A stretch of 64,000 nucleotides of DNA, taken from the NCBI GenBank assembly GCA_949127735.1, contig CASBPX010000065.1:1-64000 (forward strand), written 5' to 3'. Shown here piece after piece: positions 1 to 64,000 of the stretch. Below the pieces are notes generated by a model, which worked only from the letters and a program-made list of their open reading frames with translations, was not told the origin of the DNA and did not search any database. This DNA comes from Candidatus Obscuribacterales bacterium (GTDB lineage Bacteria; Cyanobacteriota; Vampirovibrionia; Obscuribacterales; Obscuribacteraceae). Made by a program: the position numbers and the translations under genes. Numbering within the stretch: position 1 is the stretch's first letter; each line of letters begins with the position of its first letter.

Positions 1-377
1 CCCAGTGACTGACGCCCGAGAGACGTCAAATATTTTTTAGCCACCAACTTTTCTGTGGCGCTCGCGCCAATGCCGGCCAGAGCGTCGACGCTACCCCATA
101 CCAGGTCAGCGGCGGAGGCTGTGCGGTCTTTGCTGTCAAGCATCACCGCTTCCATTCCACTTTTGGTGCCATATTTGACCAGAGAGCCGGCAGCCATAGC
201 CATTGGAATGGTCAGAGCTTTGCCCCAGTTGCGAGTACCGGCGGCGCTGGCGATTGAAAATACCACTGTGCCGGTGATGCCAGCGGCCAGGCTGCTGGTC
301 ATTTCAGCTGCTGCTTGCTTGAAGCTGGGGTCAGACTTTTCGGTCTTGCCAGGCTTGCCTGCCGCCGTCAGGTCCAT
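1..377 (-). CDS. Hypothetical protein, C-terminus beyond the left edge (partial)
   Basis: The reverse frame is open from about base 600 to the left edge. It gives an Ala/Gly-rich helical protein with segments such as SLAAGITGTVVFSIASAAG and AADLVWGSVDALAGIGAS, which alternate small hydrophobic and charged residues like a real membrane-associated or glycine-zipper protein. I chose the first ATG (377). The frame stays open upstream with plausible protein (RPPYLIPDYYHNLTFTCKG), so a GTG start near 518 or 539 is possible. The plus-strand ORF at 55-426 is its antisense shadow. I do not recognise a family. Confidence 0.5.
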   Translation of the reverse strand, partial: MDLTAAGKPGKTEKSDPSFKQAAAEMTSSLAAGITGTVVFSIASAAGTRNWGKALTIPMAMAAGSLVKYGTKSGMEAVMLDSKDRTASAADLVWGSVDALAGIGASATEKLVAKKYLTSLGRQSL

Positions 378-555
378 CAAGTTTAAGCCACCATTTCCAT
401 GGGGTTGTGACGCATCGCTTGAATGAACGGCCTCGAGCTTGGGCAAATTACCGACCCCTTTACAAGTAAAGGTAAGATTATGGTAGTAATCTGGAATTAG
501 ATAAGGTGGTCGTCCCACACTTATACGTAGTTGCCCCACTTGACCGACTGAATTA

Positions 556-852
556 ATGCAATCTTGCCAATTAATTGAAGAAATTCCGGCTATTTGCCTT
601 TTTTGCTCTGCCCAACTTTGCTTGCGGCAGCAGGTGCTCAATCTCGCCCTGGGCGAAGACAAAGACGTTCTCTGCCTCAAATGTCTGGCGGCCGATAATA
701 ATAAAAGCCCTGAAGAATTGCTTGATTCGCTGGCTGGTTATATAGTCAGTCGCGAATGTTTTGCTAAACAATGGCAGCTCTATGCTGCTCAAGATGTCTG
801 CCCTGACCCGGTTGGCTGCTTGCCAGCCCTTTGCTTTAGCAAAAGGGGCTAA
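556..852 (+). CDS. Small cysteine-rich (zinc-ribbon-like) protein
   Basis: This 98-aa protein has two cysteine pairs, CLFC near residue 14 and CLKC near residue 40, a spacing typical of a small zinc-binding knuckle. More cysteines lie in the C-terminal half (RECFAK, DVCPDPVGC). No signal peptide or membrane segment is visible, so it should be cytosolic. It ends 18 bp before the TusA-family gene and is probably co-transcribed with it, which suggests a link to sulfur relay or cysteine chemistry. That functional link is inference. The overlapping minus ORF at 571-792 is a shadow. Confidence 0.6.
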   Translation: MQSCQLIEEIPAICLFCSAQLCLRQQVLNLALGEDKDVLCLKCLAADNNKSPEELLDSLAGYIVSRECFAKQWQLYAAQDVCPDPVGCLPALCFSKRG

Positions 853-870
853 AACTAAAAAGGAAATTGG

Positions 871-1119
871 ATGGAAGGCGCCCAGAATAGTTTTCTACTT
901 GATTTACGAGGGGTTGCTTGCCCTATGAATTTTGTCAAAACCCGTTTGCGACTAGACAAAATGGTCACTGGTGAGCTTCTTGAGGTATTACTTGATGATG
1001 GCGAACCAATCGAAAGTGTCACCAGTAGTGTTATGAGTGAAGGCCATCTGGTCGAAAGTTCAACTAAAATTGAAGCAAATTATCACAGACTAATAATCCG
1101 CAAAACAGCAGCTGCATAG
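871..1119 (+). CDS. TusA-family sulfur carrier protein
   Basis: The 82-aa protein opens with LDLRGVACPMNFVKTRL, the TusA/SirA signature around the sulfur-carrying cysteine. The motif here is CPMN rather than the classic CPxP. The following LLDDGEPIESV stretch matches the variant seen in cyanobacterial TusA-like proteins, which supports the lineage guess. Family members pass persulfide sulfur between enzymes, for example towards tRNA thiolation or molybdenum-cofactor sulfuration; which acceptor applies here cannot be told. The ribosome binding site AAGGAAATT sits just upstream. It is likely in one operon with the preceding cysteine-rich gene. Confidence 0.85.
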   Translation: MEGAQNSFLLDLRGVACPMNFVKTRLRLDKMVTGELLEVLLDDGEPIESVTSSVMSEGHLVESSTKIEANYHRLIIRKTAAA

Positions 1120-1256
1120 GGCTTTCGGGTCGTTTCTAGCGGTTTCGGCAGAGGCCTGAGAGTAAAGCAGGGGCGATTTTGGCAAAAAACCGCTATCATG
1201 GCTTTCCTAAGGCCTCAATTGTTTTTGTTGGCGGTTCAGGAAACAGAAAACAGCAT

Positions 1257-1940
1257 ATGTTTAAAGTTATTTTGCTCGCAGTCACTATCACTGCTTTGTG
1301 CCAAACAACTGCTCTCGCCCAAGCGACTCAGCACAATTCACATGGTGTCGCATCTAGTGCTGCTGCTGCACCAGATTTGGTGCATTTGAAAGCGCGTGTA
1401 CAGGCTGAACCGTCTGATGCCAAAGTGCGTTACGCATACGCTGAGGGTCTGCGCAAGCTCGGTCGCAACAAAGAAGCCAGCCATGAGTATCTGGCAGTCA
1501 CCGAACTTGACCCGGCTTTTTATCATGCCTATCACCAGCTTTCTGTAATTTCAAGTGACAAACAATTACTTGATGATGCCATCAGTCGTCTCAATTTTGC
1601 CAAAGCCGAGAAGCCTAAAGATTTATTTTTGCGTGTGGCCCTGTCGGAGCTTTACGAGAAGAAGGGTGATAGCTACACCGCAGGTAAAGTACTGGTGGAG
1701 CTGGTTTACGATAATGGCGTACCCGAAAAATTTGCCGCCAAAGTCAATCAACGCATCAGATTTTTGCAGGCGAAGTCGAAGCATGGTCAGTCTTTAGACA
1801 AAGCCTTTGTCAACGACGACACCATGGAGACTAATCCTCCTCCCCTGCCGGAAGGCACTCTTAATCGCGATCTATCCATATCTAAGGTAAAAGAGCCAAG
1901 AGTGATGCAAGGATTTGGTCATGCCACATTACTTCCATAG
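1257..1940 (+). CDS. Secreted TPR-repeat protein
   Basis: The ORF track starts at TTG 1179, but the ATG at 1257 opens a clean signal peptide (FKVILLAVTITALCQTTALAQ), so I use it. The mature protein has TPR-type helical pairs: AKVRYAYAEGLRKLGRNKEAS, a second repeat with DPAFYHAYHQL, and a third with FLRVALSELYEKKGD. After the repeats there is a Pro-rich tail (NPPPLPEGTL). It is likely a periplasmic or exported protein-interaction scaffold. It overlaps the next TPR gene by 20 bp, so the two should be translated together. Confidence 0.75.
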   Translation: MFKVILLAVTITALCQTTALAQATQHNSHGVASSAAAAPDLVHLKARVQAEPSDAKVRYAYAEGLRKLGRNKEASHEYLAVTELDPAFYHAYHQLSVISSDKQLLDDAISRLNFAKAEKPKDLFLRVALSELYEKKGDSYTAGKVLVELVYDNGVPEKFAAKVNQRIRFLQAKSKHGQSLDKAFVNDDTMETNPPPLPEGTLNRDLSISKVKEPRVMQGFGHATLLP

Positions 1941-2622
1941 ATACAGCTATAAAGACAGTTGTAAATACGGCGCGCTGATCTGCATCACGGCAGTATTAAG
2001 CCTGGGGGCCTGCTCCGGCCGCGTCGATCCGCCTTCCGAACGTTTTGGCAAGCTTGAGCAAAAAAATACAATTCACGCTGAGTCTGAAGCCCCCGGCACG
2101 GTGCAGGGCTCGCATCAGTTTGATATGAATGCCGAAACCATAATTTCAGACGGTTGTCTGCATGCCTGGCGCAAGGCCTGCGCCGGCGACGAGAAAACAG
2201 CAATGGCTGAATTGCAATCGCTCAATAAGCGCTATCCGCAAATTTTGACTATCGAAATGATGATGGGTCAAGTGCTTGATCATTTTGGTAAAAGAGAAGA
2301 AGCAATTGTGCACTATCGCAAAGCCGCTGTGGGCAATGAGTTCAGCTCACTGCACTCGTATAAGCTGGCCGAGGCTTACCGCAAAGCCGGCAAGAATGCC
2401 GAAGGCATAGTGATTTATCGCAAGCTTTTAAAGTTGGCGCCTGATTTTGACGCGGCCAAACTTGGCCTGGCCCAATGTCTCGCCAGCACTGAAGAAGGTA
2501 AGGTTGAGGCCCGGGGGCTGGTGATGGAAGTATCGAAAAATCCGCCCCCTGATAAACCTACTGCCGATTTGTTGGCAAAGCTCAGGGGCGAGTTGGGTCT
2601 TGGTAAAACGGTCTCGAAATGA
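1921..2622 (+). CDS. TPR-repeat lipoprotein
   Basis: I start at ATG 1921, with AAGGA seven bases upstream inside the previous gene. The N-terminus carries a signal ending in the lipobox LGAC, so Cys is the predicted lipidation site. Three TPR-like repeats follow (LTIEMMMGQVLDHFGKREEAI, SLHSYKLAEAYRKAGKNAEGI, FDAAKLGLAQCLAS). It is probably anchored to a membrane on the outside of the cytoplasm and may pair with the secreted TPR protein encoded just upstream. The precise role is unknown. Confidence 0.75.
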   Translation: MPHYFHRYSYKDSCKYGALICITAVLSLGACSGRVDPPSERFGKLEQKNTIHAESEAPGTVQGSHQFDMNAETIISDGCLHAWRKACAGDEKTAMAELQSLNKRYPQILTIEMMMGQVLDHFGKREEAIVHYRKAAVGNEFSSLHSYKLAEAYRKAGKNAEGIVIYRKLLKLAPDFDAAKLGLAQCLASTEEGKVEARGLVMEVSKNPPPDKPTADLLAKLRGELGLGKTVSK

Positions 2623-2795
2623 CACTGTTTTGAATGCAAGCCAATATTTTCTAAGAATTGACTTAATCAAACTACGCCTCATAGGCCTATGCTGGTCGTA
2701 CAATATGGAAAGTAAATATACTTTTTGTATTCACAGGCCTTATGCGCCTGGCAACCGGTTTTAGCAGCGTTCAGCAGAGAAGAGAGGAATTAGTG

Positions 2796-3923
2796 GTGGT
2801 CAAAGAAGCTAGTGCACTAGAAGCAACGGGTAAAACCGCTGTGGAAGAAATTTCCATCGACGGATTTGATTACATCGAATTTTTTGTCGGCAACGCTCTG
2901 CAAGCCAGTTACTATTACAATCGAGGCTTCGGTTTTGACATCGTTGGTTACCGTGGTTTAGAAACCGGCAATCGAGACGCCGTTTCTTATGTGCTTAAGC
3001 AAGAAAAAGTGACTATCGTTCTAACGGCCGCTCTACAGCCAAACCACGCAGTGGCCGAGCACGTGCTCACTCATGGCGACGGTGTTAAAAATGTGGCCAT
3101 GCGCACTCGCGACGTACGTAAGGCTTATGAGACTGCCATTGCCCGTGGTGCTCGTTCGGTACAAGAACCTACTTCTGTTACTGATGAAAACGGCACTTAC
3201 ATCTCTGCGGCCATTGCCACTTATGGAGAAACTGTTCACACTTTTCTCGATCGCACAAACTATAAAGGTTTTGCTCCCGGCTTCAAAGAAGTTGAGAAGA
3301 AGGGTGTTTCGGTCGGCCTTGCCTCTGTAGATCACGTAGTTGGCAATGTGGAAGCCACCAAACTTGACCAGTGGGTTGAGTTCTACAGCAAAATTTTCGG
3401 GTTCCATATTTATCAATATTTTGATGCGAAAGATATCAGCACCAAGTATTCTGCCCTGGTTTCAAAAGTAATGGCCAACAAGAGCGGCTCAATCAAGTTG
3501 CCTATTAATGAGCCATTCGATGAAGGCTTACGCAAATCGCAAATTACCGAATATCTCGATTTCTATCATGCTCCTGGTGTGCAACACATTGCCATCACCA
3601 CCCGCGATATCATCGCCACGGTAAAAGAATTGCGTCAGCGTGGCATTGAGTTTCTCAACGCTCCGCCTTCTTACTACGAGGCGCTGCCTGCCCGTGTGGG
3701 CCAGATTGACGAAGATATGCAAGAACTGGCTAAATGGGGCATTCTTGTCGACCGCGAGTCAGAAGGTTATTTGCTGCAGATTTTCACCAAACCAGTGCAA
3801 GATCGGCCGACACTTTTCTTTGAAGTAATTCAACGCAAAGGTGCTAAGGGTTTCGGCAAAGGCAATTTCCAGGCTCTGTTCGAATCAATTGAGCTTGAGC
3901 AAGCATCTAGAGGCAACCTTTAG
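2796..3923 (+). CDS. hppD: 4-hydroxyphenylpyruvate dioxygenase
   Basis: HPPD converts 4-hydroxyphenylpyruvate to homogentisate, in tyrosine breakdown or quinone/tocopherol synthesis. The protein has the two vicinal-oxygen-chelate halves of the family. The ferrous-iron ligands can be placed as the His of VDHVVGNV, the His of GVQHIAITTRD and the Glu of FFEVIQRKGAKGFG. The C-terminal GKGNFQALFESIE motif is also typical. The track uses ATG 2742. I prefer GTG 2796 (or 2793), which has AGAGGAA in front and gives about 375 aa, close to the usual length. The next gene begins 5 bp downstream. Confidence 0.92.
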   Translation: MVKEASALEATGKTAVEEISIDGFDYIEFFVGNALQASYYYNRGFGFDIVGYRGLETGNRDAVSYVLKQEKVTIVLTAALQPNHAVAEHVLTHGDGVKNVAMRTRDVRKAYETAIARGARSVQEPTSVTDENGTYISAAIATYGETVHTFLDRTNYKGFAPGFKEVEKKGVSVGLASVDHVVGNVEATKLDQWVEFYSKIFGFHIYQYFDAKDISTKYSALVSKVMANKSGSIKLPINEPFDEGLRKSQITEYLDFYHAPGVQHIAITTRDIIATVKELRQRGIEFLNAPPSYYEALPARVGQIDEDMQELAKWGILVDRESEGYLLQIFTKPVQDRPTLFFEVIQRKGAKGFGKGNFQALFESIELEQASRGNL

Positions 3924-3928
3924 GCCTT

Positions 3929-5050
3929 ATGCCGGGCGAAGTTTTGCACTATCTCGACGAGCATATCCAGCCGCTACGCGCGGCGGTGAGTGAGCTCAGC
4001 GAGCAAATTAAAGTTAGTGCTGTGGACAGTAGTGTTGGTTATCTTGATAGCGCTGAAGCGGCTGAGGGCGCTGGAAAAGATCCTTACTGGCCTAAGTGGC
4101 ATAGCCCCTGGTGGCATGCTTTATTGCTTGACGAACTTGGTCTCGCCACTCGCATTCCGGTCACTTTTATTGAGCAGTATGCTGAAACCATCGATAAGCA
4201 TTATCTGCATTTTTTCCCCTTTACGGAAGAAGAAGTACCTCGCGGTTTCGACCCGGCGTTAAATGTAGCCTGCCACTGCTATTTAGGTTCTGTTTATCGC
4301 GTGTTTTATAACACCAAGCTTTTTGATGCCGATTTGAAACTACTTGACGGTCGCATTCTCTCCGGCAAAACTGCGGTTGCCCGCACGATCCCTAGTGATT
4401 CATTTGATGCCTCCCCTGACCATGAGCGGGCCTTGAGCTGGGTGCGCCCCTGGTTCGTCAGATATAAAATGCAGCAAGGTGGCCTCAATTGCGATGAGTC
4501 TAATTATTTGCAAGATCAGCCAAATGGTTCGGTGCTTTCTACAATGCCGGCTCTTGAAGCGCTTATTGCTTTTGATACCAATCTACTGACAGAAGAAGAA
4601 TTGCTCTTTTTAGATCAGGGTGTGGAATATTTATTGGAGAGGAAAATGTTTCGCTCCAAACGCACCAATGAAGTTATTGATCAGAAATGGCTGCAGCCGG
4701 CCTTCCCGCGCTTTTATTTCTATGATGTTTTGCGCGGATTAACCCTGGTGACAAAATGGGCGCTCAAGCGTTCGCGAAAGATTTCTCGGGATGCCATTAG
4801 CGAAGCTCTTGAACATCTGGCTGCACACGTGACTCCAGCTGGCTTTGTGCCTAAACAGTCGCATGTCAAAGAGTATAAAACTTTGATTCTAACTGAAGGT
4901 GGCGGGCACGAACGTGGTCACGCTTCTACATCTTTTGCTTTGCTTGACGCCGTGGACCGGCCAGGCGAGCCAAGTCTGGCTTTGACTCAGGAATATCTCG
5001 GTCTTCTGCTCAGGCTTAAATATATGTCTGATGGGCGTCTTTTGCGCTGA
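3929..5050 (+). CDS. Unknown helical protein encoded next to hppD
   Basis: This is a 373-aa soluble protein with no signal peptide. It starts 5 bp after hppD, so the two are almost certainly one operon. The sequence is helix-rich with regularly spaced Trp, His and Cys (WPKWHSPWWHALLL, ALNVACHCYLGSVYRVF, QQGGLNCDESNYL, GGGHERGHAS). This is faintly like the alpha/alpha-toroid proteins (terpenoid cyclase or prenyltransferase beta subunits), but I cannot name a family. The operon suggests a role in aromatic amino-acid or homogentisate metabolism, by inference only. Confidence 0.75.
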   Translation: MPGEVLHYLDEHIQPLRAAVSELSEQIKVSAVDSSVGYLDSAEAAEGAGKDPYWPKWHSPWWHALLLDELGLATRIPVTFIEQYAETIDKHYLHFFPFTEEEVPRGFDPALNVACHCYLGSVYRVFYNTKLFDADLKLLDGRILSGKTAVARTIPSDSFDASPDHERALSWVRPWFVRYKMQQGGLNCDESNYLQDQPNGSVLSTMPALEALIAFDTNLLTEEELLFLDQGVEYLLERKMFRSKRTNEVIDQKWLQPAFPRFYFYDVLRGLTLVTKWALKRSRKISRDAISEALEHLAAHVTPAGFVPKQSHVKEYKTLILTEGGGHERGHASTSFALLDAVDRPGEPSLALTQEYLGLLLRLKYMSDGRLLR

Positions 5051-5065
5051 GAATTTTTCAGAAAT

Positions 5066-5824
5066 TCACTCGGCGATAATAATGGCTCCCCCGGCCTTCT
5101 TACATGCTTTGAGTAAGCTTTTATCGAGCGCGTTGTCCGTGATGATCGAGCCAACGTCGTTGAGCCAGGCTATGCGATATGGTGCTGCCTTACCAAACTT
5201 ATCACTGCCTGCCAGAATAATTGTATCTGCCGATTGATTGATGAAGGCCCGCTTTACCAGTGCGTCATCAGGGTGCGAAACTGTGGCACCAAATTCTTCA
5301 TGCACACTTTCTACGCTTACAAGAGTAAGGTCGGCCTGGATAGTCTCAATTTCTTTCAACAGACCAGGGCCCATAGTAAGCAACAGCTCTTTCACCACCT
5401 TGCCCCCCAGCAGGCGCACATGGCAATCGGTGTGCTCAGTCAATGCTATGGCCGTGGGCAAACTGTAAGTAATGAATGTTGCTCTCAAGTTTTTCGCTAA
5501 AAATTGTGCCACCATGGCTGTGGTTGTGCCGCCATCAATAAATACAACCTGACCCTCGCCCACCATGGCTGCCGCTTTTTTTGCGATCACGGCTTTTTCG
5601 CCTGGTGCTTCTTTTTGTCTTTTGGCATAGCTCATGGGCACATTGCCTACGGGCAGGGCGCCACCGTGGACACGTTTTAGCATTCCCGCCATCGACAGAT
5701 CTTTAAGATCACGTCTGATTGTGTCTTCTGATACCTTGAGTTCAATCACAAGCTCAGAAGAGAGCACGCGGCCACGCCCAGCAAGGGCTTCGAGAATTTT
5801 GTTTTTGCGTTCTTGGTTAAGCAT
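5066..5824 (-). CDS. DeoR-family transcriptional regulator
   Basis: An N-terminal winged helix-turn-helix has the DeoR signature (RKNKILEAL, VSEDTIRRDLKDL, LKRVHGGAL). It is followed by the sugar-phosphate-sensing DeoR C domain (VFIDGGTTTAMVAQFL, GGKVVKELLLTMGP, VESVHEEFGATV, ILAGSDKFGKAAPYRI). I start at the Met of MLNQERKN, ten codons inside the track ORF. It is divergent from the HAD phosphatase and kinase genes, so it likely controls them in response to a phosphorylated sugar; the ligand is unknown. It converges with the unknown gene downstream of hppD. Confidence 0.88.
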   Translation of the reverse strand: MLNQERKNKILEALAGRGRVLSSELVIELKVSEDTIRRDLKDLSMAGMLKRVHGGALPVGNVPMSYAKRQKEAPGEKAVIAKKAAAMVGEGQVVFIDGGTTTAMVAQFLAKNLRATFITYSLPTAIALTEHTDCHVRLLGGKVVKELLLTMGPGLLKEIETIQADLTLVSVESVHEEFGATVSHPDDALVKRAFINQSADTIILAGSDKFGKAAPYRIAWLNDVGSIITDNALDKSLLKACKKAGGAIIIAE

Positions 5825-5959
5825 TTTATCGATTTTGCCGGTTTGGCTGTTCAATTCTTGTCAATTGCGGGTTTCTGCGCATATACTCGGGATTGTAATG
5901 GATTTCGCGTGTTTATGCACGTCAGGCTTTTTGAATATTTGGATGAGGGAATTAAAATA

Positions 5960-6874
5960 ATGAGCAGCAGCAAAAAAATAGAAAGCGGCATTCAGAAAAA
6001 ATTTCCCTTCAAAGTTGCAGCTATTGATCTCGACGGTACATTGTTATCGCCCGAAAAAACCGTCAGTCAAGCAAACCACGATGCTATCAACCTTTTAAGA
6101 GACCATGGCTGCCAGATTATTATGGCTTCGGGTCGCCGGCATGAAGACATTCTTCCGACCTATCATCATCTCGGTTTAACCGGACCTGTGATTTCTTGTG
6201 ATGGTATCGTCATCAAAATGCCTTTGACAGAAGAGATCTTGCTTGAGAAAAAACTACATCAAACCTTGGCCCACACTTTGATTCAAGAGGGGCGCGAGCA
6301 TAATGTCAGCGTTTATTACTATCATGGTGAATCGGTTTTCTATTGTCAGGAAAACGAATGGACTTTGAAATATCAGGCCTGTACTCGTTCGCGCAAGCCA
6401 ATTAAAAACGAATTTTTGCATGAGCTCAAAGGTGATCGGGCTCAAAAAGTTATCTTCTGCCACCATCCTGAGCGCATCGCAGAATTGCGAGCATCGCTCA
6501 CTGAGCGCTATCAAGATCACATGCAAGTAATTGAGACCGAGCCAGGTTTTCTCGAATTTATGCCCCTTGCCACCAGCAAATTTACAGCTTTGCAAGAACT
6601 GGCCTTTAAGCTCGGTTTTCATACTGATGAAGCCCTGGCCTTTGGCGACAACTGGAATGACGTGGACATGTTGGCAAATGTTGGCTTTGGCGTGGCTATG
6701 ACCGAAAGCAGTGAGAGCGCCAGGCGGGCCGCCAAGGCAATTTCGCCTGCGGGAGATTCGGCTACTTCATTTGCCAGAGCAGTTGAGTTAGTATTTGATC
6801 GCTTTTATCCGTCGCGAGCAATTCTTGCTCAAGCGCTGGGCCAAAGCGGTCAACCAAAGCTACAACTGGTTTAA
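5960..6874 (+). CDS. HAD-superfamily phosphatase, Cof type
   Basis: The real start is the ATG at 5960 with GAGGGA nine bases upstream; the track's longer N-terminus is not needed. The HAD motifs are all present: motif I DLDGTLL (nucleophile Asp), motif II MASGR, the motif III lysine in TSKFTALQELA and motif IV GDNWNDVDML. The C2-type cap lies between motifs II and III, as in Cof/YbiV sugar-phosphate phosphatases. It is cytosolic and probably removes phosphate from a sugar phosphate. It is divergent from the DeoR regulator and overlaps the following kinase gene. Confidence 0.88.
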   Translation: MSSSKKIESGIQKKFPFKVAAIDLDGTLLSPEKTVSQANHDAINLLRDHGCQIIMASGRRHEDILPTYHHLGLTGPVISCDGIVIKMPLTEEILLEKKLHQTLAHTLIQEGREHNVSVYYYHGESVFYCQENEWTLKYQACTRSRKPIKNEFLHELKGDRAQKVIFCHHPERIAELRASLTERYQDHMQVIETEPGFLEFMPLATSKFTALQELAFKLGFHTDEALAFGDNWNDVDMLANVGFGVAMTESSESARRAAKAISPAGDSATSFARAVELVFDRFYPSRAILAQALGQSGQPKLQLV

Positions 6875-7544
6875 ACCTCTGACCTCCATCTGCCTGGCCG
6901 ATCTGACTGCTTTTTTGCTTGAGAAATCAAGCAGCCGTCTGTTGCTTGGCATTGACGGTTGCGGCGCCGCAGGCAAGAGCACTTTCGTCCGTCGCCTGGT
7001 TGATGCTCTGGCACAAGGCGGGGCTGAGGCTCAAACTCAAATTCAAACTATTCATATGGATGATTTTTATAAACCGTCGGTTCAGCGGCTGCCGCAATGC
7101 GAATCGCTGGCGTTAATTGGATCTGATTTTGACTGGCAGCGCCTACGCCGCGATGTGCTCAAGCCTTTAAGTGACAATAACTCGGGCCATTACCAGCGTT
7201 ATGATTGGCCCAGCGATAAGCTTGCCGAATGGCGCGAAGTGCAGAATCGGGGCATCATTGTAGTGGAAGGAATTTATTCCACTCGCTATGAGCTCGATAC
7301 TTTTTATGATCTGACTTTCTGGCTTTATTGCTCGCGCTCAGAAAGACTTGATCGCGGCGTGGCGCGTGACGGCGAAAGTAAAAGAGACCTGTGGGAAAAA
7401 TATTGGCTGCCGGCTGAAGATCGCTATGTGGAATTAGACGAACCGCACCGTCGCGCCAAAATGCTTGTAGATGGCTCAGGCAGCACTGATCAAATTTCTT
7501 TGCGTTGCGATTTAGATAGTCTTTTCGCCGCGAGCAATCGTTGA
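6795..7544 (+). CDS. Uridine-kinase-like P-loop kinase
   Basis: A Walker A loop GCGAAGKST, then IHMDDFYKPS and a lid region rich in Arg (SERLDRGVARDGES), places this in the uridine kinase/phosphoribulokinase-like P-loop kinases. IIVVEGIYSTRYEL corresponds to the family's GIY/GVF strand. No ATG exists before the P-loop, so it must start at TTG or a similar codon. The track start (TTG 6795) lies inside the HAD gene; another TTG is at 6825. Overlap with the phosphatase suggests translational coupling and a joint role in nucleoside or sugar phosphorylation balance. Confidence 0.75.
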   Translation: MIAFIRREQFLLKRWAKAVNQSYNWFKPLTSICLADLTAFLLEKSSSRLLLGIDGCGAAGKSTFVRRLVDALAQGGAEAQTQIQTIHMDDFYKPSVQRLPQCESLALIGSDFDWQRLRRDVLKPLSDNNSGHYQRYDWPSDKLAEWREVQNRGIIVVEGIYSTRYELDTFYDLTFWLYCSRSERLDRGVARDGESKRDLWEKYWLPAEDRYVELDEPHRRAKMLVDGSGSTDQISLRCDLDSLFAASNR

Positions 7545-7554
7545 TGTTTGCAAA

Positions 7555-7585
7555 CAAAAAGAGAGCCGGCAATGCCGACTCTCTT
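7555..7585 (-). terminator. Rho-independent terminator of the 7609-8103 gene
   Basis: An inverted repeat AGAGAGCCGGC / GCCGACTCTCT (one mismatch, AAT loop) is followed on the minus strand by TTTTTG. It lies between convergent genes. The T-run is on the minus side, so it mainly ends the 7609-8103 transcript. Confidence 0.8.
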
Positions 7586-7608
7586 CAATGCTTTTAGCTA
7601 GAAGCTAA

Positions 7609-8103
7609 TTACTTTCTGGTGAAAGTAACAGTAGCTGTCTTTTCTTTAGAGCACATTTCAACGCCAGTTGTGAAGTCGAATTTGTGAGCCAAGGAAGTCA
7701 TGCAGGCTTCCATGCTTTTGGACATTTGATCGCGGTTTTCGTCTTTGATCAAGCCAGCTTGCTCAAGAGCTTTGAACATGCCGCATGAAAGGTAGTGAAG
7801 GGTTGCTGATTTCTCGTCGCCCCAGATTTCTACATTGCTGCCGTAGACGTTAACGTCATATTCAGCGATAGCTTTTACGAGCTCTAAAGGTGTTTTGACT
7901 CCGAGACCTTTGAAGTACTCAACTTTGTGAGCTTCCATTGTTGTTTTGAATTCTTCGACAGCCTTTTCTCCGCCAAACTTTTGGAGAAGTTGCATTGTGG
8001 TCATCCATTGAAGGCCCAAAACGCGTGAAGCTTGTTCTTGGATTCTAACTGTGTTCCAGTTGGTTTCAATAATGGTTTTCTTGGTTTCTACGGTTGTAGT
8101 CAT
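7609..8103 (-). CDS. Hypothetical protein, possibly ATC-hydrolase-like
   Basis: A 164-aa soluble protein without a signal peptide. The layout faintly resembles the L-2-amino-thiazoline-4-carboxylate hydrolase-like family: a helical N-terminus, KGLGVKTPLELVKAIAEYD, then VEIWGDEKSATLHYLSCGMFKAL and a closing beta strand with VEMCSKEKTATVTF. Two cysteines, in YLSCGM and EACMTS, could be functional. I cannot confirm the family by eye. It is a single-gene transcript with its own terminator and a long upstream region holding direct repeats. Confidence 0.65.
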   Translation of the reverse strand: MTTTVETKKTIIETNWNTVRIQEQASRVLGLQWMTTMQLLQKFGGEKAVEEFKTTMEAHKVEYFKGLGVKTPLELVKAIAEYDVNVYGSNVEIWGDEKSATLHYLSCGMFKALEQAGLIKDENRDQMSKSMEACMTSLAHKFDFTTGVEMCSKEKTATVTFTRK

Positions 8104-8137
8104 TGTTCTTAAGTACTCCGGCAGTGTGTGGTGGGCT

Positions 8138-8177
8138 GTTAACTAAGTAAACTTGGTGTTAACTCCGTAAGTATATG
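8138..8177. repeat. Two 20-bp imperfect direct repeats upstream of the 7609-8103 gene
   Basis: GTTAACTAAGTAAACTTGGT is followed directly by GTTAACTCCGTAAGTATATG. The shared GTTAACT..GTAA is repeated at a 20-bp period, two helical turns. It lies 35-75 bp upstream of the minus-strand start, next to a TATACT -10-like box, and could be a tandem regulator site. The rest of the 8104-8357 interval shows nothing I can name. Confidence 0.4.
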
Positions 8178-8357
8178 AGCTAGGGTAAATTTCTTAGCCC
8201 GTTTTAAGACAGGCTTCCCTATTGCGCTTGACAATGCCGTTTCTGCCTCATCCCACCGGTTGTGTCAAGTGGTGAACAAATTGAAAAATCAACATTTTTG
8301 TTCTCTTGGCATTCAGTATAGATAGACAAAATGCAGCAAGCAATTGTTGGCTGATTG

Positions 8358-10415
8358 TTAACCGAGAATCAATTTAGGATACATACCAGGCACAATTTGC
8401 AAAGCTTCTTCGGCAATCATCTCGTCTATAGTGTTCATAATTTCTTCCATGCGCACGTGAGCAAATTTGCCGTAAGCAGCTACTTTATTGAGCTGTTTCT
8501 CTTTTAGTTTTTTAGCTTTGCTGCCGGCCAAAATAGAAGCAACAGTTGTGCGTCCAACTTTGCCGTTCAGTTCGCCGGTTAAAACAAGAATGGCATCACG
8601 CAGCGCACTGGGAGCCCCTGGTGTTTTCTTGGCTACGGTCTTGCCTGCTTTTGAAGCCGCAGTTTTAGCAGCAGTCTTAGCGTTGCCAGCGCTTTTAGCG
8701 GCGGCTGGTCGAGACTCCGAATAAAGACTTTGGGCCGAGCGCGAATTGGCCGCACGCTTGCCATCGCTTTTTGCCGCTGCAGCTAAGCTGGGCATAGCTG
8801 TAGATAAGTATGCCGGTTTCTCTAGAGGGTGGCAGGCATCGCATCCGGTGCAGCCATTGTCGAGGCTCTGGCCAAAGTAAGCGAGAATTTGTTTGCGCCT
8901 GCAGGTAGCGTCTTGTGCGTATTTGATAATTTGATTAAGCCGATAAGAATCTCTATCTTTTCTGGCATCGAGCCAGCTCATATCTATAGAAGGCATTCTG
9001 TGGCCTGATATTTCGCGCGCTCTCACACCACTGGCGTCAACGTCGAGCAAATTCAAATGTTTGAGCAAATCAAGAGCGCTGTTAATTGCAGAATCTTCCA
9101 TCCGCAAACGTTTATGCAAGTCCATAGGCCGCATAGATTGCTGCGAATTGTCATGCAAAAATTTGAGCAAATGAGCTACAGACTTGGCATCAGGAAAATT
9201 TTTGTCCATCAACCATCTTTGCGTGTAAATATCTTTGGCCTGATAAAGCAAGGTGCAAGTGGCGGCATTACCGTCGCGCCCGGCGCGGCCTGCTTCTTGA
9301 TAATAATTTTCCATCGAGCCAGGCATGTTGTAGTGAATCACTCGGCGAATATTCGCTTTATCAACGCCCATGCCAAAAGCCACAGTTGAAACAATAACGC
9401 TGATGCGATCTTCTTCAAAACTGTTTTGCACTTTTTTGCGCACATCAGGCGAAAGACCGGCATGGTAACAGGCAGCTGCCACTTTCGTTGCCTTCAAGCG
9501 CCTTGCCAGTTCTTCTGCTTCTTTGCGACTGCTTGTATAAATGATCGATGGAGATTTGGCATTGCCATTTGCTAAAAGCCCGTTTACATGCCGATCTTTG
9601 TCGGCATTGTTGGCACACTGTTCAACTTCGAAGCGCAAATTAGGACGGTCAAAAGAGCCAATCACGCAAGTCATGCTGGGCAAACCAAGCGATTCAGGAA
9701 TGTCGCGTTGCACGCGGGGAGTGGCCGTAGCTGTGAGTGCCAAAATTGTAGCTTTCGGCATGAGGCCGAGATAACTTCTCAAATTGCGATATTGTGGCCT
9801 GAAGTCATGACCCCACTGGCTGATGCAGTGCGCTTCATCAATCACTAATAGCGAAATATTGAGGCTCTGTAAAAGCGAGCGAAAACGTGGAGACTCCAGA
9901 CGCTCAGGAGCAACATAAACGAGTTTGTATTGCCCGCGCCGCAGACCGCTTACGCGTTCTTCTGTTTCATCGGCATTGAGAGAACTGTTGAGCATGGTGG
10001 CATTGCCAATGCCGCGACGCTCGAGGCCGCTCACCTGGTCGTGCATCAGGGCAATCAAAGGAGAAATAACAACAGTGACGCCAGGCAAAATTTGGCTGGG
10101 CAGCTGATAGCAAAGCGACTTGCCATAACCTGTGGGTAGAAATGCCAAAGTGTGGCGACCGGCGAGGATGCTGTCGATTACCTCTTTTTGCTTAGGCCGC
10201 AGCTCATTTAAACCGAAACTTTCTTTGAGAATGGTTTCTACTGTAAGCGGTTCAGATGCCAATCTACTTTTACTGGCGCGAGAAAAATTGGCACTGTTAG
10301 TGACGCCATTGAAAGCGTCTAAGGCAGCCTGGCTCACACTGTCTAAATCGAGAGAGAGCTGATTAGGGTTCGAAGCGCTATTTTTTCTATTACCGCCTAA
10401 CTCAAAAACAGCCAC
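8358..10415 (-). CDS. recQ: ATP-dependent DNA helicase RecQ
   Basis: A 3'-5' superfamily 2 helicase for replication-fork repair and recombination. It shows Walker [42 protein letters not shown], the helicase-C block [31 protein letters not shown], and the RecQ zinc site [18 protein letters not shown]. After it comes a long Ala/Lys/Ser-rich linker and a C-terminal winged-helix-like module with [15 protein letters not shown]. The start is GTG 10415, preceded by GAGGGTG. The N-terminal 60 residues before the helicase core are unusual and look disordered. Confidence 0.93.
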
Positions 10416-10533
10416 GGGACACCCTCAACTTTGTCCCACTAGTTTAAATGTTCGAGGCGCCACAAAAAGGTGCAATTGCGCAGTTGCTGTCAATTTAATC
10501 GACAACCGTATATGCGATCGGTCTACCCAGCGG

Positions 10534-11751
10534 TTATGGATTGGCTTTCTTAGTCGGTTCAGGCTGCATGATTTTTTTGAGTGCTGTGATCAGCAGTTTG
10601 TTTTCGGCAGGCAAGCCGATGCTGATTCTCCAGCAGGTAGGCAATCCGAAACCAGCCAGAGGGCGAATAGCGATGCCATTGCGCAATAAACCGTCGTGGA
10701 TTTTGGCTACTTTTTCTTGTGAGCCACTTTCAATCATGATGAAGTTGGAATGCGAAGGAATGCGCTGCAGGCCGAGCTTGTCGAGTTCGCCTGTGAGATA
10801 GGCCATTCCTTCTTCATTGTTTTCGAGTGTCCGACCCAAAAATTCGTCATCTTGCAAAGCGGCGAGGCCGGCTTCTTGAGCGAGAATGTTAGGCTCGAAA
10901 GGCAATTTGATGCGGTTGACATAGTCGATCAAATATTCGTGACCCAGGCCGTAACCAAGTCTGATACCAGCCATGCCGTACGCTTTGGCGAATGTGCGCA
11001 AGGTCAGCACATTGTCGAGGCGGTAACGCATAGAATCAGGGTATTCAGGATTGATGGCGGCAAATTCGTAATAGGCTTCATCAAGAATTACCAGAACATG
11101 CTCAGGAATTTTTCTGATGAAGTTTTCGAATTCGGTGCGATTGAAAATTGTGCCTGTTGGATTATTTGGATTGCAGAGATAGATCATCTTGGTCTTGTCG
11201 TTCACCGCAGCAGCGATGCCATCAAGATCGAAGTGATAGTTTTTCAGAGGCACGGTGTTGAGTTTGATGCCCTGAGCATTGACCAGTACGTAAAGGCCGA
11301 TGAACGTGCCTTGCGATGTAAGCACTTCGTCATCGCCGTGCAAGAACGCACGAACAATGTTAGCCATTGTGCTTTCAGAACCGCTACCTAGAGCGATGTT
11401 GTCGATTTTTGTGGCGAAGCGCTCAGCAAGAGCAGTTCTCAAGTTGGTTCCGCACAAGTCAGGATAGCGATTGATCTGCGGCAATGTGCGTTGGATAGCT
11501 TCAAGTGCAGAACTCGGTGGCCCTAAAGGATTTTCGTTGGAGGCCATATTAATGAAGCGCTCCATTCCGAGCTCACGCAAGAGCTCTACCGGAGGTCGGC
11601 CTGGTTGATATGGTTTCAAAGCTTCAACGTGAGGAGGTACAAGACGCTTTGGCAGTTCTTTAGTAGTGGCAAACGAGATTGTGTTCTTCGGATCGGATAC
11701 GAGAGCAAGTTGCTGCGACATCGAAGCTAAAGTTTGTATGAATGTTGCCAT
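10534..11751 (-). CDS. hisC: Histidinol-phosphate aminotransferase family (PLP, fold type I)
   Basis: The protein carries the HisC pattern: INMASNENPLGPPSSAL near residue 68, NRYPDLCGTNLRTALAERF, LCNPNNPTGTIFN, VILDEAYYEFA and the PLP-binding lysine in RTFAKAYGMAGIRLGYG. It transfers the amino group from glutamate to imidazole-acetol phosphate in histidine synthesis, though some close relatives act on aromatic or other amino acids. At 405 aa it is longer than usual (about 350-370) because of an N-terminal extension of about 40 residues. No other his genes are nearby. Confidence 0.88.
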   Translation of the reverse strand: MATFIQTLASMSQQLALVSDPKNTISFATTKELPKRLVPPHVEALKPYQPGRPPVELLRELGMERFINMASNENPLGPPSSALEAIQRTLPQINRYPDLCGTNLRTALAERFATKIDNIALGSGSESTMANIVRAFLHGDDEVLTSQGTFIGLYVLVNAQGIKLNTVPLKNYHFDLDGIAAAVNDKTKMIYLCNPNNPTGTIFNRTEFENFIRKIPEHVLVILDEAYYEFAAINPEYPDSMRYRLDNVLTLRTFAKAYGMAGIRLGYGLGHEYLIDYVNRIKLPFEPNILAQEAGLAALQDDEFLGRTLENNEEGMAYLTGELDKLGLQRIPSHSNFIMIESGSQEKVAKIHDGLLRNGIAIRPLAGFGLPTCWRISIGLPAENKLLITALKKIMQPEPTKKANP

Positions 11752-12115
11752 GGTTGCCTTTACTTTCTAAAGTTGCCAAAACCTAAGCCTCACCGAAGCC
11801 TTTAGCATTTTGAGCTTGAGCTTGCGATTTCCTCTTCGATATAAAAGTTATCACTAATCGACCCCCAAACACAAATTAAGACGGGCCATTTAAGGCTTGT
11901 TTAGGAAACTTTTAGATTTCTTCACGTGTTTGCTAAGCTAAAAGGGTGTAATGCCAAGTGGAACTGTCAACAACTTTTGCACTTTCACTACTTGTTTACA
12001 CGAATGAAGAGCTTACTGGGGCGCCAACGAGAACCGCTCTGAAAGCTAACTTCGAGTTACATAACAGATGAGTCAACTTTCGCGCGCTTGCACTTTATGC
12101 TAATCTTCAAACAGC
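11752..12115. other. Intergenic stretch between hisC and tRNA-Gly
   Basis: No ORF of protein-like composition is seen in these 364 bases. A -10-like TATGCT lies at 12096-12101, twelve bases before the tRNA, with only a weak -35 (TCAACT) 17 bp further up. It may serve as the tRNA promoter. The left half should hold the hisC promoter, but I cannot place it. Confidence 0.35.
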
Positions 12116-12189
12116 GCGGGTGTAGTTCAATGGTAGAACGGCAGCCTTCCAAGCTTCATACCGGGGTTCGATTCCCCGCACCCGCTCCA
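12116..12189 (+). tRNA. tRNA-Gly (anticodon UCC)
   Basis: The cloverleaf is clear: acceptor GCGGGTG pairs with CACCCGC, the D-arm is GTTC..GAAC, the anticodon loop CTTCCAA reads UCC, and the T-arm GGGG TTCGATT CCCC is perfect. The CCA end is encoded (12187-12189). The anticodon stem has one mismatch. Confidence 0.95.
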
Positions 12190-12249
12190 TTTGAAGCTTC
12201 GATATCAGTGTTTAAATCGCAGATGAGTGGCGCTTAAGCTAAATAAAAG

Positions 12250-12275
12250 GACGGACCATCAGGTTCGTCTTTTTT
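12250..12275 (+). terminator. Terminator after tRNA-Gly
   Basis: GACGGACC, loop ATCA, GGTTCGTC, then a run of six T. It ends 60 bp after the tRNA and 74 bp before the threonine dehydratase start, so it separates the two. Confidence 0.8.
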
Positions 12276-12348
12276 GTAAGTAAGATGGTACGCGTAAATT
12301 AAGTAGGCGTGGAAAATATCTATATAAGTACGGTAAGAGGTTTCGACT

Positions 12349-13344
12349 GTGACGGAAGAAAGACTGAGCATCAGCGACGTGCTGGTAGCGAAAAAAAGAA
12401 TTAGTGGTCTGGTCACCAATACGCCTCTGCGCAAAAGTCATTGGTTATGCGAACTTTCGCAGGCCGAAGTTTTCATGAAACTAGAAAACTTACAGGTTAC
12501 CGGTTCATTTAAATATCGCGGCGCACTAAATGCCATGACCTGGGCGAAAGAGCGTGGCTTCACCAAAGTGTTCACCGCATCAGCCGGCAATCATGGTCTT
12601 GGTATTGCCGAAGCGGCAGTAACAACTGAACGCGAAACTAGAATTTGTCTGCCAACTAATGTCAATCCAATTAAAAAGCAAAAGCTTGAACGCTACAACG
12701 TCGGTTTATTGCAGCACGGCGATGACATGGATTTGACCGAGTCTTACGCCATGCGCCTGGCTAAAGAACAAAAGGGTCTCTACATTTCGCCCTATAACAA
12801 TCGCGAAGTGATCTCTGGACAAGGCACTGTTGGTTTGGAAATGTATGAGTTGATCCCCAAACTCTCAACTATTATCGTAGCGGTTGGTGGTGGTGGATTG
12901 ATTTCTGGAATCGGCCTCGTTGCCAAAGTCATTAATCCTAAAGTGCGCATTGTCGGAGTGGTGGCAGCAGCGTCGCCAACCATGCAAACCGCTATTCATT
13001 CTGGTCGCGTAGTTAAAGTTTTACAGCAAGAGACAATTGCAGATGGTATCGCCGGTAATATCGACCCCGAAACAATTACTTTCCCATTAGTGCAAGAAGT
13101 TGTGGATGAATGGGTTGCGATTGAAGAACGTGATATTCATCAAGCCGTGTTCGACTTCTTAGAAAACGAAGGCATGCTTATCGAAGGAGCCGCTGCAGCA
13201 GCCATTGCCGCTATTTCAGCCAGGTACATCAACTTTAAACCACGCGAAAGAGTCGGCGTGGTTGTCTGTGGTGGCAACATCGGCCGCAACAGCTGGCGCG
13301 AAATTGTTGGCGAGCAGTTGCTTAGTGCTGGTAAGTCTTCCTAG
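12349..13344 (+). CDS. ilvA: Threonine dehydratase / serine racemase-like PLP enzyme
   Basis: A fold-type II PLP enzyme. The Schiff-base lysine is in QVTGSFKYRGALNAM, the substrate loop is ASAGNHGLGIAEAA, and the glycine-rich phosphate clamp is VAVGGGGLISGIG. Such enzymes deaminate L-threonine (and L-serine) to 2-oxobutyrate and ammonia. At 331 aa it lacks the C-terminal ACT-like regulatory domain of biosynthetic IlvA, so it matches the short catabolic (TdcB) or racemase form. The assigned start is GTG 12349, with GTAAGAGG upstream. The gene symbol is therefore approximate. Confidence 0.85.
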   Translation: MTEERLSISDVLVAKKRISGLVTNTPLRKSHWLCELSQAEVFMKLENLQVTGSFKYRGALNAMTWAKERGFTKVFTASAGNHGLGIAEAAVTTERETRICLPTNVNPIKKQKLERYNVGLLQHGDDMDLTESYAMRLAKEQKGLYISPYNNREVISGQGTVGLEMYELIPKLSTIIVAVGGGGLISGIGLVAKVINPKVRIVGVVAAASPTMQTAIHSGRVVKVLQQETIADGIAGNIDPETITFPLVQEVVDEWVAIEERDIHQAVFDFLENEGMLIEGAAAAAIAAISARYINFKPRERVGVVVCGGNIGRNSWREIVGEQLLSAGKSS

Positions 13345-13394
13345 TGGACGGTGCTGATTTGCAAAAAGTGCGCCTCAATCATCATTGATGCGAA

Positions 13395-13886
13395 CTACTT
13401 TGCGTCCGCACTTTTATTAATGAAGCCATCAATAATATGAATTACACCATTAGAGCACTGAATATCAGTATCTTTGAGTTTTTCATCACCAATCCATAAA
13501 TCTTTTTCGCGTTTTTCTATTTTTAGGGAGCCACCGTCTACGGTGCGTAAGGTTGTGCCGCCGGTCAATTCAGCTTCGTTATACTTTCCTTTGACCAGGC
13601 CGCGCGAGAGCACGGTTTTCAGCAACGGTTTATTATTCCACAATTCAACCCACTTACCGTAAGGCATGTCGTCGAAAGCCTCATTCTTAGGCACAAAAAA
13701 TGTATATGGGCCTGGCCCGTGTAATGTTTTGCTCATACCGACTCGTCTCAGCGAATCGGAAAGATAGGCAAATTTTTTCGAGTCCTTAATGGTTTTTGCC
13801 ATGTCTTTTGAACCGTTTTTAGCGAAAGCAGATTGCGAGAGTACTAAAGCGGTAAGGGCAAGAATGGCAATGTGGGCTATTTTCAT
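13395..13886 (-). CDS. Secreted fasciclin (FAS1) domain protein
   Basis: A signal peptide (KIAHIAILALTALVLSQSAFA) is followed by one complete FAS1 domain. The H1 box reads GPGPYTFFVPKNEAFDDMP, the middle VLSRGLVKGKYNEAELTGGTTLRTVDG, and the H2 box CSNGVIHIIDGFI. Bacterial single-FAS1 proteins are exported and mediate adhesion or polymer binding. It is convergent with the dehydratase gene and probably monocistronic. Confidence 0.88.
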   Translation of the reverse strand: MKIAHIAILALTALVLSQSAFAKNGSKDMAKTIKDSKKFAYLSDSLRRVGMSKTLHGPGPYTFFVPKNEAFDDMPYGKWVELWNNKPLLKTVLSRGLVKGKYNEAELTGGTTLRTVDGGSLKIEKREKDLWIGDEKLKDTDIQCSNGVIHIIDGFINKSADAK

Positions 13887-13963
13887 CGAAAAATTCCTGT
13901 AGCTGTGCGTTTACATATAAAGTTCGACAGCAACAGGGTCAGTAAGTTCCCAATTTGACCAAA

Positions 13964-15091
13964 TCAATTATTTTTCTTCGCAGGCAGATCATAGGAATAT
14001 TTGCCAAATCGGAGAGAATCAAATGCACTGGTATTTGCACCATGTGCAGCATTGGGCAAATTTGCCAAATCAGAGCTTCGCGCGAGCCTTTGCTTTACCA
14101 CGGCATAATCCTCTTGCAGTCTTTCAGCGCGCTTGCTCAGCGAGTCAGTCATGGCTAAGTTTCCACAGTCTTGATAAATGCTAGCTGCGCGAAAGAGTGT
14201 CACGGGTAATGCGTCTGCTCCCAAATAGGCTTGATTGGCACGGTCGACAGCTTTTTCTAGTAAGGACTCGGCTTGTTTAATCTTGTGCCTGTCAGCATAG
14301 TATTTTGCCACAACAAGCAAAGCGTTGCAGTGCCTGGCGTCATTTCCCCTTGAATGCTGTGTGGCGAGCCAACGCTCCAGCAACGGTTCTGCACTGAGAT
14401 ATTCTTTGGCCGCAATATATTTGTCGGCTTGCCGCTTGAGCAAGTCTGTCATTTCCTGCTGAACAACTGTTCTACCGCTATTCATGGCCGAAAGCCTTGC
14501 CAGCAAAGGTTCAGCCTTATTGAATTGTCTGTTTAATGTGTAAAAGCTGGCCAGATTTTGCAGGCTGATTCTGATATTGAGGCTATTAGCTCCGGGGGCG
14601 TGTTCCCAGATTTTTAGGGCATGTTTAAACAATGCTTCGGCTTCAGCATTATTTTTATTCATGGCGTAATGCACAGCAAGATTTCGCATGCTTGGAGTTG
14701 TTTCAATGCTTTCGCTGCCAAACTTTTTTTGACGCATCGTCAGTAATGTCTTGAAAATTTCGCCTGCTTCCGCATTACGATTTTCGTGCAAGTAAATAAC
14801 TGCAAGGTTGTACATTGTTTCTGGTAGACGGTCATCATTGCCCACGAATTTTTTTGCTGCTACCAGAGCCTTTTCATAATGAGATTCTGCCTTGGCAAAA
14901 TCTTTTTTTTGTGCAGCTTCTAGGCCCTGGCGCATGGAAGCTTCCCAGGAAGGGCTTTGAACAAAATGTGCGACTATTAGTAAGGCGCCTGAAACCACCA
15001 TTCCAAGGCGCACATAATGAATTGTTCGAATGCGGTCGTGCATTTTTAATGGAGAATCTGCCAAGTTAACAGCCGCCGAGTTTGAGAACAC
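13964..15091 (-). CDS. Membrane-anchored TPR protein, cluster copy 1
   Basis: The N-terminus has one membrane segment (VRLGMVVSGALLIVAHFV) followed by kinesin-light-chain-type TPRs through most of the 375 residues. Diagnostic blocks are AESHYEKALVAAKKF, PSMRNLAVHYAMNKNNAEA, FKHALKIWEHA and ISLQNLASFYTLNRQ. The last two blocks recur in the proteins at 19187 and 20126, so these genes are paralogues. It is the last gene of a minus-strand series running from 21.3 to 14.0 kb. The likely role is an envelope scaffold; the partner is unknown. Confidence 0.78.
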   Translation of the reverse strand: MFSNSAAVNLADSPLKMHDRIRTIHYVRLGMVVSGALLIVAHFVQSPSWEASMRQGLEAAQKKDFAKAESHYEKALVAAKKFVGNDDRLPETMYNLAVIYLHENRNAEAGEIFKTLLTMRQKKFGSESIETTPSMRNLAVHYAMNKNNAEAEALFKHALKIWEHAPGANSLNIRISLQNLASFYTLNRQFNKAEPLLARLSAMNSGRTVVQQEMTDLLKRQADKYIAAKEYLSAEPLLERWLATQHSRGNDARHCNALLVVAKYYADRHKIKQAESLLEKAVDRANQAYLGADALPVTLFRAASIYQDCGNLAMTDSLSKRAERLQEDYAVVKQRLARSSDLANLPNAAHGANTSAFDSLRFGKYSYDLPAKKNN

Positions 15092-15149
15092 AAAACTATT
15101 GTATGCAAAGCTTTGAGTTTAGAACATAGGGTTAACCAGTTAAAAGGCA

Positions 15150-15177
15150 GACCCCCGAGTTGGAGTGCTCGGAGGTC
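15150..15177 (-). terminator. Hairpin terminator after the 15205-15735 gene
   Basis: GACCCCCGAG and CTCGGAGGTC pair with one mismatch around an 8-base loop, 28 bp after the stop codon. The following bases on the minus strand (CTGCCTTTTAAC) form only a short T-run, so termination may be partial. Confidence 0.55.
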
Positions 15178-15204
15178 ATCAAATTTGTTAAGTATTGAGG
15201 AAGC

Positions 15205-15735
15205 CTAAGGCATATTCAGGGCTGGATCTGGTCTTTCGATCAAGACGTTCTTTTGTTCAACAGTTTGTGATTGCTGCACAACTTGAGGCTGCACTACGGT
15301 GCGGCGAACAGCGACAGTTGAAGACGATCTAGCGGCTGGCCTCACTGCAACCCGTCTGCGAGCTGTACGACGAACTGCGACTCTTCTGCGTGGAGCTACT
15401 TTTTTTCGCACTACTGTGGTGGAGGCTGCCTTGTTGGTTGTCACTTGCTCACTGACCACACGAGCGGGTGTGATGTTAGTGGTAGTGGTTACTTTTTCGG
15501 TGGGAATGATTACTCTTTCTTGGCGTTCTTGAATAAGCGGTTCAACAGTCTTTTCTGTGGTGCCATCAGCAGCAGTGACGCTCTTTGTGCGCGAAACAGT
15601 TGGTTTCATATAGCTATCAACTACCTGGGCAGGCAATTGAGTTTCGGTGGTGGTTTCGATCACCTCAGCTTGAGCGGGCATGGTTGCGGCAAAAGCTAAA
15701 GCTGAAGCTAAAGAGCTCAGCAGCAATTTTTTCAT
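15205..15735 (-). CDS. Secreted Arg/Val-rich protein
   Basis: A strong ribosome binding site (AGGAGGATC) precedes ATG and a signal peptide (KKLLLSSLASALAFAATMPAQA). The mature part has repeated Thr/Val blocks and then a very basic stretch (RRRVAVRRTARRRVAVR) before a Gln-rich tail. No catalytic domain is visible. The basic block could bind envelope polymers or nucleic acid. It sits between the ATPase-like gene and TPR copy 1, with its own terminator downstream. Confidence 0.75.
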   Translation of the reverse strand: MKKLLLSSLASALAFAATMPAQAEVIETTTETQLPAQVVDSYMKPTVSRTKSVTAADGTTEKTVEPLIQERQERVIIPTEKVTTTTNITPARVVSEQVTTNKAASTTVVRKKVAPRRRVAVRRTARRRVAVRPAARSSSTVAVRRTVVQPQVVQQSQTVEQKNVLIERPDPALNMP

Positions 15736-15795
15736 TTAATGTGATCCTCCTGGGATTCGCAGAAGGAGACGGTAATTTATGTCGCTGGTTCCATT

Positions 15796-17856
15796 TTAAT
15801 GCTCCGGAGCTGCCAGACCGGCGTAATACACGCCTTGACGGACAGAATCGGTCTCCGAAAGCTTGGGATTTTTGGCCTGGCACTGAGAAATCATCGTTTG
15901 CCTCAAATCCACCGAAATCTGCTTCGTTCTGCCTAATGTCCAGAGTGGGTCCGGGCAGATGTAGCAATCCATGGGGCTAAAAATCAGCCGCAAGTAGTTA
16001 CTGGCCCTGGAGCTAATGAGAATGCCGCAGTTATTGGTCTGACAAACGTTAGCCTGAGGCTGAGTAATATGCACTTGCCTCAAAAATTCAGGCTCATTGT
16101 GCTGAGGAATTATTACCTTGGTTGGGCACTGTTGAATAAAAGGCCAGGCATTTTTGTCGTCAGCTGAAGATGCATTGCCTCCCAGTGCTATATGCAATTT
16201 TTGCTCGCGTGCAAAGTCGAGAATTTTTTGCAAAGACTGTCTGGCGGTTTTGGTTTTCATAAATGCGCCAATCTCTTCTATAAAAATAGCGGCCTTGCTT
16301 TCTGCCGCAAACTCGCAGAGTGATTTGGTCGCTTCTGCGGCCGCTTCTTCGTCGGCAAGGTCAATATCACCAGGTGCAATCATTTGCAGCAAGCGGCCGG
16401 CCTCCAAAGCTGCCAGCGGTGCTTTGAGTTGAAACTTCTCGCTTACATCACGACCAAGCAAGGTGCTGAGGAATGAAATAGACTCTGATGCTCCTACGTA
16501 AAGAACTCGAGACCCCTGGCAAAGTGATTTGAGGGCAATTAACGTAATGAGAGACTCGGTAGTTTCAGTTTGTCCGCCGGCCACAAAAATGTTAGATGAG
16601 ACGCGAGCTTCTAAAAACGCTGGTTCACGTGACTGCAAGGCAAAACCGATTGCGTGGCCAACCGATTTGTCTTCCATGGCCGTAAACAAAGGCCAGCATG
16701 CAGCAGCAATTTTGGTGGATACTCTGTGTTTAACTCCTAGTGCATCCAGGCCAAGCGGGCTGGCGCTGCGAAACGCTTCTATTTGATTGCCTTTAGCTTC
16801 TTTCAGAGTGGCGCCGCGCCGACGCAGAAACTCTTTTGCCTGTCCGCACTGGTAATCACCCAATTCTTTTGAGTTGTAATAAGTGGAAACATACATCGAA
16901 ATGTCGAGCGCCTTATCTTGCCCTTTTAGAATTGACTCCAGTGTTTTGCTTGTATTACCAGATGCGATGCTTTTGCGAATTTTCTTGTGAACATCGGTCT
17001 GTGAGCATGGTTGAAAATGCACAGAGACTGTGAGCGGAGCCATGATTGTCAACGAATCGATTAACCATCCCATCCAATTTGCGGTTGGCAATTGCGAGAG
17101 GAAAAAATTACGCGTCTGCATGTCTCCAGCTGTTAGCTGAAAATCGGTTTCACTAAATTCAGGTTCGCAAATTGTCGAGTCGCTCAGTGCTTCAGGAATT
17201 GCTTCTTGCAAAAAGGCGTCGGAATCTTTGGGAGGAAAAAGCATTGCCGCCAGGCTTTTTCGGCTCTCAGAGCGCGATAAAAATGATGGTGCCATTTTAA
17301 ATCGGGTCAGTAGTTTGGTGAAATTTTTCGACGCGTCTTCAAGTTTTGTGAGTTGGTCGCGCTCAGTTTTAAGCAAACGCTTCGCTGAAGCTTTGCTGAA
17401 TTTACCGGGCATTGTAATCACCACAAAAAATTCTGTGTCTGGTGTGAATGTGACCTCGGTAACGCGATGCAACCACTTGTCGCTGTAGTCGGCGTACCAT
17501 TTAAGATATTCATTTTCCGGCTTTGTAAGAGGAGGCCGTAGCTGTTTGCGATAGTTATCGAGATTGAATGGACGTGTAACCGCCACCAGCTGAATTGCGC
17601 AAGTAGCGTCGAGCAACAAAGTCGTAAACTCTCTTTCTAATTTAAGTAGTCGTTCACTATCAAAAAGCGGATTAATGCCGTTGCACTTGATGATGCGACG
17701 CAGGCCTCCATCAGGCAGCGCGAAAATTCCATCGTGTTCACCATCGAGAAAATTGATTGGTGGCAAAAGCGATGTCTTTTTTCGTTTACTTGGGACTGGA
17801 AGCTTTATCTTGTCGGAGAGGCATATGACTTTGTGCAGTGGTTGTTCACTCATCAT
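15796..17856 (-). CDS. VirB4/TraC-like ATPase with a degenerate P-loop
   Basis: The 686-aa protein follows the plan of VirB4/TraC conjugation ATPases. The N-terminal domain has DGGLRRIIKCNGINPLF and TCAIQLVAVTRPF, followed by a RecA-like domain and the family-type tail QQCPTKVIIPQHNEPEF. Where the Walker A loop should be, the sequence is IFVAGGQTETTESL, which has lost the GxxGxGKS pattern. The Walker B strand reads AAIFIEEIGAFM. It is probably unable to hydrolyse ATP normally and may be a structural relic or a repurposed scaffold. Its start is 12 bp after the stop of the TPR gene upstream, so they are one operon. No other type IV secretion genes are present. Confidence 0.6.
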   Translation of the reverse strand: MMSEQPLHKVICLSDKIKLPVPSKRKKTSLLPPINFLDGEHDGIFALPDGGLRRIIKCNGINPLFDSERLLKLEREFTTLLLDATCAIQLVAVTRPFNLDNYRKQLRPPLTKPENEYLKWYADYSDKWLHRVTEVTFTPDTEFFVVITMPGKFSKASAKRLLKTERDQLTKLEDASKNFTKLLTRFKMAPSFLSRSESRKSLAAMLFPPKDSDAFLQEAIPEALSDSTICEPEFSETDFQLTAGDMQTRNFFLSQLPTANWMGWLIDSLTIMAPLTVSVHFQPCSQTDVHKKIRKSIASGNTSKTLESILKGQDKALDISMYVSTYYNSKELGDYQCGQAKEFLRRRGATLKEAKGNQIEAFRSASPLGLDALGVKHRVSTKIAAACWPLFTAMEDKSVGHAIGFALQSREPAFLEARVSSNIFVAGGQTETTESLITLIALKSLCQGSRVLYVGASESISFLSTLLGRDVSEKFQLKAPLAALEAGRLLQMIAPGDIDLADEEAAAEATKSLCEFAAESKAAIFIEEIGAFMKTKTARQSLQKILDFAREQKLHIALGGNASSADDKNAWPFIQQCPTKVIIPQHNEPEFLRQVHITQPQANVCQTNNCGILISSRASNYLRLIFSPMDCYICPDPLWTLGRTKQISVDLRQTMISQCQAKNPKLSETDSVRQGVYYAGLAAPEH

Positions 17857-17867
17857 GCTGCTTCCTG

Positions 17868-19160
17868 TTAGTGTGTTCGATTTAAGAGAAGATCTACTTG
17901 TTTTTGTACCGCAACAGTCCGTGGGTGTGTCGCCCCTAGCTGTTTCGCTCTAAAGGCAAGAATGTTTTGCAGCACGTCGCTTGCGAGCTTCACCCTGCCG
18001 GTGGCTGCATATATTTCGGCAAGGACGCACCCGCTGTCGGTCCATCCTGTATTTCTCAGACCATTAGCTCGTAATTCGACATCATAAGCTTCAAGAGCAA
18101 GTGTTTCCGCTTCAGAATATCTGTGCTGCGCAAGAAGAATTTGTGATAATTCGTGCAGGCTTTCAGCCAAATCTGGGTTGTTTCTATTGAGTATTTTTCT
18201 TCTGATAGAGACAGATTCTCGAGCCAGGGCCTCGGCCTCATCGTATTTTTTTTGCTCTCTACAAATTCGAGCAAGACTTCTCAAATTTCGAGCGATAGGG
18301 TCGCTGTCTGTTTTAGCAAGGCTGTCGTTGATTTTCAAAGCTCGACGCAAGAATGGCTCAGCTTCGTTGAATTTCTCAGCATCCAAAAGTACGCAACCCA
18401 TATTATTCAAATATAGCGCTTGAACACGGCACTCGTGGTTATGTTGTTTTTCCGCGAAATTCAGCGCCTTCTCACTCAGGGCGATGGCTTCCTTGTATCG
18501 GCCTGCACGATTGGCAAGTATGGCCATGTCAGTGTACAGGCACGCAGCATCATGAGAGTCGAAAGCAATGTTTTTGCTAATCACTGTTGCTTTTTTTAAG
18601 AGATTGTCGGCTTCAGCAAAGCGTTCTTCATCAGTATAGACATTCGCTAAGCCACGCAGGTTGGAAAGCACTGCCATGCTGTTTTCGCCATGCTGTTTTC
18701 GAGAAAGCGCTAGAGACTTCTCAAAGTATGTGCGTGCTTGATCTAAACGCCCTGAACAGGCATAAATAAAGGCAAGCTGATATTGATAGGCGGCAACATA
18801 AGTTTGGTCAAAAGCGGCATTAGCACTGGCAAGCGCTAGATAACGTACCAGGAGCGGCTCTGCCGCTTTGATGTTGTCGCAGAACAGATAGTGATTAATC
18901 AAATGTTTGTAGCTTTCAGAAACACGCCGATCGACGACGTCAAATTTTTGCGCTCTTTTCAGCGCTTTTTTCCAATATCGCTCGGCATCTTCATAGTTAT
19001 GACTTGCAACCGCAGCTTGACCACGATTTGTTGCCGAGACCCACCTTATATTGTCTCGCAATATCAATGTGCAGTGAATCGAACAAGCCAGCGCCACTGT
19101 AACTCTCAACCAGTTTTGTCGTGGTAGAAGATTGGATATTTTCAAAAATGCTGCAGGCAT
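17868..19160 (-). CDS. Membrane-anchored TPR protein, cluster copy 2
   Basis: A 430-aa protein with an N-terminal hydrophobic segment (LRVTVALACSIHCTLI) and around eight TPRs of the kinesin-light-chain/nephrocystin type. Examples are LSNLRGLANVYTDEERFAEAD, YLNNMGCVLLDAEKFNEAEPFLRRAL and RNLRSLARICREQKKYDEAEAL. It has the longest and most regular repeat array in the cluster. It is 26 bp downstream of TPR copy 3 and 12 bp upstream of the VirB4-like gene, so it is part of one transcript with both. Confidence 0.8.
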   Translation of the reverse strand: MPAAFLKISNLLPRQNWLRVTVALACSIHCTLILRDNIRWVSATNRGQAAVASHNYEDAERYWKKALKRAQKFDVVDRRVSESYKHLINHYLFCDNIKAAEPLLVRYLALASANAAFDQTYVAAYQYQLAFIYACSGRLDQARTYFEKSLALSRKQHGENSMAVLSNLRGLANVYTDEERFAEADNLLKKATVISKNIAFDSHDAACLYTDMAILANRAGRYKEAIALSEKALNFAEKQHNHECRVQALYLNNMGCVLLDAEKFNEAEPFLRRALKINDSLAKTDSDPIARNLRSLARICREQKKYDEAEALARESVSIRRKILNRNNPDLAESLHELSQILLAQHRYSEAETLALEAYDVELRANGLRNTGWTDSGCVLAEIYAATGRVKLASDVLQNILAFRAKQLGATHPRTVAVQKQVDLLLNRTH

Positions 19161-19186
19161 ATCACCGCCAAATGTCGAAGGCTAAA

Positions 19187-19927
19187 TTACCTATTTAAAT
19201 CCGGTGCGAACGAGAGTTTTAAGTAATTCTGATACGGGTCATTATCATGCTTTTCAGAATTTCCAATTTGTAATTTAAAACTGCCTGGTTTCCGTTGGGC
19301 CAGCACAGCGAGGACCGCAGCCGGACGACCATGTTCCACGTAAAAAGTAGCCAAATTTTGGACGCTGATTGATAAGTTAATTTCCCAACCGGCCGGAGCT
19401 TGTTCCCAGATGGCAATTATGCGTTTGAAAGTTGCTTCCGCTTGGACCGGTTGTTTGTTGTGCGTATAGCTCACGGCCAGATCGAGTAGAGTCTCAGTCA
19501 GTCTTAAATCATGCTCTGGTAAAGTCTTTTCGCTCAACGCCTCAATCTTTTCAAAGAGTACGACTGCTTTTTTGTATTTCTTTTCATACAGATACACGTT
19601 GGCCAGTGATTGCATCGTATCAATCACGCAAAAGGGGGCAGCGTTGAATTTATTGGTTTCCTCAAGAGCAGCTGCATAATCTTGTTCAGCCAGCCTGTAT
19701 TTTTTAGCGGCACAGTGGGCGTCGCCAGCGGCCATACATTTAAGGTAGAAATTGCCCTGACTAAAGTGATGAGAATGAGCCACCCCGGCAGGCACGATTT
19801 CAGGCGGGGGCGCCTCAACTTGCTCAGAAGGCAGACCAATCACGAAGACTCCACCAATAATGAGCCCCAGGCGCAAGCAGTACAGTTGGGACTTTCTGTA
19901 TGGAGTATTAACTGCACAACCATTCAT
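19187..19927 (-). CDS. TPR protein, cluster copy 3 (short)
   Basis: This 246-aa protein has a hydrophobic N-terminal segment (LYCLRLGLIIGGVFVIGL) and TPRs like those of copies 1 and 4: EQDYAAALEETNKFN, ETLLDLAVSYTHNKQPVQAEATFKR, IIAIWEQA and ISVQNLATFYVEHGR. It ends soon after the last block with an unrelated tail, where its paralogues continue for 100-200 residues, so it looks C-terminally truncated. It lies 26 bp upstream of TPR copy 2. Confidence 0.7.
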   Translation of the reverse strand: MNGCAVNTPYRKSQLYCLRLGLIIGGVFVIGLPSEQVEAPPPEIVPAGVAHSHHFSQGNFYLKCMAAGDAHCAAKKYRLAEQDYAAALEETNKFNAAPFCVIDTMQSLANVYLYEKKYKKAVVLFEKIEALSEKTLPEHDLRLTETLLDLAVSYTHNKQPVQAEATFKRIIAIWEQAPAGWEINLSISVQNLATFYVEHGRPAAVLAVLAQRKPGSFKLQIGNSEKHDNDPYQNYLKLSFAPDLNR

Positions 19928-20125
19928 GGTTTTACCGCCGAGTGAAGGCTTAAGCGTACTTTCCCCGAAAGGTTGTGCGCCAATATTTCAACCCGACCAA
20001 GGGCTGAAGCTGAACTAGTAAAAAACATCCACCTCTATTATATCGAGCCAGGGGTGCTTGGCAAGTTATTTCGCTAGCGCCAGTGACCGTTTACTCAGCC
20101 TGGCGTCGCTTAGCCGTTCAAGCGA

Positions 20126-21295
20126 TTATCTATGGTAAAGAAAATCGATTGATTGGAGCTTGCCTCTAGAGCCGTCAGGGCTATCAACGCAGTATTGTTC
20201 ATAGAATGCTTCCTGAAAATTAGAGTCAGCTTCCGTCGGTGCCGGAATTTCGTCGCATGCAGACTTCCATATCTTTCGCATATCAACAGCCAGCTGGTTT
20301 AGCTTTTTTGATAGAGCCGTGTCCCCAGCTTTTTGAGACAGTTTTGCGATGCCTTCAAAATCTCCTGCATATAAGTATGGCTGCGGATGATCACTGGATG
20401 ACCTCATGAAAAGATCTGCAATTCGTCTGACTAATGGTTTAGCTTTTTGAAATTCTCCATTACTGATGTAGAGCTCAGATAGGTCACACATCGCCGTGCA
20501 TTGAGTATCGGCTCCAAAGTCTTGCGTCTCAAGCATAGCTATGGTGCGTAAAATTAAAGGTTCGGTGTCTTTGAAATCGCTCGATGAATAGGTGTTGATC
20601 AAATCTTTGAGGGAAAAGTAAAGCCGCACTTGATCACTATAAAGCTTACTATCTATTGAAGCGATCAGGCGTATAAGCAGAGGTCTGGCCTCTTTTTCAC
20701 GCCCATGTAGCATATAAAAAGTGGCCAAATTACGCAGGCTAATTTCGACATTGTCTGAGTAATCAGCTTTTTCCCAGATCGATAGCATGCGTTTAAAGGC
20801 TGACTCAGCCAAGACGGTTTCTCCACAGTGGTCGTAGGCAATTGCCAAATTGAGCAAGCTATAAGTTGTATCAGGTTGCCCTGGCCCGTAAAATTTTTCT
20901 CGGTTGAGAGCGATGCGTCGGTAGTAAGGAAGTGCCTCCTCAAACTTTCCTTGAGAGGCATATGCACTCGCCAGCCCGTGTGTCGCTTGCAGCAAATCTT
21001 TTTCAGTCAGGCTGAATTTTTCTGCTTTTACGAGAGCAGCTAAGTATTCGCTGGCTGCCATTTCATAATCACAGCATTTGTAGTTAGATTCTCCCATGTC
21101 CATGTGCTGACGATAGACCGCATGATTTCGCGTCAGAAGATCATTTTGTTCTAGCCTTGCTCTTTGCTCCGCCAGGGAGCGAACATTGTGCTGATGGTAG
21201 GCACACCAAATTCCCAGAATTATCAAAATCATTCCGGCCGCATAAAATTTGAAAGAGAGCCTTTCAGCTCGAAGAAAAATTCCAATCATTTTCAT
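20126..21295 (-). CDS. Membrane-anchored TPR protein, cluster copy 4
   Basis: The track begins at GTG 21334. I prefer ATG 21295 (or 21289, which has AGG at better spacing), just before the membrane segment FYAAGMILIILGIWCAY. The TPRs include ATHGLASAYASQGKFEEALPYY, YSLLNLAIAYDHCGETVLAESAFKR, MLSIWEKA and ISLRNLATFYMLHGREKEARPLL, the blocks shared with copies 1 and 3. The C-terminus diverges. It is the first gene of the TPR cluster, with 198 bp to copy 3. Confidence 0.78.
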   Translation of the reverse strand: MKMIGIFLRAERLSFKFYAAGMILIILGIWCAYHQHNVRSLAEQRARLEQNDLLTRNHAVYRQHMDMGESNYKCCDYEMAASEYLAALVKAEKFSLTEKDLLQATHGLASAYASQGKFEEALPYYRRIALNREKFYGPGQPDTTYSLLNLAIAYDHCGETVLAESAFKRMLSIWEKADYSDNVEISLRNLATFYMLHGREKEARPLLIRLIASIDSKLYSDQVRLYFSLKDLINTYSSSDFKDTEPLILRTIAMLETQDFGADTQCTAMCDLSELYISNGEFQKAKPLVRRIADLFMRSSSDHPQPYLYAGDFEGIAKLSQKAGDTALSKKLNQLAVDMRKIWKSACDEIPAPTEADSNFQEAFYEQYCVDSPDGSRGKLQSIDFLYHR

Positions 21296-21371
21296 TACCT
21301 GCGCGAGAAGTATTGTCTCGAAGCCGGTGGGCACGAGAGCGAGTTAGTCGATTGATAGTAATTTGTGTTAC

Positions 21372-21396
21372 CTCGGACTTGCCTGAGCAGTCCGAG
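21372..21396. terminator. Stem-loop between the 21539 gene and TPR copy 4
   Basis: CTCGGACT and AGTCCGAG form a perfect 8-bp stem with a 9-base loop. It lies 140 bp downstream of the minus-strand gene at 21539. No clear T-run follows on either strand, so the terminator role is uncertain. Confidence 0.4.
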
Positions 21397-21538
21397 CTTT
21401 CATTGTATGGAAAAGCGCTATCTTGACAAGTTATTTCTACTACTGGTTGGTCCCCGCTGGCCCTGACTGGTTGTAACACCATTGGTACGTCAAGGCACCG
21501 GCACCGGCGGCGACACTAATCCTACTTCAGCGATCAAT

Positions 21539-22774
21539 CTATTCGAAAACTATGTCTTTTTCTTCTTTCTTAGGCACTACGGCCGCTTTCTTTTCTGCTG
21601 ATGGCGACGGTGGCAAAGAACGCTTTAGTTTTTCGAGAACGCGATGAATATTTTCTGGTTTTAACAGTTGATCATCTTTGACCAGATATTTAGGTAGCTG
21701 TCCGCCGTGAAGTTCTTGAGCTTCTTCCTTCAGAAGTTTGGTCAAGATTTTTAGTTGTTTCTCTTCCATGTCGGTATGGTTATTAGTCTTCAATCCAAGA
21801 ATATTTTCGGCGACTTGATAATAGCCACCACCTTTAATGACGCGACCCAGCTTCTCGACATCAGCAGTGGGTGTTAATATCTTCTGTTCTTCCTTAATCT
21901 GTTCTGCCAGCTTAGTTTTTTCTGTTTCTAATTTTTCATTGTAATTGTTGATATCTTTAAAATGTTTTTGTTTGTTCGCCACGTCGTCATCAGCTGCCGC
22001 TTTGCCTAATTCTGCTTGATTTTTTGCCCGTGCCAGCGGCACCAGCAATTTTCTGTCTGCTGCATTTAGTGTTTCGTGCTTTTTAATTCCGCGTTCGATA
22101 GATTCTTGATCAAAGTATGGTTTGCCGCTCCATGTGCGGCTATCAGTGTAATCATTGGCTGTGTAATGCACCGGAGTGGTGCTGCGGCCACGGCCGCCGG
22201 CTGGCCTGGTGGTGTCATAGAATGTTCCCATCAAATTTTTAGCAGCATCGCGCACTGCTTGAGATTTGTTCAAGTCGAATGCCAGGCTAGCTACGTCAGC
22301 CTTGTCTAAAATGTCTGTTTTCAGCGCACCACATAAGGTGGCAAAATCTTTCTTCACTTGCTCATCTTGTTTGATGCGTCCATCGATGCGTGCTTGTAAC
22401 GGATCTGCTTTTGCCGCAGCAGCATCAAACTTGTCACTCGCCACCTTTGGTGCCGTTCTTGAATCGGTCACTAATTTCGCAGCCCCGTCCACGTCACCGG
22501 GAGCAAAGCTCTCAAGCTTTTTCAATTTTTCGTGATCAACGTCCAGGCGTGTTTTGACTGCACCAAAATCAATGAAGGTTGCGCCTTCAGGTAGTACTCC
22601 GCTTTTTACCAGCTTATCTAGCGCTTCTGGTTTGGCACTGCCGCCATAAAACTTACCCTGTATGTCATCCAATAACTTCTGGCCCGCCATGGCGCTGTCT
22701 ATTGCTGCTTTGTCTAAAGGGGCCAGGGCTCTGTCTTGATTGTGAATTGCTTCTTGCGGTTTAGAGTTGGTCAT
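21539..22774 (-). CDS. Large charged soluble protein with a LysM-like C-terminal segment
   Basis: A 411-aa protein rich in Lys, Asp, Ala and Glu, without a signal peptide or membrane segment. Long parts are predicted coiled coil (NEKLETEKTKLAEQIKEEQK). Near residues 310-385 there is GRVIKGGGYYQVAENILGL, followed later by LPKYLVKDDQLLKPENI. This looks like a divergent LysM-type module (glycine, then YxVAxxIL, then a closing turn). That reading is tentative. It is divergent from the 23021 gene and probably alone in its transcript. Confidence 0.65.
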   Translation of the reverse strand: MTNSKPQEAIHNQDRALAPLDKAAIDSAMAGQKLLDDIQGKFYGGSAKPEALDKLVKSGVLPEGATFIDFGAVKTRLDVDHEKLKKLESFAPGDVDGAAKLVTDSRTAPKVASDKFDAAAAKADPLQARIDGRIKQDEQVKKDFATLCGALKTDILDKADVASLAFDLNKSQAVRDAAKNLMGTFYDTTRPAGGRGRSTTPVHYTANDYTDSRTWSGKPYFDQESIERGIKKHETLNAADRKLLVPLARAKNQAELGKAAADDDVANKQKHFKDINNYNEKLETEKTKLAEQIKEEQKILTPTADVEKLGRVIKGGGYYQVAENILGLKTNNHTDMEEKQLKILTKLLKEEAQELHGGQLPKYLVKDDQLLKPENIHRVLEKLKRSLPPSPSAEKKAAVVPKKEEKDIVFE

Positions 22775-23020
22775 ACTGGCGTTCTCCAGTTTTCGACGAC
22801 AGAAGACCTGAAGTCGTTAGGCATAAAAACCATAAGTGTTGGCAGTGTCTTAGTCGGGGGGGACAAAACTGCAGCTTTATCGAAGTTACTCGCTTTACCG
22901 GGGGTGAGGAAATATATACGCCTTGTCGAGTTTTTTGGCATTGCCAGCCGGTCTTATTCTCGATTAGGATTGATATGATGATGTTGTCTTTAACTAAGTT
23001 GTTCTGTTGAAGGGGCAAGG

Positions 23021-23764
23021 TTGTTTAAATCGATATTTTTTCGCCTCTGCATCATTTGTATTCTCCTACTTATCAGTTTTACTGGAGAGCATTTCGCCGT
23101 TGCGGCAGAAAGTAAATTGCATTTTGGTATCAGGCCGAGGACGATTGAAGCACCCAGCAAATTTTCTTATCGGCTTTTCCCTCAAGAAAAGCTGGCGTTT
23201 GATTTTGTTGTAGCGAGGCCATCTATTAAAAATAAACGAGTTGTTCTTTGCATTCCCGCTGCATTCACTATGCAAGACGGAACCATTGATGGCCTCTGCA
23301 TCATCAATGGTGTAAAGCTAAATGGTCCTGTTAACAAAGAACTCGGTGGCGCCATGATTATAGAAAGGGGTAATGCTCGATTGCTTTCTACGAACAAAGG
23401 CGCCATTCTGAACAAAAACTTTCTGAACATTGTCAAAGCAAAAAAAGCATCAATGTTTCAACAGTTTCTGATTGTACAAAATGGTACACCGGCATCTTTT
23501 AGAGACCAGAGCAAGTTTCAGAGGCGTGCTGTTTGCCAAAGTAAACACGGCGCTTTTTTAATGGTCGAAAGTGAGAGCCCTGTGACTTTTATGACATTCA
23601 ATAGCGACCTCGCCTCGATTGGTATGGTGAACGCAATCTATCTCGATATGGGCTCTTGGGATGAAGGCTGGTATCGTGATGCCACCAGTGGTACCGTGGT
23701 CACAATTGGATTAAATAGGTCACGCACTGAGAGCCAGAGTAACTGGCTGCTACTAAAAAAATAA
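23021..23764 (+). CDS. Secreted phosphodiester-glycosidase-like protein
   Basis: It starts at TTG 23021 with GAAGGGG upstream and opens with a signal peptide (CIICILLLISFTGEHFAVA). The fold markers resemble the phosphodiester glycosidase (NAGPA/DUF2233-type) domain: CIPAAFTMQDGTIDGLCIING, a Gly/Asn middle, then FQRRAVCQSKHGAFLMVES and GMVNAIYLDMGSWDEGWY. The last corresponds to the family's NALNLDGGxS motif but has MGSW in place of GGGS, so activity is doubtful. Such proteins cleave sugar phosphodiesters outside the cell. The next gene starts 23 bp later. Confidence 0.6.
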   Translation: MFKSIFFRLCIICILLLISFTGEHFAVAAESKLHFGIRPRTIEAPSKFSYRLFPQEKLAFDFVVARPSIKNKRVVLCIPAAFTMQDGTIDGLCIINGVKLNGPVNKELGGAMIIERGNARLLSTNKGAILNKNFLNIVKAKKASMFQQFLIVQNGTPASFRDQSKFQRRAVCQSKHGAFLMVESESPVTFMTFNSDLASIGMVNAIYLDMGSWDEGWYRDATSGTVVTIGLNRSRTESQSNWLLLKK

Positions 23765-23787
23765 CGTTGGAACGAGGGTTTTGATAA

Positions 23788-24555
23788 ATGACCGTTAAGC
23801 CACAAACAATTAACTGGTATGAGAAGTTCTTTCAAGGGATGGCTCTCGATCTTTGGCGCGCAGCTATTCCTATTGAGACAACAGAGGAGGAGCTGGCATT
23901 TTTGCTTCAGACATTAGCTGCTCCTCAAGGGGGAAGGTTGCTCGACGTTCCATGTGGCAATGGCAGGCTCAGTCTGCCGCTGTCTCTTTCGGGCTACAGT
24001 GTTACAGGTGTAGATTTCTGTCAGCCCTTTCTTGATCAAGCTGCCGAATCAGCCCGAGCCCATAAAACGAAAATTGATTATATTCAAGGCGATATGCGTG
24101 CCCTCAAGCTCAAAAATAAATTTGCTGGTGCCTTTTGTATGGGCAACAGTTTCGGCTATTTTGATCGCCCCGGTACGGTCGATTTTCTCAAAGCAGTGGC
24201 TGCTTGCCTGGAATCTAAAGCTCGCCTGGTGATTGATTCTTCTATGGTGGCAGAATGCTTTATTGTCAACGGCGGTGAAAAGGAATGGCTTCAGGTCGGC
24301 GATATGCTCATGCTGGTCGAAAACAATTATGACTGTCGAAAGAGTGCCGTCGAGTCAACTTACACATTTATTCGCGGCAGCGAGAAGCAAGTTAGCAAAG
24401 CCGTGCATTGGATTTATACTTCTGGTGAACTCAGTGACATGCTTGAATCTTCCGGCTTTTCAATTGTAGACATGCTTGCAAATACTGATTTGGAGAATCC
24501 GGAGAAGTTTGAGCTGGGGTCAGAGAGACTGTTGCTGGTGGCAGAAAAGATTTAA
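23788..24555 (+). CDS. Class I SAM-dependent methyltransferase
   Basis: The Rossmann methyltransferase motifs are visible: motif I LLDVPCGNGRLSLPL, motif II VTGVDFCQPFLDQA, a DYIQGDMRAL loop and FAGAFCMGNSFGYFD. At 255 aa it is a stand-alone cytosolic enzyme. The substrate cannot be inferred. It is likely co-transcribed with the secreted glycosidase-like gene and converges with the following secreted-protein gene. Confidence 0.88.
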   Translation: MTVKPQTINWYEKFFQGMALDLWRAAIPIETTEEELAFLLQTLAAPQGGRLLDVPCGNGRLSLPLSLSGYSVTGVDFCQPFLDQAAESARAHKTKIDYIQGDMRALKLKNKFAGAFCMGNSFGYFDRPGTVDFLKAVAACLESKARLVIDSSMVAECFIVNGGEKEWLQVGDMLMLVENNYDCRKSAVESTYTFIRGSEKQVSKAVHWIYTSGELSDMLESSGFSIVDMLANTDLENPEKFELGSERLLLVAEKI

Positions 24556-24586
24556 ATTTTTTAGTTCTAGCAATGATAGCGTTCTT

Positions 24587-25447
24587 TCAGTTGCCCTGGA
24601 GATTTTCTGCTCGACGTTCTTCTCGTTTCGACCGCCGCTCTTCACGAGCAGAGCGGCGAGCACTTAGGCCCGTACCGAGGGTCTGTCCGGCTTGCATTTT
24701 TGAGTCGGCATATTGTTGATCGCTCGATGCATTGCTCGCCTGGTTTTGCGAGCGATTTTCGAGGCGCTCCCCTCGGCGTTCTCGTCTCATATCCATCCGA
24801 CTTTGCCCTCCGCTTTGTGATGCGGAGCTTTTCATTTGTTGCGCGCCTTGCGGACCTTCAGCATAGGGTTGTTGTCCGTATGGAACCTGTTGCTGCCACT
24901 GGTTCAAGTGTGCGCTGGTCTGAGGGCTCGGCGTAACAAACTGCTTATTGCCGCCCGGAGCCATGTAACTATACTGTCCGGCTCCTTCCATGTTTATTGG
25001 CGTGCCGTAAGGAATGCCGTTAAACCCACCAGCGTAGGCGGGCGTGGAGCTATAAAACGACTGCGCTGGTGGCATCATTTGTGGTGGCACGCCCGCGCCT
25101 CCTGACTGTGCGTTGATCTGGCTTTGCGCCGCTTCAAGTTGCTCAGGAGTGACTGCTACTTGCTGACCGTTCATTGCGGTGTACCAGAAGCGGTTAGCCG
25201 AATCGTGGTAGACGGATACCTGAGCTGCATTCGGTGCGATCACCAGTCCCGGCACAGTCACCTGTTTACCTGAAGGGGTGACTAAATATTGATTGCCGTC
25301 AGGCTTGCGCACGACCGGATAAATTGTCATGCTAATGCCGCCATTACCTGCCTGATTTACAGGCTGTGCCTCTGTTTCTAGAGGCAAAAAGGTTAAAGCC
25401 GCCATTGATAGAAATATAGCGATGCTCTGCGAAAGTTTCATTGTCAA
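24587..25447 (-). CDS. Secreted Gln-rich low-complexity protein
   Basis: A signal peptide (SQSIAIFLSMAALTFLPLETEA) is followed by a region with strand-like repeats (YLVTPSGKQVTVPGL, FWYTAMNGQQVAVTPEQL). Then comes a Pro/Gln/Gly-rich region and a C-terminus dominated by Arg, Glu and Gln (RRERRGERLENRSQNQ). There is no catalytic motif. It probably resides in the envelope and is last in a three-gene minus-strand operon starting at 27029. Confidence 0.7.
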   Translation of the reverse strand: MTMKLSQSIAIFLSMAALTFLPLETEAQPVNQAGNGGISMTIYPVVRKPDGNQYLVTPSGKQVTVPGLVIAPNAAQVSVYHDSANRFWYTAMNGQQVAVTPEQLEAAQSQINAQSGGAGVPPQMMPPAQSFYSSTPAYAGGFNGIPYGTPINMEGAGQYSYMAPGGNKQFVTPSPQTSAHLNQWQQQVPYGQQPYAEGPQGAQQMKSSASQSGGQSRMDMRRERRGERLENRSQNQASNASSDQQYADSKMQAGQTLGTGLSARRSAREERRSKREERRAENLQGN

Positions 25448-25474
25448 TTCTCCGAATCGTGCACAATTTGATAT

Positions 25475-26227
25475 TTACTTAGTTACCTGACCGGCTGCAG
25501 CTGAATTACTGGTCGCACGATCATCTTTCTTATATTCTTCGATTGAAATCAAAGCGGCTTGATAGCGAATTTTCTCTAACTCTTCAGCGCGTTGGAAAAT
25601 ATTCAAAGCCGCATTAGCAATGATGGCATTGGCTCCCGCGTCCTCGTGTTCATCACCAACCGGTAGCGCTCCCTGAACTTGATCTAACGATTTATTGATA
25701 CTGAGCACATCATCACGCCAGGTAGAAAAGATCGGATTGATGCGTTGTTCAATTGCCTTAGAAACTTTGCGACCATTGGTGTCAATGTCGTTAATGTCTT
25801 CGCAGAGCAAATGAACAATTGGTTCGAGGGTGTTAACATAGAGTACAAGCCATTCTTTGCGCGGCGGTAAGTATTTCTTTTTGGCGTCGAGCATTTGCGC
25901 TGTTATTGTCGATGGGCTTTGCTCTAGAGGAGCATCGTTTACTGTCATGCTCGGGCGAGTGGCCTCTAGAAATAGATTGATTGCTTGCTGCTTAAGCTGA
26001 GTCAGGGTCAGTCTGGTATCGCGCAAATCGCTGAGCATTTCATCTGGCGCCATTTGTACGTCATCGCTGATGGTGCGCTTTGGCAAGCGTAGGCTGGTAG
26101 AACTTGTACTTGAACTTGTACTATTAGCATTCGCTTCCGCAGAGAGGGCTGGCGAGTACAATGAGCACATTAGAGATGCAATACTGAGTACGGCAACTCG
26201 GCCAAATAACGTATTAGCTAAAAACAT
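25475..26227 (-). CDS. Secreted helical protein
   Basis: The Met at 26227 has GAGGG upstream and starts a signal peptide (RVAVLSIASLMCSLYSPALS), so I shorten the track ORF by 42 codons. The mature protein begins with a Ser/Thr-rich linker, then charged helices (DTRLTLTQLKQQAINLFLEA). I recognise no family. The neighbours at 24587 and 26253 are also secreted, with gaps of 27 and 25 bp, so they are one operon. Confidence 0.7.
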   Translation of the reverse strand: MFLANTLFGRVAVLSIASLMCSLYSPALSAEANANSTSSSTSSTSLRLPKRTISDDVQMAPDEMLSDLRDTRLTLTQLKQQAINLFLEATRPSMTVNDAPLEQSPSTITAQMLDAKKKYLPPRKEWLVLYVNTLEPIVHLLCEDINDIDTNGRKVSKAIEQRINPIFSTWRDDVLSINKSLDQVQGALPVGDEHEDAGANAIIANAALNIFQRAEELEKIRYQAALISIEEYKKDDRATSNSAAAGQVTK

Positions 26228-26252
26228 CCGATCTTTTCCCTCGAATATACAA

Positions 26253-27029
26253 TTACAGAATAAACAGGCTGTCTGACAGACCTTTGTTGAAATCAAGTTG
26301 GTCAAAGAAGACGAAAGCGTTGGGATGCCCGTTTTTATAAGTGTTCCAGGCAATGGGAATTTTTGTTTTTGCGCTCAGGTAGACCACATGTACGAATGAA
26401 CTTCCAATTATTTGTTCTTCGCCTTTCTTTTCGCGCATCAACAAAACCAGGACAGGCTCTTTAAAGGGTGCTAGTTTAACGGGCGCCGATATGGTCGCCG
26501 CGGCACCACCCGCCACTTGGCGTTTGAGCGACGATGAGAGAGAAAGAAAATCGCTCTCCGCTAAACTGAAACCGGTGGGCAACTTTAGGGTGCGTGAGTC
26601 AGGCTGGAGTGTCATTTTAACCAGGCTCAGTGTGCCACCACCCTTGCCTCTAATGGCACCATCTTTCTGCTTTACCACCACAGATCCGTTGCGATAATCG
26701 AGCGATTTGATCTCGGCACGCAGCAATTCTCTCTGCTTAAACGATAAGTAAGCGCCGCCGAAATCTTTCCATTGGTCGCCTTTGCCTTTCAGTGTAAAAA
26801 GCTGACAAAAACACTGATAGTCGTGCAAATTCGAGGCCGCAGAGCTGAGTGTATCGAGATACGATATGTCTACTGTTGTCTTAGCCAGCTTGTCTACTGT
26901 GGTGCTATCGGGCAAGTTGCTCTCAAGGTCTTGCTTGGTCATGGCAAAAGCAGGGGGGCAGAAAATCGTTGTTGCTAGCACGGTGGCAGTCAACGCCATA
27001 CGTGATAATCGCAGCCGATCGGGAGTCAT
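26253..27029 (-). CDS. Secreted protein of unknown function
   Basis: I start at the Met at 27029 (AAGAGAG upstream), which gives a signal peptide (MALTATVLATTIFCPPAFA). The 258-aa protein looks like a beta-rich extracytoplasmic domain: DYQCFCQLFTLKGKGDQWKDF, KMTLQPDSRTLKLPTGF, FVHVVYLSAKTKIPIAW. The pattern of a short reporter-like strand pair repeated recalls lipid-binding LolA/DUF1571-type proteins, but I am not confident. It is the first gene of the operon ending at 24587. Confidence 0.65.
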   Translation of the reverse strand: MTPDRLRLSRMALTATVLATTIFCPPAFAMTKQDLESNLPDSTTVDKLAKTTVDISYLDTLSSAASNLHDYQCFCQLFTLKGKGDQWKDFGGAYLSFKQRELLRAEIKSLDYRNGSVVVKQKDGAIRGKGGGTLSLVKMTLQPDSRTLKLPTGFSLAESDFLSLSSSLKRQVAGGAAATISAPVKLAPFKEPVLVLLMREKKGEEQIIGSSFVHVVYLSAKTKIPIAWNTYKNGHPNAFVFFDQLDFNKGLSDSLFIL

Positions 27030-27217
27030 GGACACTCTCTTCTCGCGGGGAATACCGGGAAGCAATAAATTTAGCATGTTATGAGCAGATGGCGGAGTGG
27101 AGGTTTAAGGCTGTCAGGTTGCCAGGTGTATAATTGGTAAAAATTGCATATTTTGAGCGCTATATGAAACTAACTTCAGAGTCTTTTTTTTGTATGGTGT
27201 GTTGGACCAGAGCTATT

Positions 27218-27246
27218 GAAAAAACCGAAGGATCCTTCGGTTTTTC
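27218..27246 (-). terminator. Strong palindromic terminator after sulP
   Basis: A perfect palindrome CCGAAGGATCCTTCGG is flanked by A6 and T5 (AAAAAACCGAAGG..CCTTCGGTTTTT). It works on both strands and lies 58 bp past the stop of the SulP gene. Confidence 0.9.
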
Positions 27247-27303
27247 TTTGAACCTGTTTTTCTCTAAGGCGAGTAGAGAGCCGTAACGCTACTTTTTGTA
27301 AAT

Positions 27304-28935
27304 TTACGCACCATGGTCGACTGGCGCGGGCTCGACCAGATCAAGTTTCTCAACGTCACCAAAAGCAATGTGCGCTATAGCATCACTAACCGTGTCGTAA
27401 GAATTGGGCAGTGCCACTCCGACTCTCGACAGTGTTGATTTGGTCGGTTCTGACAACTTTACCGCAATGACATAGATATCCTTTTCCGCCCAGCGCTCTA
27501 GCGCATCTTGAAGGGCAAAGGCTCCCGATAAATCAGCAAAAGGGACATTAGCAAAATGCAAAATGATGTATTTGGCCCCTACAGGAACACTCTCCATCAG
27601 CTTTTCCAAGATGGTCACTTCGCCAAAAAAGAGCGGTCCGTGAAAAGAGTAGACGAATGTTTGCTGCTGCACTTCTTCGGGTAATGACTGCACCACTGGA
27701 TAGGCTTCTGGAATGCTCGTAACAGCATCAACATGCATAAGTTCCGTATCTGCCATTTTCTTTGCAAAAAGTAGCGCGGCTACAGCCAACCCGGCAATAA
27801 CTGCAATGATCAAATCAACGAATATGGTGTGCAAAAGCACAATTACAAGAACGATCATGTCCTCTTTTGGTGCTTTGCGCATTAGTTTCAGCGCCCGGTA
27901 ATCGACAATGGAAATACCCACGCTGATTAAGATAGCCGCAAGACAAGCAAGAGGAACCTTTTGCGCAAATGATCCAAGTCCTAATAATATCGCCAGAAGA
28001 ATGACACCATGAGTAAATCCGGATAGTTGTGTCGTAGCACCGGTTTTAATGTTAATTACACTACGCATGGTGGCACCCGCACCAGGCAGTCCACCAATGA
28101 GACCGGATGCGAAATTACTAATCCCTTGACCTATCAGCTCTTTGTTGCTGTCGTGTTTGGTTCTAGTCAGTCGATCCACAACCACTGACGTTAGGAGTGA
28201 ATCGATCGATCCCAGCGTCGCTAGGGCGAAGGCGTTTGTGATCACGACATGCCAATCAGAAAACGAAAACCACGGAATTTTCGGTAGAGGGAGCCCAGCC
28301 GGAATCTGCGCAATCGTAGGCAGCTCAAGCTGAAAATATACTGCTGCCGACGTGCCCACGATAAGCGCCACAAGCGCAGCTGGAATTTTCTTACTTATGA
28401 TCGGTACGACATAGATGCAAGCAAGGCAAAGTAGTCCGAGGCCGAGCGCCTGTAAATTGTGGTGCTGAAAAATCTCCGGCGCCGACTGCAAAGTGCCGAG
28501 AACTTCCCCTATTCCAGGTAAACCCACAAGGGGTCGCAACTGCAAAATAACAATAATCATGCCGATGCCGGTCATAAAGCCCGACACCACCGGATAGGGT
28601 ATGTACTCAATCAGCTGACCGGCTTTGAGCAGGCCGAGGCCTACCTGACAGATTCCGCCCACAATAATTGCAGCGAAAATTATTTCTGGATGACCGACAT
28701 GAGTGCTTACCATTGCCGCAACCACAACAGTCATGGGTCCGGTTGGTCCCGACACCAGTGTTTTGGTGCCACCAAAGAGGGCGGCCAGGATTCCGCAAGC
28801 GATAGCGCCGTAAAGACCAGCGGGGGCACCTAAACCAGAAGCCACGCCAAAGGCAAGGGCAATAGGCAAGGCTACGATAGCGGCCGTTAAACCTCCAAGC
28901 AGGTCACCGGGTATGTGTGCAAATTTAGATGACAC
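27304..28935 (-). CDS. SulP-family anion permease with STAS domain, copy 1
   Basis: The start is GTG 28935 with CAGGAG seven bases upstream, which removes about 40 spurious codons and matches the length of copy 2. The 543-aa protein has the SulP signature LAFGVASGLGAPAGLYGAI near the N-terminus and about 11-14 membrane segments (for example LFGGTKTLVSGPTGPM and IGGLPGAGATMRSVINI). The C-terminal STAS domain ends in FANVPFADLSGAFAL, which keeps the DxSG phospho-acceptor. SulP proteins move sulfate, bicarbonate or other anions. Proximity to sulfur genes suggests sulfate, but this is inference. Confidence 0.9.
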   Translation of the reverse strand: MSSKFAHIPGDLLGGLTAAIVALPIALAFGVASGLGAPAGLYGAIACGILAALFGGTKTLVSGPTGPMTVVVAAMVSTHVGHPEIIFAAIIVGGICQVGLGLLKAGQLIEYIPYPVVSGFMTGIGMIIVILQLRPLVGLPGIGEVLGTLQSAPEIFQHHNLQALGLGLLCLACIYVVPIISKKIPAALVALIVGTSAAVYFQLELPTIAQIPAGLPLPKIPWFSFSDWHVVITNAFALATLGSIDSLLTSVVVDRLTRTKHDSNKELIGQGISNFASGLIGGLPGAGATMRSVINIKTGATTQLSGFTHGVILLAILLGLGSFAQKVPLACLAAILISVGISIVDYRALKLMRKAPKEDMIVLVIVLLHTIFVDLIIAVIAGLAVAALLFAKKMADTELMHVDAVTSIPEAYPVVQSLPEEVQQQTFVYSFHGPLFFGEVTILEKLMESVPVGAKYIILHFANVPFADLSGAFALQDALERWAEKDIYVIAVKLSEPTKSTLSRVGVALPNSYDTVSDAIAHIAFGDVEKLDLVEPAPVDHGA

Positions 28936-29364
28936 TGCTTCTCCTGAGACTCTCGCGTTTAGTAAGTGGCACCGCATACGGTGTTGAGACCGTGGTTTCT
29001 TTCGCCTCGCTTGCATTTTTGATGGAGCTCTCTTTGTACCACGTCTTTCATCCAAGTTATCTCAGCTTACGGAATACGAATCTGAGCAGCGGTAATAAAG
29101 AAGCAGGCGCGCACTCTTCCCTGTTGATGATTCATACGACTCAATCCCTGCTAGAGCTTCTAAATAATCGCGAAAAGGATTTGAAAGGTTGCTTGGATAT
29201 CATAATTTTAGAAACGATTGACGTGTTTCTCTAACAAGCTAGCTTCACTAGCGACAAATTGTTGTGAATTGCTACCTGGCGGGTGCCGACCTGGGTTGCA
29301 TTTTGCATGTCAATTTTAAATAGACACGTCTATGTCTCGGAGCCTGTGTGGCGGAGGTGACAAG
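28936..29364. promoter_or_regulatory. Divergent regulatory region between sulP copy 1 and the usp gene
   Basis: No convincing gene is seen in these 429 bases. Two inverted repeats are present: AGAAAC/GTTTCT with a 9-base spacer at 29210-29230, and TAGACACGTCTA at 29321-29332, about 33 bp before the usp start. Either may be an operator. The track ORF at 28929-29234 lacks coding character. Confidence 0.4.
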
Positions 29365-29904
29365 ATGCAATACGAGAACTCTGTGAGACCGAAGCTACTC
29401 GTTCCGGTTAAAGGTAGTCAAAGCATCTGCCGACTGACCACCTGGCTCTCGGCGAATCCACAAGTGTGGAACGCAGAGCTCAGGCTCATTCACGTGCTTG
29501 AACCGCAATGGCTCAACGATATTCCTTACTCGCCACTTCAGGCATTAAGGCGACTCGACGAACAAGACCGCGTTATAGCCGAGGTTCAACGAGAGTTCAA
29601 TGCGTTGGCGGTGACTGTTCAAAACCAATTTTCCAATTCATTAATATCAGCGCACGTGGTCAATGGCATATCTGACCCGGGCGCGATCATAGTCGATTTT
29701 GCGGATCGGTGGCACGTTAACTGCATCCTGATCTTTCGCAGTCATCAAGGTCCAATACGAGAATTCCTGCGCGGCCGATTGATAAGTAGAATTCTGCGCT
29801 CGGCGACGTGCGCAGTTCAAGTCATTCAAAGCCCGCAGGAACACGTGCATAAGAAAGATCAGTTCACCGTTCGGTTTTTTCGCCGATTTAATGTGACTGT
29901 CTAA
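29365..29904 (+). CDS. Universal stress protein (UspA-like)
   Basis: I start at ATG 29365, preceded by the strong site GGAGGTGAC. The 179-aa protein has the Usp fold order: an early strand KLLVPVKGSQSICRLTTWL, a central VVNGISDPGAIIVDFA, and the late GRLISRILRSATCAVQVI corresponding to the family's G-2x-G-9x-G-S/T tail. The nucleotide-binding glycines are only partly kept (LRGRLISRIL), so ATP binding is uncertain. It lies between two SulP genes and is 44 bp before copy 2, so it may modulate these transporters under stress. Confidence 0.75.
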   Translation: MQYENSVRPKLLVPVKGSQSICRLTTWLSANPQVWNAELRLIHVLEPQWLNDIPYSPLQALRRLDEQDRVIAEVQREFNALAVTVQNQFSNSLISAHVVNGISDPGAIIVDFADRWHVNCILIFRSHQGPIREFLRGRLISRILRSATCAVQVIQSPQEHVHKKDQFTVRFFRRFNVTV

Positions 29905-29948
29905 TACTTGTAAAGCTTGACACTGAGCGGAACACTGGGGGAACCGAC

Positions 29949-31559
29949 ATGCAGGAATCAATCAAAACCAAGCTCTTCTCTAATTTGCTCGGCGATGTTA
30001 TGGGCGGCATCATGACCACCGTCGTAGCGATACCTGTAGCTATGGCATTCGGTATTGCTTCTGGTTTAGGGGCGGCGGCAGGGCTTTACGGAGCCATGTG
30101 CTGCGGTTTGTTCACCGCCCTATTCGGTGGCACCAAAGGTCAGCAGTCTGGTCCAACCGGACCAGTTGCCGTCATAATCGCTTCGATGCTCGCTGCAAAC
30201 AATGGCAATCTTTCCATCGTCTTTGCTGCCATTATTCTTGGCGGTATCCTTCAAATCGTTGCCGGAAAGTTTGGCTGGGGAGATCTGGTCAGATATCTTC
30301 CCTATCCTGTCATATCAGGATTTATGACGGGAATTGCTTTCATTATTATCCTTCTCCATGTCAATCCCCTGTTCGGAATCAAGGGGAGCAAGCAAATTAT
30401 GGAAAACATTGCTAGCTTCCCCAGTATTGCAACAGAGATGAATCTAGCCGCCCTTGGGATAGGTGTGCTGACTTTGGTTCTTATCTATGGAATGAAGCTC
30501 ATCTCTAAGAAGATACCGGCATCACTGATTGCGCTTTTGATTGCCAGTACTGCCAGTGTGGTCTTGAATCTCAAAATTCCGCGCATTGGAGAGATTCCCA
30601 GCCAACTGCCAGTGCCGGCCTTACCGATGATTGATATGTCGATGCTTACGGTCATTCTTGGCGGGGCCGTGACCATTGCTCTGTTAGGGGCTATTGATTC
30701 GCTTCTTACTTCGCTTATCGCTGACAAGATTCTCAATAGTCATCACAACAGCAACAAAGAGCTTGTCGGACAGGGATTGGGTAACATTGTTGCAGGCTTG
30801 ATGGGAGGGCTGGCTGGTGCGGGGTCAACCACGAGGACTCTCGCCAATATCGATGCTGGTGGCAGAACACCACTTTCAGGCGTTATCTACGCAGCGCTGG
30901 TTCTTCTCGTGATCATCGGCTTAGGGAAGGTCGCAGCGCTGATTCCGATGAGTGCGCTGGCTGCCATTCTCATAGTTCTGGGCATTGGAATCGTTGACTG
31001 GCGATCGATCAGACATATCCAGAAAGCTCCACGTTCTGATGTAGCTGTTATGGCCGTTGTATTGTTCATGACCGTCTTTATTGACCTCATCTCAGCAGTG
31101 CTAATCGGCATGGCCCTCGCTTCGGTGCTGTTCGTCAAGAAAATTACTGATGCGCAGTTTTCTGAATTTGGAACACTTGATACCATTTCCGAACTGGGAC
31201 ATCTCGTGGAAAAGCTACCGGCAAGTCTGTTGGCTCAGACGTTCGTTTATACATTTGATGGACCGATCTTCTTTGGCGAGACCAAAAATTTAGGCAAGAC
31301 AAGAAGCGTTGATAATGTCAAAACTTTGATTCTAAATTTCGAGCAGGCCCATTTTATAGACCAGAGTTGTTGCTATTACTTGGAGGACATGGTGGGCGGG
31401 TTCCGAAAGGACGGCAAGCTTGTGCTGATCTTAGGCCTGCATGATGAATTGAAGACACGGCTCAACAATATGGAATGTTTTGCCGTTGTAAACGAAGAGT
31501 TCCAGGTGGGGCGATGGACTGGTGCCATCGACAGAATCAGATCACCTGCCACAGTCTGA
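29949..31559 (+). CDS. SulP-family anion permease with STAS domain, copy 2
   Basis: This 536-aa paralogue of copy 1 has MAFGIASGLGAAAGLYGAM, LFGGTKGQQSGPTGP and GLMGGLAGAGSTTRTLANI in the same positions. The C-terminal STAS domain reads FEQAHFIDQSCCYYLEDM, where the usual DxSG becomes DQSC, so phosphorylation control may differ from copy 1. It is read in the same direction as the usp gene and likely in its operon. The two SulP copies are divergent rather than tandem. Confidence 0.9.
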   Translation: MQESIKTKLFSNLLGDVMGGIMTTVVAIPVAMAFGIASGLGAAAGLYGAMCCGLFTALFGGTKGQQSGPTGPVAVIIASMLAANNGNLSIVFAAIILGGILQIVAGKFGWGDLVRYLPYPVISGFMTGIAFIIILLHVNPLFGIKGSKQIMENIASFPSIATEMNLAALGIGVLTLVLIYGMKLISKKIPASLIALLIASTASVVLNLKIPRIGEIPSQLPVPALPMIDMSMLTVILGGAVTIALLGAIDSLLTSLIADKILNSHHNSNKELVGQGLGNIVAGLMGGLAGAGSTTRTLANIDAGGRTPLSGVIYAALVLLVIIGLGKVAALIPMSALAAILIVLGIGIVDWRSIRHIQKAPRSDVAVMAVVLFMTVFIDLISAVLIGMALASVLFVKKITDAQFSEFGTLDTISELGHLVEKLPASLLAQTFVYTFDGPIFFGETKNLGKTRSVDNVKTLILNFEQAHFIDQSCCYYLEDMVGGFRKDGKLVLILGLHDELKTRLNNMECFAVVNEEFQVGRWTGAIDRIRSPATV

Positions 31560-31592
31560 ACGCCCCCGGTTTCGCATTTCAGTCTCTGTGAT

Positions 31593-31931
31593 TTAACGGC
31601 CAGAGAATTCTTTCATTACTTGCCCGTACCGCTTGCCCACTGCGCCGCAAACGATGTCGCAGAGCTCGTATATGCTGCTGTCGCCAATGCTGTAGTAAAC
31701 GAACAATCCCTGCCGCCGCTTTTGAACTATGCCCTGTTCCGATAACACAGATAAGTGTTTGCTGACGTTGGCCTGACTCAATTTGCTCAACTGACATAAT
31801 TCCTGCACTGAGCACTCTCCTTTAAAGAGATACTGCAGAATTTGCAGGCGTGATGCATCTGAGAGAGCGCGGAAACGTGCGGCGACAATTTCGAGCGCCG
31901 GTCGCGATAACTGCTTGTTTTTGTCTTTCAT
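31593..31931 (-). CDS. ArsR-family repressor of the sulfur cluster
   Basis: A winged-helix ArsR protein (LSDASRLQILQYL, LCQLSKLSQANVSKHLSVL, KRRQGLFVYYSI). Cysteines occur in GECSVQELCQL and in YELCDIVCG. Two reactive cysteines are what BigR/SqrR-type persulfide sensors use, so it may derepress the divergent persulfide genes by forming a disulfide or tetrasulfide; the positions need alignment. The start is uncertain among Met codons at 31931, 31964 and 31991, none with a good ribosome site. Divergent from the rhodanese gene. Confidence 0.82.
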   Translation of the reverse strand: MKDKNKQLSRPALEIVAARFRALSDASRLQILQYLFKGECSVQELCQLSKLSQANVSKHLSVLSEQGIVQKRRQGLFVYYSIGDSSIYELCDIVCGAVGKRYGQVMKEFSGR

Positions 31932-31990
31932 AAGATTTATAGATGCCAGGCTAACTAACTCCATTATATAACTGATGAGTTGATTCTGCA

Positions 31991-32029
31991 ATCAACCTTT
32001 TGGTTGATTCGCTGTATAACCAATTGGTG
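31991..32029. promoter_or_regulatory. Operator for the ArsR-type regulator
   Basis: Two dyads occupy the divergent gap: AATCAACC-TTTT-GGTTGATT (31991-32010, perfect 8-bp arms) and ACCAATTGGT (32020-32029, perfect). They overlap the expected promoters of both genes, as fits autoregulation plus control of the rhodanese operon. Confidence 0.7.
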
Positions 32030-32063
32030 ATATAGTAAAGCTGTTACCAGGTGAGGGCTCGTT

Positions 32064-32645
32064 ATGTCAGAACCGTCGACGTCTAATTCTGTTGTTTGTG
32101 AGCAGATAGCTCCTGCTGACCTGGCCGCGAATGCCGGACCGACTGTACTGCTAGATGTTCGTAGCCCAATTGAATTTGAGACAGAGCACATAGCAGATTC
32201 CATCAATTTACCCATGGGTGAGCTAGAAGCCCGCTTCGAAGAGGTGCCCCGTCAAGGTCAGCTTGTGGTCATATGTAGATCTGGCAAGCGAGCTGAACGT
32301 GGTGCATATACATTGCTAGGTAGAGGCTTCCAGCCTCAAGTTCTGGATGGTGGACTGCTCGCGTGGCGAAAGGCCGGGCTACCGCTTAAGGAAGGTAAAA
32401 AAATGCTGCCAATTGAAAGGCAGATCCAGCTCGTCGTTGGTATTGGCGTTTTGACAGGCGTGCTGTTGGGGTTTTTCGTCAATTCCTGGTTCCTTGTCAT
32501 TCCTGTGTTTTTCGGAGCGGGGCTGACGTTCGCAGGTGTGACTGGAACGTGCGCTTTAGGGATCATATTGGGAAAGGCTCCGTGGAACAAATTGCAGACA
32601 CCATCGGTCGCCCGCAATGTTCGTAAGACTGATTGTTGCCCGTAG
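32064..32645 (+). CDS. Rhodanese with DUF2892 membrane domain (YgaP-like)
   Basis: Residues 15-105 are a rhodanese domain (VLLDVRSPIEFETEHIADS) with the catalytic cysteine loop ICRSGKRAERG. It is followed by a DUF2892 module of two membrane helices (LVVGIGVLTGVLLGFFV and VIPVFFGAGLTFAGVTG). This is the E. coli YgaP layout: a membrane-bound sulfurtransferase facing the cytoplasm. The start has GTGAGGG upstream. It is the first gene of the persulfide operon, 18 bp before the TSUP gene. Confidence 0.9.
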   Translation: MSEPSTSNSVVCEQIAPADLAANAGPTVLLDVRSPIEFETEHIADSINLPMGELEARFEEVPRQGQLVVICRSGKRAERGAYTLLGRGFQPQVLDGGLLAWRKAGLPLKEGKKMLPIERQIQLVVGIGVLTGVLLGFFVNSWFLVIPVFFGAGLTFAGVTGTCALGIILGKAPWNKLQTPSVARNVRKTDCCP

Positions 32646-32663
32646 CAAGAGGAGGCTGACTAG

Positions 32664-33416
32664 ATGTTAGGCGGCGCTCTTTCGGGGATTGCCACAGGCA
32701 CATTACTTGGACTGCTCGGTGGAGGGGGAAGTATCATCGCTGTTCCCATTCTTGTGTATGTTTTCGGAATGGAAGCCAAAGCGGCTATTGGCACAAGTCT
32801 GCTTATTGTTGGTGTGGCAAGCCTGCTGGCGGCATGGAGTCATCACCGCGATCACTCGGTACTTGTTTCCACTGCGCTTGTATTCGGTGTAACAGGAGCT
32901 TTGGGCGCTTTTGCCGGCGCCAGGCTGGCACACAATATTTCAGACGTAGTGCAACTAACCATGTTCGCATTGGCGATGGCCCTTGTCGGGCTGCTCATGC
33001 TGAGACCTGGAAAAGCGACTACCGAGGCTGTTAGTGAGCCAAGCGTCACCGCACTACCAGTGGTGCTGGTAGTTGGGCTAGGCGCCGGTCTGTTGACTGG
33101 CCTGCTTGGTGTTGGCGGCGGATTTATAATTGTGCCTGCAATGACCATGCTTTTGCATCTGCCAATTAAGAAGGCGATTGGCACTTCATTGGTAGTTGTA
33201 GGCATCAACAGCATGGTCGCCGCGATCTCGTATGGTTCGTCCATCAATCTAAGTTTTGCAATTTTGCCTTTCGCCATAGGCACAGTTGTAGCGGCCCCGA
33301 TTGCTGGTCGATTGGCGCATTACATTCCCCAAGAAAGGCTGAAGACTGGCTTTGCGATTTGTCTGCTCATATTGTCTGCCTGGATGATGGGAAAACAGTT
33401 TTTAGTTAACTCTTGA
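32664..33416 (+). CDS. TSUP (TauE/SafE) sulfite-exporter-like permease
   Basis: The 250-aa membrane protein shows the two TSUP half-repeats: GTLLGLLGGGGSIIAVPILVY with GTSLLIVGVASL, and GLLTGLLGVGGGFIIVPAM with GTSLVVVGINSM. About eight membrane helices are expected. TSUP proteins export sulfite, thiosulfate or sulfonates. In this operon it should remove the sulfite made by the downstream persulfide dioxygenase. The upstream ribosome site is AGAGGAGG. Confidence 0.9.
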   Translation: MLGGALSGIATGTLLGLLGGGGSIIAVPILVYVFGMEAKAAIGTSLLIVGVASLLAAWSHHRDHSVLVSTALVFGVTGALGAFAGARLAHNISDVVQLTMFALAMALVGLLMLRPGKATTEAVSEPSVTALPVVLVVGLGAGLLTGLLGVGGGFIIVPAMTMLLHLPIKKAIGTSLVVVGINSMVAAISYGSSINLSFAILPFAIGTVVAAPIAGRLAHYIPQERLKTGFAICLLILSAWMMGKQFLVNS

Positions 33417-33431
33417 CGGTTGGAGGTTGAT

Positions 33432-34847
33432 ATGTTTTTCAAACAGTTTTATCTCGGTTGCCTGGCTCACGGCTCCTATCTGCTCGGTTCAGACGGTGAA
33501 GCCGTGGTGATCGACCCACAGAGAGACGTTGATCAGTACATTGAGGAGGCACAAGCACAGGGGCTCAAGATTAAGTATGTGATTGAAACGCACCTCCATG
33601 CCGACTTTGTCAGTGGGCACAGAGAGCTTTCGGAAAGAACCGGTGCGCAGATCGTTTTCGGCGAAAAGGCTAAAGCTACTTTCCCGCACATTGCCACCAG
33701 AGATGGTGACATCCTCAAAGTGGGCAGGCTGGAATTGAAGACATTTGAAACACCGGGTCACACACCTGAGAGCATTTGTATTCTCGCAAAAGATACGGCA
33801 GAAATTGGCAGTTCTGAAAAACTCTTCACCGGCGATACTCTCTTTATCGGAGACGTCGGACGTTCTGATCTGGTCGGGGCCAAAGGTCATACTGCGCAAG
33901 AGATGGCCGGACTAATGTACGAGACTCTTCACCGCAAGCTCCTCAATCTAAATGATGCCGTGGAAGTTTATCCGGCTCATGGGGCCGGCTCGCTCTGTGG
34001 TAAGCACCTTTCAAATGAAAAGTCATCGACTATCGGTCAGGAGAAGAAGTTCAACTATGCGTTAAAGCCTATGTCTAAAGAGGCTTTTGTTGAAATGATG
34101 ACTGCCGATCTACCAGAAGTGCCCGCCTATTTTCCCGAAGATGTGGAGATCAATCGCCGTGGTGCCGCGCCGTTGAGCACCATGGCGAGACCTCTGCCAC
34201 TAGACGCAGCCGCAGTGGCGAAGCAACTGGAGCGCGGTGCCCTCTTGCTCGATGTTCGCAGTGCAGTCGAGTATGCGGGTGGGCACATCAAAGGTTCGTT
34301 AAGCATCGGACTGGGCGGGCAGTTTGCCTCATGGGCAGGTACGCTGATCAAGGTTGGTACTCCCATAATTATTCTGGCAAATAGCCCGGCCGAAGTTGAT
34401 GAGGCGGTTATGAGACTTGCCCGCGTTGGCTTCGAGACCGTGGTCGGCTATGGCGACGCGATTGAAGGTTGGAGCAAGGGTGGCTTGGAAGTAGTTCGGT
34501 CGCTGATGGTAACTGTTGATGAACTGAATCAGATGCACACTGAAGGCGACGAAAAATTTGCGGTTATTGATGTTCGCCGCACTGGAGAATTCAACAGCGG
34601 ACACGTGCCGAACGCCATACATATTCCATTGGCTAATCTACCTGAGCGGCTCGGTGAGCTGCCGGCAGGCAAGTTGGCTCTCATTTGCGCCAGCGGTTAT
34701 CGTTCGACAATGGCGATGGGAATTCTGGAAAGACACGGAATGGTCACTGCTATGAACGTACTTGGTGGAACCAATGCGTGGAAAGCTGGCGGCTATGAAA
34801 TTGTGACTGAAAAAGAGGGGGCGAGCGAAAAAATAGCAATTGTTTGA
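33432..34847 (+). CDS. CstB-like persulfide dioxygenase with two rhodanese domains
   Basis: I start at ATG 33432 (TTGGAGG upstream). Residues 1-240 are an ETHE1-type metallo-beta-lactamase fold (iron ligands in THLHADFVSGH; FETPGHTPES; FTGDTLFIGDVGR; VYPAHGAGSLCG). Rhodanese 1 (LLDVRSAVEYAGGHIKGS) has ILANSPAEVDE where the catalytic Cys loop should be, so it is a pseudo-domain. Rhodanese 2 (VIDVRRTGEFNSGHVPNA) keeps the cysteine in LICASGYRSTMAM. This layout matches Staphylococcus CstB, which turns persulfide into thiosulfate. The product would go to the TSUP exporter. Confidence 0.88.
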   Translation: MFFKQFYLGCLAHGSYLLGSDGEAVVIDPQRDVDQYIEEAQAQGLKIKYVIETHLHADFVSGHRELSERTGAQIVFGEKAKATFPHIATRDGDILKVGRLELKTFETPGHTPESICILAKDTAEIGSSEKLFTGDTLFIGDVGRSDLVGAKGHTAQEMAGLMYETLHRKLLNLNDAVEVYPAHGAGSLCGKHLSNEKSSTIGQEKKFNYALKPMSKEAFVEMMTADLPEVPAYFPEDVEINRRGAAPLSTMARPLPLDAAAVAKQLERGALLLDVRSAVEYAGGHIKGSLSIGLGGQFASWAGTLIKVGTPIIILANSPAEVDEAVMRLARVGFETVVGYGDAIEGWSKGGLEVVRSLMVTVDELNQMHTEGDEKFAVIDVRRTGEFNSGHVPNAIHIPLANLPERLGELPAGKLALICASGYRSTMAMGILERHGMVTAMNVLGGTNAWKAGGYEIVTEKEGASEKIAIV

Positions 34848-34894
34848 TCTGCTGGAATCACGCAGCGAAGCGGGAAGTGCTTTAGGAGAGACTT

Positions 34895-36649
34895 ATGATA
34901 GTTAACGGTTCCGACATGGCCCCAAAGAAAATTGTCATCGTCGGTGGTGTCGCTGGTGGAATGAGTGCAGCTGCAAGAGCGCGACGCCTTTCTGAAGATT
35001 CGGAAATTATCGTCTTTGAACGAAGCGGCTACGTCTCCTATGCCAACTGCGGCTTGCCGTATTTTCTAGGGGGCGAGATTAACTCGCAAGACCAACTGAT
35101 CGTGGTCACACCTGACGCATTGAGAACCAAGCTCAATCTTGATATTCGCGTCCATCATGAAGTCGTGGAAATCAACCCGAAGACAAAGGTCATAACGGTA
35201 AGAGAGACGACTACTGAAAAGATCTACCAGGAAAGTTACGACGATTTGATTCTTTCGGTGGGTGCCGCCGCCATCAGACCGAACGTACCTGGAATCGAGT
35301 TGCCTGGGCTGTTCACGCTCCGCAATATAGAGGATGTTGAGTCGATTCAATCTTGGTTTGATGATCGAAAGCCACGCACAGCGGTAGTGGCCGGTGGCGG
35401 CTTCATCGGTCTGGAGATGGCAGAGCAGCTAGTTCGCAGGGGACTGGATATTACACTAATTGATGGCAAAGAACATGTGCTGGCGCCACTTGATATTGAA
35501 ATGGCGGAACTCGTGCACGATGAACTGCGCCACCATAAAGTCAAACTTGTACTGGGACAAACTATTGATGGCTTCCTTGCACCGGACCAACAAGTGGCAA
35601 CCGCAGAAGATGTTCCAAAATCATGCTGGGTTCTGGCCAGCGGACACGAGCCAATCCCAGCCGATCTTGTTATCCTCGGACTAGGAATTAGACCGGAAGT
35701 AATGCTGGCGCGTAATGCCGGATTAACCATTGGTGAGCGCGGTGGCATTCGGGTAAATGAAAATTTGCAAACTAGTTCACCGCACATATGGGCCGTAGGC
35801 GATGCCATTGAAGTGCGCAATCCAGTGAACGGCGAATGGACACTGATCGCTCTGGGAGGCCCGGCCAATCGCCAGGGACGAATTGCGGCAGACAACATTT
35901 TTGGCGCAAAACAAACTTATGATGGCACCATCGGCACTGCCATCCTTCGAGTTTTCGATCTGACCGTGGCATCGGTTGGACTGAATGAAGCGCAATTGAA
36001 ATCGATGCTTCCTTACGAGGCAATCTACCTGCATCCAAGCCATCACGCCAGCTATTATCCAGGGGCCGAGCGGCTTGACATGAAGGTGCTCTTCAATAAG
36101 GAAACCGGCACATTGCTGGGCGCGCAGGTGATCGGCAAGGAAGGGGTCGACAAGCGTATAGACGTCTTCGCTACCGCGTTAAAGGCGCGCATGAGCATAC
36201 GTGATTTGTCCGAGCTGGAACTGGCTTATGCACCGCCTTTTGGCTCAGCCAAAGATCCAATAAATCTAGCAGGAATGGCCGGTTCGAATGTCTTCGATGG
36301 CTTGACTGAGCAAGTGCAGTGGCATCAAGTGCCAGCATTGAGCATGGACGGGGCTGTAATTATCGATGTTCGCACTCGTGGTGAACGCGCTAAAGGCTAT
36401 ATCGATGGCAGTCTTCACATTCCGCTTGCTGAGCTAAGAAAACGGTTGTCGGAGATACCAGCGGAAAAAGAAATAATCACGTACTGTCAGAGCGGTCAGC
36501 GCTCTTACAACGCAACTCGTTTGCTCAGACAGAAAGGTTTCAAAGTAAAAAATTTAGCTGGTGGATATCTGACATGGAACTCGATGCAGTCAGCAGGCAA
36601 GAAATTAGGATTAGACCAGCATAGCGCACCACCAGTGATGGCAAGATAG
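34895..36649 (+). CDS. CoA-disulfide / persulfide reductase with C-terminal rhodanese
   Basis: The 584-aa flavoprotein starts with the FAD motif IVIVGGVAGGMSAAARARRL. The active-site cysteine is in YVSYANCGLPYFLGG, the pattern of CoA-disulfide reductases. The NAD(P)H motif is VVAGGGFIGLEMAEQL, the second FAD motif HIWAVGDAIEV, and a dimerisation domain follows. A C-terminal rhodanese (VIIDVRTRGERAKGYIDGS) has the catalytic ITYCQSGQRSYNA. This CDR-RHD fusion reduces polysulfide or CoA persulfide using NAD(P)H. The ribosome site TAGGAGAG lies upstream. Together with CstB it gives a reductive and an oxidative route for sulfane sulfur. Confidence 0.9.
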   Translation: MIVNGSDMAPKKIVIVGGVAGGMSAAARARRLSEDSEIIVFERSGYVSYANCGLPYFLGGEINSQDQLIVVTPDALRTKLNLDIRVHHEVVEINPKTKVITVRETTTEKIYQESYDDLILSVGAAAIRPNVPGIELPGLFTLRNIEDVESIQSWFDDRKPRTAVVAGGGFIGLEMAEQLVRRGLDITLIDGKEHVLAPLDIEMAELVHDELRHHKVKLVLGQTIDGFLAPDQQVATAEDVPKSCWVLASGHEPIPADLVILGLGIRPEVMLARNAGLTIGERGGIRVNENLQTSSPHIWAVGDAIEVRNPVNGEWTLIALGGPANRQGRIAADNIFGAKQTYDGTIGTAILRVFDLTVASVGLNEAQLKSMLPYEAIYLHPSHHASYYPGAERLDMKVLFNKETGTLLGAQVIGKEGVDKRIDVFATALKARMSIRDLSELELAYAPPFGSAKDPINLAGMAGSNVFDGLTEQVQWHQVPALSMDGAVIIDVRTRGERAKGYIDGSLHIPLAELRKRLSEIPAEKEIITYCQSGQRSYNATRLLRQKGFKVKNLAGGYLTWNSMQSAGKKLGLDQHSAPPVMAR

Positions 36650-36669
36650 TTAGGGAGGCAAGTTTTTGG

Positions 36670-36804
36670 ATGAACGAATCGATAAAGACACTAAAAAGAA
36701 AGAGGCAAATTCCCATGGAAAGTATGATCTGGTTGTTCGGCATTGTTTTAGTCTACTTTGCTCTGCAACTCTGGATACTGCCGAAGCTTGGCATATCTAC
36801 TTGA
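36670..36804 (+). CDS. 44-aa single-pass membrane peptide
   Basis: This frame is missing from the ORF track. It starts at ATG 36670 with GGGAGG upstream, or at the inner ATG 36715 with AGAGG upstream, and ends at TGA 36804. The peptide has a basic head (KTLKRKRQIP) and one helix (MIWLFGIVLVYFALQLWIL) ending PKLGIST. It is 20 bp after the reductase gene, so it is part of the persulfide operon. It may be a subunit or membrane tether, which is inference. Confidence 0.6.
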   Translation: MNESIKTLKRKRQIPMESMIWLFGIVLVYFALQLWILPKLGIST

Positions 36805-36877
36805 ATGTCGCGTAGCTGCTCGGTCGAGCAGCCGAAGACAACGCGTAATCAGCCAGAAGAAAAAGAGCCTATCAAGC

Positions 36878-38602
36878 ATGGTGAACCAGGCAAAAGCGAT
36901 TAGCTCCAGCTGTTTGACGCTGTTGTGCGTACTGATAGCACTTAGCCTCAGCGGTGCTGCGTGGTGCGAAGAGGGCCAGCCGACTGTTGCTCCAAGCTCA
37001 CTAGCTATGGGTGCGCGGTGCACAGAAGATGCCTCATGTGTAATTGTCGGCGACACGCACATGCTGGAATGGAAGAGCCCGGCTCCAGCCAAAATCGTTG
37101 TCGTGTGCATCCACGGCCTCGGTCTGTGCGCGAGGGCATACAAACCGCTAGCCAGAGAGTTCTCTGCGGCAGGCATTGATGGATTCGGTGTGAACGTGCG
37201 TGGCTTTGGTCCAGACAGAGACAAGCCAGAGCGTGCAAAATTGAATTGCGTAGAGACAGTAGGCGATGTAGGCAAGCTGCTTACCAGCATCCATAGAGAT
37301 CACCCTGATTACAAGGTGTTTCTTGTCGGTGAGTCAATGGGGGGTGCTCTCGCTATAAGAATCGCCGTTGAGAATCCAGGACTAGTAGATGGTGTCATTT
37401 GCTCGGCGCCGGCATGGAAATTACTCAAGGTGCGTGGAACGGCGGTGAAAGGCGTCTTTGAATTGTTTGTGTTTCCCGGAAGTCAGCCAGGTGCTGCCTC
37501 GCGAGCCGTCATGCACCAGGCCACCACAGACCCTGAGCTTACTGAGCACTGGCTGACAGATCCGTCTCACAAGTTGAAACTAACCTTCAAAGAAGCCACT
37601 TCTTTCTTGAGCTTCATCTCCAAGACAGAAGTCTACGCCAAACAACTGACAATACCAATCTTGGTTGTTCAAGGGCTCGATGATCATCTGGTTTCACCGG
37701 AAGCCGTTGCCAAACTTGTCAGAGACATCCCTTCCGGTAGCAAAACTTTTCTCATCGATGGCGAGGGCGAACATCTCCTTCTTGAAGAAGCAAAATTCAC
37801 ACCACTGTTGGTAGAGAAATTAATCAGCTGGATCAAGATTGACGCCATCGATAAATTTAAGACAGAAACCATCGAAGTCTTGAATGATCAAGCTCTTTCG
37901 CCTCAAGGAAAGCGGCGTTTGCAGGCATTATTGCGACTGGCCAAGACGAAGTTTGCAGTGAAGTGGGCTGGGGCTTTGCGAAATGTCCATCAGGGTTTAG
38001 ACTTTAGTGGCACGATTGCCCTGCCACCACTGGCAGAGCTACCGCATCTGTACGCGGTCGGTCCGTTGGAAGATCTGCTTGGCGAGGTCACGATATGGGA
38101 CGGCAAGGCACTGATTTCAAGGATAAAAGACGGGACGCTCAAGATCGATAATGTTCTTAGTAACAAGGCATGCTTTCTCGTATACGCTCAGGCGCGAGCG
38201 TGGAAGCGAATCAAGATTGGTTCTTCTGTGATCTTGAGTGAAGTCGATGGCGTGATAAAAAAGCAGGCCACTAAATGCGGTATCAAAACCAACCGTCCAT
38301 TTCCATTTTTGATTGAAGGCACAGCAAAAAACGCTCGATATCATGTGATGAACCGAACAGATTCGTCACCACCCGCGCCCGGCCCATCAGCTCATGAACA
38401 GGCAAAGGTCCGCTTTACGATCAAAAACATGCCGGTTCAGTTGCTCGGTTTTTACTCTGAGCATCACCAGGGTATCTTCACCCACCACAGTAGCTTCACT
38501 CACGTGCACGTAAAGACGAAGGACGGCAAAAATGCCGGACACTTAGAAGATATGCAATTGGAACCAGGAGCACTGCTGCTGCTGCCGAAGGGGTATCAGT
38601 GA
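36878..38602 (+). CDS. Secreted alpha/beta hydrolase fused to an acetolactate-decarboxylase-like domain
   Basis: I start at ATG 36878, which opens a signal peptide (CLTLLCVLIALSLSGAAWC). Residues 60-310 form a monoacylglycerol-lipase-type alpha/beta hydrolase: oxyanion region CIHGLGLCARAYK, nucleophile elbow LVGESMGGALA, acid VQGLDDHLVSPE and base GEGEHLLLEEA. Residues 380-570 resemble BudA-type acetolactate decarboxylase: HLYAVGPLEDLLGEVTIWDGK, then GFYSEHHQGIFTHHSS. The zinc-type pattern H-x-H-x10-H is in THVHVKTKDGKNAGHLED. Fusion of these two enzymes is odd and should act outside the cytoplasm. The hydrolase half is firm, the second half fairly so. Confidence 0.82.
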   Translation: MVNQAKAISSSCLTLLCVLIALSLSGAAWCEEGQPTVAPSSLAMGARCTEDASCVIVGDTHMLEWKSPAPAKIVVVCIHGLGLCARAYKPLAREFSAAGIDGFGVNVRGFGPDRDKPERAKLNCVETVGDVGKLLTSIHRDHPDYKVFLVGESMGGALAIRIAVENPGLVDGVICSAPAWKLLKVRGTAVKGVFELFVFPGSQPGAASRAVMHQATTDPELTEHWLTDPSHKLKLTFKEATSFLSFISKTEVYAKQLTIPILVVQGLDDHLVSPEAVAKLVRDIPSGSKTFLIDGEGEHLLLEEAKFTPLLVEKLISWIKIDAIDKFKTETIEVLNDQALSPQGKRRLQALLRLAKTKFAVKWAGALRNVHQGLDFSGTIALPPLAELPHLYAVGPLEDLLGEVTIWDGKALISRIKDGTLKIDNVLSNKACFLVYAQARAWKRIKIGSSVILSEVDGVIKKQATKCGIKTNRPFPFLIEGTAKNARYHVMNRTDSSPPAPGPSAHEQAKVRFTIKNMPVQLLGFYSEHHQGIFTHHSSFTHVHVKTKDGKNAGHLEDMQLEPGALLLLPKGYQ

Positions 38603-38655
38603 ACTAGAAATCGGCAAATTAAAAGATGATTCAAAGCGATAAGGAGGTTCAGTCA

Positions 38656-39195
38656 ATGCGAAAAGCGAAGTATTCGAATATTACGAAAGCCAAGGTCCGC
38701 GCCATAGTTCTCGCCGGTCTGACTGCTTTGGGGGGAATGGTCTGTTTTTTTGCAGAAGCGTCTCTAGCTCAGAATCAGAGCAATAAATTGCCAGCGTCAC
38801 CAATTAAAGCCTCCCTTAGTAGTGATACACCGAAGGTCATTCCGGGTAAGCCATTCACCCTGTTCGTCGTCTTCGATATGGAGCCCGGATGGCACATTTA
38901 TTACAAAGACCCTGGGCAAAGCGGCATGCCGACGCAAGTCGATTTGACTTTACCCAAAGGTTTCGCAGCACAGGCGCTAAGCTGGCCGCCACCGGAAACA
39001 TTCAAGGAAGTCGGCATTGTCACATACGGATATGCAAAGAAGCTGCGCCTTTCAACAATGGTGACGCCTTCCAAAGATCTTAAACCCGGAGAGTCGATCA
39101 AGATAAAAGCGGCAACAAGCTGGTTGGCTTGCAAACATAGTTGTGTTCCTGGAACCAGCTCAATTTCACTCGATCTAAAAGTCCAGACGAAATAG
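38656..39195 (+). CDS. Stand-alone DsbD N-terminal (alpha) domain protein
   Basis: The start is ATG 38656, with AAGGAGG upstream. A membrane/signal segment (AIVLAGLTALGGMVCFFAEA) precedes a domain like the N-terminal part of DsbD/ScsB: FDMEPGWHIYYKDPGQSGMPTQ, LSWPPPETFKEVGIVTYGY and ATSWLACKHSCVPG. The CKHSC pair is the likely redox couple. In full DsbD this domain relays electrons from a membrane domain to periplasmic partners; here the membrane and thioredoxin parts are absent. It follows the lipase fusion by 53 bp and may act with it or with the sulfur cluster. Confidence 0.8.
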   Translation: MRKAKYSNITKAKVRAIVLAGLTALGGMVCFFAEASLAQNQSNKLPASPIKASLSSDTPKVIPGKPFTLFVVFDMEPGWHIYYKDPGQSGMPTQVDLTLPKGFAAQALSWPPPETFKEVGIVTYGYAKKLRLSTMVTPSKDLKPGESIKIKAATSWLACKHSCVPGTSSISLDLKVQTK

Positions 39196-39211
39196 CGGCA
39201 AACGCCAGACT

Positions 39212-40984
39212 TTAAACTTTGGTTGCTAACCGAGGCTTGTCGCCAAGCATCTTCTCAAGTCCGGAGGTGTCTGAGGGAGCCTGAGTCAGCCATGGCACCA
39301 CCGCAACGCGGCTGGAGAGTTGCTCTACTTCTTTGATGTATGCTTTTTCGTTTACTTGACGGCTGAGCAAAACAGGATTTGCAGTCTCAACCGGAGATAG
39401 CGACTGATTGATTATCCATGCAAATGGATGAATATCGGCTCTGGCAAGATCCTCTTGCAGGCGCTTTGCCTCATGCACCGGAGTGGCTTCCGCCAACGTT
39501 ATGATCAATATACGAGTAAATACTGGGTCTCGTAGTCTCGGCAATAAATTAATCACGGAGTCAGGCATGTTACTTGATTGACGCATTACTTCTTTGTGAT
39601 AAGCCTGGGCGGCATCTAGCAGCAGGATTGTGTGTCCGGTTGGTGCCGTATCTAGTACCACAAAACCAGCTTGTCCCTTGGCGACAATGTTGGCAAAACT
39701 TCTGAACACTGCTACTTCTTCAGTACAAGGAGAGCGAAGATCCTCGTCAAGCAGAGCTCGCCCCTCGTCATCAAGATTGCTGCCTGCGCTTTGCATAACT
39801 TCCTTTTGATACGCTCTGGTTTCTTCGGCAGGATCTATTCGACTGATCGTCAGGTTCGCAACTGAATGCTCCACGACCCAAGAGATGTGAGCGGCCGGGT
39901 CTGTTGTGCTCAAATGCACTGGATTGCCTCGACGCGCCAGTTCTACTGCTATTGCCGCAGCAATACTCGTTTTGCCGACACCACCTTTGCCCATGGTCAT
40001 AATCACGCCTTTTCCTGCTTTCTCCAGCTCGTCGACGATATTAACTAGAGATTGCGGAAGTTTGTCATTGCTTGATTCGTGTGCAGGAGCAATTACTGAG
40101 GCTTCAAGGTTGAACATACTGCGAAGCGCCTTCACACCAAGCAGTGCAGTTGCACTCAGTAGTATTTCCTGGGTAGGAAGCTTTTTCAATGACTGCGGCA
40201 TGGAATCCATCGCCGCCTGTGCACGGGTGGCAAACGCGGTCGCTGTAGCATCACCAGTAGTATCAGCGCTGAGAACACCATTTAATACCAGGCATTGATT
40301 GGCGACGCCAATCTCCATCAGCTCAGCGCTTGTGTTTGCGGCTTCCCGCAATGCTGATTGCTCTTGGCGCGAAACAAGCACGAGCGTTGTGCGAGCACCG
40401 TCCATGAGTGTGCGAACTGACGAAGCGTAAGTGTCTTGTTGTTGTTGAAGCCCAGCAAGAGGACCGAGGCACGATGTGCCGGTTGTATTGCCTTCAATAA
40501 AGGTGGTCCAAGATTTTGGCAAAGACAGAAGACGCATGGTGTGGCCGCTCGGGGCCGTATCAAATATAACGTGATCGTAGTTAGCGGTGTGATTAGCATC
40601 GCCGAGAAGACGAGCAAACTCATCAAATGCGGCAATCTCAGTTGTGCATGAGCCAGACAGTTGTTCTTCCATGCTCTTTAAACTTGCCTCCGGCAACAGA
40701 CCACGATAAGGGCTAAGCAGTCTTTCCCTGTATTCAAGTGCGGCCGCTTCCGGATCGATATTTAAGGCATCAAGTCTGCTTACACCGGGCACTGATGTTG
40801 GAGTCGACTTCAGGTCGACATGCAGCACTTCGTCGAGGTTCGAGGCCGGGTCTGTGCTTACGAGCAATACTCGTCGCCCTTTGTCGGCCAGCGCAATTGC
40901 TGCTGCGCAAGAAACGGAAGTTTTGCCTACTCCACCCTTGCCGGTAAAGAACATGTATTTGGTGGCTTGTTCAACCAGGTTCAT
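39212..40984 (-). CDS. arsA: Arsenite-stimulated ATPase ArsA (duplicated halves)
   Basis: The 590-aa protein has two ATPase halves, as in classical ArsA. Walker A1 is FTGKGGVGKTSVSCA and Walker A2 is TMGKGGVGKTSIAAA; the switch regions are VIFDTAPSGHTMRLL and VVLDTAPTGHTILLL. It normally powers an ArsB or Acr3 permease to push arsenite out. Its start overlaps arsD by 4 bp (ATGA). Because the permease gene in this operon is reduced to a remnant, its partner must be elsewhere or is lost. Confidence 0.93.
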   Translation of the reverse strand: MNLVEQATKYMFFTGKGGVGKTSVSCAAAIALADKGRRVLLVSTDPASNLDEVLHVDLKSTPTSVPGVSRLDALNIDPEAAALEYRERLLSPYRGLLPEASLKSMEEQLSGSCTTEIAAFDEFARLLGDANHTANYDHVIFDTAPSGHTMRLLSLPKSWTTFIEGNTTGTSCLGPLAGLQQQQDTYASSVRTLMDGARTTLVLVSRQEQSALREAANTSAELMEIGVANQCLVLNGVLSADTTGDATATAFATRAQAAMDSMPQSLKKLPTQEILLSATALLGVKALRSMFNLEASVIAPAHESSNDKLPQSLVNIVDELEKAGKGVIMTMGKGGVGKTSIAAAIAVELARRGNPVHLSTTDPAAHISWVVEHSVANLTISRIDPAEETRAYQKEVMQSAGSNLDDEGRALLDEDLRSPCTEEVAVFRSFANIVAKGQAGFVVLDTAPTGHTILLLDAAQAYHKEVMRQSSNMPDSVINLLPRLRDPVFTRILIITLAEATPVHEAKRLQEDLARADIHPFAWIINQSLSPVETANPVLLSRQVNEKAYIKEVEQLSSRVAVVPWLTQAPSDTSGLEKMLGDKPRLATKV

Positions 40985-41379
40985 TGATTTTCCTTTGAAT
41001 TAACCGGCGGAGCGCTGCAGCAACCAGAGCCGACGGCAACTTGTTGTTCAACAGTAAATTTGAGCCCGCTCTTGGGCGCCTCAAGACCGGCCATCTGAGC
41101 CAGTTTATCTCGTTTTGGATAGGCGCCTTGAAAAATTATTTTTCCATCGACAAGAATAAGAGGAAGGCATTCGTTGCCGTCTTTCTTGAGCGCATCGGTG
41201 ACGGTGGCGTTGCTCACGAAGGCCTGCGTCTGTTGGGATAGATTGTACCGCTCTACTTCAATTCCCTGGCGCTTCAGCCAATCAAGATCAGCTGTGAACT
41301 CAACAAGGGCTGGATCGACACCTGGTCCACAGATACCGGTTGAACAGCACATTGGTGGATCGAAAATCTGGACTTTCAT
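40981..41379 (-). CDS. arsD: Arsenite metallochaperone ArsD
   Basis: The N-terminus holds the ArsD trithiol site (PPMCCSTGICGPGVDPAL), where the C-C...C triad takes arsenite from glutathione and hands it to ArsA. The thioredoxin-like fold continues with LPLILVDGKIIFQGAYPKRD. A C-terminal GCCSAPP adds the extra cysteine pair seen in some ArsD proteins. It overlaps arsA at ATGA, so they are translationally coupled. It is 2 bp after the acr3 remnant ORF. Confidence 0.93.
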   Translation of the reverse strand: MKVQIFDPPMCCSTGICGPGVDPALVEFTADLDWLKRQGIEVERYNLSQQTQAFVSNATVTDALKKDGNECLPLILVDGKIIFQGAYPKRDKLAQMAGLEAPKSGLKFTVEQQVAVGSGCCSAPPVNSKENQ

Positions 41380-41381
41380 TT

Positions 41382-41582
41382 TTAGCTCCTTTTCCTTTCA
41401 AGACCGACACTTGTCGGTCCCAGTTCCGTACTGTTAACTTTTAAGATTGATTTTTTGCAATACCCCTCTCGTATTCCTGCTCCGATGCAGAGAAATACCC
41501 AGACTGTAAGCCAACGTTCGAAGAATCCAATCGACGCTTCTTCAGGTGGATTCGCTATTGTCTCTTCCGCTTGCGTGATCAT
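41382..41582 (-). pseudogene. Remnant of acr3 arsenite permease (5' end only)
   Basis: The 66-codon ORF begins like an Acr3 permease, with a short hydrophilic head then SIGFFERWLTVWVFLCIGAGI, the first helix of that family. After about residue 40 the reading changes to KKSILKVNSTELGPT with no membrane character and stops 2 bp before arsD. Roughly 300 codons are missing, so this looks like an internal deletion between the acr3 head and arsD. It sits exactly where a permease gene is expected in an ars operon. Confidence 0.62.
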
Positions 41583-41658
41583 CGACTGTTATCCAGCTCC
41601 AAATTGTAAATGCGTTGCGCGTGTGGTCAACATTGGGAGCGAGACGGAACGCACCTTG

Positions 41659-42051
41659 TTACTTTGCGACTTTCGTTCTAGCCAATTGTTCGACTTTCGT
41701 TTTAATTTCATCACGGACACGGCGAAATTCTTCTATTGGCTGGCCCTTTGGGTCGTCGATAGCCCAGTTTGCCTGCGTGCCAATGAATGTGGACGGGCAG
41801 AAATCAGCTGTTTTGATGGAGCACATGGAAATCACGGCATCGTAGTCACCAAGCTTCTCGCTGTCGATTGCTTTGGAGAATTGCTTGGATATGTCAACTC
41901 CTGATTCGTCCATCACTTTTATTGCGTCAGGGTTGACGCCAGTGCCTGCTTTGACGCCCGCGCTATCTGCTTGGAGGCCGAATTGACGGCCAAATCCCTC
42001 AGCTATCTGGCTACGGCAGGTGTTCTCGGCACAAATGAATAGAACCTTCAC
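41659..42051 (-). CDS. arsC: Arsenate reductase, low-molecular-weight phosphatase type
   Basis: I start at GTG 42051, which overlaps the stop of arsI (GTGA) and has AAAGGAG upstream; the track extension to 42273 is an artefact. The P-loop CAENTCRSQIAEG follows the CX5R plan. The relay cysteines are probably those in SMCSIKTADFCPS, and the WAIDDPKGQP loop supplies the general acid Asp. It reduces arsenate to arsenite using thioredoxin. The 130-aa length is normal. Confidence 0.92.
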   Translation of the reverse strand: MKVLFICAENTCRSQIAEGFGRQFGLQADSAGVKAGTGVNPDAIKVMDESGVDISKQFSKAIDSEKLGDYDAVISMCSIKTADFCPSTFIGTQANWAIDDPKGQPIEEFRRVRDEIKTKVEQLARTKVAK

Positions 42052-42548
42052 TGACTGCACTCCTTCTTTCCGATTTGTACTGGTACAGCTTCTGGTACTA
42101 TCTCTGGTACTATTTCTGATACTGCCTCTGGTGCACAGCAAGCGGCTTTGCTTTCGCGCGGGAGCTGTACATCTTCGCCATAAGTGGTTGCTTCGCCGGT
42201 GGTATAGAAGGACTCCCAGGCGATTCCTTGCGGATCGTGAACCCATGTTTTGTCCGATTGTGCATAACAACAAGTAGTTTTCTCTTGCTCAAGGATGTCT
42301 TGCTTGGCTTGTTTTAGCCGCAGAGATATTTCCTTCAATGAGTCGTCGTCATCAACCTGAATTCCCAGGTGATCGAGACCTGGTTGGGTTCCGCGTTTTG
42401 AGATAGCGAAATTAATGCGTGGATCATCGAGCATCCACTTTGCGTAGTCTTCTTTCTGAACAGATGGTTGGGTGTTGAAGAATGTCGTATAGAACTGAAT
42501 AGATTGATTCAGATCTGCTACTGCAACATGGACGTGAAACCTTTTCAT
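42048..42548 (-). CDS. arsI: ArsI/CadI-like vicinal-oxygen-chelate protein
   Basis: The real start is the Met at 42548, overlapping the arsR stop (TAATG). The 166-aa protein has the ArsI/CadI glyoxalase pattern: HVHVAVADLNQSIQFYTTFF, GLDHLGIQVDDDDSL, and the cysteine pair in KTTCCYAQSDKTWVHDP followed by the metal ligand Glu in WESFYTTG. ArsI cleaves the carbon-arsenic bond of methylarsenite; CadI relatives are metal-induced with unclear roles. Presence in the ars operon favours ArsI. The C-terminal tail is Val/Pro-rich with another CC pair (KAACCAPE). Confidence 0.85.
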   Translation of the reverse strand: MKRFHVHVAVADLNQSIQFYTTFFNTQPSVQKEDYAKWMLDDPRINFAISKRGTQPGLDHLGIQVDDDDSLKEISLRLKQAKQDILEQEKTTCCYAQSDKTWVHDPQGIAWESFYTTGEATTYGEDVQLPRESKAACCAPEAVSEIVPEIVPEAVPVQIGKKECSQ

Positions 42549-42847
42549 TAGCAATTGCCTCCATTGTCGACGCAACAGTTTTCCATGAGGAAGCTCAGCA
42601 ATTCTTGCATTTGAGCATAATCAGCTGAATAGATAATTGATCTACTCTCGCGCCGTGACACTATCAAGCCAGCGTTGTTGAGTTCCTTCAGGTGGAATGA
42701 CATCGTCGCTGGTGGCATTCCAAAGTGGGTACTTAAATCGCCTGCCGCCATACCGGCAGTTCCCTTCCTGACCAGCAGGCGAAAAATTTCCAGACGTGAT
42801 TCTTGTGCCAATGCCGCCAGGGCGTTAACCGCGTTTTTCGTTTTCAT
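42548..42847 (-). CDS. arsR: Arsenic-responsive ArsR repressor
   Basis: A 99-aa winged-helix repressor (LAQESRLEIFRLLV, HFGMPPATMSFHLKEL, RRESRSIIYSADYAQM). It ends in ENCCVDNGGNC, a C-terminal cysteine cluster much like the C95-C96-C102 arsenite site of Acidithiobacillus-type ArsR but with one extra residue before the last Cys. Arsenite binding should release it from DNA. It is the first gene of the ars operon and lies next to a dyad operator. Confidence 0.92.
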   Translation of the reverse strand: MKTKNAVNALAALAQESRLEIFRLLVRKGTAGMAAGDLSTHFGMPPATMSFHLKELNNAGLIVSRRESRSIIYSADYAQMQELLSFLMENCCVDNGGNC

Positions 42848-42854
42848 ATTTCCA

Positions 42855-42876
42855 ATATAATCGAAATGATATTATG
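42855..42876. promoter_or_regulatory. Probable ArsR operator
   Basis: ATAAT-CGAAATGAT-ATTAT, an AT-rich imperfect dyad 8 bp in front of the arsR start codon, is at the position expected for autoregulation of the ars operon. Confidence 0.55.
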
Positions 42877-42929
42877 TGTCAAGCGAATAATTTGGAGCCC
42901 ATCCAAGTCGAGCGCCGTGCGGCCGCAGG

Positions 42930-43079
42930 TCAGCGCAGTGACTGAATCAGCATCCAAACGCCAAGCGCAAGGATGACGGCAGAGACGACACGTTTGAAAG
43001 TACGTTCGTCAATGCTGTGCAACAGCGCCAGCAATTGCTGCGACAATTCCGACAAGCAACGTAAAAGGATCAGGCATTG
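42930..43079 (-). pseudogene. C-terminal remnant of a TSUP permease with a frameshift
   Basis: On the minus strand one frame reads MPDPFTLLVGIVAAIAGAVA and stops. Shifting by one base at about 43020, the text continues LHSIDERTFKRVVSAVILAL with GVWMLIQSLR to a stop at 42930. IDERTFKRVV followed by a last helix is how TSUP permeases end. So this appears to be a decayed 3' end, with the body of the gene deleted. Confidence 0.5.
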
Positions 43080-43093
43080 TCCACAACCATCGT

Positions 43094-43570
43094 TCACCGC
43101 GCGGCCAGCAGGCTTACCAACATCGGGTGCACTTTCGTATCTTCTTTTTCAACGTGTGAAACGAAATCTTCCTGCACAATTTCAATGGTTGCAAGCAACT
43201 TCTCTTTCAGTTCACTTGCCGAAGCATCGTCAATAATTGTCTGATAGACGCCTGCCAGAGCGTTACCACAACCGTCATGCTCCTTTTCCATTTCGGCAAC
43301 GCGTTCGAGCAAATTCATTTCTGTCGGTACGGCTTCACCACCCGTTTCTAGAGCTACGCCTGTGGGAAACAAAACTGATTCTTCGTCGCGCAAATGCGCT
43401 TCGACTTTCGCTCTTACTTTTTCAAATATCTGCTGCGCTTCGGTTATGGATTTGCTTTCAGCATTTTCAGTGGTCAGCGCTTTAATGAGTTCAGAGATTT
43501 TTGGTAGTTCTCTTCGCAACAAGCTGTGATGCGTAGACATGATCTCTTCAACAATTTTTTGGAAACTCAT
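43094..43570 (-). CDS. Hemerythrin-like / RIC-type di-iron protein
   Basis: I start at the Met at 43570 with AAGGAG upstream. The 158-aa four-helix protein has the hemerythrin ligand set: STHHSLLRRELPKI, EAHLRDEESVLFP, EKEHDGCGNAL and SHVEKEDTKVHP. The H...HxxxE...H...HxxxE arrangement matches the C-terminal domain of YtfE/ScdA, which repairs iron-sulfur clusters after nitric oxide or oxidative damage. The N-terminal ScdA domain is absent. Two tandem dyads just upstream suggest tight control. Confidence 0.88.
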   Translation of the reverse strand: MSFQKIVEEIMSTHHSLLRRELPKISELIKALTTENAESKSITEAQQIFEKVRAKVEAHLRDEESVLFPTGVALETGGEAVPTEMNLLERVAEMEKEHDGCGNALAGVYQTIIDDASASELKEKLLATIEIVQEDFVSHVEKEDTKVHPMLVSLLAAR

Positions 43571-43635
43571 GTGCTCCTTGTCGGTATCGCTTCGTCGTTT
43601 TACGGGAAACATTAAAATGCCGCCTAGGGTTTTTT

Positions 43636-43677
43636 TACAACTTGAAGGTTGTATATTCCTACAACTTATAAGTTGTA
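43636..43677. promoter_or_regulatory. Two tandem 18-bp operators in front of the hemerythrin gene
   Basis: TACAACTTATAAGTTGTA (43660-43677) is a perfect palindrome. TACAACTTGAAGGTTGTA (43636-43653) is a near-perfect copy. Six bases separate them, giving a centre spacing of 24 bp. They lie 66-107 bp upstream of the start at 43570. Confidence 0.8.
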
Positions 43678-43955
43678 AAATTCCTTAGGCTTCTAAAAAG
43701 CAATATTGCCCATGAGCTTATCGATTTATTCAAGAACGGATAAGAGACCAGTTTACCAAGCATTGCTCCTGTACGGAAAGCATTTTGCACCGCTTGTTGT
43801 TTTTCCGCCTGGGTGCCATCGGCCATCCCGGCAAAGAAAGCCATAGCACCACCCACGGTAAGGCTAATAGGCGCAGAGACATCAATAAAACTGGGCTGCG
43901 CGGAAGCAGTGTTCGCACTGTCCGAATTTCTTTCACCGGCATGTGAACTTCCCAT
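43659..43955 (-). CDS. Small hypothetical protein with a hydrophobic segment
   Basis: If it starts at the Met at 43955, the 98-aa product has a polar Ser/Asn-rich head, then ISLTVGGAMAFFAGMADGTQ and a second weak hydrophobic stretch (ISSWAILLFRSL). The glycine-zipper-like centre looks protein-like. However, the 3' end runs into the palindromic operators of the next gene, so the ORF may be truncated or spurious. Confidence 0.32.
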   Translation of the reverse strand: MGSSHAGERNSDSANTASAQPSFIDVSAPISLTVGGAMAFFAGMADGTQAEKQQAVQNAFRTGAMLGKLVSYPFLNKSISSWAILLFRSLRNFTTYKL

Positions 43956-43999
43956 AGTGATTTGACCTGTTGGGGGGATAGACAGCTCCCGCAACTAGA

Positions 44000-44146
44000 A
44001 ATCTGCTTGACTGGAGTTGTGGTATCTATCCGGATGGCTTTAATTTTGGACAGCAGCCGCGAAAATTCGGCGTTTCTAAAGACCGCCGATTTCTAAATCC
44101 ATGGAGCAAGTGTTGGAGAAAGTTGCGCGTCAAGCCAGATGATCAT
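44000..44146 (-). pseudogene. Broken DUF5615-like (PIN-related) toxin
   Basis: Overlapping the DUF433 antitoxin stop by ATGA, a frame starts MIIWLDAQLSPTLAPWI, the typical opening of DUF5615 toxins (hydrophobic strand, then acidic LDAQLSP). It hits TAG after 17 codons (44093). Scraps such as IFAAAVQN follow in shifted frames without an open reading frame. The toxin seems inactivated by a stop plus decay. The region also holds an imperfect CGGCG..CGCCG hairpin. Confidence 0.6.
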
Positions 44147-44367
44147 GCTGCAACAATTGGATGGTCAAGTCGTCTGGCGGCGTAGCTCAGGGCTGCTTTG
44201 AGATCGTCCATTTCCAGGTCGGGCATTTCATCCAGGATCTCTTTAGCTGTGAGTCCTGCTGCGTAGAGATCCAGTATGTCAATTACCCTTATTCGCATGC
44301 CACGAATGCAGGGCCTGCCGCCGCACTGTTCGGAGTTTATCGTGATGCGCTCAGTTAGGTTGGCCAT
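44143..44367 (-). CDS. DUF433-family antitoxin
   Basis: The 74-aa protein is a clear DUF433 member: ITINSEQCGGRPCIRGMRIRV, then DILDLYAAGLTAKEILDEMPDL and LKAALSYAARRLDHP. These proteins carry a small helix-turn-helix and neutralise a DUF5615/PIN-like RNase encoded directly downstream. Here the toxin frame begins with the usual 4-bp overlap but is interrupted, so the antitoxin is orphaned. A dyad upstream may be its autoregulatory site. Confidence 0.9.
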   Translation of the reverse strand: MANLTERITINSEQCGGRPCIRGMRIRVIDILDLYAAGLTAKEILDEMPDLEMDDLKAALSYAARRLDHPIVAA

Positions 44368-44376
44368 TTGCTACCG

Positions 44377-44410
44377 CCCTTATGCTTCGGGAACACCATT
44401 AGTATAAGGG
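44377..44410. promoter_or_regulatory. Dyad upstream of the DUF433 antitoxin
   Basis: CCCTTAT and ATAAGGG pair over a 20-base gap, immediately before the antitoxin start. It could be the antitoxin-bound operator. The stretch 44411-44519 shows nothing else I can name. Confidence 0.4.
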
Positions 44411-44519
44411 GTGACAATAGATGTTGTGTGCAGTTGGTGTGGTGCGTTCCCCAATTCGTACCCACGTCTGTCTAGAGCAGCCGGATAGGCACCGCTAGCA
44501 GTGGCGCGGCCAAACGACG

Positions 44520-44996
44520 CTATCTGGGGTTGACGGCCTTCCAGGCCTTTAAGAAATAATCAATTGCGCTTACTGCGGTACTGGTTACGTCCTGGTCAGA
44601 TCCAAGGCTGCCAGACAATTCTGCTGAATTGCTCCATTTGTTGCAAACTATAGGAATGTTGTTGTTGTCCGGCGCTATGGGCACGGCAAGGTCACCGAAA
44701 CCATGAAGACCGTTGATAAGCAAGTGCAGGATGGCTTGCTTGACGAAGTCGAAAACGACGAAGAAGCTATCAGCATGAGTGTTTGATGATGGATTTGACA
44801 GTGATTTCGAAATCGCGACATTTTTGGCGACATTTTGTCCCGATTCCAAAGATCGAATTATCGAAATTCGAGAATCGGGACAATTTGCGGGACATTTTGT
44901 CCTGATTTGGATGCTTAATCGGCAAAGCCACCACCAGACAATCAAGACGATCTTCCTTGCAAATCTCCTTTCTATGTTTCCTGAATCAATAGTCAT
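44520..44996 (-). CDS. Doubtful ORF overlapping a repeat-rich stretch
   Basis: The 158-codon frame has a Trp-rich start (IVLIVWWWLCRLSIQI) and a more protein-like C-terminal half (DFVKQAILHLLINGL, AVSAIDYFLKAWKAV). Its first third runs through a nested hairpin and direct repeats (44829-44910) and overlaps the DUF3592 gene by 11 bp. It could be a decayed or invented gene. I list it so the 470-bp interval is not left blank. Confidence 0.25.
   Translation of the reverse strand: MTIDSGNIERRFARKIVLIVWWWLCRLSIQIRTKCPANCPDSRISIIRSLESGQNVAKNVAISKSLSNPSSNTHADSFFVVFDFVKQAILHLLINGLHGFGDLAVPIAPDNNNIPIVCNKWSNSAELSGSLGSDQDVTSTAVSAIDYFLKAWKAVNPR
44836..44882. repeat. Nested perfect hairpin
   Basis: Outer arms TGTCCCGATTC and GAATCGGGACA (11 bp, perfect) enclose inner arms TCGAATT and AATTCGA (7 bp, perfect) around the loop ATCGA, with a 6-base bulge on the 5' side. 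A direct repeat, GACATTTTGTCC[C/T]GATT, occurs on both sides (from about 44830 and 44891). Confidence 0.75.
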
Positions 44997-45516
44997 CCGA
45001 TGGTACTGATGATGGTGTCGGTTTTGTGCGGATCAATTTATAGGATGCGAAGGTCAGCACCGCGGCTAAGACTAGAAAGAAATAGGGCATTCCTGAAGAG
45101 CCCCGCGTCAGACAAGATTCTGACGGATCGGCTGGATTGTATGCGATCTGGATGTTTGCACCGACAGGAAACTCATCCTCCTGTTTGTGTTCGAGCGCAA
45201 CGCGTTTGCTGTCGCGCGTCAACGGGGCGCTGCCGCGGAATGACTTACCTGCCGCCTCGTAGCCGTAGGTCAAAATCAGGGCATAGAAGCCGCTCTTCCC
45301 CGCAGGTGGATCTTCGATTCTTGTTTTCAAGACAGAGCCAGTCGTGTGAGTCCAGGAAGTTTGGCTAAAGGCGTTAGTAGACAGCAAACATAAGCCGATA
45401 ACTGCCGGGATCATCATATAGCCTAGAAATATTTTGCTTAGCCGATCCCTTTTTTGCTCGCGTCTGACTTCGCTCTTCAGTATGAAATTGTATATTTGCT
45501 TCAGGGACTGAAACAT
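44986..45516 (-). CDS. DUF3592-like membrane protein
   Basis: Two membrane helices (IFLGYMMIPAVIGLCLL near the N-terminus and MPYFFLVLAAVLTFASYKL near the C-terminus) flank an extracytoplasmic beta domain. That domain has TTGSVLKTRIEDPPAGKSGF, YALILTYGYEAAGKSFRG and VGANIQIAYNPADPSES. The order strand, RG, then YNPxxPxxS is the DUF3592 pattern. A good ribosome site (AGGAGAGAAGG) precedes ATG. The function of the family is unknown. Confidence 0.8.
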   Translation of the reverse strand: MFQSLKQIYNFILKSEVRREQKRDRLSKIFLGYMMIPAVIGLCLLSTNAFSQTSWTHTTGSVLKTRIEDPPAGKSGFYALILTYGYEAAGKSFRGSAPLTRDSKRVALEHKQEDEFPVGANIQIAYNPADPSESCLTRGSSGMPYFFLVLAAVLTFASYKLIRTKPTPSSVPSDDY

Positions 45517-45552
45517 CCTTCTCTCCTTTTGTGCGATCGAAAATGAAAAGCC

Positions 45553-46014
45553 TCAGTCCGGCCATTCCTCATTGTTGTCATGTTCCTGGTTAGCCACAAT
45601 AGTTTCGGCATCGACGAGCATTTCTTCGAGCATCTTGTAAGTTCGTGGGGTTACAGGAGCGGTGCGTTGATTTTGCGTAGACTGGTTTCGTTCAAATTGG
45701 TATGTCACGACAAGATCAAACTCTCCTTGCCTGAATCTAAGTCTCAATTTCTTGTCAGATTTGCCTTTTCGAATTAGACCAATATCATTGATAACCTCTT
45801 GGAGCGCGTTTAAAGTGCTCGGCGTCAAGGGTATTTTGAAGCACAGTCTTCCATGCTCTTCGTGGGTGCAAGTCAACTCAAATCGGAACGCATTGCCCTT
45901 TTGCTTCAGCTGAGCACTGACACAGTCTTCTTTGTTGGTTATGTCGCTGTAGTCACGAATAGTCTCACCGACCAATCCGTTCTTAAGAAGTTTCAATTGA
46001 CGCTTAAGTGACAT
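45553..46014 (-). CDS. Hypothetical soluble protein
   Basis: I start at Met 46014, with AAGAGGC upstream, giving 153 aa. It is hydrophilic with a beta-rich centre (FRFELTCTHEEHGRLCFKI, KKLRLRFRQGEFDLVVTYQ) and acidic tail. No signal peptide or known motif is seen. It lies between a DUF3592 gene and a WG-repeat membrane protein on the same strand, with short gaps, so it is probably co-transcribed. Confidence 0.6.
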   Translation of the reverse strand: MSLKRQLKLLKNGLVGETIRDYSDITNKEDCVSAQLKQKGNAFRFELTCTHEEHGRLCFKIPLTPSTLNALQEVINDIGLIRKGKSDKKLRLRFRQGEFDLVVTYQFERNQSTQNQRTAPVTPRTYKMLEEMLVDAETIVANQEHDNNEEWPD

Positions 46015-46090
46015 TTTTAAGCCTCTTTGTCGAGATTTCGAGTCTCCCACACAGGCATGTTGACTTCTATCGAACACCTGAATGTAGAGG

Positions 46091-47575
46091 TTAACGGCCA
46101 GGAGTCCGACCAGGAAAGAACTGGTGCTTGAAATGGAACTGAAGCTCCAATAAACCGGTGTTGTTCAGGCGCCGGTATGGCAGCAACGGATGTTCGAATA
46201 ATTGTTGCACGCTTCGCTCGAAATCCGACTTGAAAGCAAAACCGCCTGCATCAAAGCGGCCGGATGAAGAATCATACTTTCCATTGACCCGGAGTTCGAC
46301 CGGTGTCTCCAGTCCGCGAGGATACCAGTTTCTTTCACACTTCAAAGTCAATCTGTTCAAGAAATCTTGAAGCTCAATCGAGGAATCGTTGAGTGTTGAT
46401 TCAATCGACACGCTGCAAAAATGTGAAGGTTCGTTTGTTGTTACGGCCAGACTAGCTGTGGACCCGTTTTCAGGCTTCAGAATTTTGATTGCAAACTGTT
46501 CTTGTACGTGGACCGGAGAGTAGTGAAAAGAACTCACATCTCCAAAAACCGACGGTCCTGCGATCATTTTGCCGGCCGTGTTTACTACGCCCCAGACTGG
46601 TCCTTTCATTGTGCCACTACCGGTGGTTATCGCTCCAGGAGTCAGATCTTCATCAACGATAGTAGTTTGTAATCCGTTCCGCCTGCCGACAACGGCGCAT
46701 GCGGCCAGTCCGTCGTGAAACTCGGCTGCGGCAGCGAATCTGGCTGGTATTGTCAGTTGCCCGGTTCTATCGGTGTATCCCCATTTGTTCCTCTGGCGGA
46801 CCGCTGCCAGTCCCTCGGAGAAAGCTCGAGCTGACTGGAACCGGGCCGGAATCACTATTCTTCTTGCCGGGTCGATAAACCCAAACAGCTCTCCATCTCT
46901 AAAAGTGATGCGGTCATCTTTCGGTTCGCCGATTTCTATCAAGCGTGGCTTGAGAACCGGCAGGCCGCTTTGCGTGAGATATACGCTTTTGGTCCAGATC
47001 AGCGTGCCGATTGCACCGAAAAAAATGGCGTTTGCAACAGTAAAAATCTGTCTTTGAGTACGCGAACCGACTGTCCAGAAGTTTCTAACCATGCCCAGGC
47101 AGGCAAACACCGAAAACATTCCAAGTATCGAAAAAGCTGCTGCACCGCACCAGAGTATTGACACGACAATACTTTCCTTGCCTTTCAGACCGCCGAAAAT
47201 AATCAAAGCGCAGAGTCCGAGATAAGCCAGAGCCGTTGCTATTCTGACCAGGTAAGGTATGCGAAGAAGAACTCGTTCGTACAATCTCGGAGACGAAGAA
47301 CTGGCAAGATTTTCGTCAAGCAGCACAATGCAAAGCCACAATAGTGATATGAGAAGCGCCCAGCATCCCAAAAGAATCAACAGAAACCCGCCTGCACCAA
47401 GAGCAAGAATAATGGCAACCGCCGTTGCGATCGATGCCAGTGCGATCAAGGGCAGGGGTAATTTGCAAGGTCTGTTAGCTGGCGCGACAAAGATTGCGTT
47501 GAGAACGAACAAAAAAATCATGGCGACAATGCCGACCAGCTCGATCGATGCATACTGCTCGCCGTGGATATTCAT
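46091..47575 (-). CDS. Polytopic membrane protein with WG repeats
   Basis: The first 190 residues hold about six membrane helices (ELVGIVAMIFLFVLNAIF, LGAGGFLLILLGCWALLI, ILWCGAAAFSILGMFSVFA). Then come WG/KWG repeats: LFGFIDPARRIVIPARFQ, KWGYTDRTGQLTIPARFA and VWGVVNTAGKMIAG. The C-terminal 90 residues (LTLKCERNWYPRG, VELRVNGKYDS, LELQFHFKHQF) look like a TonB-C-type energy-coupling or interaction fold. WG repeats are protein- or wall-binding modules. Topology suggests the repeats are outside the membrane. Confidence 0.82.
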   Translation of the reverse strand: MNIHGEQYASIELVGIVAMIFLFVLNAIFVAPANRPCKLPLPLIALASIATAVAIILALGAGGFLLILLGCWALLISLLWLCIVLLDENLASSSSPRLYERVLLRIPYLVRIATALAYLGLCALIIFGGLKGKESIVVSILWCGAAAFSILGMFSVFACLGMVRNFWTVGSRTQRQIFTVANAIFFGAIGTLIWTKSVYLTQSGLPVLKPRLIEIGEPKDDRITFRDGELFGFIDPARRIVIPARFQSARAFSEGLAAVRQRNKWGYTDRTGQLTIPARFAAAAEFHDGLAACAVVGRRNGLQTTIVDEDLTPGAITTGSGTMKGPVWGVVNTAGKMIAGPSVFGDVSSFHYSPVHVQEQFAIKILKPENGSTASLAVTTNEPSHFCSVSIESTLNDSSIELQDFLNRLTLKCERNWYPRGLETPVELRVNGKYDSSSGRFDAGGFAFKSDFERSVQQLFEHPLLPYRRLNNTGLLELQFHFKHQFFPGRTPGR

Positions 47576-47690
47576 CGGGACCTCGGGCTACTTATTGGGC
47601 CGGGCGTGATGACAGACCTGGCGACTTGCTTACTGGCGGCAATGACACTGCCGGTAGTGTCATTGTATGACCCGTCAAATGACACAATGG

Positions 47691-48125
47691 TTAGTCGCCG
47701 ACGACCTCAACATCCATGTCCACCTTATCTCCGAATTCGTTTCTGCCGTCGGCCATACTGTACTGGAGCGTGTAACGTCCGGTCCATTTCGAGGCTTGCA
47801 CTTTGAAGCGGCAGTCCCATGTTTGACCGGTATTGACCGTAGCGCTGAGATTGACTTCAGGCGTTAATTCTTCTCGCTGTGTGGGAGCTCCCGATGGTCC
47901 GCGCTTTATCTTGCTCTTCATTCTTATATTGCGCCCTTGCCATTTGATATCGCCGACATTCTTGACTTTGATGGTCACGTCGTACGATTGGCCGGCTTTC
48001 ATGGTCGAAGGAATTTTGATGCTGGAACGCGAGAATTGTGCATCCAGAGGCGCGGAAGCCAGCGCTGATGTGCCTACACTAGAGGACATCATCAATGCCA
48101 CTGTCAGTGCTTTTACACTTTTCAA
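47691..48125 (-). CDS. Secreted single Ig-like domain protein
   Basis: A signal peptide (VALMMSSSVGTSALASA) is followed by one beta-sandwich resembling the NBR1/CARDB Ig-like domains: SYDVTIKVKNVGDIKWQG, then TGQTWDCRFKVQASKW and GRYTLQYSMADGRNEFGD. The conserved W and the V-x-V-x-N-x-G strand are the markers. It is probably an extracellular interaction module. The function is unknown. Confidence 0.7.
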   Translation of the reverse strand: MKSVKALTVALMMSSSVGTSALASAPLDAQFSRSSIKIPSTMKAGQSYDVTIKVKNVGDIKWQGRNIRMKSKIKRGPSGAPTQREELTPEVNLSATVNTGQTWDCRFKVQASKWTGRYTLQYSMADGRNEFGDKVDMDVEVVGD

Positions 48126-48176
48126 TTTATTTCTCCTTGCATGTCCAATTAACTAGTCTTCATTGCTCGAAAAAAA

Positions 48177-48749
48177 CTAGCGCGTGGTCTGTTCGACGTT
48201 TAGCTTGAAGCCACCCTCAGTCAGTCCGTTGGCGCCGGCCACACCGATGAGAATGCTGTAGGGGTTGCCCACGGAAGTGAACTCGATCTTTCTAACCCCA
48301 TCATCCTTGTTTTGGATTTTTTTCATGGCATCAATCTTGGCATATTTTGGATAACTGGCTTCAGCCGAAATCGCCTGTGTGACATTCGGGGGAACAGGTT
48401 GATTACCGGCGGCAGACTGACGCAGCGCGTACAGATTGATCGCGGCTTTGTCTTTCGGTGTCAGTGTAATTTTTAGCGAAGAGCTTGCCGACATCGGGAC
48501 TCGATAAAAAACATGATTACCATCAAATTGCTCAAAGCGCGTCGCGGGAAAACAAGCAACGTTGCTTAGTTCTGCCCAGCCAAGCGGGATTTTCTTTCCC
48601 GCTTTGATATTTCCCTCGACGCTGGAAGGCGTGGAGGGGCCGCCTACGGTTATTGCCGTCACAGTTTGTGTTGCTGCTTCATCAGCGTCTGCTGGCATCT
48701 GTGCGCTCAAAGCGGCCATAACCATTGCACAAGAAAAAAGACGTTTCAT
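48177..48749 (-). CDS. Secreted hypothetical protein
   Basis: The Met at 48749 (GGGAGC upstream) starts a signal peptide (RLFSCAMVMAALSAQMPADA), so I remove 24 codons from the track ORF. The mature 170-aa part is beta-rich (GNHVFYRVPMSASSSLKITLT, NPYSILIGVAGANGL) and recalls a pre-peptidase C-terminal-like jelly roll, which is tentative. It is one of four neighbouring exported proteins on the minus strand. Confidence 0.65.
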   Translation of the reverse strand: MKRLFSCAMVMAALSAQMPADADEAATQTVTAITVGGPSTPSSVEGNIKAGKKIPLGWAELSNVACFPATRFEQFDGNHVFYRVPMSASSSLKITLTPKDKAAINLYALRQSAAGNQPVPPNVTQAISAEASYPKYAKIDAMKKIQNKDDGVRKIEFTSVGNPYSILIGVAGANGLTEGGFKLNVEQTTR

Positions 48750-48810
48750 CGTTTGCTCCCAAAAATTTGGATTATAGAGCAGGGTAGCCACGCTCACCAT
48801 ATATTTGATG

Positions 48811-49479
48811 CTATCGGGCATTATTTGGAGACTGGTTTTCTGGGAGATACGCCGAACCTTCGGCCTGCATTAATGTGCCGTTGACTTGTTTGCCGATGAT
48901 CTCTGCTTTACCAGGAGACAGTAGGAGAAATCTAACTCGGAGATCCGACTGGGCGTTCTGTGGAAAAACAGAAATCGCATTGTCACGCAGCCTTTTCAGT
49001 TTCGCAAGCTTGCTCACTGGAGACGTATCGAGATTTTCAATCGGCATCTCCTTCCAATATCGATTTGTTGTCGGCATTAGCAGGAGCGGATCGATTTTGT
49101 ATTTGCCAATCCTCATCGACTGCGACCACCAATTATTGCACTGAAACGGACCAGGCTCCTCACCCTCAGAAGCTTCAATTCGTTGGGCCGTGACGCCCGA
49201 CGAACTCTTGCTATTACCGCTTTGCGAGCTGACTTTCTCAACATCCCTCCGCATTATCAGCCCTTCGACAGAAACGCCGTAATCCTTATCGGTAAACTGC
49301 TCCGGACCGGTGACAATGCCCTCTACCATGACAAGCTTGTTTTCATTGGCCGGATCTATCTTGTCGGCAGATGCCTGAGTGTACTTACCGTCAGCTATGA
49401 GCTGTGCTTCTTTAGAGCTACAGCCGGCCGTGCCCAATAACATTACTGCAGCCAATAATAAAAAGCGGCGTGATGACAT
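48811..49479 (-). CDS. Lipoprotein, possibly TMEM43-like
   Basis: The Met at 49479 starts a lipoprotein signal (RFLLLAAVMLLGTAGCSS) with lipobox GTAGC. The body has KLVMVEGIVTGPEQFTDKDYG, VSVEGLIMRRDVEKV and FQCNNWWSQSMRIGKYKIDP. This order (extra-membrane strand, fgv..LrRxVE, then a Trp-containing block) is reminiscent of bacterial TMEM43/DUF1625 proteins, but the usual VEMYQW is absent, so this is a weak guess. It is the last gene before the island boundary. Confidence 0.6.
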   Translation of the reverse strand: MSSRRFLLLAAVMLLGTAGCSSKEAQLIADGKYTQASADKIDPANENKLVMVEGIVTGPEQFTDKDYGVSVEGLIMRRDVEKVSSQSGNSKSSSGVTAQRIEASEGEEPGPFQCNNWWSQSMRIGKYKIDPLLLMPTTNRYWKEMPIENLDTSPVSKLAKLKRLRDNAISVFPQNAQSDLRVRFLLLSPGKAEIIGKQVNGTLMQAEGSAYLPENQSPNNAR

Positions 49480-49882
49480 TTTAAACCCCGATATCCTGAA
49501 ACAAGCCGTCACGGACCGTAAGCTCCATAGCCATCTGCGGTATCGGCAAATAGCAATCCATGATACGCGAACACAGCTAACATGGGCCACTCTTGGCAGG
49601 CGCACGCCAACTTTGGCAAATTACTGAGGATCTGGTTTTACGAGCGAGGCGCTCCTCCTGAGCCTCGGGCACCATATACAGTGGCGCGCGCTCGATCGTG
49701 GTCGAGGGTAAGGTAATGGGTTGGGCGAGAAGAGTGCCGGAGGTCTTCGCAGCGTTCTTAATTTCGCGATAGACAAACAATAGCCAAATCTCGTTGACAG
49801 TCATTCCTGACGCTCAACCAATCTGATCCGTTTTGAGCTAGGCATTGCATTAGGCGCGCACTTTTCACCTACCCCAATAAAA
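49480..49882. other. Intergenic stretch before the tRNA-Met fragment
   Basis: These 403 bases hold no gene I can support. A 75-codon minus frame (49577-49804) has poor codon character and only a weak ribosome site. The right end includes an 18-bp repeat (TAGGCATTGCATTAGGCG, 49839-49856) that recurs beyond the tRNA fragment. Confidence 0.4.
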
Positions 49883-49912
49883 AAGTCGGCTTCTCGCTGA
49901 GACCGCCGACTT
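49883..49912 (-). terminator. Terminator of the displaced tRNA-Met
   Basis: AAGTCGGC and GCCGACTT form a perfect 8-bp stem, followed on the minus strand by TTTTTT. It lies 15 bp past the tRNA 3' end, as expected for the original tRNA-Met transcript. Confidence 0.85.
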
Positions 49913-49927
49913 GATTGTGTTCTTAAT

Positions 49928-49974
49928 TGGTTGCGGGGGTAAGATTTGAACTTACGACCTTTGGGTTATGAGCC
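49928..49974 (-). pseudogene. 3' fragment of elongator tRNA-Met (probable att site)
   Basis: Read on the minus strand: GGCTCATAACC (anticodon CAU in its loop), AAAGGTC variable region, the perfect T-arm GTAAG TTCAAAT CTTAC, acceptor strand CCCCGCA, discriminator A and encoded CCA. The 5' half (acceptor, D-arm) is missing: at 49975 the sequence becomes AAAAAATATCGG. This 47-bp piece is what remains when an element inserts into the gene near the anticodon. Confidence 0.85.
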
Positions 49975-50147
49975 AAAAAATATCGGTTTTGACGGTGGTT
50001 CCCTTGACTAGATAAAACTCTCTCAACCTGCGTACTGGTGGCGCTTTTGAGATTTAATCTTGTTGACCGGTTTTGATCGATCCGTCCGATTTATAATGAA
50101 TTTGCGTTAGGCATAGCGTTAGGCGTTTAGTTCTGGGTAGGAACCCA

Positions 50148-51497
50148 ATGGTTGAAGAAAAAACTGGCAAGAAGTTCACTGCGAAGCACATACGGGCACT
50201 TTCCTGCCCGGATCATCTAAAACAACGTTATGTTTCGGTGCTGCCCGATGTTCATTTGTATGTTTCGGTCGGACGGGGTGGCAAAAAGGCGTTCTGCTTT
50301 CGGCTCCCAATAGAACGAACGTGGCGCGTCTTAGATTTGAACTGCAAGTTCGAGGATTCGCTTCCAGACGCGCTATTACGCGACATCATGCTTGAAGCCC
50401 AATCGAGAGCGGCTGAATTGACGGCCCGTCTTAACCGCGGCGAAAACATCTTTGAGAAGCAACGCAAAGAGGCGTCGCATACGCTTCAGGAGCTGTTCGA
50501 TCATTACAAGGAGAATCACCTGGAAAAAAGAGGAAAGCGCGTCCTAGACAACGAGAACAACTTCAAACGCTGGTTCGCAAAGAAGAATCTGGCCAAGAAA
50601 AAGGCGAACGACTTTTCCCACGAGGACGCAGCGCGACTTCATTCATCAATGGAAGAAACTCCGGGCAGCGCAAACCGCGCAGTGCAACTTGGTCGCGCGA
50701 TGTTCAACTTTGGCATCAAGACTCACTTCATTTCGCGAACAGATAACCCGTTTGCCGGAGTTTCGTTGTACAGGGAGAACGAGCGAGACAGAGTCCTTTC
50801 GGATGAGGAAGCAGCCAAGCTATTGACCGCACTTGAAGCCATTCCCTCAGTTCATACAAGAGAGCGTACGTTGCGCGATTTCATTCTCCTGTCGCTTTTG
50901 ACGGGCGCGCGTAAGTCGAACGTAATGACTATGCGCTGGGACGAAGTGGATCTTAAGAGCGGCACCTGGAGCATCCCTGCAGAGAAAACCAAGACGCAGC
51001 GCGCGCAATTAATACCGCTCGGTGAGATGGAGAAGGAGGTTCTCACACAGCGTGAACAGCTGCTCGAAGAAGCCGGAGTGATTAAACGTGATTGCCCTTG
51101 GATCTTCCCTGGAAAAGGATCAGCTGCCGGACACATGATCGATCCGGGAAATGCCTGGGAATCGCTGCGCGAGAAACTTGGGATGAGCGATTTATGGATT
51201 CACGACCTGCGCAGAAGCCTGGCATCATCAATGGCGAACACCGGTGCAGACGTGTCACTTGTCCGAGCAGCTCTCAACCACACCGACACACGCACCACGC
51301 TGAAAGCCTACATCAGGACAAGCCAGCAAGTACAACTGCAAGCAAGACAGAAGGCGCAAGGAGCATGGTTTGAAGCAATGAAGAGCCAGCAGACAAAAGC
51401 GGCAGAATCAAATGCGGTTGATGATGCAGACGCAAAGTCGAGCGACAAGAAAATTGCTAAGAAATCCAAAGCCAAACGCGGAAATAAGAGAAGCTAG
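50148..51497 (+). CDS. int: Tyrosine recombinase / integrase
   Basis: The 449-aa protein has an N-terminal arm-binding region, a SAM-like core-binding domain (LQELFDHYKENHLEKRGKR) and the catalytic domain. The catalytic residues can be placed: first Arg in LLTGARKSNVMTMRW, H-x-x-R in IHDLRRSLASSM, then the late His in LNHTDTRTTLKAY with the Tyr nucleophile. This P4/phage-type integrase recombines at tRNA genes. It starts 174 bp inside the tRNA-Met fragment and reads away from it. The C-terminus is Lys-rich (KKIAKKSKAKRGNK). Confidence 0.95.
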   Translation: MVEEKTGKKFTAKHIRALSCPDHLKQRYVSVLPDVHLYVSVGRGGKKAFCFRLPIERTWRVLDLNCKFEDSLPDALLRDIMLEAQSRAAELTARLNRGENIFEKQRKEASHTLQELFDHYKENHLEKRGKRVLDNENNFKRWFAKKNLAKKKANDFSHEDAARLHSSMEETPGSANRAVQLGRAMFNFGIKTHFISRTDNPFAGVSLYRENERDRVLSDEEAAKLLTALEAIPSVHTRERTLRDFILLSLLTGARKSNVMTMRWDEVDLKSGTWSIPAEKTKTQRAQLIPLGEMEKEVLTQREQLLEEAGVIKRDCPWIFPGKGSAAGHMIDPGNAWESLREKLGMSDLWIHDLRRSLASSMANTGADVSLVRAALNHTDTRTTLKAYIRTSQQVQLQARQKAQGAWFEAMKSQQTKAAESNAVDDADAKSSDKKIAKKSKAKRGNKRS

Positions 51498-51719
51498 CGC
51501 GCACTATGCCACCAGATGCGGTATCGGACGCAGCCTGGACAGCACAGAGCAACGTAACGTATCGATCTTGCGCATTAGGCGCCGCTTGGCAAACCGGTTC
51601 CTGGCATTCTAGTTGTATGATTAGTAACCTTTAGACAATGGTTTCCAAGCGATTCCGCGCTGCATGCAGGTGCTGGTTGGAAGTGACTGTCCGGGGCAGG
51701 CTGCTTTTAGGAACCGCTT

Positions 51720-53030
51720 ATGCTTTTGCTGCACATTTCTGACATCCATTTTAAGCATCCGCTATGCGATAGCAATATGGACCCAGATCAGCCGTTTCGA
51801 ACGCTCTTAGTGAGCGACGTCCGAGCTCGTTGCCAAGGTGCTGGGAGAAAAGTCGATGCGATTCTGGTGACCGGCGACATAGCCAATGCTGGGAAAGAAA
51901 AAGAGTACAAGGCAGCATATAAATGGCTTTCAGAACTCGCAGAAGCATGCTCGTGCGAGATGGAATCCGTGTTTGTTGTGCCCGGCAACCACGACGTAGA
52001 TCGCAAGATAAACGCAGAGCGCGCGGCTGTCCAGAATGTTCACAAAGCCATTCTGTCTGACAAGAGCCCAAAGGCATTAGAGAAACAATTCCTCCGGCAG
52101 TTCAACGATGCTGATGCTGGGCATGCACTGTTTGCGTCGCTAGAGGAGTACAACATTTTCGCTGCACGGTTTGGTTGCAACGTTTACCCCACAGAGAAAT
52201 TGTGCTGGATGCAAGACATTGAACTTGAGCACGATGTGACCTTGCGGCTTTTCGGGTTAACTTCCACCTTGCTATCAGGTGTTGACGGCGAAAAAGACCA
52301 ACCCCGCCAAAACCTGTATATGAGCCCTTTCCAAACGGTGCTAAATCCTGAAGACAATGTCGTTAATGTCGTGCTTTCCCATCATCCACCTGATTGGCTT
52401 ATAGATGCCGATGATGTTGATGATGCGATCAGAGCCCGGGCGACGCTTCACTTTTTTGGTCATAAACATCGGCAACGAAACTTCTGCGATACGAATTACG
52501 TACGATTTAGTGCTGGAGCAGTAAATCCTGACCGGCATGAACCAGGATGGGAACCCGGATACAACCTAATCAACATCGATGTGGCCAAAGAATCGTTGCG
52601 CTGCTATATCGACGTTAGAGCCGAAATAATGATCTGGCAAACTGATCCAAACGGCTTCAAACCTAAGCGTTTCGGCGACACAGAGTTTCTGAAGCATCGC
52701 GTACCGGTAAGAGCAAGACAAATAGCGCCGGTCGCTGTATCGCACTCTTCCGTGGAAAAGGAATTGGTGGCAGTGGAAGAACTAGCCCCTGAGACGGTGA
52801 AAGTGGAGGCAACGATGAGCGATGAGCATTCTCGTAACATAGTGCTTCGTTTCTGGAATTTGCGGGCGAGCGAAAGACGCGAGGTAGCCACCAAACTCGG
52901 TATTATCGAGAGCGACGAAATCGCTCTCCCCGAGGCAGAACGTTACGACAGAGCCCTGCGAAGAGCCTCTGAACGGGGGCTTCTTGAAGAACTCGCAGCA
53001 GAAGTTAAAATACGGGAGGACGCACGCTAA
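51720..53030 (+). CDS. Calcineurin-like metallophosphoesterase with C-terminal adaptor-like domain
   Basis: The 436-aa protein opens with the metallophosphoesterase motifs [46 protein letters not shown] and FFGHKHRQ, so all five metal-binding blocks are intact. After residue 340 comes a linker and a small helical module ([34 protein letters not shown]) of the kind found as adaptor or effector-associated domains in NTP-dependent conflict systems. It probably cleaves a phosphoester as the effector or a signal regulator. It overlaps the next gene by 1 bp (TAATG). First gene of the five-gene unit. Confidence 0.88.
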
Positions 53031-54133
53031 TGGTTGAAACAGCCACCATCACCATAAATCCAGATTTCGTGAAATGGTATAGAACAGTCGGGGTTGACGA
53101 AAATCGAGAACGTCTTGAAGCTCGGTTTAAAGGCGTCCAGGCACTGCTCAAAGCTGCGACTTACAAGGATGTTGAAACTCTGATCAAACTTGCTTTCTCG
53201 ACGAAGCAGCGCCCATCCTCCGAATCTCTTGAACGTGTAAGCAACTTCTTTAAGCAATTCGACGACCTTTTCGACGCCCGCGACGACAAAGAGCTAAAAC
53301 TCTTGTCGGCATCCGCGTTGACTCTATTGCTAGAGTCGAGTTCGCACGTATTATCCTTGACGGGACTGTCAATAAAAACGACCGCCTGCGGTGGCGCGCG
53401 AACTCCAAATCTGCCAATGGATCTACCAGGTCTTGCCGAACAAGCCTTAGCGAACAGCGCTGAAAGACGCAGAGATCGCCCAGATATAACCAAAGACAAA
53501 TTGGTGGCTACGAAGATAACCGATATCGAAGCGCACAAGACAAAGCTTTCTTCAACCTTCGATGCTGAGAGCGTAAATGCCTGTATTGATGTTCTCTCGG
53601 AAAACCTCAAGAAAAGCATAACCGCCGTAATTCAACAATCGAACACAGCGCTTTCGCAATTTTCAGACTACATAAAGGTTCAGGACGAAGAACTAGAGCT
53701 GCTGTGGTGGATATTCGGCGAAAGAAGCATCGACCTCGACAAGTCATTTAAGGACATACCAGTCGATCAGCGTGCACTAGTTTTGGCCAAAGAAATGGCA
53801 GACAACACGTACTTTCTACCTGGGCCGCTCTCAACCAAGGCGCTTTTGTGTCGAACTGGGATTTCGCAAAAAAAGACTAAGCTGACTGCTGCTATTAGTG
53901 CGTGCGAGACTAGCTGGCTGGAGTCGCTAAAGATGCCAGATGAAGCCAATCCGGTTGTTCTGCCGATACACTTTGGCATCGCGCGGAGGTTAGAGACTAA
54001 TGACGAGGCAGCATGGATAGCCGGATGGAGTGGAGCGACTGGTATTGACCAGAACCTCAGCCTGTCTGGGATAGAGCTGAGTCTATTGTTCTACTCGGAG
54101 CAGCTTATAGTGCAGTTTGACAAGGGAGGCTAA
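53030..54133 (+). CDS. GTPase-associated system helical (GASH-like) protein
   Basis: The 367-aa protein is all-helical and soluble. Its middle and C-terminal parts carry ELELLWWIFGERSIDLDKSF, then RALVLAKEMADNTYFLPGP and FGIARRLETNDEAAWIAGW. This conserved WW..G.S block matches my memory of the GASH domain described with bacterial double-GTPase conflict systems. A ribosome site GGGAGG lies within the end of the phosphoesterase gene. It is likely a bridge between the GTPases and the effector. Name from memory, not searched. Confidence 0.7.
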   Translation: MVETATITINPDFVKWYRTVGVDENRERLEARFKGVQALLKAATYKDVETLIKLAFSTKQRPSSESLERVSNFFKQFDDLFDARDDKELKLLSASALTLLLESSSHVLSLTGLSIKTTACGGARTPNLPMDLPGLAEQALANSAERRRDRPDITKDKLVATKITDIEAHKTKLSSTFDAESVNACIDVLSENLKKSITAVIQQSNTALSQFSDYIKVQDEELELLWWIFGERSIDLDKSFKDIPVDQRALVLAKEMADNTYFLPGPLSTKALLCRTGISQKKTKLTAAISACETSWLESLKMPDEANPVVLPIHFGIARRLETNDEAAWIAGWSGATGIDQNLSLSGIELSLLFYSEQLIVQFDKGG

Positions 54134-54137
54134 TAAT

Positions 54138-55163
54138 TTGGCTGAGACTACTCAAGTTTTATGTCGCAATCCCGACTGTGACTATGCAAAAACCCAGAAG
54201 TGTATAGACGGTTTGGATAGCTCGGCTCATCCGCAAGTCTCAGCTGATAGCAAGCCAGCTGCATTCGACTCCGATGCGGCGAACGACGAGCTTATCGCTG
54301 CGCATACATCGTCTATCGAATCGCTATGGACCGGTGAGTGCTTAGATTGCAGCGAAGCGTCGAAAATACTTCGTCGTGATGAAAGTCGTGTACTTGCTGT
54401 CATTGGTCCAACTAAATCAGGTAAGACAAGTCTCATTTGCTCAGTATTCGAGTTGCTGCAGATTCAAGTGCGAGACGACTTTCAATTCGCCGGATCTCTC
54501 ACACTGTTTGCATTCGAACGGGCATGTCATAACTCTCGAGGCGAATCACTTAGACACGAGCCGGTTATGGAACATACTCGTCACAATCCGCTGCCATTCG
54601 GAGTTAGCTTTTATCACCTGAAAGTCGCTCAGAGAGAAGAGCATCCAGTTAGTTTGCTATTTGCAGACCGGACTGGCGAAGATTACAAAGCGGCTTGCGA
54701 TGATCCTAGTGTCTGTTCTGATTTTGTCGAAGTGAAACGAGCCGACAGCATTACCATCCTTGTCGATGGACAATCGGTTCTCAATAGCGCTGAACGGCAC
54801 AACGTTAGAAGTACTACCGAACTAATCGTACAAGGATTGAAGGATGGTGGCGTGCTTAGCGGGAAGCAAGCTCTGTTGGTCGTACTTACCAAGCAAGACA
54901 TGATCGAAGCCGAAAACGAGGAAAATAAGGAAAAAGCGTACGCATTTTTTGAGAGTCTAGTACAAAACATTCAGCGATTATATTCGGAACTTTTTGAAAA
55001 CATTCAAGACTTCAAAATTGCAGCTTCGCCCCAAAACAGCCTGCTGCCATACGGGCACGGAGTTTTCAATTTGATGTCTCAATGGTATGGCAGCGCTCCT
55101 AAAGCTCCGCCGATAGTACTACCTGCGGTGACATCCAAAAGGGCTATGGGACGCATTCAATGA
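54138..55163 (+). CDS. P-loop GTPase 1 with N-terminal cysteine motif
   Basis: I start at TTG 54138, eight bases after AAGGGAGG; the track start at 54117 lies inside the upstream gene. The first 20 residues hold CRNPDCDYAKTQKC, a zinc-knuckle-like set. The GTPase core has G1 VIGPTKSGKTSLI, G3 LLFADRTGEDY and G4 VVLTKQDM, plus a long insertion between G1 and G3. This fits the double-GTPase (DO-GTPase) families of conflict systems. It overlaps the second GTPase by 4 bp (ATGA), so the two are likely made in equal amounts and act as a pair. Confidence 0.85.
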   Translation: MAETTQVLCRNPDCDYAKTQKCIDGLDSSAHPQVSADSKPAAFDSDAANDELIAAHTSSIESLWTGECLDCSEASKILRRDESRVLAVIGPTKSGKTSLICSVFELLQIQVRDDFQFAGSLTLFAFERACHNSRGESLRHEPVMEHTRHNPLPFGVSFYHLKVAQREEHPVSLLFADRTGEDYKAACDDPSVCSDFVEVKRADSITILVDGQSVLNSAERHNVRSTTELIVQGLKDGGVLSGKQALLVVLTKQDMIEAENEENKEKAYAFFESLVQNIQRLYSELFENIQDFKIAASPQNSLLPYGHGVFNLMSQWYGSAPKAPPIVLPAVTSKRAMGRIQ

Positions 55164-56041
55164 CAAACATGCTCCACAACGGTCGCTTAGTTATCATCGC
55201 TGGACTCCCTGAGTCCGGCAAAACGACCTATCTTGCAGCTTTGTGGCATCTAATAACCGCCCGAACCCACACAACAAAGTTCACCTTTGATTCACTAGTC
55301 AAAGGTGAACACAAACATTTGAATGCTCTTGCCGAAAGATGGCGCCAAGGTCACGTCCAGATTCATACGGAAACAGCTGCGAACAGTGTTGTTGATATGA
55401 ACTTGTTGGATTCGTCAGGAGAGCAAGTTCGGTTATCGTTTCCCGATGTTTCCGGCGAGTCATATAGGGACATGTGGGAAGCTAGAGATTGCACCACAGA
55501 ATTAGCAAACTTGCTTCGTAGTGGTCGCGGGTTGATGTTGTTCGTCAATACTGATTTGATACAGGCACCGCTGCTTACAGTGCAATTGGCCGCACAGGCA
55601 CAAGCTATCGGTGTGCCTCTTCCACCGGGGCAGAGCCAGCCATGGAATGCAAGGGAGGCTCCGACCCAAGTACAACTTGTAGACCTATTGCAACTGTGTC
55701 GTTTGCAGCCTCTGGACATAGATACCAAGCGTGTTTCAATCATTTTGTCCGCATGGGACAAAGTGGCAATTGAACTACGAACTCCACAACAGTTTCTTCG
55801 GGAACGACTGCCCTTACTCTACCAGTATCTAACGATCGGTAATGTTTGGGATTGGCGAGTATTTGGGGTAAGCGCTCAAGGCGGCGACTACATTCGTGAT
55901 GATAAGCCACCAACACCGGAAGAACTGGCAAAGGTAGAGGAGCTTCGAAATTTGGATGATCCAGTTCGTCGTATTTCAGTAATAAGCGATGTGGATCACG
56001 CACACGACCTAACGGAGCCGCTAGCATGGCTCCTCGAATGA
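55160..56041 (+). CDS. P-loop GTPase 2 (DO-GTPase-like partner)
   Basis: The 293-aa protein starts almost directly with G1 IIAGLPESGKTTYLAALWHLI. G3 is LSFPDVSGESYRDMWE, and the G4-like block is ILSAWDKVAI, with the final specificity strand near WRVFGVSAQGGDY. Compared with GTPase 1 it has no cysteine head and a shorter core. The two adjacent GTPases have different G4 motifs (TKQD against SAWDK), as expected for a non-identical pair. ATGA-type overlap at its start with GTPase 1 and a further overlap with the GAP1-like gene at its end tie all genes together. Confidence 0.85.
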   Translation: MTNMLHNGRLVIIAGLPESGKTTYLAALWHLITARTHTTKFTFDSLVKGEHKHLNALAERWRQGHVQIHTETAANSVVDMNLLDSSGEQVRLSFPDVSGESYRDMWEARDCTTELANLLRSGRGLMLFVNTDLIQAPLLTVQLAAQAQAIGVPLPPGQSQPWNAREAPTQVQLVDLLQLCRLQPLDIDTKRVSIILSAWDKVAIELRTPQQFLRERLPLLYQYLTIGNVWDWRVFGVSAQGGDYIRDDKPPTPEELAKVEELRNLDDPVRRISVISDVDHAHDLTEPLAWLLE

Positions 56042-58104
56042 CCAGTCCGGCAGCTATAGAAGTCCACCAGGCGGTTCATGGGTATTCCGGCGGACACAGC
56101 AGGCTTGCATCATCGATTGAGATAAAATCGCGTGATCAAAAGAACATGCTCGTAATGAGTGATGCATCGGGTCCAAGCGCAAACATTTTGGATGATGGCT
56201 ACTTCACCGGCTACCCGCTGGCCGAGTCAGGAATGTATGTTATCGCAAAGACATGGTCAGCAACCGAAATGGACCGTCCAGGCTGCGTTTGGACGCACAG
56301 CCTTCTCGTCGATTTTTCAGATCTTGCGCGACTATCGGACGTAAGATGGCTTACAGCCGCCTTCAAACGACCGAGCACCAATACATTGTCTTCGAAGGAA
56401 TTTCGTCAGCCCCTCGCGATGGTGCCGCCCGATGAAAGCTCTTCCGATCAGGCTTTTGATGAAATCCAAAAGTCCGCGGCGATGCAGATCCTTTGGGCGC
56501 TCTACTCAGAACCAAATTCTAGGGTAACAGCATCAGCAGCAATCCCCTCATCGCTGGTTTTCCGAATCTGGGCTCAACAATGGCCTCGATTGAGGCGCAC
56601 CTTTCGTTTTTGCACTTTATCTTTTGCCGACAGATCGACGGATCTAGCTCCGTTCGATTTGCAGCTAATTCCGCCTGACAGATCGACGAGATCCCGCTTC
56701 GTGAAAACAACGGATGCTGAAAAATTAGCTATCGATCTGACTGCTGAATGGCTCCAATACGCAACGGCAGACATCGAAAGCCCGAACACAAAATTTAGAT
56801 CTTTCTTTCGCGATTTTGGAAGTGACGTTACAGATGGACGTGCCAATTTCGTGCCCCTCTGCCAGCTTTATCAACTCCTGAGTGATTTCGACGATCCAGC
56901 TCGATCTGTTGACCAAGCTGTTTCTTTTGCACAAGATCTATTCCAAGATGCCAACGGCATCGGAGTTCGAACTCTCATAGTAACGAGCGCGGCAACGAAT
57001 GCTCGAAAGATCAGTATGCATTCATTGTTGTTTGCAATTTCAAATCTGGACCTTTTGAAGTCATCCTCTAATTCTCAAAACGCGAGTCAGCTAGTCCAGG
57101 AGTTGTGGAATCGTGCTCCAGAAGCGCTGTTCGAACGTTCTAAAGAGAATTCCACCGTTTACGAGCTTGCTACAGACTTGTTCAAACGATTGTCGTTACA
57201 CGAACTAGGCGCTCAGTTAGAGCGAATACCAGATGCAATTCCCATGCTCCTCGAAGCCCGTCCCGACGTCGTCTCAACCGCCAACTTTTGGCGAGCGACA
57301 AACCAGTTTCAGGACAAAGCGTTTGACATTGCGCAAGAGCTTAATGTTGTCCAAGCTAGTTTGGGCGCCATGTTCACAGCAGAGCGAGCAGACCTCGCAT
57401 CGTCGATCAGTACCGCTTTCGGTCCCAAGGAAGTGCTGCGCGCGCTTGACACGCAAATCGCAATGAATAGCTCAGCAACTGACTCTGAGACGTTTTCTTC
57501 ATGGCTGTTCGAATCAATCGGAGATAGAAGCGCCTTAGCTGATGTATTCAACCTCGGAGTGATTTGCCAACGCAAAATGTTGTACGAGATTGCAGTTCGA
57601 ACCAGACCTGGGGATCTAGAAACAACGCAATCCGATCCATGGATGACTGCAGTCAGCTCTGCCAACCAGGGCGATATTCCACTTTGGCAGTCGCGCTATC
57701 TTTACAGTTACATATTCGCCCGAGCATTGGAGTCCACCACAAGTAGCGGTGAATTGATGTCGTTCTCTTTGGACTCGCTCTATGTTGCGTTGGCGAATTC
57801 TGATCTTGCAGAGGATGCCTGGATACTAGTAGAACGTCGCCTGCCAGAACCAGCTTGGTGGTGGAGGTGGGATCGCTGCCGCCGGTTGCGTGAATCAATT
57901 GCCGATTTGTCACTTGACGGACGCATCCAACCCATTGAGCTTTTAACAATTACGGACAGCGACGCACTATTCGTAGCATTGGTCGAAACTATTTGGTGGC
58001 GAAAACACGGCCGTCGTTTTGTCACCGAAGCAAAACTTGCAGCTCGAAGTGATCGTGGCGGACCGTTAGCCAAAAGAGCCCAGTTGCTCGAACAGTTCCA
58101 TTGA
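56038..58104 (+). CDS. GAP1-like GTPase-associated protein
   Basis: I use ATG 56038, which overlaps the previous stop as ATGA; ATG 56026 is also possible. The N-terminal 100 residues match the GAP1-N pattern as I remember it: EVHQAVHGYSGGHSRLASS, the ML(V)MSDASG loop, FTGYPLAESGMYVIAKTW and RPGCVWTHSLLVDFSDLARL. The remaining 580 residues are helical with no catalytic motif that I can see. GAP1 proteins accompany GTPases in bacterial conflict systems and may sense or regulate them. It is the last gene of the unit and converges with hsdR. Confidence 0.82.
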   Translation: MTSPAAIEVHQAVHGYSGGHSRLASSIEIKSRDQKNMLVMSDASGPSANILDDGYFTGYPLAESGMYVIAKTWSATEMDRPGCVWTHSLLVDFSDLARLSDVRWLTAAFKRPSTNTLSSKEFRQPLAMVPPDESSSDQAFDEIQKSAAMQILWALYSEPNSRVTASAAIPSSLVFRIWAQQWPRLRRTFRFCTLSFADRSTDLAPFDLQLIPPDRSTRSRFVKTTDAEKLAIDLTAEWLQYATADIESPNTKFRSFFRDFGSDVTDGRANFVPLCQLYQLLSDFDDPARSVDQAVSFAQDLFQDANGIGVRTLIVTSAATNARKISMHSLLFAISNLDLLKSSSNSQNASQLVQELWNRAPEALFERSKENSTVYELATDLFKRLSLHELGAQLERIPDAIPMLLEARPDVVSTANFWRATNQFQDKAFDIAQELNVVQASLGAMFTAERADLASSISTAFGPKEVLRALDTQIAMNSSATDSETFSSWLFESIGDRSALADVFNLGVICQRKMLYEIAVRTRPGDLETTQSDPWMTAVSSANQGDIPLWQSRYLYSYIFARALESTTSSGELMSFSLDSLYVALANSDLAEDAWILVERRLPEPAWWWRWDRCRRLRESIADLSLDGRIQPIELLTITDSDALFVALVETIWWRKHGRRFVTEAKLAARSDRGGPLAKRAQLLEQFH

Positions 58105-58177
58105 ATGACTTACTACCGAATCCGGTATCACACCTAACTCTCTTGCTCAACACAGGGTATTGCCGACATTTACTCTG

Positions 58178-61100
58178 TCACGCTAGACCAAAGTAACGCT
58201 CGAAGTATTTCGCCAATTTGTCCAGCACAGTCTGTTTCTTCTCTGCGTGACTGCTGTTTTTAGAGAATCTTGAAACTGCCGGCAGGATTTTAGTGATCGC
58301 GGTCCCAGTCGCCGGAATTGCGCCGTCGCGGAATGCATTGTCCACGAATGTCCTGGTCTCGTCAGCATTCAAAATCTCATCGGCAATGATGCAATCGAGT
58401 TCCTCGGCCTTTTTGACCTTGATGAAGGCAAGCCAGTCTGCATCTACTCTGGCCGCCGTTGTGATGGAGTCGACGAACTCTTCAATGAGGTCTTTTTTGT
58501 TACGCAGGGACGGACTGGAATTGATCGCACGCTCGATGGTAGCGAGGATTTCTTTGTCCTCACCAGTACCTTTCGCTTTGATATATCGCTCGACAAGCAT
58601 CAGAATATAATCGACGTTGATCTCAACTTGTTTAATGAGCTCGATTTCAAACACGACATCATCGTTGATGGATTCTTTCTCCGCCTTGGATGCATTGCGG
58701 AACTCGGCATAAAGGTTCAGATAGACGCTTTGGTAATCTTGAAAATCACGTTCGCTGAGTATCTCGTTACCCGCAAAATCGTCAAAGGATCTGAGAATGT
58801 TCTTGAGCCTTAGGATCGAGCCAAAGAGTTTAATGAACTGTTTCTGCGCATTCTCGCCGATGATCGGCGTGCCGACCTCGAAGCGATCAACCAATTCGGC
58901 GATCTTCTTCTTATATTCCGCGTAATAGTCCGCATAAGGCTTGAGCAAAACAATACCCTTGGCGTCTTTGTTGCCAAAAAGCGCAAGCGCGTCATTGGTT
59001 TCTTCTTCCAGATTGCGAAAGGAAACAATATTGCCGTAAGTCTTAACTGAATTGAGGATGCGGTTGGTCCGAGAGTATGCCTGAATCAGTCCATGCGCGC
59101 GCAGATTTTTGTCCACCCACAGCGTATTCAACGTTGTGGCATCGAAGCCAGTCAGAAACATGTTGACGACAATGACGACGTCAAGCTCACGGTTCTTCAG
59201 CCGCTGGGACAAATCCTTGTAGTAGTTTTGGAATTTATCAACAGAGGTATCGTAGCTGGTGGCAAACATGCCGTTATAGTCCTTAATAGCAGCATCCAGA
59301 AAATCCCGCGAGCCCTGGTCCAGCTCTTCGGTCTCGAACTCTTCCTCGCCTAGAAGTCCGTCGTCATCGTCATCATTGACGGCGAAGCTGTAGATCAGCC
59401 CGATCTTCAGCCTCTGCGCGATTGCGATTTCTTTCTGCTGGCTGGTGAATTCGGCATAATATCGCTTAGCGGCGTCGATGGACGCCGTGGCAAAAATGGA
59501 ATTAAATCCACTGACTCGTTGACTGCGCCGGATTTCTTCAATCCTGTTCCGGCTGGCGATAACTTCCGTCACGTTTGTGACAATACCGTGCTGATAAGTG
59601 GAGCTCCCACCGCGCTTGGTCTTCTGATCGAAGTGCTCACGGATATATGCCACTATCTGGTTGATGCGCTTCGGAGCGAGTAGTGCCCGCTCTTTATCGA
59701 TGGCCGACACTTTCTTGTCGCGGACATTTGGCGCGGTTTTGATGGTATTGATGTAGTCAATGCGGAACGGAAGGACGTTTTTGTCATTAATGGCATCGAC
59801 AATAGTGTAGGTATGCAACTTGTTGCCGAACGCTTGTTCTGTCGTGCGGCGTTGTGGATTGCCACCAGTCCCGGCGTTATCGGCGAAGATCGGCGTGCCG
59901 GTGAAGCCGAAAAGATGATAACGGTTGAAAACTCTCGTGATTTCTGTGTGCATGTCGCCGAACTGGCTGCGATGGCATTCGTCGAAAATCACTACGACAT
60001 GCGAGTTGTACACAGAGTGCCTTTTGTTCTTCGCAACGAATCGGCTGAGTTTTTGGATGGTGGTGATGATGATACGCGCTGCCGGATCTTCGAGTTGCTG
60101 TTGAAGCACCGCAGTGGAAGTATTGGAATTGGCCGCGCCCTTCTGAAAGCGTTCGTATTCGCGCATGGTCTGGTAGTCCAGATCCTTGCGATCAACAACG
60201 AATAGCACCTTGTCGATCTCGCTGAGTCCCCGTGCCAGCTGCGCAGCCTTGAAGCTAGTCAGCGTTTTGCCGGAGCCAGTTGTATGCCAGATGTAACCGC
60301 CAGCCGAGATGGTGCCCAGTTGCCGATGGTTCGTGGCTGTTAGAATGCGCTGCAGAATGCATTCGGCGGCGACAATTTGGTAGGGCCGCATCACAAGTAG
60401 TTTCCGATCCACATCGAACACACAATACTTGGTGAGGATGTTCAGCAGCGTGTGCTTGGCGAAAAAAGTTTTCGTAAAATCGGCTAACTCTGTGATCGGT
60501 GTATTCTTCGCATCGGCCCACCAGCTGGTGAAGGAAAAACTATTTGAGGTTTTCTTTCGGCTCCGCTTATTGCGCTGCTCTGCTAGATGTCCCTCGCGGA
60601 CGGTATTACTGTAGTACTTGGTCAGTGTGCCATTACTGATTACGAACAATTGGACGTACTCAAATAGCCCTGAACCAGCCCAAAAGCTGTCTCGCTGGTA
60701 GCGGTTGATCTGGTTGAATGCCTCGCGGATGTCCACGCCCCGGCGCTTGAGTTCGACATGCACCATCGGCAGTCCGTTGACCAAAACAGTTGCATCGTAA
60801 CGGGTGCTGCGCGCACCCTCAACCTCGTACTGATTGATTACTTGCAGACGGTTGTTATGAATCGATTGCTTATCAATCAAGTAAACGTTTTTTGTGGTGC
60901 CGTCGTCGCGCTTGAGTAGTTGGATGTGGTCTTCCTGAATACGTGCGGTCTTTTCTACAACGCCATCGTTTGCTCCAGCTATCTTTTCACCGAAGAAGCG
61001 TTCCCATTCGCTGTCACTGAACTCGATCTTGTTCAGCGTCTCCAACTGGCGGCGCAAATTGGCGATGAGATCAGCCTCGCTCTTGATACGCAGGTATTCA

Positions 61101-61264
61101 TAAGCCTGAATTTGTAGCCGCTTTAGAAAGTTAGCTTCAAGCACCGCCTCGCTCTGGTAATTGTCCTCTCGCACTTTGTATTCGCGCACGAACTCGGCTA
61201 CTACCGTACTCTCGCTAGAGAGAGCAATCGGCTCGTAGCGAATCGGCTTGAGGTCTTCGCTCAC
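58178..61264 (-). CDS. hsdR: Type I restriction enzyme, R subunit
   Basis: I start at GTG 61264, which overlaps the hsdS stop (GTGA) and has AGAGAGG upstream; the track's extra 27 codons lie inside hsdS. The nuclease block is RSTRYDATVLVNGLPMVHVELK (PD-(D/E)xK). The motor has Walker A TTGSGKTLTSFKAAQLA, DECHRSQFGDMH, FGFTGTP and helicase-C with VVVNMFLTGFDATTLN and AYSRTNRI. It cuts and translocates unmodified DNA, as part of R2M2S. The 1028-aa length is normal. Confidence 0.95.
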   Translation of the reverse strand: MSEDLKPIRYEPIALSSESTVVAEFVREYKVREDNYQSEAVLEANFLKRLQIQAYEYLRIKSEADLIANLRRQLETLNKIEFSDSEWERFFGEKIAGANDGVVEKTARIQEDHIQLLKRDDGTTKNVYLIDKQSIHNNRLQVINQYEVEGARSTRYDATVLVNGLPMVHVELKRRGVDIREAFNQINRYQRDSFWAGSGLFEYVQLFVISNGTLTKYYSNTVREGHLAEQRNKRSRKKTSNSFSFTSWWADAKNTPITELADFTKTFFAKHTLLNILTKYCVFDVDRKLLVMRPYQIVAAECILQRILTATNHRQLGTISAGGYIWHTTGSGKTLTSFKAAQLARGLSEIDKVLFVVDRKDLDYQTMREYERFQKGAANSNTSTAVLQQQLEDPAARIIITTIQKLSRFVAKNKRHSVYNSHVVVIFDECHRSQFGDMHTEITRVFNRYHLFGFTGTPIFADNAGTGGNPQRRTTEQAFGNKLHTYTIVDAINDKNVLPFRIDYINTIKTAPNVRDKKVSAIDKERALLAPKRINQIVAYIREHFDQKTKRGGSSTYQHGIVTNVTEVIASRNRIEEIRRSQRVSGFNSIFATASIDAAKRYYAEFTSQQKEIAIAQRLKIGLIYSFAVNDDDDDGLLGEEEFETEELDQGSRDFLDAAIKDYNGMFATSYDTSVDKFQNYYKDLSQRLKNRELDVVIVVNMFLTGFDATTLNTLWVDKNLRAHGLIQAYSRTNRILNSVKTYGNIVSFRNLEEETNDALALFGNKDAKGIVLLKPYADYYAEYKKKIAELVDRFEVGTPIIGENAQKQFIKLFGSILRLKNILRSFDDFAGNEILSERDFQDYQSVYLNLYAEFRNASKAEKESINDDVVFEIELIKQVEINVDYILMLVERYIKAKGTGEDKEILATIERAINSSPSLRNKKDLIEEFVDSITTAARVDADWLAFIKVKKAEELDCIIADEILNADETRTFVDNAFRDGAIPATGTAITKILPAVSRFSKNSSHAEKKQTVLDKLAKYFERYFGLA

Positions 61265-62490
61265 AACGCCTCTCTGAACGTGAGCAATCGATTGCGATAG
61301 TATTCGTACTGTTGTCGACGAGCCTGGATCTCCACTGGCAGACATGAAGAAAGCTCATTCACCAGCGCGGCTAACTTGTCCAGGATCGAGACGACGCGTT
61401 CCTGTTCTTCAAACGGTGGAACATAGATTCGAATTTTTCCCAAGCCTTCGCTGGAAACTCGGATCATTTTCGCACCGGCAGCGAATTTGACTTTCTGCTC
61501 GTTAAAATCGCTTGTTTGAAAAAAGTAGGCCATGTACTTCGGATTCAGCGAGTGCGTGAAAATGTAGCAATCGTCGTGGACGGCTACTCCGTCGTCGCCC
61601 AACCATGCAACGGCTTTTCCAATATCCTCCACACTTTCGCCGGTTCCTGCGATCACCAAATCTCCGTTTTTTGCCATACGGAGAGTGGCTGCCAATTCTG
61701 GTCGAAGAAAAGATTTGGTTTCCGATGCACATAAACCGTAGTGCGTATAGATTTCCCCATAGTGAATACAGCCAACCCCGGATTCGACAAAATCCTTGTT
61801 TGTGAATCGGCGTCCGCGCACGAACGTGCCAACCTCGCTCAAGGTTGTCCATCCCTCGCTTGCGCTCGCCAAGCCATCTTTGAATGTGAGTAGCTTGTCG
61901 TGATAATACTTGTATTGCAACTTTCGTGCTGCAAGTTCGGACTGAAGCTCCGCGGTAAGCTCCAGTTCAATCTTGGTGAAAACATCCAGTACTTTCACGA
62001 TTTCCTGCTGGACTTCGACCGGGGGGGTAGGAACGCGATATTTTAGGATCATTGCCTTGCTCCCACGCGGCATCTTCGCCCCCTTCGCATGCTGCATATT
62101 AAAAGCAAAAAACGCGTCTGAAGAAAGAATTCTGTAGAGGAAGTTTGGCGTTAGTTTCGACCGACACACTTCAGCGATGCGCAGAGCAAGCACGTCGCCA
62201 TTGCATCCACCTGTGTTTGTCGCTAGCCAGATTTTTTTGAGATAAGGTCGAATGTTACCGATCAGTATGTCGCCCGGCCGATACTCGGTAAGATTTCCTG
62301 CAGTTGGAACGTAAGTTGAAGCTGTTCGTCCGGCTTGGTTCGGAAGCAAATTATCAACCCCTACAAACGATTCTTCATCAACGGAAGATGCTGAAATCCG
62401 AGTGTCTGAATACGAAGCAAGTTCGCCAAGCTCCTGATGTTCGACACCATTAGGACAATGCTTAGCAATGAGATCGTCGATGCAACTCAT
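61261..62490 (-). CDS. hsdS: Type I restriction enzyme, specificity subunit
   Basis: The 409-aa protein has two target-recognition domains, each ending in a conserved helix. TRD1 runs to KYRVPTPPVEVQQEIVKVLD with the spacer helix ELAARKLQYKYYHDKLL. TRD2 runs to IRIYVPPFEEQERVVSILDKL with EIQARRQQYEYYRNRLL. The paired EEQ/VQQ-I-x-x-LD and QYxYYxxxLL motifs are the family marks. It sets which split sequence is recognised. It overlaps hsdM and hsdR by 4 bp each, so it is tightly coupled. Confidence 0.95.
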   Translation of the reverse strand: MSCIDDLIAKHCPNGVEHQELGELASYSDTRISASSVDEESFVGVDNLLPNQAGRTASTYVPTAGNLTEYRPGDILIGNIRPYLKKIWLATNTGGCNGDVLALRIAEVCRSKLTPNFLYRILSSDAFFAFNMQHAKGAKMPRGSKAMILKYRVPTPPVEVQQEIVKVLDVFTKIELELTAELQSELAARKLQYKYYHDKLLTFKDGLASASEGWTTLSEVGTFVRGRRFTNKDFVESGVGCIHYGEIYTHYGLCASETKSFLRPELAATLRMAKNGDLVIAGTGESVEDIGKAVAWLGDDGVAVHDDCYIFTHSLNPKYMAYFFQTSDFNEQKVKFAAGAKMIRVSSEGLGKIRIYVPPFEEQERVVSILDKLAALVNELSSCLPVEIQARRQQYEYYRNRLLTFREAL

Positions 62491-64000
62491 TCTGTCCCAT
62501 CTTCCAGAGCGGACACGATTGCGTCAATCTGTGTCCGCAGTTCCGCTTGCCGGGAAACGATACCAATTAGCTTTGCATTGAGCGCTTGAATGTCCACAGC
62601 TTCGTCTGTATCCTGCTGCTGCACGTATGACGAGACGGCTAGGTTGTAATTATTGGCGGCAATATCAGCATTATCGACGAGTCGGGCGAAGTGCGCGATA
62701 TCTTTTCGTGAGATAAATGCATCGAGAATTTTTTTCTGATTGTCCTCGGTGAGCTTGTTTTTGTTGCCGCCACGCACGAATTCCTCTGAAGCGTTTATAA
62801 AGAGCGTTCCGTTGTCGTGTTTGGATTTCTTTAGCACGATGACGCACGTCGCGATCGTAGTACCAAAAAATAGATCAGGAGGTAATTGGATGACGGTGTC
62901 AACGTAGTTATTGTCGATAAGGTATTGCCGGATTTTTTGCTCTGCGCCACCCCGATAAAGCACACCAGGAAATTCAACAATAGCTGCCGTTCCATTGACA
63001 GCAAGCCAGCTTAAGATATGCATCGTGAAGGCTAGATCGGCTTTGCTCTTCGGCGCTAGCACACCAGCAGGCGCAAACCGGGGGTCGTTGATGAGCAACG
63101 AATTGCTATCGCCAGCCCATTTAATCGAATATGGTGGGTTGGAAACAATGGCCTCAAAAGGTTCGTCATCCCAATGATGCGGGTCTGTGAGTGTGTCACC
63201 ATGAGCGATGTCGAACTTCTCATAGTTCACATCATGCAAGAACATGTTGATTCGACACAGGTTATAGGTCGTCAAATTAACTTCCTGTCCGAAGAAGCCC
63301 TGCCTCACTTTATCCTGTCCCAGCACCTTGGCGAACTTGAGCAGCAACGACCCGGACCCACAGGCTGGATCGTAGACCTTGTTGACCTCTGTCTTACCCA
63401 CCACTGCGATGCGGGCAAGCAACTCAGAGACTTCCTGGGGAGTGTAGAACTCGCCGCCCGATTTGCCCGCCGTGGAGGCATACATTTGCATAAGGTATTC
63501 GTAAGCATCACCAAACAAGTCGATGGTGTTGTCCGAGAAACTTCCCAGCGGAAGATCGCCTATCGCGTCGAGCAGTTTGACGAGCTTTTCGTTTCGTTTG
63601 ATCACGGTGGGACCGAGCTTACCGCTGTTAACGTCGAGGTCGTCGAATAAGCCCTTGAAGTCGTTCTCGCTGTCAGAGCCAATAGCGGAGCCTTCAATGT
63701 CCTTGAACACTTTCGACAGAGTTTCGTTTAGGTTCTCGTCATGCCGCGCTTGCTTGCGCACATTGGCGAACAGATGGGAGGGCAAAACATAGAAGCCCTT
63801 TTCCTTAACTGTCTCGACCCGACCGTATTCAGCATCCTCATCGGATAGATTTGCATAATTGAAACTTTTGTTGCCAGCTTTACGCTCCTGCGCGTTCAGG
63901 TAGGCAGTGAGGTTCTCTGAGATGAAGCGGTAAAACAAAAGACCGAGCACGTAGGTCTTAAAATCCCATCCGTCAACGCTCCCCCGCAAATCATTGGCAA
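62487..64000 (-). CDS. hsdM: Type I restriction enzyme, methyltransferase subunit (5' end outside window)
   Basis: The N6-adenine methyltransferase has motif I KVYDPACGSGSLLLKFAK and motif IV IVSNPPYSIKWAG, with the usual N-terminal HsdM helical domain (GWDFKTYVLGLLFYRFISENL) and the recognition loop GGEFYTPQEVSELLARI. The frame stays open past the track's start as AND-LRGSVDGWDF, a common HsdM beginning, so the true start lies beyond base 64000 and perhaps 10-20 residues are missing. First gene of the hsdM-hsdS-hsdR operon. Confidence 0.95.
   Translation of the reverse strand, partial: ANDLRGSVDGWDFKTYVLGLLFYRFISENLTAYLNAQERKAGNKSFNYANLSDEDAEYGRVETVKEKGFYVLPSHLFANVRKQARHDENLNETLSKVFKDIEGSAIGSDSENDFKGLFDDLDVNSGKLGPTVIKRNEKLVKLLDAIGDLPLGSFSDNTIDLFGDAYEYLMQMYASTAGKSGGEFYTPQEVSELLARIAVVGKTEVNKVYDPACGSGSLLLKFAKVLGQDKVRQGFFGQEVNLTTYNLCRINMFLHDVNYEKFDIAHGDTLTDPHHWDDEPFEAIVSNPPYSIKWAGDSNSLLINDPRFAPAGVLAPKSKADLAFTMHILSWLAVNGTAAIVEFPGVLYRGGAEQKIRQYLIDNNYVDTVIQLPPDLFFGTTIATCVIVLKKSKHDNGTLFINASEEFVRGGNKNKLTEDNQKKILDAFISRKDIAHFARLVDNADIAANNYNLAVSSYVQQQDTDEAVDIQALNAKLIGIVSRQAELRTQIDAIVSALEDGTE

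Follow-up and report, generated by a model that had tools for sequence, protein, structure and literature searches.

A predicted exported protein of Obscuribacterales that joins a lipase-type hydrolase to a domain of acetolactate decarboxylase fold

Introduction

Which reaction would a protein carry out when a lipase-type hydrolase continues, within a single reading frame, into a domain resembling acetolactate decarboxylase (ALDC)? The question is raised by a stretch of 64,000 nucleotides (the window) from a draft genome that totals 4.7 Mb in 246 contigs at 78% completeness, whose named relatives are Obscuribacterales or Melainabacteria-type “Cyanobacteria”. The Obscuribacterales are little-known, non-photosynthetic relatives of cyanobacteria. 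Automatic annotation would label the C-terminal half of this protein an acetolactate decarboxylase; its residues support the fold but make that function improbable.

Results

The fusion is encoded by a single uninterrupted frame of 574 aa (36878..38602, + strand), and the original prediction that a hydrolase and an ALDC-like domain share one ORF is borne out by Pfam matches to both halves. The start codon at 36878 fits, as it opens a signal-peptide-like beginning and relatives begin at the equivalent codon. Specifically, the N-terminus (MVNQAKAISSSCLTLLCVLIALSLSGAAWCEEG; residues 1 to ~31, 36878..36970, + strand, with only an approximate cleavage site) is basic over a short part, then hydrophobic, and finally rich in Ala; a helix is predicted at residues 5-25 in an AlphaFold model of the whole fusion. 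These features suggest that the protein is exported, in line with the signal peptide proposed originally. The full-length model is otherwise poor (pLDDT 58.4) and too weak for placing the domains relative to each other.

The first half contains a monoglyceride-lipase-like alpha/beta hydrolase domain (residues 70-305; 37085..37792, + strand), over which Pfam Hydrolase_4 (PF12146) matches with an E-value of 4.7e-35. Its nearest solved structures are monoglyceride lipases (PDB search, E 1e-17), and Foldseek agrees. The complete serine-hydrolase triad that had been read from the motifs GESMGG, DDH, and GEH is present: the nucleophile Ser153 (codon 37334-37336), the acid Asp269 (37682-37684), and His299 (37772-37774), all on the + strand, are invariant in an alignment with seven relatives, and of the two aspartates in the DDH motif (D268-D269), only Asp269 is conserved among them. 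By homology, these comparisons establish this half as a monoglyceride-lipase-type alpha/beta hydrolase with an intact Ser-Asp-His triad. Elsewhere, hydrolase copies L043, L069 (G127:C415), and G075:C19 look truncated or frameshifted and are possible pseudogenes.

The second half is occupied by the ALDC-fold domain (residues 368-574; 37979..38599, + strand), as delimited by PF03306, alignments A1 and A3, a structural model, and a fold search. Originally placed at residues 380-574, the domain keeps its C-terminal end, with a start nearer 368. Pfam AAL_decarboxy (PF03306) matches residues 394-564 (E 3.6e-7; 30.2 bits against a gathering cut-off of 25), and TIGR01252, the NCBIfam equivalog for acetolactate decarboxylase, is not reached, with a score of 15.4 bits where 180.65 would be needed. 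The isolated domain was modeled with AlphaFold2 (mean pLDDT 88.3, pTM 0.88) from 13 related sequences, of which five were ordinary ALDCs that may bias the model toward the ALDC fold. The best fold matches of the model are solved ALDCs, with Foldseek E-values down to 4e-14 and VIA-align Z-scores of 21.9-23.4 (rmsd 2.3-3.0 over 200-205 residues), followed by PTD012/C11orf54 (Z 13.5) and then by PPC/DUF296 proteins (Z 7-9); the Pfam family of PTD012/DUF1907 (PF08925) does not match the protein at E <= 1. Despite the possible bias of the model, the ALDC fold is supported independently by the PF03306 match and by a PDB profile search, in which a domain profile without the true ALDC rows retrieved the ALDC structure 5YHO (E 8.6e-5). 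A structural match to the decarboxylase fold, the point on which the original prediction was to stand or fall, was thus obtained.

The residues of the domain can be read against those of ALDC using the numbering and residue roles (Arg145, Glu253, Glu65, and zinc His194/196/207) of the Brevibacillus brevis enzyme. The three zinc histidines, His542, His544, and His555 (38501, 38507, and 38540, + strand), which form the HVH-x10-H pattern noticed originally in a domain of BudA-like spacing, and Glu403 of a GE motif (38084, + strand), the equivalent of Glu65, are invariant in 13 alignment rows comprising the exported copies and true ALDCs; these metal-site residues and many around them remain invariant down to 27-39% identity. 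The sequence comparisons and the model agree on an ALDC fold in which the zinc ligands are kept. At the Arg145 position, the protein has His489 (38342, + strand), and His stands there in each of the eight copies from the family, as well as in an Acinetobacter relative. Of the five true ALDC rows, four have Arg at this position and the other, L011, is divergent. Further, the protein ends ~19 residues past the last zinc His, so that the Glu253-bearing C-terminal tail is absent, as it is from every exported copy of the subfamily in the alignments; ALDC rows L007-L010 retain this tail. Given the His at the Arg145 position, the absent Glu253 tail, and the unreached TIGR01252, ALDC activity appears unlikely. 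The earlier expectation of another substrate therefore stands on the replaced Arg and the missing tail. The reason then given, namely that no free acetolactate should occur beyond the cytoplasm, carries little weight, since the ALDC of B. brevis is a secreted enzyme and fermenters excrete acetolactate.

Five genomes, all from a single Obscuribacterales family, carry the fusion (that of the window and those with L001, L002, L003, and L012). A profile of the domain, run against 50 genomes of this family, recovered eight copies in seven genomes, of which five were fused and three stood alone (L014, L077, and L013). Elsewhere in the phylum, a sample of 385 genomes yielded no copy of the domain; as the genomes listed for that sample include no member of the window's own family, this negative says nothing about close relatives. 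No relatives of the domain were found in a phage collection, and a plasmid search returned one, from Acinetobacter sp. LoGeW2-3. Orthologues of the hydrolase without the domain are common (e.g., L004 and L005); that of L005 is 78% identical to the hydrolase of the fusion, stops where the domain would start, and is followed by the same DsbD-N gene. In genome G146, a lone domain with its own signal-peptide-like start sits in the same slot, between a CoA-disulfide-reductase-like gene and arsA. The ALDC-fold domain is hence a separable and optional module, since close relatives have the hydrolase alone or the exported domain alone, once in the same slot. In the hydrolase tree, the five fused members fall in three places, with three changes of state. 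A single origin of the fusion, modeled as one fused clade, was weakly rejected (p-AU 0.040) on this poorly resolved tree, and the domain tree was excluded from inference because of its very long outgroup branches. Repeated loss or gain of the domain thus seems likelier than a single fusion origin. Neither this modular evolution nor the overlap with a selenoprotein ORF, described below, figured in the original prediction.

The fusion gene lies in a conserved locus (32664-42847) in which persulfide/sulfide genes are joined to ars genes. The upstream neighbor is a CoA-disulfide-reductase-like flavoprotein with a rhodanese domain (34895..36649, + strand), and downstream of the fusion is an exported DsbD N-terminal-domain protein (PF11412; 38626..39195, + strand). 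As assigned by Pfam, the sulfur genes of the locus comprise these two, a TauE exporter, and a metallo-beta-lactamase/rhodanese, and the arsenic genes comprise ArsA, ArsD, an ArsC-type phosphatase, a glyoxalase-family protein, and ArsR. We infer a sulfur/arsenic stress locus, any tie of which to the substrate of the enzyme would be putative.

Overlapping the start of the fusion is the 3' end of a small membrane ORF (MIWLFGIVLVYFALQLWILPKLGIST-U-MSRSCSVEQ...; 36724..36903, + strand), in which an in-frame UGA (36802-36804) is followed by a bSECIS-like hairpin, GCUGCUC-GGUC-GAGCAGC (36815..36832, + strand), with its loop 17 nt past the UGA. The SECIS of E. coli fdhF has the same GGUC loop. ORFs with the family motif PKLGIxT-U-MSRSC were found in 34 of the 289 genomes of the class that were searched, all 34 in Obscuribacterales, and at almost every place the match contained exactly one stop, a UGA. 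In the homologue of genome G129, Cys (UGU) replaces the UGA and the hairpin is degenerate; Sec/Cys exchange is usual among selenoprotein homologues. SelA, SelB, and tRNA-Sec are all encoded in the window's genome, above cut-offs. The expected marks of a bacterial selenoprotein, namely a conserved in-frame UGA, a bSECIS-like hairpin, a Cys homologue, and the Sec machinery, are therefore all present. An Rfam scan of this conserved upstream region returned no family, and the conservation corresponds to the coding selenoprotein ORF with its hairpin. No family for the ORF was found in NCBIfam or Pfam, and none of the 119 selenoprotein families and subfamilies catalogued in a 2026 review (PMC13188914) resembles it. 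It is probably an undescribed small membrane selenoprotein and would be a candidate new family.

At six loci, the end of the selenoprotein ORF and the start of the hydrolase (in G146, of the lone domain) share exactly 26 nt; at three others the overlap is 23-71 nt, and at one there is none. This arrangement, usually of 26 nt, makes it likely that translation of the fusion gene is coupled to that of the selenoprotein. At L079, L081, and L085, the selenoprotein ORF stands beside rhodanese and persulfide genes in the absence of the hydrolase, and its firmer tie is therefore to the sulfur cluster. A second copy in the window's genome lies away from the hydrolase (L067 4767-4991; G000:C81:12766-12888).

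Discussion

The reading that we favor, with about even confidence, is an exported two-domain enzyme in which a lipase-type hydrolase is paired with a zinc domain of ALDC fold that probably carries out a reaction other than that of ALDC. A short linker joins the hydrolase to this domain, which keeps all four zinc-site residues. The hydrolase would cleave an ester in the periplasm or beyond the cell, freeing a small carbonyl or hydroxy acid (or an alcohol), and the zinc domain would then work on the released product as a Lewis-acid enzyme, by decarboxylation or a related enolate reaction. The two domains may act in sequence or in parallel in the periplasm; their activities need not be sequential, since the lone hydrolase and the lone domain both exist. 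Acetolactate decarboxylation itself is improbable, since ALDC's substrate-binding Arg is replaced and its Glu-bearing tail is missing. Chemistry other than that of ALDC is plausible for the domain, given that C11orf54, which shares the fold, has been identified as a decarboxylase acting on beta-ketogulonate (PMC12435205), a reaction assigned to this member of the superfamily only recently. Further, the lipase partner gives a clue to the kind of substrate, namely something released by ester cleavage, and thereby makes the subfamily testable. Translation of the fusion would probably be coupled to that of the overlapping selenoprotein, within a sulfur/arsenic stress locus. A more far-reaching version, which we put forward tentatively and think rather unlikely, is that of an exported ALDC-fold zinc subfamily with a new reaction, working with the lipase and with a newly seen membrane selenoprotein, the UGA read-through of which is translationally coupled to it, in a sulfide/persulfide-arsenic response known so far from Obscuribacterales alone.

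Alternatively, the C-terminal domain could be a non-catalytic binder of a metal or ligand (e.g., zinc, arsenite, or a thiol metabolite) with a supporting role for the hydrolase or for the sulfur/arsenic locus. The loss of two catalytic features of ALDC, the ars and persulfide genes nearby, and the metal-containing proteins of unknown chemistry within the related PPC fold would all suit such a role. Nevertheless, the invariance of the four metal-site residues and their surroundings at 27-39% identity is what one would sooner expect of a functioning active site, and we consider a binder unlikely. Another reading, in which the domain is a zinc-dependent esterase next to the lipase, draws on the hydrolysis of p-nitrophenyl acetate by C11orf54 (PMC12435205). 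As the same study identifies that protein as a decarboxylase, the activity may be incidental, and a second esterase seems distinctly improbable. A genuine exported ALDC, making acetoin outside the cell, is also highly doubtful: although the fold, the zinc ligands, and a PF03306 score above cut-off are those expected of it, and the Acinetobacter relative bears the annotation, the TIGR01252 score is far below cut-off, His takes the Arg145 position, and the Glu253 tail is absent. The secretion of ALDC by B. brevis lends this alternative some precedent. Finally, the joining of two genes by misassembly or frameshift, conceivable in a draft genome of 246 contigs and 78% completeness, is refuted, as is chance, by the recurrence of this fusion, with a linker of like kind, in four further genomes that were assembled and made public separately.

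Returning to the two-domain enzyme, each part has recognizable counterparts. The hydrolase domain, with its nucleophile elbow and triad, resembles monoglyceride lipases (M. tuberculosis Rv0183 and human MGLL), from which the fusion differs by a signal-peptide-like start, by GESMGG in place of GHSMGG, and by the extra domain. For the C-terminal domain, PTD012/C11orf54 (PF08925; 1XCR) shares the superfamily fold and a three-His zinc site, but is larger, eukaryotic, not exported, and not found by sequence. The plasmid-borne protein of Acinetobacter sp. LoGeW2-3 (WP_099339756.1; L078 3902-4654) looks exported, matches the domain along its full length at 27% identity, and likewise has His at the Arg145 position, whereas it stands alone, without the hydrolase; its label “acetolactate decarboxylase” is probably a misannotation, judging from its residues. 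Trp-His is found in its Arg145 region. Closest in fold are the ALDCs themselves (PF03306; B. brevis 4BT2 and B. subtilis AlsD 5XNE; Z 22-23), which share the HxHx10H zinc ligands and the Glu65 equivalent with a domain that, at ~17-22% identity, has His at the Arg145 position, lacks the Glu253 tail, and is fused to a lipase.
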